Virus record (IMG/VR): IMGVR_UViG_3300032220_001339
Coordinates: 1-40,394 of that record
DNA: 40,394 nucleotides
Direction: 5' to 3' (one strand)
Source: a virus
The notes under the pieces are model-generated. The model had not been told where the DNA came from. It saw nothing but the letters and a program-made list of their open reading frames with translations, and searched no databases. The translations under genes were made by a program, and so were the position numbers. Positions 1 through 40,394 of this stretch are shown in pieces (position 1 is the first letter of the stretch; each line of letters opens with the position of its first letter).

Positions 1-305
1 GACTCGTCATCGAGTTCTTCTTCTTCCTTCATGCCAGACATAGGCATTGCAGATTTTGCACCTTTGTTGACAACATCTCTGACTTGCTTGAGTGTTGCTC
101 CAGGTGTTTTCAGCTTTGCTGAATCATCATCTGGCTTATAGTTTTCTGGGGTAGGACCTCCAAGGTCTTCCCATGAACCAGTTTGACCAGCGACAGCGCC
201 GCCAGCTAATTTTGGCATCCCTTCTCCCGCCTTAGCATTTGCATTAACGGCAGTTTTGGATTGCTTAGTGCCTATTTCCATTTCTTGTAAATCTCCACGA
301 GACAT
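1..305 (-). CDS. 22: Prohead core scaffold protein gp22, partial (N-terminal ~101 residues)
   Basis: The visible part starts with MSRGDLQEME and continues through Gly/Ala/Lys-rich, probably disordered sequence to an acidic stretch (KEEEELDDES) at the window edge, so the C-terminal part is missing. In T4-like phages gp22 is the main internal scaffold of the prohead; it assembles on the portal and is later degraded by the gp21 protease. The call rests on position directly after gp21 and on the familiar N-terminus of marine T4-like gp22. The start is supported by a good Shine-Dalgarno sequence (GGAGAG, 5 bases before the ATG) and by a late promoter-like element further upstream at 344-352. The major capsid gene gp23 is expected beyond the left edge. 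Confidence 0.82.
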   Translation of the reverse strand, partial: MSRGDLQEMEIGTKQSKTAVNANAKAGEGMPKLAGGAVAGQTGSWEDLGGPTPENYKPDDDSAKLKTPGATLKQVRDVVNKGAKSAMPMSGMKEEEELDDE

Positions 306-343
306 TTGAACTCTCCGTTTAACCTTAAGTTATAAACTATATT

Positions 344-352
344 TATTTATAA
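344..352 (-). promoter_or_regulatory. T4-type late promoter-like element upstream of gp22
   Basis: The minus strand reads TTATAAATA, close to the T4 late consensus TATAAATA recognised by gp55-directed RNA polymerase. It sits about 40 bases before the gp22 start, in the gap after gp21. Match seen in sequence; activity inferred. Confidence 0.55.
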
Positions 353-361
353 TTTAACAAA

Positions 362-1012
362 TTACAAATTGTTTAAGAAATTATTGAACAGATCCAATTT
401 CTGCTCATCAAGTTTCTTTTGGTCTACAAGAGTGTTAATTCTTGCATAGGTTTTGGTTGCATACTTCTCACGAAGAATGCCGCCATCCCATACCCATTCC
501 TTACCTTCCATAATTCCCTGAACAAATGCATCAGGAGCAGAAGGGTCGGCAACAATATCAGCAGCAGTAGCGAGCATAAAATCTTCGCCAACAACATTGA
601 TTCCCTCTCTTGTTAGTTTGAGTGAACCAATACCACGAGATGAAACACCAAGTTTTACACCTTCACTAATAAGTGATTCTGCAATCTTACCCATAGGAGT
701 AGAAAGAATCTTAGCCTTACCAATAAAGTTTGAACCACTTTCTCTCAAAGAAACAATCTTATGAGAAACGCGGTCAAGATTTACTGTAGGACCATCTGGG
801 TGTCCAAGCTCTCCAAGAGCTCTTCCACTTTGAATGTGATTTTCGCTATATCTGGAAACTTCACGGCGAAGAGTTTCCATAGGATACATACGACCATTAC
901 GGTTCTTGATGTTTCCTTGAAGGAATACGCCTTCAATATAGAGTGACTTTTTACCGTTGTGATTTTCAACGATAAACTCTACGGATTCTATTTCTTCTCT
1001 GATGAGTTTCAT
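362..1012 (-). CDS. 21: Prohead maturation protease gp21
   Basis: The 216-residue product is the T4 gp21-type serine protease (herpesvirus assemblin-like fold). It cleaves scaffold and capsid proteins inside the prohead during maturation. Candidate catalytic residues are His71 in LGELGHPDGP and Ser124 or Ser125 in KLGVSSRGIG; a second conserved His lies at residue 84 (RVSHKI). An in-frame upstream extension to 1111 exists, but the start MKLIREEIES at 1012 is preferred: it lies one base after the stop of the preceding gene and matches how this family usually begins. No strong Shine-Dalgarno is seen, which suggests translational coupling. gp22, its main substrate, follows. Confidence 0.93.
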   Translation of the reverse strand: MKLIREEIESVEFIVENHNGKKSLYIEGVFLQGNIKNRNGRMYPMETLRREVSRYSENHIQSGRALGELGHPDGPTVNLDRVSHKIVSLRESGSNFIGKAKILSTPMGKIAESLISEGVKLGVSSRGIGSLKLTREGINVVGEDFMLATAADIVADPSAPDAFVQGIMEGKEWVWDGGILREKYATKTYARINTLVDQKKLDEQKLDLFNNFLNNL

Positions 1013-1013
1013 T

Positions 1014-1568
1014 TTATGCTTGATTGGTAATTTGGACTTGTTGGTAATAAAGTGTTCCTGCGCCACCTGCTCCGACAGCAGCAATCTTTTGAGAAATAAC
1101 TGCGGTTGCATCAGTTGCCGTAAAGGCAGTCACAATTCCACTTGAATTATAGCTTACGGTAATTCTGCCTTGGAAATATCCATTTACACCTGAAGTTGTA
1201 TCTACTGATGCAACTTGTTGATGAGTGAAATTATAATAAGATTGTCCACTTGCAGTTAGACTGATATAATCACCAACACCAAATGGTGCCTGAGTTCCTT
1301 CTGCAAAAGTAAGAATTGTTGATGAACCAGTAGTAACACCAACTACTCTATTAGATGCTTTGGTTAATGCAAGAGTTACCGCAGTCCCAGAAGGAATGTA
1401 GTAGTCAGTTGCTGTTGTAGCTGGACTTGCTGCAATTGCAACGTGTGCAGCTCCACCAACCGCAATCACTCTCAAAGTATCAGACTGAACTGAAAATGCT
1501 GTTGAAGTTGTTGCGGTTCCTGCTGTAAATGCAAATGAGGCACCTGCCCCAACTGGTCTATGCGTCAT
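1014..1568 (-). CDS. Putative virion protein of unknown function, 184 aa
   Basis: I do not recognise a family. The protein is Ala/Thr/Ser/Val-rich with few charged residues and no cysteines, alternates short hydrophobic and Thr/Ser stretches as in beta-rich phage structural proteins, and has a glycine hinge (VGAGGAGTLYY) near the C-terminus. It lacks a signal peptide or membrane segment. It lies between a fibre-like protein and gp21, in the place where T4 has gene 68, but shows no likeness to that acidic core protein. A perfect late promoter element (TATAAATA, 1593-1600) precedes it, so it is probably made late as a virion or assembly component. A small head decoration or fibre-associated protein is possible, without direct evidence. 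Confidence 0.7.
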   Translation of the reverse strand: MTHRPVGAGASFAFTAGTATTSTAFSVQSDTLRVIAVGGAAHVAIAASPATTATDYYIPSGTAVTLALTKASNRVVGVTTGSSTILTFAEGTQAPFGVGDYISLTASGQSYYNFTHQQVASVDTTSGVNGYFQGRITVSYNSSGIVTAFTATDATAVISQKIAAVGAGGAGTLYYQQVQITNQA

Positions 1569-1592
1569 TATTCGTATAATACATTTATTAGT

Positions 1593-1600
1593 TATTTATA
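1593..1600 (-). promoter_or_regulatory. T4-type late promoter element
   Basis: The minus strand reads exactly TATAAATA, 25 bases before the start of the 184-residue gene and in the short gap after the fibre-like gene. It could drive this gene, gp21 and beyond. Confidence 0.65.
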
Positions 1601-1620
1601 AATTTACAATTACAACATCA

Positions 1621-2643
1621 TTATACAGAGACTACTGTAAGAATAATTGATGGAATAGCAGGAACAACTGCAGATGCCCCAACTGCTTTTAATCTTATAT
1701 GTGGATCAGTAGCACTCCACATAAGTTCATAATAATCATTTGCCTCAGATTGCACTACAAAATTCCAAGCAGCAACAATTTCTGAAGAAGTTCCCTGAAC
1801 TGCTAGTTCTGTTGCACTATTTGGAACATCTAATCCATTTTTTCTCAACCATATGTATATATGGGCACCACTACCTTGAGTTTTGTCTATCTGCAAAGAA
1901 AACTGAATATTATAAACACCACTATTTGCAACAACAATATGAGAACTATTTGCTATTGATACTTGATTTGAAAGGTCTGTTGTGTTTAGTCTAACTGGTT
2001 GATATGTATTGACGCCCACTACATTTTGTGTTGTGGTATCAAAGAAGTTACCATAGTATCCAGTAACAATACCAACAATGTTTTCTGAATTAATAGTTAC
2101 AAACTCAGCTTCATTTGTAGTTGAGTTCCATTGAAGAAATTTGTCATCATAAAAACTTGAATTTGTTGCAACACCTACAACATCATCCAAATATCTCAAT
2201 CTCGTTTCCCCACCGCCACCCAATGTGGAAAGTTGTTGTTGAATGCGATTGATGAATAACTTATAATGCTGTTGAAGCTGATCTAAAGTTACAAAGTTTT
2301 GATTAAGTGGAGTAAGAGGATCTGAATTTTTCTCATTGGAGGGAATATTTAATAATCCTTCTTTGATATATTTTTTAGTATCTTGTTGAAGTTCTGGGCT
2401 AATGATATTTCTAACAACATCATTAATACCCTTTACCTCCTCTTCTACTTCTTCAATAATATTATCAACTAATTCTTGATGCTCTTCATACTCATTTCCA
2501 GTAAGTTCACGAAGTATATTTTCAACTATGTTATTAGATCCAATAAGTTCTGAAATAAACTTATCTTCTTCTTCTTTTAATTTTTTCTTTTGATTGTTTG
2601 CTTCTGCTATGAGGTTAAAGAAATCTGATAGGTTTTCTGACAT
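1621..2643 (-). CDS. Putative fibre/adhesin-like virion protein with C1q/TNF-like C-terminus, 340 aa
   Basis: Three regions are visible. Residues 1-93 are highly charged and predicted coiled coil (KKKLKEEED, IIEEVEEEV). Residues 94-155 form a module with KNSDPLTPL, LFINRIQQQL and GGGGETRL that recurs in the 1059-residue fibre at 13139-16318. The C-terminal ~130 residues (SGVYNIQFSLQI ... AHIYIWLRKNG ... WSATDPHIRL) look like the beta-sandwich C1q/TNF-like fold common at phage fibre tips. A trimeric receptor-binding or virion-decorating fibre is the likely role. The position between gp67 and gp21 is a non-core insertion relative to T4. No own late promoter was seen; it probably shares the gp67 transcript, starting 6 bases after the gp67 stop. 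Confidence 0.75.
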   Translation of the reverse strand: MSENLSDFFNLIAEANNQKKKLKEEEDKFISELIGSNNIVENILRELTGNEYEEHQELVDNIIEEVEEEVKGINDVVRNIISPELQQDTKKYIKEGLLNIPSNEKNSDPLTPLNQNFVTLDQLQQHYKLFINRIQQQLSTLGGGGETRLRYLDDVVGVATNSSFYDDKFLQWNSTTNEAEFVTINSENIVGIVTGYYGNFFDTTTQNVVGVNTYQPVRLNTTDLSNQVSIANSSHIVVANSGVYNIQFSLQIDKTQGSGAHIYIWLRKNGLDVPNSATELAVQGTSSEIVAAWNFVVQSEANDYYELMWSATDPHIRLKAVGASAVVPAIPSIILTVVSV

Positions 2644-2649
2644 TATCTA

Positions 2650-2853
2650 TCACTCTTCTTCATCTTCCTCGTATTCAGTTTCATCAACCTCATAGGTATC
2701 TTCTACTTCTTCTTCGCCAAAGATTGAATTAGCTACCATAGGACGGAAAGCATCAATTCTTTCTGCGGATTTTGCAAAAAGTAAATCTTTAATTTTATCG
2801 CTAATCTGTGAGGGTGACTCATCAGTAGCAAGCATATCCATTAGTTCATCCAT
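2650..2853 (-). CDS. 67: Prohead core protein gp67
   Basis: This 67-residue protein has an amphipathic N-terminal half (MDELMDMLAT, KIKDLLFAKS) and an extremely acidic C-terminus ending in TEYEEDEEE. That architecture and its place directly after the portal gene match T4 gp67, a small acidic core protein needed for correct prohead shape and cleaved by gp21 during maturation. The T4 protein is about 80 residues, so the length fits. A perfect late promoter (2883-2890) lies just upstream, overlapping the portal stop codon. Confidence 0.78.
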   Translation of the reverse strand: MDELMDMLATDESPSQISDKIKDLLFAKSAERIDAFRPMVANSIFGEEEVEDTYEVDETEYEEDEEE

Positions 2854-2882
2854 TTTTTATACTTTCAATAATTAGTCGTTAG

Positions 2883-2890
2883 TATTTATA
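2883..2890 (-). promoter_or_regulatory. T4-type late promoter element overlapping the gp20 stop
   Basis: The minus strand reads exactly TATAAATA. The element includes the TAA stop codon of gp20 and lies about 30 bases before the gp67 start. Confidence 0.62.
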
Positions 2891-4604
2891 TCTGCCCTCC
2901 TTTGGGCATTTTTGTAATAGAGCTATCTAGTTCAGCTGCTCTACCATCTGCTTCGGTGGCACCACCACCTTTTACTCCATCAGTATTTGGTTCCATTACT
3001 GGTTTTCCCAAATCTCCCATTGGGGCATTTGGGTCTATTGGCATTCCTGTCATTGGATCAACTGGAATACTTGGATCTGGAATAATTCCATCTTCAATTT
3101 CTTGTTTAATCAGTGCGTCCTGCTCAATAATTTCTTGATCTGTTTGGCGAAGAATCTTACGTCGTACATAATCTTGTGAGAAGTATTTTCCAATATATGG
3201 TTCTGCAACTTGTACCATATTCAATCTTTCATTTAGAAGTTCTGCATCTTTAAGTTCACTAAAATGATTATCATAAAGAAAATCAAATTGAATATGCTCA
3301 TCCATCACTGCCCAATCTTCTGGAGTGATAATGTTCTTAAGAATTAATTGCGTTTTCAGCATATCACTGAACATTGCAGCAAATCTTTTTCTTAAACGTG
3401 CAACAAACTTAGTAAATTTGATTTCATCACGAAGAATTTCTGATGAACGTCCAAGATTAAATCCACCTTCTCCATCCATTCTTGATGGTGGAACATTAAG
3501 TGAACGATAGAGTTTCTTCTTGAAATATTCAATATCAGTAATTTCTCCAAGATTTTGTCCGCCAGGAAGAGTAGTGATTTCAGTTCCTCTACCACCTTCT
3601 CTACGTGGAAGCCAAAAATCCTCAAGCATAGCCATGAATTTCTTATCATCACGGATTTCTCCAGTACTTGCATCATATACAAGTTTGTTACGATAGCGCA
3701 TCATCACATCTCTGAGATATTGCTCTGCTTTAACTTTAGGAAGATTGCCAACATCGATGTAAAAAATTCTTCTTTCTGGTGCGCGAGATAATCTGTAGAT
3801 GACAAGACTATCCTCAATCATTCTCAATTGATTGAGTGATTTAATTGCTTTGTGAAGATATGAAAGAGTTGACCCCTTGTTTCTATCTACTAGACCAGAA
3901 GTGCAATAAGTAACCGAATCTCTGGACATTTTGATTCCTTGACTTGAACCACCAAGAGCTCCAGGTGCTGGAGTGCCTGTTGGATAAGTCATTTTTGGAT
4001 TGTAAACAAAATATTCCTCGATTTCAGGAAACTCAAAATCCATTGGGTTGTCAATATTTCTATTTGCAACCCTATACTTATCGCCTTCTTTCTTCTTTGT
4101 CTGCCTTACATAACGCATTTTCATTGCGTCAATATATCTGAGTTCTTGAATACCTGCTTCTGGATTTTTAAGGTCAATTACTTTGTGATAATAAAGTCTT
4201 CCATCAACATACCAATTTCTATAAATTTCGTGAGATTTCTTATCAAAATCCAGGAGTTCGAGAATGTACTTAAATTCCTTTCTAATTTTATTCTTAATTC
4301 CGTCACTTGCATTCAGATTTGAAAGTTCAATGGCTATTGGACTATCATTTGTGTCGCTTACAATTGCTTCGTTTACAATGTCTTCAATTGCACTATCACA
4401 TTCTGGATGAAGTGCCATTTCACGATATCTTTTGATTAAATCAAATTCAGTTCTATAAACACCTTCAATATCTACATAAGAACCAAAAAACCCACTGCTT
4501 AAGTAGTGATCCGACGCATCCTCATTATTAGGAGGTACGGGGGAAACTGCAGTGGGTGATATTGGTTCAGTGTTCTCAATAGAGAATCCAAATAATTTAG
4601 CCAT
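2886..4604 (-). CDS. 20: Portal vertex protein gp20
   Basis: The 572-residue product is the T4 gp20 family portal, which forms the dodecameric ring at the unique head vertex through which gp17 pumps DNA and to which the neck attaches. The characteristic N-terminal segment (YVDIEGVYRTEFDLIKRYRE, then MALHPECDSAIEDIVNEA) is present, as are the central RAPERRIFYIDVGNLP and the GEGGFNLGRSSEILRDEIKF region. The C-terminal ~70 residues are Pro/Gly/Asp-rich and probably flexible. T4 gp20 is 524 residues; the extra length is mainly at the C-terminus. It starts MAKLFGFSIE; a late promoter-like element (4635-4642) lies just upstream. Confidence 0.97.
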   Translation of the reverse strand: MAKLFGFSIENTEPISPTAVSPVPPNNEDASDHYLSSGFFGSYVDIEGVYRTEFDLIKRYREMALHPECDSAIEDIVNEAIVSDTNDSPIAIELSNLNASDGIKNKIRKEFKYILELLDFDKKSHEIYRNWYVDGRLYYHKVIDLKNPEAGIQELRYIDAMKMRYVRQTKKKEGDKYRVANRNIDNPMDFEFPEIEEYFVYNPKMTYPTGTPAPGALGGSSQGIKMSRDSVTYCTSGLVDRNKGSTLSYLHKAIKSLNQLRMIEDSLVIYRLSRAPERRIFYIDVGNLPKVKAEQYLRDVMMRYRNKLVYDASTGEIRDDKKFMAMLEDFWLPRREGGRGTEITTLPGGQNLGEITDIEYFKKKLYRSLNVPPSRMDGEGGFNLGRSSEILRDEIKFTKFVARLRKRFAAMFSDMLKTQLILKNIITPEDWAVMDEHIQFDFLYDNHFSELKDAELLNERLNMVQVAEPYIGKYFSQDYVRRKILRQTDQEIIEQDALIKQEIEDGIIPDPSIPVDPMTGMPIDPNAPMGDLGKPVMEPNTDGVKGGGATEADGRAAELDSSITKMPKGGQI

Positions 4605-4634
4605 AATTTATTTTTTTAGTCTTTATCTTTAGAC

Positions 4635-4642
4635 TATTTATT
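4635..4642 (-). promoter_or_regulatory. T4-type late promoter-like element upstream of gp20
   Basis: The minus strand reads AATAAATA, one base off the T4 late consensus. It overlaps the stop codon of gp19 and lies about 30 bases before the portal start. Confidence 0.5.
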
Positions 4643-5207
4643 ATGCTTTATTTGCAGCAGGTGTCCAGTACTGAACTTGGAATTCAACTGTAAATTCTTC
4701 AATAGTATCAGCAGTATCATATGAAAGGTCAATTGCTGAAATCTGTGTTGGGAAAATATCATAGAATTGATAAGTTTTTACAACTTCAAGTCCAGTACCT
4801 TCAGCAACACCTGTTCCCAAGTTGCTTTTGCCTCTTTTGAATTGCTTGACGAATGCATCTCTCATATAATCTGCTGGATTGGTAAAACCACTTCCATCTC
4901 CATATTGAGCAATAGATTGCATCCAAGTCTCAAATGCACTTCTGATTGTAAAATCTTGATCATTAATGACAGTAATCTGCCAAGTATCAAATGTGCGATC
5001 TCCAGCAACTTTGAAAATTCTTCCTCTGAAAGGAACATCAATTTGACCAACATTTGATGCTGGTAATGCAGCTGCCTTACAGAGAATGGGGAAATTTGCA
5101 GTTAAATTAACTCCAGCTGGTGGAGATGGAATATTAACTTCAAATAGATTGGGGCGGGCGCCGCCCCCAACAAGTGCTGATTTGAAATTTTGAATTGTGT
5201 GTGCCAT
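4641..5207 (-). CDS. 19: Tail tube protein gp19
   Basis: The 188-residue protein matches the T4 gp19 tail tube family: N-terminal FKSALVGGGARPNLFEV, the conserved CKAAALPASNVGQIDVPFRG stretch, then GDRTFDTWQITVIND. Hexameric rings of this protein stack to form the inner tube of the contractile tail, through which DNA passes. It lies directly after its partner, sheath gene gp18. Translation should be strong: the minus strand carries AAGGAGGAAC a few bases before the ATG, the best Shine-Dalgarno in the window, as expected for a high-copy structural protein. No late promoter was seen in the short gap, so it probably shares the gp18 transcript. Confidence 0.97.
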   Translation of the reverse strand: MAHTIQNFKSALVGGGARPNLFEVNIPSPPAGVNLTANFPILCKAAALPASNVGQIDVPFRGRIFKVAGDRTFDTWQITVINDQDFTIRSAFETWMQSIAQYGDGSGFTNPADYMRDAFVKQFKRGKSNLGTGVAEGTGLEVVKTYQFYDIFPTQISAIDLSYDTADTIEEFTVEFQVQYWTPAANKA

Positions 5208-5242
5208 TTTTTAGTTCCTCCTTTTTGATGGTTTAATTAAAA

Positions 5243-7441
5243 TCAAACTGTACCAGCTACTTCTTCAAAACTTACACCTGTTCTTGTGGCAACAAAGGTA
5301 AGTGTTACATAGTTAATAGACTTAGCAGGTTTCAGATAGATGTCTGCTCTGAATTCGTTGTTATCAATAACATCAGGAGTGTTGTTTGTGGTATCGCAAA
5401 CAACAAGGAATCCATAAAGACCTCTCTTTGCCTGAATATCACGGAGGTATGGTTCAACGATGTTTCTGAAGTTTGCTCTTGTTAGTTCATCATTGAGTTC
5501 AAAGAGTTGGGCTTGCGCTGCTCTTTGAAGTGCCTGTTCAATTGTGAGGAACAGACGACGAACATTAATTCTATCAAATGCAGAGGCATATCCAAGAGCA
5601 GTTTTATCACCGAAGAGAAGAGTTCCAACGCCAGGTTGAGTGACGATTGAGTTAATTCTCAAAGGATAAAGTTGATCTCTTTGTGCCTTAGAAGGATTAT
5701 ATGCAAGTTTAATTGCATTATTCAAAATTCCTCTTTGTTGTCCTGCAGGCGAGAACCAAGGATATGCAACGATATTGGTACGGGTCATTAAACCTGCAAT
5801 ATCAGCATTGCAAGGAATGTATACAAATTTGTTATTAAATCTATCATAAGTGTACTTATATCCACTATCAAATACGGTATATGATGAAGATGAAAGTGAA
5901 CTGAAGTATTGAATCAAGTTAGTAGTCTGAGTTGTGTTATTTGTAACACCAACAAGATCTGCTTTATGTGGTCCAACAACTGCCATACAATCTTTTCTTC
6001 CTTCTGCAAGGGAGATGAGATATTGTGCTTTTGCTTGAGAGTCTGATTTTGAAGTAAGACCAGGACCCATGATCAAGTAATCAACTTGAATATTATCTTT
6101 GTTGGAGAAAAGATTATATGAAGTTTGAAGATCTCCAAGAGTTGTCGCAGATCCGCCAGCAGCAGAGTAATTAACACCACCAGTTAAATTATAAGTTTTG
6201 TTTCCGATTGCACTAAAGGTTACGCCCTGAGCATTTTGTCCCCAGAGACCTTGTGCTGTTGTGTATGGTGTGAATGATGTGGAGAATGCAACTGCTCTTG
6301 GAGCAGTACCCCAGAAAGCATCTGCAGCGTTTGAAGGATTGTAACCTGCCCAAATTTGCGCTGAATAATCTGCAAGATACTGCTTATACCAGATTTTCTG
6401 TGGAGAATTAACAGAAGAAACTGAATCAAGTGCTTTTGAAAGGCCTACATGCTTTTCAATAAGTGTACCTTGATTTCCTGTAACTGTTCCAAGATCATCA
6501 ACCACAACAATGTGCATTCCATCACCTTCGCCAGCCCTATCCAATGAATATTGGTTAGATGTTGGTCTTGGTGCAATTGACTTCCAATAGATTGTACTAT
6601 TTGTAAGCCCTAAGGTTTGTTGGTCGTACCAATCAACAACTGTTGTAGGTGTTACTCCCGCCGTTGATGCAATTCCAGTAGCAATACCTGAATTGTTTAT
6701 AAACTTAATTGTATTACTAGTCGAGAAAGATGCATAACTTGCTGATTGAGCATAGTTAATTAAAGTTTCAGTTCCAGCAGTAGAAACTCTTGAAACAACA
6801 TGAACATCAACCGTGCTGTTTCCGTTTGTGGAATCGGTAGTAACACCAGTGATGATTCCCTTCAGATATCCATTAAAAGAAGAGGTTGTGCCAGCACCAG
6901 GAACAACAACGTTAGAAAGTGCTGCAGTAATTCCATATCCAATTGCAGCACCTAAAGTGCCCAAATTGGTCGTTGTAAATCCAATTGTTTGGTCTGCATA
7001 ATCATCAATAAAGCAAACCTTTAATCCATTTGCCCAAGTACCTGGGTTCTTTGCGGCATAAGTAAATCCTGTTGATTCGCTCCAATTATTTGTATAATCG
7101 TCATAATTTTTAATTTTTGAACTTGTTGTAGTACCAACACCAACACCTGCATTAGCATTATTCAGTGTTGTTCCGTCAGTTCTAACAACTTTCAGAATAC
7201 CGCCATATGAAAGATAGGATGATGCGCTCATCCAATACTCATATTGAGCATCTGATGAAATTGGTTTACCGAAAGTATTGATTAAATCTTGTTCGGTTGC
7301 AATGTCAATTGGAAAATCAACTGGTCCAATTGGAAATGGTCCAGCAATAGCTCCAATGTTATCTAAAACATTATCAACTCTTCCTACTGTTAAATCAACC
7401 TCTCTGACGAGTACGCCTGGAGATAATTGAGGAGTCGCCAT
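5243..7441 (-). CDS. 18: Contractile tail sheath protein gp18
   Basis: The 732-residue product has the classic sheath N-terminus (LSPGVLVREVDLTVGR, then IGAIAGPFPIGPVD) and the conserved C-terminal domain (INVRRLFLTIEQALQRAAQA, ANFRNIVEPYLRDIQAKRG). These segments build the interlocking sheath handshake in T4 gp18 (659 residues). The central ~350 residues are a variable, Ser/Thr/Gly-rich surface domain and account for the greater length. Sheath hexamers surround the gp19 tube and contract on infection. The start has GGAG 7 bases upstream, and a late promoter-like element lies at 7476-7483. Confidence 0.97.
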   Translation of the reverse strand: MATPQLSPGVLVREVDLTVGRVDNVLDNIGAIAGPFPIGPVDFPIDIATEQDLINTFGKPISSDAQYEYWMSASSYLSYGGILKVVRTDGTTLNNANAGVGVGTTTSSKIKNYDDYTNNWSESTGFTYAAKNPGTWANGLKVCFIDDYADQTIGFTTTNLGTLGAAIGYGITAALSNVVVPGAGTTSSFNGYLKGIITGVTTDSTNGNSTVDVHVVSRVSTAGTETLINYAQSASYASFSTSNTIKFINNSGIATGIASTAGVTPTTVVDWYDQQTLGLTNSTIYWKSIAPRPTSNQYSLDRAGEGDGMHIVVVDDLGTVTGNQGTLIEKHVGLSKALDSVSSVNSPQKIWYKQYLADYSAQIWAGYNPSNAADAFWGTAPRAVAFSTSFTPYTTAQGLWGQNAQGVTFSAIGNKTYNLTGGVNYSAAGGSATTLGDLQTSYNLFSNKDNIQVDYLIMGPGLTSKSDSQAKAQYLISLAEGRKDCMAVVGPHKADLVGVTNNTTQTTNLIQYFSSLSSSSYTVFDSGYKYTYDRFNNKFVYIPCNADIAGLMTRTNIVAYPWFSPAGQQRGILNNAIKLAYNPSKAQRDQLYPLRINSIVTQPGVGTLLFGDKTALGYASAFDRINVRRLFLTIEQALQRAAQAQLFELNDELTRANFRNIVEPYLRDIQAKRGLYGFLVVCDTTNNTPDVIDNNEFRADIYLKPAKSINYVTLTFVATRTGVSFEEVAGTV

Positions 7442-7475
7442 GTTTTTCTCCGTGAAGTCTCAGTTTATCTGAAAA

Positions 7476-7483
7476 TATTTATT
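7476..7483 (-). promoter_or_regulatory. T4-type late promoter-like element upstream of gp18
   Basis: The minus strand reads AATAAATA about 35 bases before the gp18 start, in the 82-base gap after the zinc-ribbon-like gene. Confidence 0.52.
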
Positions 7484-7523
7484 AAAAATTTACTTTACGG
7501 GGGGGAAATGTGTAGTGAACAAA

Positions 7524-7754
7524 TTACCAATCTGGATATTGCCAATCAACAGAAAGTGATTTATTTTTTCTGGTTTTTATTATTCTCTTCACAGTACACT
7601 CTTTGCACTCGTAAGAATATGAAGATGCAACAGGTCCTCTATCTTTACGAGTTCTATAGAAATCATCTGTTAAATTTTTTATTTCCTCACAAACCCTACA
7701 TTTTCTATCAGTGAACAATAAATGTCCAAGTTTTATTTGCTTATCTAATTCCAT
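7524..7754 (-). CDS. Small zinc-ribbon-like protein between gp17 and gp18
   Basis: The 76-residue product has two CxxC pairs: CRVC near residue 19 and CKEC near residue 52, separated by the KNLTDDFYRTRKDRG segment. This arrangement occurs in many small phage proteins and at the N-terminus of some HNH endonucleases, where it binds zinc. No HNH catalytic triad is visible, so a nuclease is not supported; a small nucleic-acid-binding protein is more likely. The ATG at 7754 is preferred because it overlaps the gp17 stop as TAATG, a typical translational coupling junction. A GTG six codons upstream is the alternative. The C-terminal half is basic (IIKTRKNK). Confidence 0.72.
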   Translation of the reverse strand: MELDKQIKLGHLLFTDRKCRVCEEIKNLTDDFYRTRKDRGPVASSYSYECKECTVKRIIKTRKNKSLSVDWQYPDW

Positions 7755-9403
7755 TATGTCATATAATTCCACATATGAGCCATGTCTCCATATTCATCTA
7801 CATGCCATCTATCCCCGTCAGAATCTACAAAACTCTCTTCCTCTAATCCATCGGAGAGAAATCCAAACGGTGCCATATCCTGTTCTATTTGATTTTTTTG
7901 CTCTTCATATAATCTTTTTCTAACATCCTGGTCTGTAAGTTCTTTAAAATAGTCCTGAGCAACTAACCAGGCATAGATTACAAGGCACATTGCCAAGTCA
8001 TCATTACAACCTTCTTCTGCCTCAAAGGAATTGTGCTTTTGAATAAAGGTTGTAAGTTCACTGATGATTTCATAATCATTCAGATAAAGTTTATCTTCCT
8101 CAATCATTGTTTTAAGATTAAGGCATCCGACCTTTTTCACTGTCTTGGACATCTTAACGCCAAGCTGAGTTTTCTTTCCAGAAAATCCTTGTCCAACAAC
8201 TTGTCCTGCTCTTCCTCTCATAGAGCACATTAATAGATTATTATATTCTAAATCATATTGAATGATACTTGCTACTTGATCGCCAACATCATTCACTTCA
8301 CATAAAATATAAGCATCATTATAACTTTTTGCTATATCATGAATAATGCTTGGAAAAAGCATTGGTTTAATTTCATTATTTCTATATTTGGCAACCACTC
8401 TATGGGGGAACTGCGTTATGTCTACCACCGTGAATGCAGAGTAATCATTTCCAACTCCTCTGGCTACGTCCACAGTCATCAAATAGTCATGTTCTTTAAC
8501 TGGGTCCACATATACATCTAAACCCGCGCTACGGGTCTTAGGATGGTCATAGACGAGGGTTCTGAGTTTAGATGGAGCAATCAGCGTATCAACGGATCCA
8601 AGGAATTCGCACTCAAATTCGACCTTGAATTGTTGCTCTGATGTGTTTGCAATTGTTTGCGCTTTCCATGCCTCATCTCTTCCAGGAACTTCGGACCAAT
8701 GAACATCTGTTGGTACATATTCATTTTTACTTCTTTCCGCATCGTGCCACATGCGGTAGAAATGATTCATACCATGAGGAGTTGAAACAATAATAACCTT
8801 TGTACTTTTACCGGAAGAAATAGTGGGATAAACTGATGCAAAGAATTGATCTGCAATGTGATTTGGAATGAACGCAAATTCGTCCAAGAAGATAACGTTA
8901 TAAGAACCACCACGAACAGCAGATGCTGATGTAGACGCAGCAAGAATTTTGGATCCATTCTCTAATTCTAAAGATCCTTTATTCCACGATAGAATGCCCT
9001 GCTGCATCCACTTAGGAAGGTTCTCATATGCGAGTTGTAATCTTGAAAGCAAATCTCTTGCAGTTGATGCTTTGTTTGCAAGAATTGCAATATTTACGTT
9101 ATCGTTAAAAACTGCATAATGAAGAAGATAAGATACGCAGGTAGTTGACTTACCTGTCTGACGAGGCATCTTACAGATATTAAATCTATGATCATGGAAG
9201 TTTTGAATCAACTTCTCCTGAAATGGATACATCTTGAATGGTTGTAATCCATAGTCAAGAGTAACAATTTGAATATAGTTCTTAGCAAAATAAACAGGAT
9301 CTTCCTTACATTTCATAAACTCAAGAATTTGTTCTTGAGTAAATTCAATTGGAGTATTTGCTTTTTTTAGATTGGGATTACCAAGATAAATGTCTTCAGC
9401 CAT
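7754..9403 (-). CDS. 17: Terminase large subunit gp17
   Basis: This 549-residue ATPase-nuclease packages DNA into the prohead through the gp20 portal. The N-terminal motor shows Walker A PRQTGKST at residues 80-87, Walker B VIFLDE at 170-175 and a coupling motif STPHG at 207-211. The C-terminal RNase H-like nuclease shows the expected acidic residues: Asp312 in VDVARG, Glu369 in CEVND and Asp468/Asp469 in CNDDLAM. All key residues appear intact and the length is near T4 gp17 (610). Unusually, the small subunit gp16 is not adjacent but lies about 7 kb upstream beyond fibre genes. No clear promoter or strong Shine-Dalgarno is seen before the start. Confidence 0.98.
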   Translation of the reverse strand: MAEDIYLGNPNLKKANTPIEFTQEQILEFMKCKEDPVYFAKNYIQIVTLDYGLQPFKMYPFQEKLIQNFHDHRFNICKMPRQTGKSTTCVSYLLHYAVFNDNVNIAILANKASTARDLLSRLQLAYENLPKWMQQGILSWNKGSLELENGSKILAASTSASAVRGGSYNVIFLDEFAFIPNHIADQFFASVYPTISSGKSTKVIIVSTPHGMNHFYRMWHDAERSKNEYVPTDVHWSEVPGRDEAWKAQTIANTSEQQFKVEFECEFLGSVDTLIAPSKLRTLVYDHPKTRSAGLDVYVDPVKEHDYLMTVDVARGVGNDYSAFTVVDITQFPHRVVAKYRNNEIKPMLFPSIIHDIAKSYNDAYILCEVNDVGDQVASIIQYDLEYNNLLMCSMRGRAGQVVGQGFSGKKTQLGVKMSKTVKKVGCLNLKTMIEEDKLYLNDYEIISELTTFIQKHNSFEAEEGCNDDLAMCLVIYAWLVAQDYFKELTDQDVRKRLYEEQKNQIEQDMAPFGFLSDGLEEESFVDSDGDRWHVDEYGDMAHMWNYMT

Positions 9404-9420
9404 AATATAACTCTATTGTA

Positions 9421-11319
9421 TTAGCAGTTCCAAGCTCTAAGTGATTTGTTAATTCTTGAATCGGGATCGTTTGCAGTTTTTGCTGAGGTTAATTTTCTCT
9501 TCATTCCTTTCATACGGGCACAAAAGGAATCTCTACGAGAACCACCTTCTGGTTGTGGTCTTTGTAGATTGCTGCCAGGATGTTCTCTTTCATAGGACTT
9601 ACGCCCCTTTTCATTTAAACCACCCGACTGAGACTTTCCTTCCTTTCTTTGCCATGCAGCAACCTCTTCAATATTCTCTTCACCAATTGTTTTATTATTC
9701 AGAAGATAATTTTTTGATTTGGAGTTTACGACCTGAATCAAAGGCATTCCTGGTTGAAGTGTTGAAACATTGTACTGAAGAACTTGAGCTCCTGGATATA
9801 CTTTTTGGATTTCGGTGGTCACATCTTTTTTGGAAGGCATTCCTGACTGTGGGAAGAACATTCTGATTGAATATGCCTTTCCTCTCCAATTCAAGATAAC
9901 TGCAATAATATTTCCAGTTTCTGATTGTAGACGTGTTGTTTCACTTACCTGTTGCTTAAATCCCTTAATTGGATCTGGTTTGATAACATCAATCACTTCA
10001 GCAAATGTATTTCCATTTGCATCTTCAATTGTTACATCTTCATTTTTGGTTTTATTTCCCCAATTTTTGGCACCAGCTTTACGACATTTTACAAGTGCTC
10101 CTGATGCATATGCGGAAGGCCAAACTTTATACCTTGATTTGACTTTTTCTTTACATGCGTCTTCATTTACATACTCTTCTGTTGCAACATTTATTGCCTT
10201 ACCTTTTCTATCTGGATTTGGGTCTTCTCTCCTTTTTCTTCTTGCTGCACTATCCTCTTCCTCTGGGGACATTTCTGCTGACATTTTAGAACTACCGCAT
10301 TTTGGTTTAGTAGTTTGTCCTGGTTGTTTTGCACATGATTTGCCTGCATATTTTCCACCTAATTGAACCCATCCGGGTTTTCCATCAGAAGATTTACTTT
10401 TTGCAAACCAATCATGAAGCGATGAATCTCCAGACTTTGATGCTTCTTCAATATCATTAAGAATATCTGCAACAATTCCTCTATGTTCTTTTAATTTTGG
10501 TAGAGCAACTGCTGCTGCCTTTTTCTTTTGAAGTGCCACTGCCTTATCTCCAAGTTGCTTTGCTGCATCTGGAGTTAATGCACCAGCACCTGATGACTTT
10601 TTAATTTCAAATCCAAGTGTTTTTGCTTCATTTGTTGGAACACAATTTGGAACCATTCTTTTTCCTTTTTTCTTTAAACCCTCTTGTTTATATCCAACCC
10701 AACATGCTTCATCAACTTCTGATTTTGGTTTTATGCCTTTCTTTTTCATATTAATTGCAATTGCTGCTTGTTGAGCGGGATTTGCTGCTTCTTCCATTTC
10801 TCCACTTGCAACATAGTCTGCCGCAGTATCTAAGTAATCTGCTGCTTTCGTAATTTTTGATTGGACCCATGCTTCAACATTTCCTTCTCCCTTACCCATC
10901 TTTTTCTGAAGTCTCTTAACAGCACTGATAACTGTAGATAGTTCAGAACGAGCCATAGAATATTCGTGATCTCTCACAGAAACTTTATCCCATGCTTTTC
11001 CGCCATAAGAACATTCTGAACGTGTCTCTCTTTTATCGCAAAGAGGACAATATCTTTGCTCATCATGAGATTCTTTTACATCTTTGAATTTTCTATGTTC
11101 CTTCTTAGCGGCCGCTTCCATTTTCTTTAAACGTGTATAGTAATCGGGAATTTCATCCAAATGCTGTAAGGCAATATCCATGGCAAGTGTATGATCTTTA
11201 GTATGTTCGTGCTCAATTGGTTCTCCCATGTCCAGTTGCTTCTGAATAAAAGAAACTTCCATACGATGTTTCTTTGCAATTTGTTCAACTGATTTGTGAG
11301 ATTTTAATTGCTCAGTCAT
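9421..11319 (-). CDS. Mosaic multi-module protein (DUF5661-, DUF5872- and DUF6321-like segments), 632 aa
   Basis: The function is unknown. The protein is a string of short modules. Residues 1-80 resemble DUF5661 (EHEHTKDHTLAMDIALQHL, DYYTRLKKME). Residues 91-103 hold a CPLC...C candidate metal site. Residues 110-172 include EAWVQSKITKAADYLDTAAD. Residues 205-228 carry ACWVGYKQEG and MVPNCVP. Residues 303-345 carry DWFAKSKSSDGKPGWVQLGG with Cys329 and Cys341. Residues 388-422 resemble DUF5872 (RYKVWPSAYASGALVKCRK). Residues 430-535 form a beta-rich domain. Residues 551-632 resemble DUF6321 (AAWQRKEGKS, KTANDPDSRINKSLRAWNC). Linkers are Lys/Ala-rich; there is no signal peptide or membrane segment. 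It sits directly before gp17 with its own late promoter-like element, suggesting a virion or head-associated role. Family names are from memory and need a profile search. Confidence 0.75.
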   Translation of the reverse strand: MTEQLKSHKSVEQIAKKHRMEVSFIQKQLDMGEPIEHEHTKDHTLAMDIALQHLDEIPDYYTRLKKMEAAAKKEHRKFKDVKESHDEQRYCPLCDKRETRSECSYGGKAWDKVSVRDHEYSMARSELSTVISAVKRLQKKMGKGEGNVEAWVQSKITKAADYLDTAADYVASGEMEEAANPAQQAAIAINMKKKGIKPKSEVDEACWVGYKQEGLKKKGKRMVPNCVPTNEAKTLGFEIKKSSGAGALTPDAAKQLGDKAVALQKKKAAAVALPKLKEHRGIVADILNDIEEASKSGDSSLHDWFAKSKSSDGKPGWVQLGGKYAGKSCAKQPGQTTKPKCGSSKMSAEMSPEEEDSAARRKRREDPNPDRKGKAINVATEEYVNEDACKEKVKSRYKVWPSAYASGALVKCRKAGAKNWGNKTKNEDVTIEDANGNTFAEVIDVIKPDPIKGFKQQVSETTRLQSETGNIIAVILNWRGKAYSIRMFFPQSGMPSKKDVTTEIQKVYPGAQVLQYNVSTLQPGMPLIQVVNSKSKNYLLNNKTIGEENIEEVAAWQRKEGKSQSGGLNEKGRKSYEREHPGSNLQRPQPEGGSRRDSFCARMKGMKRKLTSAKTANDPDSRINKSLRAWNC

Positions 11320-11342
11320 TTGAGATTTAATTTTTATAAAGG

Positions 11343-11349
11343 TATTTAT
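11343..11349 (-). promoter_or_regulatory. T4-type late promoter-like element before the mosaic protein
   Basis: The minus strand reads ATAAATA (within TTCATAAATACC), 24 bases before the ATG of the 632-residue gene. Confidence 0.52.
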
Positions 11350-11394
11350 GAATTAATTGATGTTCTAACTAACTTAAAAGTCGTTGATGTTAAT

Positions 11395-11643
11395 TTATGG
11401 AGTTATATTTGGATATCTTAAAATAATAATTCCTGAACCCCCATTTCCTCCTGTTGTGGGAAGATACCCAGATCCTCCGCCACCACCTCCCATAGTAGGG
11501 CTTCGCGCTGCGCCACCTCCTCCAGCATTTCCTTGTCCAGTAGTTCCAGTACCTCCCGATGACCCAAATCGGGAGCCGCCACCGCCGCCACCAGAACCAT
11601 CAGAACCACCAAGTCCTCCTCCAGTGTAGGTATGAGAGACGCT
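11395..11643 (-). pseudogene. Orphan C-terminal fragment of a glycine-rich adhesin
   Basis: This frame encodes about 80 residues of Gly/Ser-rich sequence (TYTGGGLGGSDGSGGGGGG) ending in GGSGIIILRYPNITP. That closely echoes the C-terminus of the intact adhesin just upstream (GGSGIVIIRYRL). The frame has no usable start and is preceded by an in-frame stop (11644-11646), so it looks like the decapitated tail of a second adhesin gene left by recombination or deletion. An alternative reading in another frame (a 63-codon Leu/Glu/Val-rich frame from a GTG at 11609 with GGAGG 5 bases upstream) is possible but more likely a by-product of repeated GGN codons. Confidence 0.6.
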
Positions 11644-11697
11644 TTACTTCTGATGGTCTCGGTTGCAGAAGGTTAAGGAATGTGTTGATTTCTTAAC
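11636..11697 (-). ncRNA. Predicted structured RNA: hairpin plus H-type pseudoknot
   Basis: On the minus strand, just after a consensus promoter, two adjoining structures can be drawn. A hairpin pairs GTTAAG (11697-11692) with CTTAAC (11677-11672). Directly next to it, CTTCTG (11671-11666) pairs with CAGAAG (11652-11647), and its loop base GAGAC (11660-11656) pairs with GTCTC (11640-11636), giving a compact H-type pseudoknot with loops of 5, 3 and 6 bases. The promoter, size and phage context recall small cyanobacterial/cyanophage riboswitch-like RNAs such as glutamine-II (downstream-peptide), but I could not confirm the conserved positions. Pairings are seen; function is inference. Confidence 0.5.
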
Positions 11698-11705
11698 ATC
11701 TATTT

Positions 11706-11734
11706 ATTATAGCACCGAACACAAATGGTGTCAA
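11706..11734 (-). promoter_or_regulatory. Consensus sigma70-type promoter (TTGACA-N17-TATAAT)
   Basis: The minus strand has a perfect -35 box TTGACA (11734-11729), a spacer of exactly 17 bases and a perfect -10 box TATAAT (11711-11706). Initiation would fall near 11699, at the first base of the predicted structured RNA. The -10 box runs into AATAAATA, a late-promoter-like string, so both polymerase forms might use the site. It lies in the 430-base stretch without an intact gene between the glycine-rich adhesin and the mosaic protein. Confidence 0.7.
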
Positions 11735-11749
11735 TGGGTTAAAGATCTT

Positions 11750-12706
11750 TTATAAACGATAACGGATGATGACGATACCTGATCCACCAGATCCACCGCT
11801 TCCGCTTGGGGTGCCAAGTGAGCCTCCTCCGCCACCTCCAGTATTTATGGTTCCAGCAACACCAGTAACACCATTTCCACCTTTTCCTCCGCCACCAGCA
11901 CCGCCTGTCATGGGAGCAGCTCCTGGGAAGGCACCCCCCCCTCCTCCACCAGCAAAATATCTTCCAGGTGCTGGTCCAGGTGTTCCATAAGATGAAGGAA
12001 TTCCAGCATCTCCTTGAAATGCTGGCAATCCAGAACCACCAGCACCACCAGATTGTGGATAAACTCCAGCGCCGCCAACATTACCAGCACCGCCGCCGCC
12101 TCCTCCAACAGAATTTGGGGGGGAAGGCGATAGTGAAGCAGCACCACCAGAACTTCCTTGTCCTGAAGTGCCAGTTCCTCCACTGTTGGTAGGGGCAGCA
12201 CCTCCACCACCAGATCCTCCAGGACTACCTGATACACCAACACCTGTTGAACCTCCCTTACCGCCTCCAGTTGCAGTTATTGTAGTAAATGTTGGTGGTC
12301 CAGAGATAGTTGTTGGAGTTCCATTTGCAGATCCAGTACCAGATGGTCCTACACCACCTGATCCACCTGGACCAATAGAAATTGTATAAGTTCCTGCAAA
12401 TATTATAGTATTAGTTGTTGATACATATCCACCAGCTCCACCGCCACCAGCTCCGCCGCCACCAGAACCGCCGCCACCGCCGCCGCCAGCAACTAAAATA
12501 TAATCAAGAGTTCCACCATTACCTACAACAAAACTTCCAGGTGCTGTAAAAATATGATAACGATATCCATTACCTGGAGTTAAAATTGTTCCTCCATCTG
12601 CAGAAATTCTTGTGATATTTTGTGAGTGTTGTGTTTTACTTTTTCCACTCAAAAGATAATCACTGAGAGCGGTTCTTAGTCCAAATCTACCACTTCTAAA
12701 AGACAT
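11750..12706 (-). CDS. Glycine-rich tail fibre adhesin-like protein, 318 aa
   Basis: A short N-terminal domain (MSFRSGRFGLRTALSDYLLS) is followed by a beta-rich start (YHIFTAPGSFVVGNGGTLDYILVAG) and then about 240 residues dominated by glycine runs, ending GGSGGSGIVIIRYRL. This is the glycine-rich domain architecture of phage tail-tip proteins; in T-even gp38-type adhesins, glycine-rich motifs form polyglycine II sandwiches that carry the receptor-binding loops. The likely role is host recognition at the tip of a neighbouring fibre. The start has AGAGGC 8 bases upstream and follows the 135-residue gene by 4 bases. A tract of eight G (11934-11941) lies inside the coding region and could slip. 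Confidence 0.8.
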   Translation of the reverse strand: MSFRSGRFGLRTALSDYLLSGKSKTQHSQNITRISADGGTILTPGNGYRYHIFTAPGSFVVGNGGTLDYILVAGGGGGGGSGGGGAGGGGAGGYVSTTNTIIFAGTYTISIGPGGSGGVGPSGTGSANGTPTTISGPPTFTTITATGGGKGGSTGVGVSGSPGGSGGGGAAPTNSGGTGTSGQGSSGGAASLSPSPPNSVGGGGGGAGNVGGAGVYPQSGGAGGSGLPAFQGDAGIPSSYGTPGPAPGRYFAGGGGGGAFPGAAPMTGGAGGGGKGGNGVTGVAGTINTGGGGGGSLGTPSGSGGSGGSGIVIIRYRL

Positions 12707-12710
12707 ATTT

Positions 12711-13118
12711 TTATGCCTCTCTATCGCCTAATACCATAACATTGACTGGATTAGTTGCAGTTGCAATTCCAGAAAGCGTATAAGCATAAGTTCCTTCATT
12801 AAAAACTTGAATGCTATCTCCAGTATTTTGCAAAGTAATTGGATATTGTAAATCATAAAAGAAGGTATCATCAGAAGTCAAAGAAACTCTACCAATACAT
12901 CTTCCTGCTGTTGCTACCCCTACAGAACCACCACTATTCGGAACTGCATAGATTTGAACTGTTTGTGCCAAACTAGTATTAGCAGTGCCTACCGTACTAT
13001 TATAAATTACAATACTTCTAATATAAGCAGTCTTTGCAGAACCAACACTATAAACTGACGCGGTTGTTCCTGCAGAAATTACAACTGGAAATCCTAAATT
13101 TGCTTTTGCGAGTGCCAT
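12711..13118 (-). CDS. Small beta-rich virion protein of unknown function, 135 aa
   Basis: The protein is rich in Val, Thr, Ser, Ala and Gly and alternates hydrophobic strands (AYIRSIVIYN, QTVQIYAVP, DSIQVFNEG, PVNVMVLGDREA), consistent with a small beta-sandwich. It has one cysteine and no signal peptide. It is sandwiched between a long fibre and a glycine-rich adhesin in one tight cluster, so a fibre-associated, capsid-decorating or adaptor role is plausible, but I do not recognise a specific family. A late promoter-like element (13136-13142) overlaps the stop of the preceding fibre gene. Confidence 0.7.
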   Translation of the reverse strand: MALAKANLGFPVVISAGTTASVYSVGSAKTAYIRSIVIYNSTVGTANTSLAQTVQIYAVPNSGGSVGVATAGRCIGRVSLTSDDTFFYDLQYPITLQNTGDSIQVFNEGTYAYTLSGIATATNPVNVMVLGDREA

Positions 13119-13135
13119 AATATTGTTGTTTTAAG

Positions 13136-13142
13136 TATTTAT
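13136..13142 (-). promoter_or_regulatory. T4-type late promoter-like element overlapping the fibre stop
   Basis: The minus strand reads ATAAATA (within CTCATAAATACTT), just before the 135-residue gene and overlapping the last codons of the 1059-residue fibre. Confidence 0.5.
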
Positions 13143-16100
13143 GAGAATAATATTACTTCTAATATATCTAAAGAAGCACCACCACCAGAAGCAGTGGAGT
13201 TTATAGTTACTTGTCCAGTACTTGCAGAAACACTAATATTAGTACCAGCAACAATAGAAGTTACAATACCAGTTAAGTTAGTTCCAGAACCACTAAATGA
13301 TGTTGCAGTTGCAATACCAGCAACATCAAAATTTCCACCATAATATAATGGGCCAGTTCCAGTTCTACCTAAAGCAACAGCATCAGAACTACCAAAAATA
13401 ATAAACGCTTTGCTGCTATCTTGAGCACCAGAAAAACGTGCAGTATTTGATACATTAACATCACCCAACCAAAAATCATCACCTATTCTTACATTTTGTC
13501 CGTTACCATTGTTTGATGTATAAACTTGGTCTGCTGTAAGTATTCCACTAATTGAAGGATTATTAGAAAGAGATATAGTTGCAGTACCAGAAGAAAATGA
13601 TGCTGTTAGATTTGTACTGAAATTTATAGTACTAGCAGTTCCAACATTAGAACCTTGATTTTGTACTACAACACCACTACCTGATGCTGTAATACCTGTA
13701 AGTAAAGAACCATCACCAGAAAATCTTGTAGCAGATACAGTACCAGTGGTACTGATTCCTAAATATACAACACCATTTGCCGCAGTTGCATCATCTTCTC
13801 TGAATATTCTAAAATTATTTGTTGAATCATTATCAATATTCCAACGATAAGCATTACCTTGTTTTGCTCTAAAAACAAGTCTGTTATTGGAACCAGAGTC
13901 TTGTTGAATTTGTACTTTACCAAGAACTGTTAAAGCATCTGATGGATTTGTGGTTCCTATACCAACATTAGAAAGTGTATTGATACCAGCAGCAGTTTGA
14001 GACCAATAATTAGTTCCACTTCCTCCCCCAGATGCATTAATTGTAACTTGTCCAGTTGAACCAGAAATTGTTACATTTGTTCCTGCAACAATAGAAGTTA
14101 CAATCCCAGTTAAGTTTGTTCCAGAACCAGTCGTAGTGAGATAAGTGCTAGTATCAACTGAACCATCAGCCTTGAGGAATTGTGATGAAGTTCCACCAGA
14201 CTTCACGAATGATGTGGCAGTAGCAACACCAACATTAATATTAGGAGTTCCAGTTAATCCTTGAGCAACTGTAGAAATTCCAGCATTAGTTGCATAAGTA
14301 GCAATACCACTTAATGTTGCATAAGTAGCAATTCCAGCATTGGTTGCATAGGTACTTACTCCAGCGTTAGTAGCATAGGTTGCTATACCGGAACTTGTAG
14401 CATAGGTGCTTACTCCTGCATTAGTAGCGTAAGTAGCAATTCCAGCATTGGTTGCATAGGTACTTACTCCAGCATTAGTAGCATAAGTAGCAATTCCAGC
14501 ATTAGTAGCATAAGTTGCTATTCCAGCAGTATTAGCATATCCACTATTAGCACTTCCAGGAACATTCGTAAGTAAAGAACCATCGCCAACAAAATAAGAT
14601 GCAGTGATAATTCCAGAATAATTTGCATTACCACTTTCGGTTAGAGTAATTCCATTTCCAATTTTGATAATATTATTAGCACCATCAAGAGTTAATGATG
14701 AAGTGCCAATTGTTAAAATACCAATAATTCTTGCATCGCCATTTACAAATAGTGCGGTTGTCGCACCGCCAACAACTACATTATTAAAAGTAGAAACACC
14801 AACAGACATTCCAAGGCTGGAAGTATTGCCAAGTCCCAAGGTGTCATCAAGTGTTTGAGAACCACCTCCTCCACCTAATGCACCTATCCATTTACCGGAT
14901 GCAGCATCATACTTTAAAAATCTACCATTAACCTTTGCACTATCTCTATCAATATCATCAAGGAATTCAAGGCGTGTTTCACCACCACCACCGATAGAGG
15001 CAAGTTGTTGTTGAATGCGATTAATGAAAAGTCTATAATGATTTTGAAGATCATCAAGTGTTGCAAAATTTTTATCTAATGGAGTAAGTGGATCGGAATT
15101 TTTTGTTTCTGCAGGCTCATTCAGAAGTCCTTCTCTTAAATCTTCTCTTAAATCTTTTTGAGAAGATTTAATATTCCTTACAATTTTATAGAGTTCATTA
15201 ATATCAACTTTGACGGATCCAATTTCTTTTCTTACATCTACAATTTCGTCATCATAATACTTTACTTCAGGAAAAGTTGAAACCTGTTCTTTTAATTCTG
15301 CAAAATATTTTAAAAGCAATTCATCAGTTTTAATACTTTCTTGATTAACTTTTTTAAGTTGCCCTTCAAGATTTTGTTTTAATGAATTGTATTCACCATT
15401 AATTTGTTTTTTTAATTTTCTATCATCATCCTTAAATTCTTTATGATATTCCCAAATTTTAAGGGAAGACGCTCTTAATTCTTTCCAAATATTATCTTTT
15501 GCTTCTTGAAAGTTTTTATTTAATTCATTAAAGTTTTTATCTAACCCATCAATTTCAACTTTACTTTCAAAACGTTTTACATCAATAACTTCCGAAAGTT
15601 GCTCTAAACTTAAATTAATATTTTCTTTAAGAGTACTAACATTATCATTAATTTTTATAAAATCATCATCAATTGATTTGAAAGTTCTATCTACCCAAGA
15701 AAAATCTGGAATTTCATTTACAACAATTTCCTTTACCTTCTCAATCTCTTCTCTAATAGATTGGATATCATTTTCATAATATCTAATTTCAGGAAGTTCT
15801 AAAATTGTATCTTTTACATTGTTTAATTTTTCTTCAAGAACTTCAATTTGATAATCATAATATTTTACTTCAGGTAACTTTGAAATAGAATTATTAATAT
15901 ATTCTTTTACATTATCAATCTGCTCACAGATTGTCTCTATCTCTACATCATAATATTTAATTTCAGGAACTATTGGTATCTCTGATCTAATCTGATCAAC
16001 TACCTCACATAATTTTTCTAATTCTTCATCATAATATTTAATTTTGGGAATTTCTGGAATATCTTTTCTTACATCATTGATAAGACGTAGTAACTCTGTA

Positions 16101-16318
16101 AGATCTGATGAGTTCTCTATTACAGGTTCTTCTACTTCTTCTACAATATCTTCTACTTCTTCTACAATATCTTCTACTTCTTCTTGAATAAATTCTTGAA
16201 TTGAGGGAAATTCTTCTGCACCTTCCTTAATTAAGAGGTCGTCAATCGATGGCAAATTATACGAATTTTCAACAAAATCGTTAACGGAAGGCAAATTTTT
16301 ATTAGATTGCGACATCAT
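13139..16318 (-). CDS. Large tail/virion fibre protein with coiled-coil stalk, 1059 aa
   Basis: Regions in order: a triple short motif at residues 8-45 (NLPSVNDF, NLPSIDDL, EFPSIQEF); an acidic stretch (EVEDIVEEVEDIVEEVEE); a long coiled-coil stalk to about residue 395 with five PEIKYYD-type hinges at residues 93, 121, 152, 179 and 353; the KNSDPLTPL/GGGGETRL module (395-456) shared with the protein at 1621-2643; then a beta-repeat shaft rich in VGVSTF, GDGSLLTNV, ten copies of the 9-residue AGIATYATN unit, and two copies of a GTNLTGIVTSIVAGTN segment. This is the build of a trimeric phage fibre. It follows gp16 and precedes a glycine-rich adhesin that may cap it. It is a non-core insertion, so its exact place on the virion is uncertain. 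Confidence 0.88.
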   Translation of the reverse strand: MMSQSNKNLPSVNDFVENSYNLPSIDDLLIKEGAEEFPSIQEFIQEEVEDIVEEVEDIVEEVEEPVIENSSDLTELLRLINDVRKDIPEIPKIKYYDEELEKLCEVVDQIRSEIPIVPEIKYYDVEIETICEQIDNVKEYINNSISKLPEVKYYDYQIEVLEEKLNNVKDTILELPEIRYYENDIQSIREEIEKVKEIVVNEIPDFSWVDRTFKSIDDDFIKINDNVSTLKENINLSLEQLSEVIDVKRFESKVEIDGLDKNFNELNKNFQEAKDNIWKELRASSLKIWEYHKEFKDDDRKLKKQINGEYNSLKQNLEGQLKKVNQESIKTDELLLKYFAELKEQVSTFPEVKYYDDEIVDVRKEIGSVKVDINELYKIVRNIKSSQKDLREDLREGLLNEPAETKNSDPLTPLDKNFATLDDLQNHYRLFINRIQQQLASIGGGGETRLEFLDDIDRDSAKVNGRFLKYDAASGKWIGALGGGGGSQTLDDTLGLGNTSSLGMSVGVSTFNNVVVGGATTALFVNGDARIIGILTIGTSSLTLDGANNIIKIGNGITLTESGNANYSGIITASYFVGDGSLLTNVPGSANSGYANTAGIATYATNAGIATYATNAGVSTYATNAGIATYATNAGVSTYATSSGIATYATNAGVSTYATNAGIATYATLSGIATYATNAGISTVAQGLTGTPNINVGVATATSFVKSGGTSSQFLKADGSVDTSTYLTTTGSGTNLTGIVTSIVAGTNVTISGSTGQVTINASGGGSGTNYWSQTAAGINTLSNVGIGTTNPSDALTVLGKVQIQQDSGSNNRLVFRAKQGNAYRWNIDNDSTNNFRIFREDDATAANGVVYLGISTTGTVSATRFSGDGSLLTGITASGSGVVVQNQGSNVGTASTINFSTNLTASFSSGTATISLSNNPSISGILTADQVYTSNNGNGQNVRIGDDFWLGDVNVSNTARFSGAQDSSKAFIIFGSSDAVALGRTGTGPLYYGGNFDVAGIATATSFSGSGTNLTGIVTSIVAGTNISVSASTGQVTINSTASGGGASLDILEVILFS
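14258..14527 (-). repeat. 27-bp tandem repeat, 10 units, coding for a 9-residue fibre repeat
   Basis: Ten contiguous 27-base units encode variants of AGIATYATN (also AGVSTYATN and SGIATYATN), with the last unit diverged to AGISTVAQG. Synonymous changes between units show the array is not freshly amplified. Short repeats of this type form beta-structured shafts in fibres, and array length can vary by recombination. Confidence 0.9.
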
Positions 16319-16363
16319 CCAAAAATGTATTAGTAATTATACTTTGGGATTTTTCTCCCTTTT

Positions 16364-16801
16364 TTATTTAGGAGAATCGTTGATGCTATTATTTTTCAAA
16401 AGTTTAGCCAGTTCAGCAGTTGACCCAACAAAAAGTGCATTCGTAACATTTGTTGGCCCCTTTATTCCTCTATCTTCTTCAATATCTTTTAGTTTCTTTT
16501 GAAGATCCATTAATTTGTCAGTTGCATCAGCCACATTTTTAATTAATTGGCCAGCAACTTCATATGCTCTTGGCATTTCGCTTTCTTGAGCAAGTTCCAG
16601 AATACCATTAATAGCTTCTTGACCTTTTTCTATAAGAGAATATAAATTTCCTCTAGTATAATCATAATCTTTTTTTACATCATCTATAGAATTTGAAATT
16701 TTTTCAATTTTTTCTACTGGTGCCTCTGGACTATTAGAAACTACTTCTCCTGTGACATTAAATGCATCGTTCAAACTATCAAATTTTTTTGTCATTTTCA
16801 T
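16364..16801 (-). CDS. 16: Terminase small subunit gp16
   Basis: The 145-residue protein matches the T4 gp16 family: helical core SIDDVKKDYDYTRGNLYSLI, EKGQEAINGILELAQES, PRAYEVAGQLIKN and the conserved C-terminal GPTNVTNALFVGSTAELAKL. gp16 oligomers recognise replicated DNA and stimulate the gp17 motor during packaging initiation. The start is an ATG with a second Met at residue 3, a few bases after the gp15 stop. In T4, genes 16 and 17 overlap; here gp17 is separated from gp16 by about 7 kb of fibre and mosaic genes, which is notable because the two products must act together. Confidence 0.95.
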   Translation of the reverse strand: MKMTKKFDSLNDAFNVTGEVVSNSPEAPVEKIEKISNSIDDVKKDYDYTRGNLYSLIEKGQEAINGILELAQESEMPRAYEVAGQLIKNVADATDKLMDLQKKLKDIEEDRGIKGPTNVTNALFVGSTAELAKLLKNNSINDSPK

Positions 16802-16809
16802 ATTAAGTA

Positions 16810-17811
16810 TTAGAGTGTAGACCCACTAAATCCAAAATCATCCCCATCTTCAACAAGAAGATTATCGGCAGATGTAATAGATTTTACTTGTGCCCCAGAA
16901 ATATGTGAGATAATAGTTGTTTCATCTCTACCCCTATCGACGGTAAGAATATTTCCAGATTTGGACTTGACATAAATTTCTTCACCTTCAATTTCAAGAT
17001 ATGTATTTGCTGAAATTGAACTTGCATCATTTACAGAAATTAAGATATCTTCTTTTGCAATATCTTTTGAAAGATTTGTAAGAACTATACCTGTATAGTT
17101 TTTGATTGCTCGTGGTTCTGTAGTATACACAACCTCCCTTGTTGGAGCAGAAGTAGTTCCACCAGTAATATAACTGACGGTTGTTTTCTTGATAATATCT
17201 TTTGTAGCAGAAGAAACAGGTCCGAACAAGTATGTTTTTGCAGTAAATCTTAATGTATAAATGAGAACCCTTCTTGTAGTAAAATTTCCTTCATAATCAT
17301 CTTGCATAGTGATGTTTTCCAAAACAATTGGAACATCTCTTTTCTCATTAATACTTTCCACTAAGTCAACCGTAAGCGTATATGCTGGTTGAAAATATGG
17401 CAAAATTTGTTCGACAATTTGAAGGCAATCGTCATTAATTTTTGACATTATGCTCAGTTCAAATTGCATATTATATGGAACAGGCATAAATGCTTTTTTT
17501 GTCTCTGTCCCGTCTGTTGGATCTTTTACAGTAAATGCTTGAGTAGTTGTAACTTTTCTTGATGCATCATAAGTCAATCCAGTAAATTCAAATGACATTC
17601 TTGGTAATGTCATTTGGGTTTTTTGACTTAAATCTGCAGCTTGTTCAAGTCTTGCTAGAAACTTTTGAGTTGGTCCATAGGCAAGAGGAACTTTTATCAC
17701 ACTGACTATATTGTCAGATGCATTTGTATGCTTTATTTCTATACTATTAAATAAAGAACCAAAAGCAATTACAGTTCTTCTTAAAATTTCGTTATAAAAA
17801 TACTCAAACAT
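16810..17811 (-). CDS. 15: Tail sheath stabiliser / tail completion protein gp15
   Basis: The N-terminus MFEYFYNEILRRTVIAFGSL and the segments VPLAYGPTQKFLARLEQ and MPVPYNMQFELSIMSK are typical of T4 gp15. That protein forms the hexameric ring that caps the finished tail and joins it to the neck. T4 gp15 is 272 residues; this one is 333 because of a C-terminal extension of about 95 residues (YLEIEGEEIYVKSKSGNILT, VDRGRDETTI). The extension resembles a module also found in the DUF4815 protein and the giant protein. It follows gp14 after a 49-base gap containing a late promoter element. Confidence 0.94.
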   Translation of the reverse strand: MFEYFYNEILRRTVIAFGSLFNSIEIKHTNASDNIVSVIKVPLAYGPTQKFLARLEQAADLSQKTQMTLPRMSFEFTGLTYDASRKVTTTQAFTVKDPTDGTETKKAFMPVPYNMQFELSIMSKINDDCLQIVEQILPYFQPAYTLTVDLVESINEKRDVPIVLENITMQDDYEGNFTTRRVLIYTLRFTAKTYLFGPVSSATKDIIKKTTVSYITGGTTSAPTREVVYTTEPRAIKNYTGIVLTNLSKDIAKEDILISVNDASSISANTYLEIEGEEIYVKSKSGNILTVDRGRDETTIISHISGAQVKSITSADNLLVEDGDDFGFSGSTL

Positions 17812-17852
17812 TGCTATAAATTTCGTTACTAATATTTAATCATAATAAAATA

Positions 17853-17860
17853 TATTTATA
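17853..17860 (-). promoter_or_regulatory. T4-type late promoter element upstream of gp15
   Basis: The minus strand reads exactly TATAAATA, immediately after the gp14 stop and about 42 bases before the gp15 start. It could drive gp15, gp16 and the fibre cluster. Confidence 0.65.
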
Positions 17861-19276
17861 CTATGGCATCCCAAAGGGATTTTTTTCACTAAAGTCTATA
17901 ATTGAATCTGCTTCATTTTCTATATTTTGATTGTCAGCAAATCCATCATTAACTGCATATGTATCAACTACTCTTAATGCATGAGATGCGCCAGAAGCAG
18001 ATCCCACAATATTTTCTGAAGTTAAAAATTCTCCAGATATATTAGAAATTTCAAGTTTGTTTGTAGTTGAATTCCAAGATCTTACTCGTGCAGTTGTACT
18101 GCTTATAGATCCTGTTACGATTTCATTGAAAATATAATCGCCCACAGATGTCATTGAAGGACTTCCAATTCCAATACCTGGTACTTGCGTATATCCAAGG
18201 CCAGCATTTGTTATTCTTATTTGAGTAATGACACCGGCAGAGTTTACAACCGCAGTTGCTGCAGCTGAAACTGTTGAAATTCCAGTAAATGTAATTGTGG
18301 GAGAGTATGTATATCCAGAACCACCAGATGTAACTGTAATTATTCCAATAACTCCATCACCAATAGTTGTTGTTGCTGCAGCGCCAACACCATCGCCAAA
18401 GAATGCAACTTTAGGTGCTATGGTATATCCATATCCGGCATTTATAACTTCTACAGACTGAACTGATCTTGAATTTGGATTAATGTTGTTATTACATACA
18501 ACAATTCCACCAATCATCGTTGCTGATCCAACTCCAGTTACTCCTCCTGATGGAGCAGAAGAAATTGCAACTCTTGGTGCTGAAGAATATCCACCACCTC
18601 TATTTGTAACTGTAAAGTATCTTATGCCGCCATTGACAAGGTTAGTAATTGCTGTTGCAGTCACTCCAGTTCCAACAAGAGTTAATGTTTGGATAGATCC
18701 GTAAACATTATGCTCGGAATTGGTATCTCCGGTGCTACCTCCCCCTATAGTATCATCAATTTCACTAATTCCAGTATCAATAACTTCATCTTCATATCTA
18801 AAGAGTTCGCATCTTAAATCATAAGTAGTATTTCCCTGAAGTTGGTAGAATGGTTGTTCGTGCTCAACATATTTTATTTCGAACAAACGATCACCTAAAG
18901 GAAAATAAATTAAATCTCCTTCTTTAGGGCGGGTTGATAATTTAATATTTTCTTCATTTTTTAAAAGAGGAGAAATATACGTCTCAAATCTTTCCCTTGA
19001 TATTGAAAGAGTTAATTCATTAAGTGCTTGAATACCAAATTTTGAAAGAATAGTTGGATTTTCTCCATATCCTTCATAATTGACAAGATATGCCTCTATT
19101 GGATATGCATCATCAAATGAAGATTGTATGACTTCTCTTATAACAGTTTTTTCTGTAAGATATTTTCTGGGTAAATAATAAACTTCAACCCCATACATTC
19201 TCAATTGTTCATTTACTAAATCTTGAATCAAATTTCTTTCTGATTCTGAACCTTGAAGAAAAAATGGATTAAGCAT
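17861..19276 (-). CDS. 14: Neck protein gp14 with repeat insertion
   Basis: The N-terminal ~170 residues (LNPFFLQGSESERNLIQDLV, MYGVEVYYLPRKY, DRLFEIKYVEHEQPFYQLQG) are typical of T4 gp14, a neck protein needed for head completion and head-tail joining. T4 gp14 is 256 residues; this one is about 471. The extra length comes from residues ~190-370, which contain four GxGYxxxP repeats (GGGYSSAP, GYGYTIAP, GSGYTYSP, GLGYTQVP) interspersed with Gly/Ala/Thr/Val-rich strands. The ATG at 19276, 4 bases after the gp13 stop, is preferred over a TTG four codons upstream that overlaps gp13. The insertion may be a surface decoration. Confidence 0.92.
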   Translation of the reverse strand: MLNPFFLQGSESERNLIQDLVNEQLRMYGVEVYYLPRKYLTEKTVIREVIQSSFDDAYPIEAYLVNYEGYGENPTILSKFGIQALNELTLSISRERFETYISPLLKNEENIKLSTRPKEGDLIYFPLGDRLFEIKYVEHEQPFYQLQGNTTYDLRCELFRYEDEVIDTGISEIDDTIGGGSTGDTNSEHNVYGSIQTLTLVGTGVTATAITNLVNGGIRYFTVTNRGGGYSSAPRVAISSAPSGGVTGVGSATMIGGIVVCNNNINPNSRSVQSVEVINAGYGYTIAPKVAFFGDGVGAAATTTIGDGVIGIITVTSGGSGYTYSPTITFTGISTVSAAATAVVNSAGVITQIRITNAGLGYTQVPGIGIGSPSMTSVGDYIFNEIVTGSISSTTARVRSWNSTTNKLEISNISGEFLTSENIVGSASGASHALRVVDTYAVNDGFADNQNIENEADSIIDFSEKNPFGMP

Positions 19277-19280
19277 ATGA

Positions 19281-20126
19281 TTAACCAATCATATCTAAAG
19301 GTGGAAGTTCATAAGTATTGGACATTTTTTCCATTAGAATATCAAGCTCTCTTTGGGCATCATCAAACATTTGGCGCCCATTAAGTTCTACTCCACCTGG
19401 AAGTTTAACGCCCGTAAATTTCATCATATTTTGTCCCCACTGACGTTTAATTAATGAGGTCAAATATGGTTTGATAAAGGAATCATTCCAAACTCTACTG
19501 TAATCATTTGGATCTAAAACAGCATAACAATCCAAAATAACAAAATTTCCTACTGTTACTGCCCCCCAATCAATGTCGAGATATAATCTGTCTTGTCTTT
19601 TATTAAAACGAATTTGCTTTTGAGTATTAAGTAAAAAATCAAGATCCTCAAGATATGTTTTTACCATTGCATATGACAAAAGTTCAGTTGTTCCCCAATA
19701 ATAAACATCATTTAGGAACAATTGATACTTAACACTAAACATATTATGAGTAATATTATTTGCGCCATCATATTGAAATATCTTGTTTACTCCAATAACA
19801 CCTGGAGGAACTTGCAAATAATTACTATTTTCCTCATATTTAAATGTTGTTGCAGTTCCTACAATATTAGTTGTTACATTTGTAGTTACAATTCCAACGC
19901 TTGAATTATTGCCTCTTGCCCTTCCCCTATCGATATCTTGTTGTGTAAATTGATATTTAAAAAATGCTGGATAAACGCCATCAAAATGACGCTCTTGGAA
20001 AAACTGAACAGCGTCATCTACAAGATCATCAATCTGTTCATCAGCTACATTGATCTCTAAAACTGGCGCTCCCAGTTTTCTTTTACAATAATCTATCAAT
20101 TCTTGTCTAGTAGATGGTTGCGCCAT
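19281..20126 (-). CDS. 13: Neck protein gp13
   Basis: The 281-residue product matches T4 gp13, the head completion protein that binds the portal and, with gp14, forms the collar to which the tail attaches. Recognisable segments are RQELIDYCKRKLGAPVLEIN, QIDDLVDDAVQFFQERHFDG and LYLDIDWGAVTVGNFVILDC, with the C-terminal QRELDILMEKMSNTYELPP. T4 gp13 is 309 residues, so the length is normal. The ATG is preceded by AAGAGG about 10 bases upstream. It opens the neck gene set and ends almost directly at gp14. Confidence 0.95.
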   Translation of the reverse strand: MAQPSTRQELIDYCKRKLGAPVLEINVADEQIDDLVDDAVQFFQERHFDGVYPAFFKYQFTQQDIDRGRARGNNSSVGIVTTNVTTNIVGTATTFKYEENSNYLQVPPGVIGVNKIFQYDGANNITHNMFSVKYQLFLNDVYYWGTTELLSYAMVKTYLEDLDFLLNTQKQIRFNKRQDRLYLDIDWGAVTVGNFVILDCYAVLDPNDYSRVWNDSFIKPYLTSLIKRQWGQNMMKFTGVKLPGGVELNGRQMFDDAQRELDILMEKMSNTYELPPLDMIG

Positions 20127-20149
20127 TTATATAATACCTCTTAATATAT

Positions 20150-20332
20150 TTAGGGTACTGAAGAAATCCCTAAAGATAATACTACTTCTTGCTGCTTTAG
20201 ATATAGTTTATAATAGCATTTTGCAATATTTTTAATTTGTTCAATATCTTCCATACTATCTATTTCTGAAGAGATTTTAAAATACTCAAAACTTTTACTT
20301 AAATTTTCAAGTTCTATGTTATCTGGATCCAT
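20150..20332 (-). CDS. Small conserved-looking helical protein, 60 aa
   Basis: The protein (MDPDNIELENLSKSFEYFKI ... KCYYKLYLKQQEVV) is mostly predicted helix with alternating acidic and Lys/Tyr-rich faces. I recall similar small proteins before gp13 in marine T4-like phages, but no function is known to me. The ATG at 20332 lies inside the end of the preceding small gene (overlap of 14 bases), indicating translational coupling; a TTG one codon upstream is the alternative start. It might be an assembly factor for the neck or baseplate, judged only from its neighbours. Confidence 0.7.
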   Translation of the reverse strand: MDPDNIELENLSKSFEYFKISSEIDSMEDIEQIKNIAKCYYKLYLKQQEVVLSLGISSVP

Positions 20333-20546
20333 CAATTAAACTCCTAAGTAATAACTTTATTTCATCAAGGTCGCCTTTCATATTAGCAACATCTGATTGA
20401 AGATTTTGTATCTTTTGATGCTCATCATTTTTTGTCTCACGTCTTGAAATATATTCTTGATATTCTGACATATTTGTATTAATAATTGAATTTGTATTTG
20501 GGTCCCTCATCAAATTTGAGTGACCCTCAACTTTTAAATAATCCAT
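20319..20546 (-). CDS. Small coiled-coil protein, 75 aa, conserved-looking
   Basis: The N-terminal half (MDYLKVEGHSNLMRDPNTNS, IINTNMSEYQEYISRRE) resembles a short protein repeatedly found in marine T4-like phages. The C-terminal half (IQNLQSDVANMKGDLDEIKL) is a clear heptad coiled coil. The ATG at 20546 is separated by one base from the stop of the 2482-residue gene (TAG-T-ATG), so translation is probably coupled; an upstream alternative start inside that gene is less likely. The function is unknown, and the pairing with the next small gene suggests a joint role in late assembly. Confidence 0.75.
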   Translation of the reverse strand: MDYLKVEGHSNLMRDPNTNSIINTNMSEYQEYISRRETKNDEHQKIQNLQSDVANMKGDLDEIKLLLRSLIDGSR

Positions 20547-20547
20547 A

Positions 20548-23500
20548 CTATGCCAAAGCAATAACTCTAAGATCTTTCAATCTTGGGACATAAGTTTGAT
20601 TTGTTGATGTCATCACTATTTTAATTCTATATGATCTAAATGCTGGCAATTGATCAACACTAAATGAATATTCTTTATATTCCAAATCTTGAGGTAAGAA
20701 TGCCAGATGTGTTGATGGAGAAACAAATAAATCTGAGCGACCATCATTTAATGATGCATCAATTATTTGCTTCTTCGCATTTAAATTCATATATCCTGGG
20801 AATGGTGTGAAAATTGGAGTAAAGTTTTGATTTTCTCCAATTGCATAGAAAACGCGAATATCTGAATAAACGTTTACATTTGCATTTGCAAGAACTAAAA
20901 GTGATGACGCTGAATTCTCCAAATCAATCTCTTTTGAAATATATTGGAAAGCAGTTGGATCATCAGAAATACTATTAACTCTATTATCAGTTGCATAATC
21001 AGTAATAACATCATTTACCCTATTAGAAGTTGTTATTACATTAATTCTTTGAGTATCAATAACGGGAGTTAACTTGCTATTAGTTGTATTTAATAATAAT
21101 CTCATATTCAAAGATTTATTACCAGGCAAGTTTGTCAACTTAGCATTTTCATTAACCTTAGAAGCAATTATTCTAGAGCTATCGAGGTAATTGGTTTTGT
21201 TCAATGAAATTGTTTCAAATCCATTATCAACAAATGGAATTTCTGTTCCACTAATACTCTGTCCTGTTATTGTTCTAAGTTCGCCACTTAAAGATGTTCC
21301 CTGAACTGTAACATTATGGACCATTGGAGTAATTAACTCAAATGGTATATTTTGAGTTGCTTTAATATTATATCCACCAGTTGATTTTGTTTTATTTAAA
21401 TAAAGTTTGGGGAAACCATTTGTGGCAGACCTATCAATTCCATTAGATGCCATATTAAGCTTGATGTTATATGAATCAAAAGTAATTGGATCAGATACTG
21501 TTACATCTTCAAGATTATGTGTAGTATTAATTCTACCTAAAGATACGCCAGACAATTCATACTTATAAACAGGAGTTCCTGCTGCATAATTTTTGGGATT
21601 TGATCCTCTTACAATTGTACCACCAATCACACTGCCTGAAGTAGAAGTATAAGAAATTACTTCATCACCGATTAAAATATATCCAGCATTAGTTGTACCA
21701 ACCCCAACATTTTCGAATGCTGCAAAATTTGAAATACTATCCACAGATAATGCTGATGTAGAATCAGAATTATATGCAACACTTAGTTTTGTTGGGGCAA
21801 CATCTGGAGATACTCCTGAAATAGTTACATAATTTTGATTGAAATACATTCCATGATTTTTGTGATTAATTTGAATGTGCAATCCGTCATTTTCAGTAAT
21901 AATTTGGCTGGCAGTTACATTGCCACCAGTTGATGCATTTAAATCAGTTGTAATTCCAGAATTATTAATGTATTGTATAGTTTTTCCAACTCCAGTTGCA
22001 AAATCTCCCTGGACATTATCAAGAATTAATTGATTAATTGCTGTAATTACTCCAACAGATAATCTAACATTTTTACCAACGGAAGTTGCGCCAATAGTTG
22101 TAATGCCCAAAACATCGCCAAGTTGATAACCAGTTCCGCCATTTGAAATTGTTGCTGCAATTGCTACCCCATTGTTGACAGTAACATTAGCAGTTGCATC
22201 TCTACCATTTCCCGTGACAGTTGTTAAATTAATACTATTGAATGTAAATCCACCACTGGTTGGAGTATAACCTATACCTGCATTAATTACACTGAGAGTA
22301 CCGGTTGCAATTCCTGCAGAACCAACATAGTTGCCTGTTGCATTTGTATTTCTTTGTAAAACAGTATTTCCAAATGTTAATCCAGAATCATTTAAAGTTG
22401 AACCAATTCCAATTCTAACTTTTCTTGAATTTGTAATTAGAGAATTTGGAAGTAATGTTGGTATTTGTTTATTACCCTCTGTTAATTCGGGACTATACAA
22501 TTCAACAGTTCCTGAAGTTAAGAAATCTGCTCTATAAAGAGTAAATTTGAGATCTTCCCACTGACTTGCTTCCCAAGTAGAAGCATTTTGTGATTTAAAT
22601 AGTGAACCAAGAGTTGGTTGATTTGAAATATATGTTTGGGTAAGTAGATCATTCTCACCAATTCTTGAAATATATACGCTATATTTTGTAGAATTTGATG
22701 CAAGGCATACGCAATAATCTTTGCCACCTTCAAGATAAACTGGAGCCTCAAATGTAAATGAAGTTGCAACAGATCCATTTCCTGAGATATTAACTTGTGC
22801 TGGATCTAAAGTAACTTCAGATAATGGTAAAACTTTTTGTGTTGGGAATCCATTCTGCATCGTTCTTAATTGGAACGTTACTGGAATATCCATATCATCT
22901 TTAGATCTAAAGAAGACATCACATCTTGTCAAGAAAACACCAGTCTCATCTTCAACCAAGAATGACTGTGCAAGAGGATCATACCATCCAACAAGAACTT
23001 GTCTTGATGATTGAGAAATTGTAGTAGTACTTACTACTTGTGTGCCAGTAGTTCTAAATACTGAATTTGATTCAAATTCTTGTTTATTTTGAATTCTAGC
23101 ATTTCTAACTGAAATAATATTTTCTTGTACAATTTCTAATGTTCCACTTGAAATAAATCCTTCTTCTGCAATTGTTGTAGCAGCATTTTGATCATTCAGA
23201 TTATTATTGACAAGAGTAAATGTTTTAGTACCAGTTTCAAACTTAGGATAAGTATTAATATTTGGATTCGGAACAAAGAAACTGCCCATTAATGTTGCAG
23301 ATAAGTCAGATATAAGTCTCAAATTAGTAATCGTTGCCTGAGCACCACTTGTTTGCCCAATCAAAGTCATTCCACCTTCAACCCACCCACTAAATTGACC
23401 TTGTGGTTGATTTGAGAGTGAAAATGTATCTACATTTAAAATTGTTGATGTTGATGAATAAGTTCCCTGAATTGTTTGTCCTGTATATGGATTATATGGG

Positions 23501-26500
23501 AATGTTAAAGTTGCTGCATTATATGGACCTTCTTTATGATTTGTTTGAGCAACTCTGAAGGTTATTTTTGGAGAATTTTGTCCCACTTCTGGGCCAAGTC
23601 CAGTCTTTTGAGTAGTTCCTATTATAGTTTCTCCGACCTGGAAAGTACCAGAAACCATACTAATTTCCAATAATTTTGGAATGCAATATTTGGTTACATC
23701 AACGCCATCAAAGAATGCATATAACTGTGTAAGTGGTTTGACTTTTTTGGAAATAAACTGAATATTTCTTGATCTCATATATGGAATGAGATTTCTGCTT
23801 ACAACTCTATCTCCAACTGAGGTCTTATCAAATTGTTCAGTAACTATTGTTCTAGTTCCAGTTCTGGATTGAATTCCAGTATCTCTAACTTCTCTAAGTT
23901 GATCTTGAACTACGGTAGTTGTTTGAGTATCTATAATTTCTCTGGCACCTCCACCTCCTCTCCATTCTCCACCAGTAGTAATGGTTCTTGTTCTGGAATT
24001 ATCAACAACCTCAGTTCCTGTCCAACTAGTTTGCCAAGCATTCCAAACAACAGGAGCAAAACCTGTTTGTGGGTCTACATTTAAAGTTTTAACTGCATTT
24101 GCAAGAGTTTCTACATAATTTCCTTCAGTATTAATAATCTTTGCATCAAGACGAGTTGTATCTACCCAAGTATCGGAAGAGGGAGTTAATTCGACCGTCC
24201 CTTGCCAGAAACTAATTAAGAATGGAGTAACACTCTCAGATCTTGTTGCAAATATTTGCTTAAACCATTCAACTTCTGCATAGTCTAGTGTTACAATATC
24301 TTTGGACTTACGAACATTAATTCCTTCAATTGGAGCGAATTGTAAATCATCTGTTGGATCAATATTCTCAACAGGCCCAGGAATTAAATCAACAGAGTTT
24401 GTATAATGCCCCGGTCTAATTTCTTTATTCTCAATATCAATACTATTTTTATATAATATGCTGCTTTCCTGAGCGAGAAGAGAAGTAAAGTTGTCTACAA
24501 AAAATCCAGATTTAAATCTATTCAGTCCACTCTTATCGGAAACAAACAGATTAGCAGTATTGGTTTCAAGAAGAGATAATGTTGTGTAATATTCAATATT
24601 TTTAATTCTATTTTCAAGTTGCTTAATATCAACCATTCTATATCTCTTATGCTCTAAAAATTCTAGAGAGGCCTGAGATACGTTGTAAAGATATGGAGGA
24701 AGAGTTATTGATGCAATTTCTAGTGCATCATCAACAGAAACTGGTTTTTCAAGTTTTTCGGATGGAGTACCATATTTAACTTGCATTTTTCCATCTTTTG
24801 TAAGATAGATTCTGTCTATTCTTCCAAGATAGAATGAGAATGAAGCTACAATTTGTTCATCTGAAGCGAGAATATTTGCTGCAGAATTTCCAGATCCATT
24901 AAAAGTTCTTCCATAAAATTCTAGTGGAGATCTTGCATTTTCTGCAACAGAATAATCAGTTGTTTTTGGTCTGATATCAATAATATCAGAATTTCTTATA
25001 GAATTAACAGTTTGTATTTCTTTTCCATAATCAAAAGTACTATATGAATTTACTGTGGTGATATCTCCATCATCACTAGATTCATAATATCCATTTGAGA
25101 AATATACTTTTAATTTTCTAGCAGGTTCTTCGGAATTAAATTTTCTTGTAATAAATCCATAATCATAAAATGTATCCTTTTGACCATTTACAAAGGTAAA
25201 GTTAGAAGAAACATTAAAACTTGAAGAATTTAAAGTAGTAATGACCGCACTTATATTAGATTCTGCAAATATAACGGTTTCGCCTTCTTTAAAATTATTT
25301 TGATTTTTTGAAATAAATGAAATTTGAGAATCTGTAATTCTTTCCGCACATATTCCTATTGCACCGCTATTTTGTCCGGTAAATTGTTCACCAATAATTA
25401 AATCTGTGGTTTTTGTTGAAGGTCCACTAATAGAAGCTAATACTACAGTTGGAGCTGAAGGATTAGAAGTGTCTAAAGATTCATAAATCGCATGTACTTC
25501 AATAACATCAGAAACATTTAAAGATATATTTTGATCTTGAACTCTAGTTCCAAAAGGATAATTGCCATATGATAATCCATCATTAAGAGTAGTAGTTCCA
25601 ATACCTGAAGATGAATAAACTGATCTGGTAATTAGAGTTGAATTAACTCTATTTTTTCTCTTTATCTTTGCCTTTGGTTTGATTTTATTTAAACTTGCAA
25701 CCAAAGTTGCTCCAGTATTATTTGAACCCAAATTATAGATCTGTAATTGAGTTGATCCACTTATGAATGAAAATCTATCAGATGTAAGTACTTCTGTTGT
25801 GCCATCAGATCTGACCAATGAATATCTTTCCTCATCAAAAGGTAGAAATGTTTCATTAGTTCCTGCACTAACGGGAGTTGATAATTGATTTCCAGAAATA
25901 TTAACTGTAAATGATTTTCTTATTGTTAAAGAAGCATCGGTCAAATCTACTGAAGAAATATTATTTTTTGGTAATTTTGTATAAAGTGTATTATCAGTCG
26001 AAGACTCTAAATTTGTTGTTAGTATTTTTAAATCTGTTACTGATAGTACGCTAGAGGGTAATATACTGCTTGTTATTCCTGATATTGACTGTACCTGAGT
26101 AATAGTAACCAATGTTGATCCAACACTAACTACCTTTGCAATTACTGGATCTGGCGATGTTGGGTTACTGTACTGAACTAGATTACCTGGTTTAACAATT
26201 GTTCCTGGAAATAGAATATTAGAACTTGTTATTGTACTAATACCGCCAGTATATGTACTAATAGTTGCTATTCCAACAGAAAATCCGGTTGATTGGATAG
26301 TATCCGATGTAAAAGTGTACCCAGAGCCTACTATGCCATAAACAGATTTAATATCAGAAATTCCATATGAAGTTACTGCAATAGCAACTCTTCCATTTGA
26401 TATTCCATTAAAAGTAAATGATTCATTTGGTATAAAATTTCCACTATTCTCATATAAAACAAGAGATTTGGAATTTGAAACTGCATCCTTTAAAAATGCA

Positions 26501-27996
26501 GTTGCTCCGCTTGAATTTCCTTTTACGAAGGTTGGAATTGAAAGTGTGGTTGGTTCATTTAAAGTTATTTCAGTCGTTGTCTGAATATCATAAAGAGATA
26601 TGTTCCATTCATTTGTACTTGAATTGGAAGTGCTATATGAACCAGATTCTAATTTGAAATCATAAACTCTTGCCACACCAATTTCTTTTCCTGGTGCTAT
26701 CGTTTGTGCTGATCCTACTCTTTCGCTTCTTAAACTTAAAACATAGGTATTACCAACTCCAACAACTGGAGAACCATAAACTCTATTCAATCTAAGTGTT
26801 GGGCCGGTATTATAATTAATTCCCAAATTATCTAATGTTTTAGTTGTTCTTGGTTTTGGTAGGTCTAAAAATGTAGAACTAATTGTTTCAATTTCATATC
26901 CCCTTACAAATGCCTTTCCTGGAGATACCTGATATACTGCTAGATTATCTGATGGAGTTGATCCCCCATAAGTAAACTGTCCAGTATTAAAAATACCACG
27001 ATTTCCCAACCCATTATTTAAAGATTCTTTTACAGAAACGTCAAAAGGAGTTACATAGTAATCTCCAGATTCTGCATATGTTCTTCTTGCTAATTCATCA
27101 GTAACTACACTATAATCATTTGTTGTTTTTTGTGAAATAAGAATACCATCTTTAACTGTTGCTAATTCAACAAATGAATTATCATTAAAATCATTTAGAC
27201 TTTTCTTAAATAAAGAAACTGAAATTTTTAATCTATCTGCTCCTGGAGCAGAATAATTATTAAATCCTTGAGAATTATCATTTAATCCCTCATCAATATC
27301 TGAATTGATAATTTCTTCATTGACAAATAAACCTATTCTATAATTTGCATTATTTGTATATTGATTGAGAATTAATGTTTCGGAGTTTACATTTACAAAT
27401 TGTCCACGAACAAAATAAACACCCTCAGTAATTGAAAATGCAGATCCAGTTGAAGTTGCATTATTAGCAATTGTGATTGCAAATGGAGAACCTGCTGCAA
27501 TAGTTGAATTTCCAAGAAGTCCTGAATTAATTGCTACATTTGATACTAACGATTCTCCATCAAAAAACTGTTGTGTTGAATTATTTTGTGTGCTAGATCC
27601 AATATAACTTACATATAAGGTTATATTACCTCTTTCAGAATCACTTGGAGATAATACCTTCTCAACTACTGCAGTAATTCCTGAAGTTTGTCCAGTAATC
27701 TTTGATCTTAGAAGTTGATCTGCATAAGCAGAAACAGGAACCCCAAGATAAGTATTGTTTAACTCTACTGCATAATAAAGTGCATTATATGCAGTATTTC
27801 CAGGAATGACCTTAGAACCTTCCCTAAAGAAATGCTGACCAAACTTCTCAATTTGATTTTGTAATATTGATTGTAGAGTAGTTAATTCTCTTGCCTGTAC
27901 AGGATACCCAGGCTTAAATAACACCCTATAATAGTCATTATTTGCATCAAAGTCGTCAAAATATGGCGATACATTGAGATTAGTTTGTTGAGACAT
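20548..27996 (-). CDS. DUF4815-type baseplate wedge/tail structural protein (gp10-like position), 2482 aa
   Basis: The N-terminus (NVSPYFDDFDANNDYYRVLF, KPGYPVQARELTTLQSILQ) is typical of DUF4815 virion proteins that take the place of T4 gp10 in marine T4-like phages. Further features are a helical segment near residues 1115-1140 (EHKRYRMVDIKQLENRIKNI), GxGY repeats near residues 1900-1960 (NAGIGYTPTS, GGTGYQLGD), and an IGDEVISY...RGSNPKNYAAGTPV module near 2105-2140. The last ~150 residues form a conserved-looking beta domain (FTPIFTPFPGYMNL, YVPRLKDLRVIALA). It probably forms part of the baseplate periphery and may carry fibres. It follows gp8, which supports the wedge assignment; the gp10 equivalence is by position rather than detected homology. 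Confidence 0.87.
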   Translation of the reverse strand: MSQQTNLNVSPYFDDFDANNDYYRVLFKPGYPVQARELTTLQSILQNQIEKFGQHFFREGSKVIPGNTAYNALYYAVELNNTYLGVPVSAYADQLLRSKITGQTSGITAVVEKVLSPSDSERGNITLYVSYIGSSTQNNSTQQFFDGESLVSNVAINSGLLGNSTIAAGSPFAITIANNATSTGSAFSITEGVYFVRGQFVNVNSETLILNQYTNNANYRIGLFVNEEIINSDIDEGLNDNSQGFNNYSAPGADRLKISVSLFKKSLNDFNDNSFVELATVKDGILISQKTTNDYSVVTDELARRTYAESGDYYVTPFDVSVKESLNNGLGNRGIFNTGQFTYGGSTPSDNLAVYQVSPGKAFVRGYEIETISSTFLDLPKPRTTKTLDNLGINYNTGPTLRLNRVYGSPVVGVGNTYVLSLRSERVGSAQTIAPGKEIGVARVYDFKLESGSYSTSNSSTNEWNISLYDIQTTTEITLNEPTTLSIPTFVKGNSSGATAFLKDAVSNSKSLVLYENSGNFIPNESFTFNGISNGRVAIAVTSYGISDIKSVYGIVGSGYTFTSDTIQSTGFSVGIATISTYTGGISTITSSNILFPGTIVKPGNLVQYSNPTSPDPVIAKVVSVGSTLVTITQVQSISGITSSILPSSVLSVTDLKILTTNLESSTDNTLYTKLPKNNISSVDLTDASLTIRKSFTVNISGNQLSTPVSAGTNETFLPFDEERYSLVRSDGTTEVLTSDRFSFISGSTQLQIYNLGSNNTGATLVASLNKIKPKAKIKRKNRVNSTLITRSVYSSSGIGTTTLNDGLSYGNYPFGTRVQDQNISLNVSDVIEVHAIYESLDTSNPSAPTVVLASISGPSTKTTDLIIGEQFTGQNSGAIGICAERITDSQISFISKNQNNFKEGETVIFAESNISAVITTLNSSSFNVSSNFTFVNGQKDTFYDYGFITRKFNSEEPARKLKVYFSNGYYESSDDGDITTVNSYSTFDYGKEIQTVNSIRNSDIIDIRPKTTDYSVAENARSPLEFYGRTFNGSGNSAANILASDEQIVASFSFYLGRIDRIYLTKDGKMQVKYGTPSEKLEKPVSVDDALEIASITLPPYLYNVSQASLEFLEHKRYRMVDIKQLENRIKNIEYYTTLSLLETNTANLFVSDKSGLNRFKSGFFVDNFTSLLAQESSILYKNSIDIENKEIRPGHYTNSVDLIPGPVENIDPTDDLQFAPIEGINVRKSKDIVTLDYAEVEWFKQIFATRSESVTPFLISFWQGTVELTPSSDTWVDTTRLDAKIINTEGNYVETLANAVKTLNVDPQTGFAPVVWNAWQTSWTGTEVVDNSRTRTITTGGEWRGGGGAREIIDTQTTTVVQDQLREVRDTGIQSRTGTRTIVTEQFDKTSVGDRVVSRNLIPYMRSRNIQFISKKVKPLTQLYAFFDGVDVTKYCIPKLLEISMVSGTFQVGETIIGTTQKTGLGPEVGQNSPKITFRVAQTNHKEGPYNAATLTFPYNPYTGQTIQGTYSSTSTILNVDTFSLSNQPQGQFSGWVEGGMTLIGQTSGAQATITNLRLISDLSATLMGSFFVPNPNINTYPKFETGTKTFTLVNNNLNDQNAATTIAEEGFISSGTLEIVQENIISVRNARIQNKQEFESNSVFRTTGTQVVSTTTISQSSRQVLVGWYDPLAQSFLVEDETGVFLTRCDVFFRSKDDMDIPVTFQLRTMQNGFPTQKVLPLSEVTLDPAQVNISGNGSVATSFTFEAPVYLEGGKDYCVCLASNSTKYSVYISRIGENDLLTQTYISNQPTLGSLFKSQNASTWEASQWEDLKFTLYRADFLTSGTVELYSPELTEGNKQIPTLLPNSLITNSRKVRIGIGSTLNDSGLTFGNTVLQRNTNATGNYVGSAGIATGTLSVINAGIGYTPTSGGFTFNSINLTTVTGNGRDATANVTVNNGVAIAATISNGGTGYQLGDVLGITTIGATSVGKNVRLSVGVITAINQLILDNVQGDFATGVGKTIQYINNSGITTDLNASTGGNVTASQIITENDGLHIQINHKNHGMYFNQNYVTISGVSPDVAPTKLSVAYNSDSTSALSVDSISNFAAFENVGVGTTNAGYILIGDEVISYTSTSGSVIGGTIVRGSNPKNYAAGTPVYKYELSGVSLGRINTTHNLEDVTVSDPITFDSYNIKLNMASNGIDRSATNGFPKLYLNKTKSTGGYNIKATQNIPFELITPMVHNVTVQGTSLSGELRTITGQSISGTEIPFVDNGFETISLNKTNYLDSSRIIASKVNENAKLTNLPGNKSLNMRLLLNTTNSKLTPVIDTQRINVITTSNRVNDVITDYATDNRVNSISDDPTAFQYISKEIDLENSASSLLVLANANVNVYSDIRVFYAIGENQNFTPIFTPFPGYMNLNAKKQIIDASLNDGRSDLFVSPSTHLAFLPQDLEYKEYSFSVDQLPAFRSYRIKIVMTSTNQTYVPRLKDLRVIALA

Positions 27997-28002
27997 AATT
28001 CT

Positions 28003-29553
28003 TTAGAACTGCAAAATGACTTTAATATCTTCTTTTTGATTTGATGATCTAGTAATTGAAGGTCTATTATCTACATAAATGATGCTGCCACTGTATTTTT
28101 TAACTTCAGGTGAAGCAATACCGTTTGTAAATGATTGCCCAAGATAGTAGGTCCTATTATTTATTACCGTTGATAGACCAGTAAATGAAGTACTAATTGA
28201 TAAATTAGTACTTCCTCCAACAATTGTTAAACTTCCACCTGTTAAAGGCGAATTTGTAAATTCTGTTAGATCATATCCATAAGATGGATTTGTAACTCCA
28301 ATTCCTGCTGTAGTAAATCCAGCAAAAGTTCTATCTTGCCAATATTTCAATACTCCAGTTGTTTGATCATAGTTAATAACTCTTCCAACAGCAGTTAATC
28401 CTGTTGATACTGTTTGATATATGTAAGAATCTGCAGTAAACGTTGTAGAGCTATATCCTATCCCAGTCAGTCTAAGTGCTGGCAAAGCACTAGCCTTATC
28501 TAATGATAATAGTTGAGTGGATCCAAAAGACTTTGGATCTTTTACAATTCCAACTCTAGCAATTTGATTTCCTGTAATAAAATCGGGATTTTCAATATCA
28601 TTTTCTATTCTAGAATAAAGAAGAGCATTATATGCACCAAGTTCTCTGTAAATATCATATCCATGGCCTCCTTGTGGAGAGATAATAACATCAAAGGTCG
28701 GTGTAGTTGTTCCCGTAGGAGCATTTCCAGAAACTAAATCAAGATTACCGTAAGTATATCCAGATCCTTGATTTGAAACTACAATAGATTCTACTTGTTG
28801 GTCGTTATTGATTACGAGGGTACATTCTGCACCTGTTCCATCTCCTTTAATTGGAACTCTTGTGTACGTTCTATTTGCTGTTCCTACTCCAACACCCCTA
28901 TTAGTAATAGTAACAATTTTAATAGATCCATCAACAGCATTATCTCTAACAGAAGCATTATCTGCACCAGTTTCCCAATCAGAGGGAACAGGCATAAAAT
29001 CTGTAGAATCAAATTTTACAATATCACTTGGTTTAATAGTATAAAGATATTTCCATATATAACCATCTCCACTAGAACCTGCAGACCTTGGTTCTAAATC
29101 TGTAAATGTTGGTTCATCTAAACAAGGTCTTCCGTTTGGATATTCGGGACTTGTTCCATTTTGTAGGCAAATATAAACTTTATAATCAGTATTTAAAACA
29201 TAATAGGAGGAAGAATATAGATTTGTGGACCCAGAAACTTTTGCAGTATTTGACCTACTATAATCATGGCGATACATATCATATGTTGTACCAGAAGACC
29301 AAATTCTTTTTTGTACAACTTGTCTTATATCACTTGAATTTATCTTCTTTAATGCAATCATTGTATCCCAATAATTATTCTCCTCATCAAAGTTATCTTT
29401 TGGAGAAGGTGGGGTAGTATCCCAATCAGATTGAATATCTGTTGCATTTGGCAGACCAATAAAAGAATAATAAGAATGGTCAGAAGTAGTAACTCCTGAC
29501 ACAAAATTCTTAGCATTCAATATTCTAATTTGGTCAGTTATAATTGCTGCCAT
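28003..29553 (-). CDS. 8: Baseplate wedge protein gp8
   Basis: The 516-residue protein has the gp8 pattern: ITDQIRILNAKNFVSGV at the N-terminus, SPKDNFDEENNYWDTMIALK, VVQKRIWSSGTTYDMYRHDY, VYICLQNGTSPEYPNGRPCL and the hallmark GDGYIWKYLYTIKPSDIVKF. In T4, gp8 (334 residues) dimerises within each baseplate wedge together with gp7, gp10, gp53 and gp6. The added length lies in the C-terminal half and includes a GxGY-type repeat (NQGSGYTYGN, near residue 268). The ATG is preceded by a late promoter-like element that overlaps the stop of the giant gene. Confidence 0.92.
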   Translation of the reverse strand: MAAIITDQIRILNAKNFVSGVTTSDHSYYSFIGLPNATDIQSDWDTTPPSPKDNFDEENNYWDTMIALKKINSSDIRQVVQKRIWSSGTTYDMYRHDYSRSNTAKVSGSTNLYSSSYYVLNTDYKVYICLQNGTSPEYPNGRPCLDEPTFTDLEPRSAGSSGDGYIWKYLYTIKPSDIVKFDSTDFMPVPSDWETGADNASVRDNAVDGSIKIVTITNRGVGVGTANRTYTRVPIKGDGTGAECTLVINNDQQVESIVVSNQGSGYTYGNLDLVSGNAPTGTTTPTFDVIISPQGGHGYDIYRELGAYNALLYSRIENDIENPDFITGNQIARVGIVKDPKSFGSTQLLSLDKASALPALRLTGIGYSSTTFTADSYIYQTVSTGLTAVGRVINYDQTTGVLKYWQDRTFAGFTTAGIGVTNPSYGYDLTEFTNSPLTGGSLTIVGGSTNLSISTSFTGLSTVINNRTYYLGQSFTNGIASPEVKKYSGSIIYVDNRPSITRSSNQKEDIKVILQF

Positions 29554-29570
29554 TTTATGAGTTTTTTATT

Positions 29571-29577
29571 TATTTAT
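29571..29577 (-). promoter_or_regulatory. T4-type late promoter-like element upstream of gp8
   Basis: The minus strand reads ATAAATA within GATAAATAAATAAAA, 18 bases before the gp8 start and touching the stop codon of the giant gene. Confidence 0.48.
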
Positions 29578-32500
29578 CACATATAGTTTAGGTATTTTAG
29601 GGAATTTGCTCTCTTAAGGATCGTTCCCGTACTTATACCAGCAAATCCATTTAAAGTATATGCATTATAAGAATTATCTTTGGATCTAAATCCAAGAACA
29701 ACTTTTCCCCAACTAAATTCGCCATAAAAATTACTGTATCCAATTCCAGTTAATCCATTATAACTTGAAACTCTTACAGTTACTTTTGCAACATAAGTTA
29801 CTCCAAAACCAATTGCTGAAGTTTGTGCTATTGAAACTGCTGCCACTTGATATACATTATCTAAGAAGGTTGATCCTATTCCAACTGTAGATCCAGAAGA
29901 ATTAAGCGAAGTCACTCCCCCACCAACATTAGAGTTATAAACTGTAAAATAATATCCAGTTTGAATTCCACTAATGGTTGTTAATCCAGTTACTGAAGAA
30001 TTTCTAAGGAAAGAATTTTTTGGAATAACAAAATCAAATACAATTCCTGTTGTTGCAACTCCAACAACAGAAGTTGTTGCTATACCAGTTATAACACCAA
30101 AATCGCCCTCATAAGTAGTAACAGTATTGTCTTCAAGTGTGAAAGATGGAAATTCAATCAATACAAGAGGTGGATTTGTATTAGTATAACCTGTTCCGGG
30201 AGAAGTTATACTTATTGAAGTAACAATTCCAGAAGTAATTGATGCGGCCGCTGCTGCTCTTTGGGTAGTACCAAGTCCAACAGGATTTTCTATAATTACT
30301 GAAGGATTAGTTGAATATCCAACACCGCCATTGGAAATAACCAATGAAGATATAGTTCCAGCAGCAGATACAATTGCCGTTGCAGCTGCTGCAACTTTAG
30401 AGTCCTGAGATAATAGTTTAATATCTCTTTGGAAAATTAGTGAGGTGTTGTTTTCATTTATTGGATTGAAGAAAGGTCTAATGTTATCAACATAAGCGAT
30501 AGTAGATCCAATTCCAACAGATTGAATAAGATATGATGTTGGATAAATTGATGCTTCATAAAGCATACGATCCTTTCCAACTTCTTTTTCATTAATAATT
30601 TTATCTTCAGTTTGTCTGCACCAAACTACTGGCCTTAATAATGTTTCATCGCCACTATTTCCTGGACCAAAATATGGATTTGTATTAACCAAATCAGTTG
30701 AATTAACACTTGTAACTGTTCTTGAATTTTCTTGTAGTGTTGAACTTTGTCCAATAGATGCATCATAACCAATAGTTAATTCGTCACCAATTTTAACAGT
30801 TTCTAAAATATTTCTTTCAACAACATCAATAGATCCACTTCCTTTATAGAAAATAATTTTCGAAGTATCTCCAACCTTTGGAGCATCAGTAAATGTTATT
30901 GAACTTCCTCCGGGGAATAGATAACCTACGCCCGGTACTTGTAGAACATCATTAATAAAGACAAGAAGTGAATCTTGTACATTAATTCCAGATCCTTTTG
31001 AAGAAAGTATCGAAGTTAAATTGCCAAGATATGTAATTGGGAAAACAATTCTTTCTCCATCAAATAAACCATCAAGGCTATCTAATACTTGCAATTCACC
31101 GAGAGACCAACCAGTAAATTTGTCTGCAAATGTATTTTGAATACTAATTTGGAATTCTGCAAAACTTGCACTTGATGTTGTTGGAATTCCTACAAGTCCT
31201 CCTAATGGAATAGTTAATATCTCTCCCTGCCCATAACCATATCCAGTGTTCTTTAATTCAAAATCAATAACACTGGATCCTTGTCCAACAACGATATCAA
31301 TAGTTGCTTGAGTTCCAATTCCAGATGAGGATGAACTGTAAATTAATGGAATATTGGAATATGAAAGCGGACTATCAATAAAAACGTATGGTGGATTAGT
31401 TCTTGTGTATCCAATTCCTGGATTAGTTACTGCAATACTAACAATACTTCCATTGGATACAGATGCTGTCCCAATAAATTGAATATTTGAAATTCCAGTT
31501 GAAGAGGTTCCCACCCCAACTCTAACTGTTTGTACCCCTACACGATAACCAGATCCACTATTGCCAATACTAATAGAAGAAATCGTTCCTGCGACTGAAA
31601 CTATTGCTGTTCCTCCTGCTCCAATAAGAGGTTGATATCCAAATCCTTCATAAGAACCAACTGATACAATAATTCCACCAACTGGAAGATTTGAACTATT
31701 AACATCATATGCAGCTGAAATTCCAGTACCAACAAAACCAATCGATGTTATTCCAGTATTTTCTGATAAATTATATCCTCCAGACAATCCAGGTGCTTGG
31801 AAGATGTCATTTATCAATATAACTGCATTTTCGGTGGATATTCCTGTCACATTAGAATTATTTGATTTTAGAGTAAAATCTTTTTTGACACCATTAAAGG
31901 TGGAAGAAATGTCATCAAAAATATAATTTTTATAATATGTTTCGTTAGTTGTGTTTGGTGTTCCAGATCGTAAGAAACTTCTACCTTGGAAATTTGATGA
32001 TGTTGATATTCCCAACCAATCTCTTTCATTAGGAGAATTTGTACTTGTACTTAAAGGAATATTTCCATATGGTGCCTCGACAAAATTAATAATATTATCA
32101 ACAATATTATAATTTCCGGAAACTTTTGTTACTAATGTTCCAGTTGAATATCCTGCAACTACAGTTCCAAGCCATGGCCTACGAACTTTTATAGCGTTTG
32201 TACTTCCAAATCCAACTGCATCAATTCTCATAATTTCGCTGCCGATCTTAATCAAATCACCGCCAAAGAATGATGTTATCCCTGCAAAGTAAATTACATC
32301 ATCAGTTGTAAATGCATTAGTTGCCAATTTATTAGTAACTGCACTTGCAACAACTGGAGATTGAATAAGATTATCAATTGCAACTATAACTTTAGCATTT
32401 TGATTTTTTGAAGTAAATGCATGTGTAGTTCCTATGCCAACGCTTGTAAAGTCTAAAGTTGATGGTATTGATTTGAGAGCATCTTCTGCACTTCTTGCAA

Positions 32501-35500
32501 GTCTGATTGAGTTATTATTTAATTTTACAACATAAACGCTTGATGGCAGTTTATTGGTAGAACCAACACTTACAAAAGATGTAGTAGCAATGCCAATTGC
32601 CGATGTAGTACCAGCTCCTGCACTAGTGTAGACTAACTCTTCTCCACTTACAAAGAAATGGTTCGGTAATTTTATAGTATTTGTTGTTATATCAACTATT
32701 GCAGAATTACTTCCATCAAAAGATCTTTGGAAGATTTGATAACCCTCATGATTTAGATCAAATGCCCTCTTAATATCTCTTTCAGTTCCATCATATGTTC
32801 CATAATTTGTTTCTATAGTTGCATTATTGAAATTAACAATATCTTTGTCATCATCCTGATGTCTTAATGCATTAAAGAATATTTTCACATCTACATTAAT
32901 ATTTGGAAGAGGTGTAAACGTTAATTTTGTTGATGATGTTGTTGCAGCGCCTACAGTTCCAAGTCCAGCAAAAGTTTCAATATTAGCATATTCAGTAATA
33001 TATGTTTCCGTTCCATCATCTAGAACAACAATCTCCGATAATTGATGCCTATTATTAGTTACATCAGAAACTTGAAGTATTCCATATAAGCAATCATATT
33101 CATCTGGATATTCTGCAATTACTGATGCTATTGGTGATGTTGATGAGGCTATTGATGTTGATGTTGCCTGCAAGCGGGCATGTTTCATGTCAAAAGTACC
33201 AATACCTGATGATAGACTGTTTCCAATAGCAACTTGAATTGTATTAATTGTTGCCGCTATTCCAACGCTTGGGGTAAAATCAATTTTTAATTGAGATCCT
33301 GACAAATATGGATAGTATGTACCCAAACCAGTATTTGAATAAGCGTTTTGCGATAAAGTTGTCAATTCACCATAATCTATAAATTCAACTGAAGATCCAT
33401 TATGCAAAACATTTAATTCATTAAATTGATAGTCTCCATTTGAACCTGTAATTTCAACCAAAACTTTTGCTGATCTATAGGTATTTGCAATTGAAACAAT
33501 CGTAGTTGCTCCAGAAGAAACACTAACGCTACTTGTTAATATATCAACAATTCCACCAAAATTGGAAGATCCAGTGCTAATAAGATTGTCATTTAAATTA
33601 TATGATAATGTACTTACCTCATAATCATTAACGGAATATCTTGTTGGGTAGAAAAATATAACACCCTCAGTTCCTTCGACACCGAAATCAAATGATCCTT
33701 GATCATAAGTACTTTCAATTCTTCCATATTGGTTAATATAACCAATAGAATCATCATGCAAGAGAGTTAACAGCATTACTTGTCTTTGTGCTGTATATCT
33801 TCTATCTCTGATATAAGTAATATATTTTTGAGCTCTACTTTCACCAAGTTCAAATCTATGAACTTCACTAAATCTTGTTGATCTTGGGTTGCTATTAAAT
33901 TGATTACTAATATCATCAATTGATAGTACTCTATTTCCAACCGATTCAAAATAATCCGTTAAAATTCTATTTGAAAATGTTACTTCATCCGAAAATTGCG
34001 AAGATCCAATTTCTAATGAATTTTCTTTTACTAGATCAAAATCATAAACACAATTTAAATCAACAACACCAACAATATCATTTGTAACTTCAAAGGATGT
34101 CAGATCTGTTGAAAGTCCAACAATCATTGAGTTTGCATTTAATTTTGGTAATGAAGACTCTAACTGATAATCAGCAAACTTTTTAAATCCTAAAGTATGA
34201 TTTAAAGTGCTTACTACGTCTTTCCAAGTATCATAATCTACTTTAGATTTTAAAGAATATGAAAAGTTTTGATAATAAAAACTATCTTGAATTCTTTGTA
34301 AGTTTTCATTTAAGAAACCAGCATCAATTTGCCATCCCTTTTCTACAGTTGATTTTGAACTTAAAGTTAAGAAAGAATCAAATATATTAATAGAAGAAAT
34401 AAGACCTTGGGTTTTGGATACCAATCCTTCTATGACTTCCTCAACAACAAAATCTTCTGTAGAACGTATCTTTAAATAATTTGTTGTAGAATTCCAATCC
34501 TCAACATATCCAGTAGAAGAAAAAGATTTAACACCTTCTCCAGTAAGAAAATCATTCTTTTTAAGGATTGGATTAAAAGTTGGGAAATATTTTTGAGGTA
34601 CAATTCTTCCTGAAGAATTAGTTGAATTATATGTTCCTGGAATTTCTCCAGAATTTAAAAATCCATCTAAACTATATCTAACTGTTGCATTATTTCCACC
34701 AAGATTTGCATCGACATAATTGATTGTAAATAATTGATAATTATACCCGGAGGAATTAAATCCTTTAGAGGTAGAGCCAACTCCAACACTAACATTTTCA
34801 ATTAAAACCTTATCATTAACAGCAAATGGGAATGTATCTGCAGTACTAAATCCAACAGATAATGTAATCGTTACATCATTAGTAGTTGTATTAAATCCTA
34901 CAGAGCTAATGCCAACACCATTTGAATTTTGTGTGGGCAAAATAGTAGGAGATACGTTATATAAACCATAAGCATTTTTTAATATTGTTACTTGATCATC
35001 TCCAAGATCATATCTTAAATCAACCTCAGGAACAATTTGGTTTGTTTTTCCATCCAAAACAATTAGTTTTGGTGGTGAACTATATCCTCTTCCAACAGAA
35101 GTAATTCCAATTGATTTAAATGATGCTAAAGGTTCTATTTTTGCAATTTGTGGTAGAGATACACTTGGTCTAATTGTGAAATCGGATGGAAAATCAAATC
35201 CAATATTATTAATTTTAGTTTTCTTTATTTCACCTATTGATTCGCTAGATGGCTCTAATAATGCTCCAGATCCAATATCTGAAATAACTGTTGATATACC
35301 TGGAAGAGAATAATAATTTTGACCTTTACTTGTAATATCGACTTTGGAAATCGGTCCATATGCAGAGGTTGAATCGGTTTCATAACTCAATATAGAAGAA
35401 CCTGATGTGTATGATGATAATTCAGGAGACTGTGGTAGATTATATGTAAATGAAGTCGTTGAAGTAGAAGTTATTACATGCTTTCCATTGTAAGAACTTA

Positions 35501-38500
35501 CTTTTATTTGAATTTCATTATTTGAAAATACAGAAGAATCTATATTTATTTCTTCCTTTTGAATTGGAAGATTGCTATTATAAACGGGAATTAATGTATA
35601 ATAAAGTTTTTCTGGAAGATATTCATTAACAGTTAAAACAACTTTTGCATCAGCACTCACACCAACGGTGCCAAATCTTTGAACTTCGAAAATATTAGAT
35701 TGCTTAGTTGTATCAAATACTTCTGTAAAGTTTGAATCTTTATAAAAATTCAAACTAAATGCGGGATAACTATTTGCCTGATTTACATAAGAAAGAGAAG
35801 AATCTGACAAATCAAAAGTTACTGTTGAATTTTTGTAAACTTCAATAGGAGGATTAATTGCCGAAAGAGTTCCATCTGAGGAACTAGTAATTCCTACAAT
35901 GATTGGGTTTGAACTAACTGCATCATAATAAGTGTTAGATAGTTTGATTGTATTATTGTCAACAAAAACAATATAATAAATTTGGTTATTTTGAAGTCCT
36001 CCTGATGGAGATGTTGAAGTATGAACTACTTTTTGTCCATTAACAAATCCATGATTAGAAATTGTTATTGTTTCTGAAGTTGTATTAACACCTGCTAATG
36101 CAAAAGTTTTTGGGTTTACAAGTAACTTTCTATTATAATCATTATATTTAATTACAACTGAAGTTGATATTGATGGGTTTACATCAACAAAAACAGTATC
36201 ATTATTCTCTAAACCATGAGTTTCTGCAATGGAAACAGTAACTAAATTTCTAGAAATCTGTCCACTAATAACTGAATAATTTGTTTGGAAACTATGATAA
36301 GTGCCAGATCCAATGCCAGTAAAGTATAACGTTCCAAGCCCATTTGTTGCCGTTGTAATGCCTACAAATGTTCCAGTAGATCCTAGACCAACCTTTACAG
36401 TGGATATTCCAATCAAATCATCAGAAACTTTTGCAACATATAGAGTTGATTGATTTGAAAGAGTGACTGAGCTAGAAATTCCATTTGTAGAAATTCCAAG
36501 AACAATACCGCCATTTGGAGAGTATGTAAGTTGATCTCCAGTTTGAAGTTGGTGATTTGGAATATAAATTGTTCTGGTTGGAATAAAAATTTGAGTGATT
36601 CCTGTACCAGGATTTGAGAAAGATATTGTTGTTCCAATTCCAACTCCAAATCTAGTACCCAATCCCACAGATTCAATTGGATTGAAGTATATCTGCTTGT
36701 TGAATGTATAATTGTATGAAGTTTTAAATCCAGTATTTACTGTTAATTTTCTCAGATCTTCATATAAAATTTCTGAAGCAGTATGTGCAGATCCTGTGGT
36801 GTTATTAACTGATCTTAGAACTCTAATTCTTGAAGATTTTGTATCAATATTTAAAATCTTCACTTTCTCTGTACCTATCGTGAAAATATCATTTTCACGA
36901 ATATAATTTGAATTTAAGTTTCCAGAAACTGAAAAATAGGTAACAATTCCAGTAGATCCTGTTGTACCAACGCCTACAGTAAGTGATAAAGTATTGAGAG
37001 TTGAAATCCCAGCATTATAAGACCCTTCTATCAATGTTGCAAATGTACTTAGTCCAGAAACTGATATAATATCATTATTTGTAAAATTATGAGGATTTTG
37101 TGAAAAAATAACAATCGATCCTTTATTATCTGCAGGATAAAATTCAGCATTATAAATTGTGCTTGTAGCTACACTAACATAGTTTATTTCCTTTCCTTGC
37201 AATCTGGAAATTTTTGCACTTGCACTATATCCCTTTGTATTTGAATTATTAAAAACTACAGGATCATTAATTTTATAATTATTGCCACCTGTTGTTATTC
37301 CAATATTTTCAATAAATCCTGGAGAAGCATATTTGACATCAACAGTTTGATTTAAAAGATTTGGTATTGTTAGATATGCATAAGATGCATTATTATTAAT
37401 TAAATTATATGGATAAGTATTTCTTGCCCAATTTGTTTTATTTAAATCAATTTCATCTTGATTTGATGATTTTTTAAAGTTAAAATCATTTGGTTTTGAT
37501 TTGTAATTTTCCCCAATTAAATATGGGAAAGTTGGCCTCTTATATCCTACAAAAACTCCAGAAGAATCTGTTGAAGAATTATTAATTGTTGCAAAATATG
37601 CATAAGTTCCATTTGGAAATTCTGGAGTTATGCAAAATCTGCCATTATTTTGATCTAAAACTGTTTCGTCCGTAACTTTTTGGTAGGTATAGTCTTCAAC
37701 AAAAAATCCAAAAGGAAATTCTGTTAATGATGGTCTATTTGATTTTAGATCCTCAACATAACCAGATTTCATCTGGGATACTACCCCACCTTGATTGGTT
37801 GTATAACCATAAGGTCCATAAATTGGATTTCCGTCATATGCCCATCCAATAATTGGAGAATGGTCTGTAGACGAAACTTCAATATTAGCAACTTTCTTTA
37901 AATCAGTTTTTGATCCACCATATAAGACATTTCCAGATGCATCTACGGAATAAATTATTTCTCTAAGTTTTCTTGGTGCATATACATGAGCATATTCTAA
38001 TCCATAATCAGAATTGATACCATTAGTAATAAATCCATCGTCATTTGTGATTGTGTTGAAACATTTTTGGAAAAGATTGACATTCCAAGAAGTTATTTTT
38101 GGTAAAAATTCCACTCCAGTTCCAGAAGAACTGACATTTATGAAAGTATTATCTGCTGAATATCCAATTCCACCTTCAATAATTTCTACTGATTGAATTT
38201 GTCCATTCTGAATAACTGGAGTAATAACAGCACCTGTCCCATTACCAATTATTGTTAGATTTGGAGAGGAATTGTAGTTTGATCCACTATTATTAACCAA
38301 TACTTCAACTAATTTTCCATCGGAAATAATGGGAGTAAGTTGAGCATCAGAACCAGTATCTACAGTAACCAATGGCAATCTGTTATAATTCAGAATATCT
38401 GATGATCCATATCCAATTCCACCACTAGAAAGATGAACAGAAGTGATTTGTCCTCTAAAAATTGGTTGAATAACGGCCTTAAAAGTATTTCCATTGGTCG

Positions 38501-40394
38501 AAGAAATACCAACACTCCCAACAACCTCTACAGAAATTTCTGGATAATTGAATATATGAGTTCCAGAACCAATTGAATTAAATTTGATGTATTGATTTGT
38601 TCTATAGTAAAAATTTTGATTTGTTGTTCCAAGACCTACTTGTGATAATTTGAAGTTATTCTCATCAATTGTTGTTACATAATAATTTGTATTTGTAGAT
38701 AATCCGCCAATTGATGTTCCATCTGTATTGTATGTTATTATCTCTCCAGATTTAAATTCATGATTTTCTAAATTGATAGAGTTTAAAGATGTACTAATTC
38801 CACTAGAGAGACTAGTTTTTTTCTTATTTTCGTATCCGCTTCCGGAATTAACTACAGTAACTGATGCTAAAATTGATTTTTTATTATAGGATTCAATAAT
38901 ATGACTTCCAGTGCCATAAGAAGTTAAAGTAACGGTATTGATACCAGATACGGCGTCATCTAAAGTTTTATGAAATTTAATTGTATATGGAGATGCGGTT
39001 GAAACATAGTATGAAGAGTCTGTAGATAATCCACCAACTGCTTTTTGTCCATCTGTTCTATAAACAACTCTTTCAGCATTTTTAAACTTATGATATGTGC
39101 TAAACCCAATTGTTGATAATGTACTTCCTATAGAAACAATGCCAGCATTAAGTTGTGAATTAAAAATCACCTGATGAGATATCAGTTTCATATTTGCTAA
39201 TGCTGTGGCATTAATACCATTACCACCACTAATGTTTATAACTGGTGTTCCTTCATAATCAAATCCAGGATCAATAATCCTAATTTCCTTTAGATTGCCA
39301 CTTACTGCACAATATCCAGTAGCACCAGTTCCAACAGAATCGCTGATGTTTAGGATTGGGGGATTGATAATATCATAATTAGAACCCGGAGAAGTTACTT
39401 CAATTGATTTGATTGGTCCATAATAAACAGAATCTGTTGACTTGTAATTTAGAATTTCAACGCCATTGACCAGTATACCAGTCAATCCAGGTTTTGTTGG
39501 ATAAATTTCTCCGTCATTAACCGCTGTTGAAATTTCTCTCAATAGCTTCTGTGAATTTAAAGTTTTTGATCTGAACTTATAAAGTTCAACTGTATTATTA
39601 ATCACTGAAGTGCTAGCGAGCACTTCTACAAAAATAGAATTGTTTATGTTTGTTCTACTCTTCGCAAATTTTACATTATTTGCATCTATTCTCTTAATAA
39701 AATATAATCCTTCATCAAATAATGAACTACCATCAGTAATAATTGTTGTTTGATTTCCATCGCCATCAACTAAAATAGTTTCTATTTTTTCTGGACTATA
39801 ATAAACTAAATCTCCAGTATAAAATCCATGGTCAACACCGGATGTAATAGCAAAAATATCTGTTGATCCAGTACCTACTGAAGGAAATGTTCCAGTAAAA
39901 GTTACTAATCTATTTGAAGCATCAAGAGACTGTTGATTATAATATGGTAGTGATGGTGATGAAACTAATATTCTATCTTTAATTTTATAAACATTTTGAA
40001 CATTAGCATCTAATGTTGAAATTGTTGAAGATGCTGAGGAATTTACTTTTAGTAAATTTCTTCTTACTACATAAGTTTCTGTTAATGACAGCTCTCCCTG
40101 TCCCCTAATTGAAAAGGATGTTTGTGAAGTGATATCCAATACAGTAGAAACTTTTTCAACACCACTTCCACTTATAATAGTTAAACTATCACCAATCTTA
40201 AGTATATGTTTATTTTTTGTAACTATGCGATAGGTATTATCTGAACTATCAATTCTAGCCAAAGATGCAACATCATATGATGTTGCTAGGTTAAATAACC
40301 AATTATTTGAAAAGGAATCCTGTGGATTAATTCCAAGAGTTTTAATTTCTGCAGTATCGCCCTTAGAATAGTAATAAGTTTTATCAACTATATC
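29577..40394 (-). CDS. Giant repeat-built structural protein with YHYH domain, partial (at least 3605 aa; gp7-like position)
   Basis: The reading frame stays open to the right edge, so the N-terminus is missing; translation from the last base gives DIVDKTYYYSKGDTAEIKT joined in frame to the rest. It contains a YHYH-type domain at about 37566-37875 (IIGWAYDGNPIYGPYGY, NGRFCITPEFPNGTYAYFAT). At least six NHxFxxG...YYV...IKL modules and more than ten GxGYxxxP-type modules are also present. An EIM/RG-type module lies near 32100-32290, and the C-terminus contains YGEFSWGKVVLGFRSKD. No enzymatic motif was seen. Position before gp8 is where T4 has gp7 (1032 residues), the wedge initiator, so a baseplate or baseplate-fibre role is likely, but homology to gp7 itself is not evident. 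At over 10.8 kb it is more than a quarter of the window. Confidence 0.85.
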   Translation of the reverse strand, partial: DIVDKTYYYSKGDTAEIKTLGINPQDSFSNNWLFNLATSYDVASLARIDSSDNTYRIVTKNKHILKIGDSLTIISGSGVEKVSTVLDITSQTSFSIRGQGELSLTETYVVRRNLLKVNSSASSTISTLDANVQNVYKIKDRILVSSPSLPYYNQQSLDASNRLVTFTGTFPSVGTGSTDIFAITSGVDHGFYTGDLVYYSPEKIETILVDGDGNQTTIITDGSSLFDEGLYFIKRIDANNVKFAKSRTNINNSIFVEVLASTSVINNTVELYKFRSKTLNSQKLLREISTAVNDGEIYPTKPGLTGILVNGVEILNYKSTDSVYYGPIKSIEVTSPGSNYDIINPPILNISDSVGTGATGYCAVSGNLKEIRIIDPGFDYEGTPVINISGGNGINATALANMKLISHQVIFNSQLNAGIVSIGSTLSTIGFSTYHKFKNAERVVYRTDGQKAVGGLSTDSSYYVSTASPYTIKFHKTLDDAVSGINTVTLTSYGTGSHIIESYNKKSILASVTVVNSGSGYENKKKTSLSSGISTSLNSINLENHEFKSGEIITYNTDGTSIGGLSTNTNYYVTTIDENNFKLSQVGLGTTNQNFYYRTNQYIKFNSIGSGTHIFNYPEISVEVVGSVGISSTNGNTFKAVIQPIFRGQITSVHLSSGGIGYGSSDILNYNRLPLVTVDTGSDAQLTPIISDGKLVEVLVNNSGSNYNSSPNLTIIGNGTGAVITPVIQNGQIQSVEIIEGGIGYSADNTFINVSSSGTGVEFLPKITSWNVNLFQKCFNTITNDDGFITNGINSDYGLEYAHVYAPRKLREIIYSVDASGNVLYGGSKTDLKKVANIEVSSTDHSPIIGWAYDGNPIYGPYGYTTNQGGVVSQMKSGYVEDLKSNRPSLTEFPFGFFVEDYTYQKVTDETVLDQNNGRFCITPEFPNGTYAYFATINNSSTDSSGVFVGYKRPTFPYLIGENYKSKPNDFNFKKSSNQDEIDLNKTNWARNTYPYNLINNNASYAYLTIPNLLNQTVDVKYASPGFIENIGITTGGNNYKINDPVVFNNSNTKGYSASAKISRLQGKEINYVSVATSTIYNAEFYPADNKGSIVIFSQNPHNFTNNDIISVSGLSTFATLIEGSYNAGISTLNTLSLTVGVGTTGSTGIVTYFSVSGNLNSNYIRENDIFTIGTEKVKILNIDTKSSRIRVLRSVNNTTGSAHTASEILYEDLRKLTVNTGFKTSYNYTFNKQIYFNPIESVGLGTRFGVGIGTTISFSNPGTGITQIFIPTRTIYIPNHQLQTGDQLTYSPNGGIVLGISTNGISSSVTLSNQSTLYVAKVSDDLIGISTVKVGLGSTGTFVGITTATNGLGTLYFTGIGSGTYHSFQTNYSVISGQISRNLVTVSIAETHGLENNDTVFVDVNPSISTSVVIKYNDYNRKLLVNPKTFALAGVNTTSETITISNHGFVNGQKVVHTSTSPSGGLQNNQIYYIVFVDNNTIKLSNTYYDAVSSNPIIVGITSSSDGTLSAINPPIEVYKNSTVTFDLSDSSLSYVNQANSYPAFSLNFYKDSNFTEVFDTTKQSNIFEVQRFGTVGVSADAKVVLTVNEYLPEKLYYTLIPVYNSNLPIQKEEINIDSSVFSNNEIQIKVSSYNGKHVITSTSTTSFTYNLPQSPELSSYTSGSSILSYETDSTSAYGPISKVDITSKGQNYYSLPGISTVISDIGSGALLEPSSESIGEIKKTKINNIGFDFPSDFTIRPSVSLPQIAKIEPLASFKSIGITSVGRGYSSPPKLIVLDGKTNQIVPEVDLRYDLGDDQVTILKNAYGLYNVSPTILPTQNSNGVGISSVGFNTTTNDVTITLSVGFSTADTFPFAVNDKVLIENVSVGVGSTSKGFNSSGYNYQLFTINYVDANLGGNNATVRYSLDGFLNSGEIPGTYNSTNSSGRIVPQKYFPTFNPILKKNDFLTGEGVKSFSSTGYVEDWNSTTNYLKIRSTEDFVVEEVIEGLVSKTQGLISSINIFDSFLTLSSKSTVEKGWQIDAGFLNENLQRIQDSFYYQNFSYSLKSKVDYDTWKDVVSTLNHTLGFKKFADYQLESSLPKLNANSMIVGLSTDLTSFEVTNDIVGVVDLNCVYDFDLVKENSLEIGSSQFSDEVTFSNRILTDYFESVGNRVLSIDDISNQFNSNPRSTRFSEVHRFELGESRAQKYITYIRDRRYTAQRQVMLLTLLHDDSIGYINQYGRIESTYDQGSFDFGVEGTEGVIFFYPTRYSVNDYEVSTLSYNLNDNLISTGSSNFGGIVDILTSSVSVSSGATTIVSIANTYRSAKVLVEITGSNGDYQFNELNVLHNGSSVEFIDYGELTTLSQNAYSNTGLGTYYPYLSGSQLKIDFTPSVGIAATINTIQVAIGNSLSSGIGTFDMKHARLQATSTSIASSTSPIASVIAEYPDEYDCLYGILQVSDVTNNRHQLSEIVVLDDGTETYITEYANIETFAGLGTVGAATTSSTKLTFTPLPNINVDVKIFFNALRHQDDDKDIVNFNNATIETNYGTYDGTERDIKRAFDLNHEGYQIFQRSFDGSNSAIVDITTNTIKLPNHFFVSGEELVYTSAGAGTTSAIGIATTSFVSVGSTNKLPSSVYVVKLNNNSIRLARSAEDALKSIPSTLDFTSVGIGTTHAFTSKNQNAKVIVAIDNLIQSPVVASAVTNKLATNAFTTDDVIYFAGITSFFGGDLIKIGSEIMRIDAVGFGSTNAIKVRRPWLGTVVAGYSTGTLVTKVSGNYNIVDNIINFVEAPYGNIPLSTSTNSPNERDWLGISTSSNFQGRSFLRSGTPNTTNETYYKNYIFDDISSTFNGVKKDFTLKSNNSNVTGISTENAVILINDIFQAPGLSGGYNLSENTGITSIGFVGTGISAAYDVNSSNLPVGGIIVSVGSYEGFGYQPLIGAGGTAIVSVAGTISSISIGNSGSGYRVGVQTVRVGVGTSSTGISNIQFIGTASVSNGSIVSIAVTNPGIGYTRTNPPYVFIDSPLSYSNIPLIYSSSSSGIGTQATIDIVVGQGSSVIDFELKNTGYGYGQGEILTIPLGGLVGIPTTSSASFAEFQISIQNTFADKFTGWSLGELQVLDSLDGLFDGERIVFPITYLGNLTSILSSKGSGINVQDSLLVFINDVLQVPGVGYLFPGGSSITFTDAPKVGDTSKIIFYKGSGSIDVVERNILETVKIGDELTIGYDASIGQSSTLQENSRTVTSVNSTDLVNTNPYFGPGNSGDETLLRPVVWCRQTEDKIINEKEVGKDRMLYEASIYPTSYLIQSVGIGSTIAYVDNIRPFFNPINENNTSLIFQRDIKLLSQDSKVAAAATAIVSAAGTISSLVISNGGVGYSTNPSVIIENPVGLGTTQRAAAAASITSGIVTSISITSPGTGYTNTNPPLVLIEFPSFTLEDNTVTTYEGDFGVITGIATTSVVGVATTGIVFDFVIPKNSFLRNSSVTGLTTISGIQTGYYFTVYNSNVGGGVTSLNSSGSTVGIGSTFLDNVYQVAAVSIAQTSAIGFGVTYVAKVTVRVSSYNGLTGIGYSNFYGEFSWGKVVLGFRSKDNSYNAYTLNGFAGISTGTILKRANSLKYLNYM

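Follow-up and report, generated by a model that had tools for sequence, protein, structure and literature searches.

Gene order around the cassette

The window analysed here is the whole 40,394-nucleotide stretch of the viral record IMGVR_UViG_3300032220_001339. Its minus strand carries, in order, gp13- and gp14-like connector genes, the gp15 tail sheath stabiliser, the small terminase gp16 (16364-16801), a tail-fibre gene, a 135-aa gene, gly1, a 117-nt promoter-leader cassette (11734-11618), gly2, the gene of a 632-aa PHROG 727 protein (9421-11319), the gp17 large terminase, and the sheath, tube and portal genes. gly1 (11750-12706, minus) encodes an intact glycine-rich protein (Pfam Gly_rich_2) and ends 15 nt before the -35 box of the cassette. 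gly2 (11395-11617, minus) is the C-terminal fragment of a glycine-rich virion-type gene whose in-frame start is lost. Its frame (SHTYTGGGLGGSDG...GGSGIIILRYPNITP) is closed upstream by an in-frame TAA at 11646-11644 and offers no start codon until an internal ATG at 11493; translation might begin at an unrecognised codon. The PHROG 727 gene has a late box of its own, (N)ATAAATA, at 11343-11350 (minus). An ORF of 3561 aa (29577-40262, minus; listed with a TTG start) that contains a YHYH domain also encodes a virion-type protein. No psbA was found in the 40-kb contig; since this is probably only a part of a genome several times longer, psbA may be located elsewhere.

Among 80 relatives of the 632-aa protein, the interval from gp16 to the PHROG 727 gene is variable. 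Its unbroken form is seen in contig L190, where a 132-aa homologue of the 135-aa gene precedes a pair of intact glycine-rich genes separated by 10 nt, and then come the PHROG 727 gene and gp17. From this layout, about 280 codons at the 5′ end of the second tandem glycine-rich gene, between gp16 and gp17, would have been replaced by the leader. Two other histories were considered and rejected. That a single glycine-rich gene was split by the leader does not fit the finding that gly1 has a complete C-terminus and gly2 one of its own. That the site between gp16 and gp17 is the normal location of psbA, lost there by deletion, finds no example, as none of the 80 relatives has psbA or the PhotoRC-II core between gp16 and the PHROG 727 gene.

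Promoter and folded RNA

On the minus strand, positions 11734-11618 comprise TTGACA-N17-TATAAT, AAATA, a hairpin, a stem-loop with an H-type pseudoknot, TCATACC and half of another hairpin. The boxes and pairings given in a preliminary description of this DNA (promoter, hairpin, P1 and pseudoknot) are all present as read there. Its extent, 11636-11734, captured a real element and was too short at one end, as the homologous cassette reaches 11618.

The sigma-70-type promoter (11706-11734; TTGACA at 11734-11729, TATAAT at 11711-11706) has 12 of 12 consensus bases and a 17-nt spacer. It is the sole exact TTGACA/TATAAT occurrence in the window, against an expectation of 0.21. A cyanophage late box, AATAAATA (11708-11701, minus), overlaps its -10 box. 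The late motif of cyanophages is NATAAATA, and early and late promoters overlap in the cyanomyoviruses S-PM2 and Syn9 (PMC2984593). All 15 of the NATAAATA boxes in the window are on the minus (coding) strand and none is on the plus strand. Among the 116 distinct psbA leaders used for comparison, TTGACN-15..19-TANNNT is present in 111, the spacer is 17 nt in 105, and AAATA overlapping the -10 box creates the late motif in 105. The host-type promoter had been considered out of place among T4-type late promoters. As psbA leaders retain both the sigma-70 promoter and the late box, such a promoter is not foreign to the cassette but is its ordinary one; what is out of place is the entire leader, which here lacks psbA.

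The 5′-terminal hairpin, P0 (11672-11697, minus), is formed by GTTAAGAAAT and ATTCCTTAAC with one A-C mismatch, GTTAAG (11697-11692) pairing with CTTAAC (11677-11672), and begins about 2 nt past the predicted transcription start (~11699). Its folding energy of -2.9 kcal/mol was equalled by 3 of 200 shuffles. Over 17 homologues, 91% of cells are paired and three pairs change on both sides, and 29 of 500 shuffles were as good on two-sided change. P1 (11647-11671, minus), read directly and from the RF01717 alignment, pairs CTTCTG (11671-11666) with CAGAAG (11652-11647) around the loop CAACCGAGACCAT. The pseudoknot pairs GAGAC (11656-11660, minus) with GTCTC (11636-11640, minus). In homologues, mainly leaders retrieved via the psbA protein and not via the core pattern, 91.4% of cells pair, four of the five pairs change on both sides, and none of 500 shuffles matched this. 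The alternative pairings are GAGAT/ATCTC, AAGAC/GTCTT, AGGAC/GTCCT, GGGAT/ATCCC and GGGGC/GCCCC. Judged by these compensatory changes, the pseudoknot is under selection in the PhotoRC-II family; comparative support for P0 is weaker. The conservation beyond this contig and the compensatory changes on which the preliminary description had made its reading depend are thus found. PhotoRC-II was already listed among families with covarying pairs missed by the database structure (Rivas 2020; PMC7657543), and for this reason no novelty is claimed here for the pseudoknot. The minimum-free-energy fold of a 101-nt stretch is unremarkable (z -0.10); hence, folding energy alone lends no support to a structured RNA, and the support comes from homology. 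The cassette ends with TCATACC and the 5′ half of P2 (CCTACAC, loop start TGGAGG; 11618-11635, minus).

Family identity and truncation of the leader

At Rfam gathering scores, no family matched in the whole window; PhotoRC-II (RF01717) emerged solely in a permissive search. In a cmscan of 451 bases with E up to 10, it ranks first at 32.1 bits (E 0.0016 for the 451 bases, 3.3e-5 for the whole contig), short of the gathering score of 39. The other matches (MIR4359, Betaproteobacteria-1 and FAM13A-AS1_2; E 4.8-9.4) were dismissed as chance. The contig holds one copy, in which P1 with the conserved loop ACCGAGACC and the downstream GTCTCTCATACC match PhotoRC-II exactly. The P1 subtype CTTCTG/CAGAAG occurs in 23 viral contigs, and its intact members score 62-67 bits; the lower score of the window copy results from the loss of the P2 3′ arm. 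Its closest relatives, L292/L294 (67 bits), lie directly before psbA and share 91.5% identity with the window over 117 nt (blastn). This identity, together with the RF01717 match, bears out the earlier view of a structured RNA, of a cis-acting type, directly behind a consensus promoter.

The core pattern was found in at least 120 stretches of IMG/VR and, among the matches listed with enough 3′ sequence, psbA follows at a distance of about 70-80 nt in nearly all; of the 145 distinct core matches found, 135 adjoin psbA. When the 501 bases around the element were compared with 50,697 phage records (blastn), one match was obtained, situated 72 bases ahead of psbA in Synechococcus phage S-CREM1. 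The core pattern was absent from all 84,980 genomes of bacteria and archaea searched. On sequence grounds, the cassette is a truncated copy of the PhotoRC-II psbA leader of T4-like cyanophages, sharing common descent with the psbA leaders. A divergent PhotoRC-II subtype with the core GCACCAGGA(A/C)TAGGC and the pseudoknot AGGA(C)/(G)TCCT was also observed (L301 10283-10373, L227 887-977 and L306 3735-3825). Furthermore, six contigs (L203, L205, L225, L226, L242 and L250) have the same hybrid promoter and 5′ hairpin before psbA without the PhotoRC-II core, indicating that promoter and hairpin form a separable module.

A compact hairpin and pseudoknot in a marine cyanophage had raised the idea of a functional metabolite riboswitch, of the glutamine-II/downstream-peptide or glnA type, or of a sensor of host nitrogen. 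However, RF01704 and RF01739 were unmatched in the 451-base cmscan at E up to 10, where PhotoRC-II appeared instead. Its homologues precede psbA, a photosynthesis gene, which gives nitrogen sensing no support. PhotoRC-II was also marked 'n' for riboswitch by Weinberg et al. 2010 (PMC2864571), and we consider this function extremely improbable. Experiments on PhotoRC-II were not found in the literature searched.

The truncation is sharply placed. The best 21 blastn alignments all stop at one base, 11618, within the P2 loop at CTGGAGG, and most promoter-spanning alignments start at TTGACA. Past CTGGAGG, intact relatives continue with GGGT, the P2 3′ arm and psbA, and the window continues with AGGACTTGGTGG. 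The P2 hairpin with its AGGGT loop is absent in the window: homology stops in the loop and the 3′ arm is gone. The blastn ends and a repeated word define the junction CTGGAGG|AGG (11615-11624, minus) between the psbA leader and glycine-rich coding sequence. The word CTGGAGGAGG lies at the junction and occurs a second time inside the glycine-rich fragment (11525-11516, minus); therefore, the join sits on a word common to both partners. CTGGAGG represents seven bases common to the leader P2 loop and glycine-rich genes. The exact junction was found in no viral contig searched besides this one. A looser junction pattern gave one match, in L320, which has neither psbA nor the window genes and was attributed to chance.

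Could the junction be an assembly chimera of psbA-bearing and tail-fibre-bearing phages? Its presence in one contig, on a short repeated G-rich word, speaks for this. However, both flanks derive from one locus and keep its gene order (gp13-gp16, fibres, PHROG 727, gp17), with just the 117-nt leader between them, which argues against a chimera. Moreover, two independent mis-joins inside 117 nt would be needed, and leader-virion junctions recur in other contigs. An artefact is thus quite unlikely.

Probable displacement of the leader, and related cassettes

Leaders stand before other genes in several contigs. In L301/L305, L306, L307-L309 and L314, the order is leader, a 386-aa gene (MSLSTNT...), a second leader and psbA. 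The first leader lies at 2373-2465 in L307, 2374-2463 in L305, 2374-2465 in L306 and 2375-2465 in L314; L301, L306, L307 and L314 have two leader copies each. L288 has a leader before the 386-aa gene, where the contig ends. In L064 (minus; core ~358-394), the leader is joined straight to the start of a tail-fibre-like gene (MSLSTNTTYRLF...), whose N-terminal module is that of the 386-aa gene, followed by a tail-fibre-like continuation. In L038, a leader is followed by a 103-aa ORF, an HNH-type ORF and then a second leader ahead of psbA.

As in the window, leaders before other genes keep P1 and, with one exception, the pseudoknot. P2 of the first leader is imperfect in L305 and L306. In L307-L309 it is chimeric, with unmatched arms (CCCGCC with GGTGTAGG), a pattern that a crossover within the P2 loop, where the window leader is also cut, would be expected to produce. 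By comparison, an uninterrupted P2 stem of six pairs or more is present in 126 of the 135 leaders next to psbA, a contrast to be read as a lead and not as a rate, because the sample of stranded leaders is small and partly picked by the neighbouring gene. HNH-endonuclease-like ORFs come before a psbA that has a leader of its own, behind the first leader in L038 (5985-4679, minus) and downstream of the 386-aa gene in L311 and L317, which suggests homing activity at the leader joint. Group I introns (Rfam RF00028) occur in or near phage psbA in L315 (1878-2121) and L317 (2176-2407), and psbA of L111 is split at ~1464/2176.

These contigs raise the question of whether the leader has been domesticated, that is, whether phages have come to use the PhotoRC-II promoter-leader as a portable regulatory cassette ahead of virion genes, so that its purpose in the window would be to drive the PHROG 727 gene and gp17. 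Its position before a tail-fibre gene, before the 386-aa gene adjoining psbA and in L038 speaks for this, as does the retention of P1 and the pseudoknot while P2 is imperfect in L305, L306 and L307. On the other hand, the gene right behind the window leader is a start-less fragment, and a separate late box, at 11350, precedes the PHROG 727 gene. Elsewhere too, there is mostly an own late box (L305-L309 and L314) and then psbA with a fresh leader, which fits simple insertion. Domestication is possible, but we regard it as rather doubtful.

Our preferred reading, in which we have high confidence, is that a psbA leader was displaced and truncated, stranded by recombination inside the tail-fibre cluster, and that it probably still acts as a promoter. 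Homology extends over TTGACA...CTGGAGG; the promoter, P0, P1 and the pseudoknot are intact; the P2 3′ arm is lost; psbA is missing; and a start-less fragment follows. Against stranding, the junction is known from one contig, and a family described as psbA-linked appears in a contig where psbA is absent. Recombination at short common words would have brought the leader there, with the downstream crossover probably at CTGGAGG. Where the leader is intact, its hybrid early/late promoter most likely lets psbA be transcribed early as well as late, and the stability or translation of the psbA mRNA is most likely governed by the 5′ hairpin, the pseudoknot and P2 together. In the window, control of psbA would have been lost. 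The promoter probably still fires, and the predicted RNA would start at ~11699 with the hairpin and pseudoknot and read through the gene fragment toward the PHROG 727 gene and gp17, with no terminator-like site before them. A free-standing small regulatory RNA ending shortly past the pseudoknot was also proposed, and a strong promoter straight before a structured RNA with no intact gene behind it would suit one. Nevertheless, the interval 11300-11800 contains no terminator-like site and the intact relatives are mRNA leaders, so that such an RNA is very unlikely.

Several contigs suggest that the leader is a recurrent joint at which tail genes and psbA recombine. We tentatively propose, as a possibility short of an even chance, that the psbA promoter-leader is both a portable regulatory module and a recombination joint. 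Its conserved short words (promoter, core and P2 loop) would let phages splice tail-fibre or other virion genes, HNH genes and psbA together, and stranded copies, keeping P1 and the pseudoknot, would drive any gene that came to follow them. The RNA family has been described before; to judge from a limited search of the open literature, neither its displaced copy nor the repeated joining of leader and virion genes seems to have been reported. Until now, PhotoRC-II has counted as a leader specific to psbA. The copies that lack psbA amount to deletion variants made by nature: in them the promoter, P0, P1 and the pseudoknot are parted from P2 and psbA, and this separation suggests the parts that can act by themselves. 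Such copies also provide a concrete joint at which cyanophages could exchange host-recognition (tail) and photosynthesis genes, both central to host range and fitness.

Compared with PhotoRC-II as described, the window copy has the AACCGAGACC...GTCTCTCATACC core, P1, the site just behind a promoter and the cyanophage origin. It differs in having no P2 3′ arm, a score below the cut-off and no psbA, and in lying in a tail-fibre cluster between gp16 and gp17. Cassettes called PeSLs were reportedly described in T4-like phages by Arbiol 2010 and Comeau 2014. PeSLs are promoter-early-stem-loop cassettes of T4-like phages (PMC4503421). They resemble the window cassette in having a sigma-70-type promoter with a stem-loop at once behind it, and perhaps in being a short repeated module where genes shuffle. 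In contrast, the PeSL stem-loop is a terminator-type hairpin, whereas that of the window is a psbA leader with a pseudoknot, which directly follows its promoter and shows no terminator-like site. The overlapping early and late promoters of S-PM2 and Syn9 (PMC2984593) are similar in that TTGACA/TATAAT is overlapped by NATAAATA; a difference is that perfect consensus hexamers, as in the window, are rare among psbA leaders (2 of 116).
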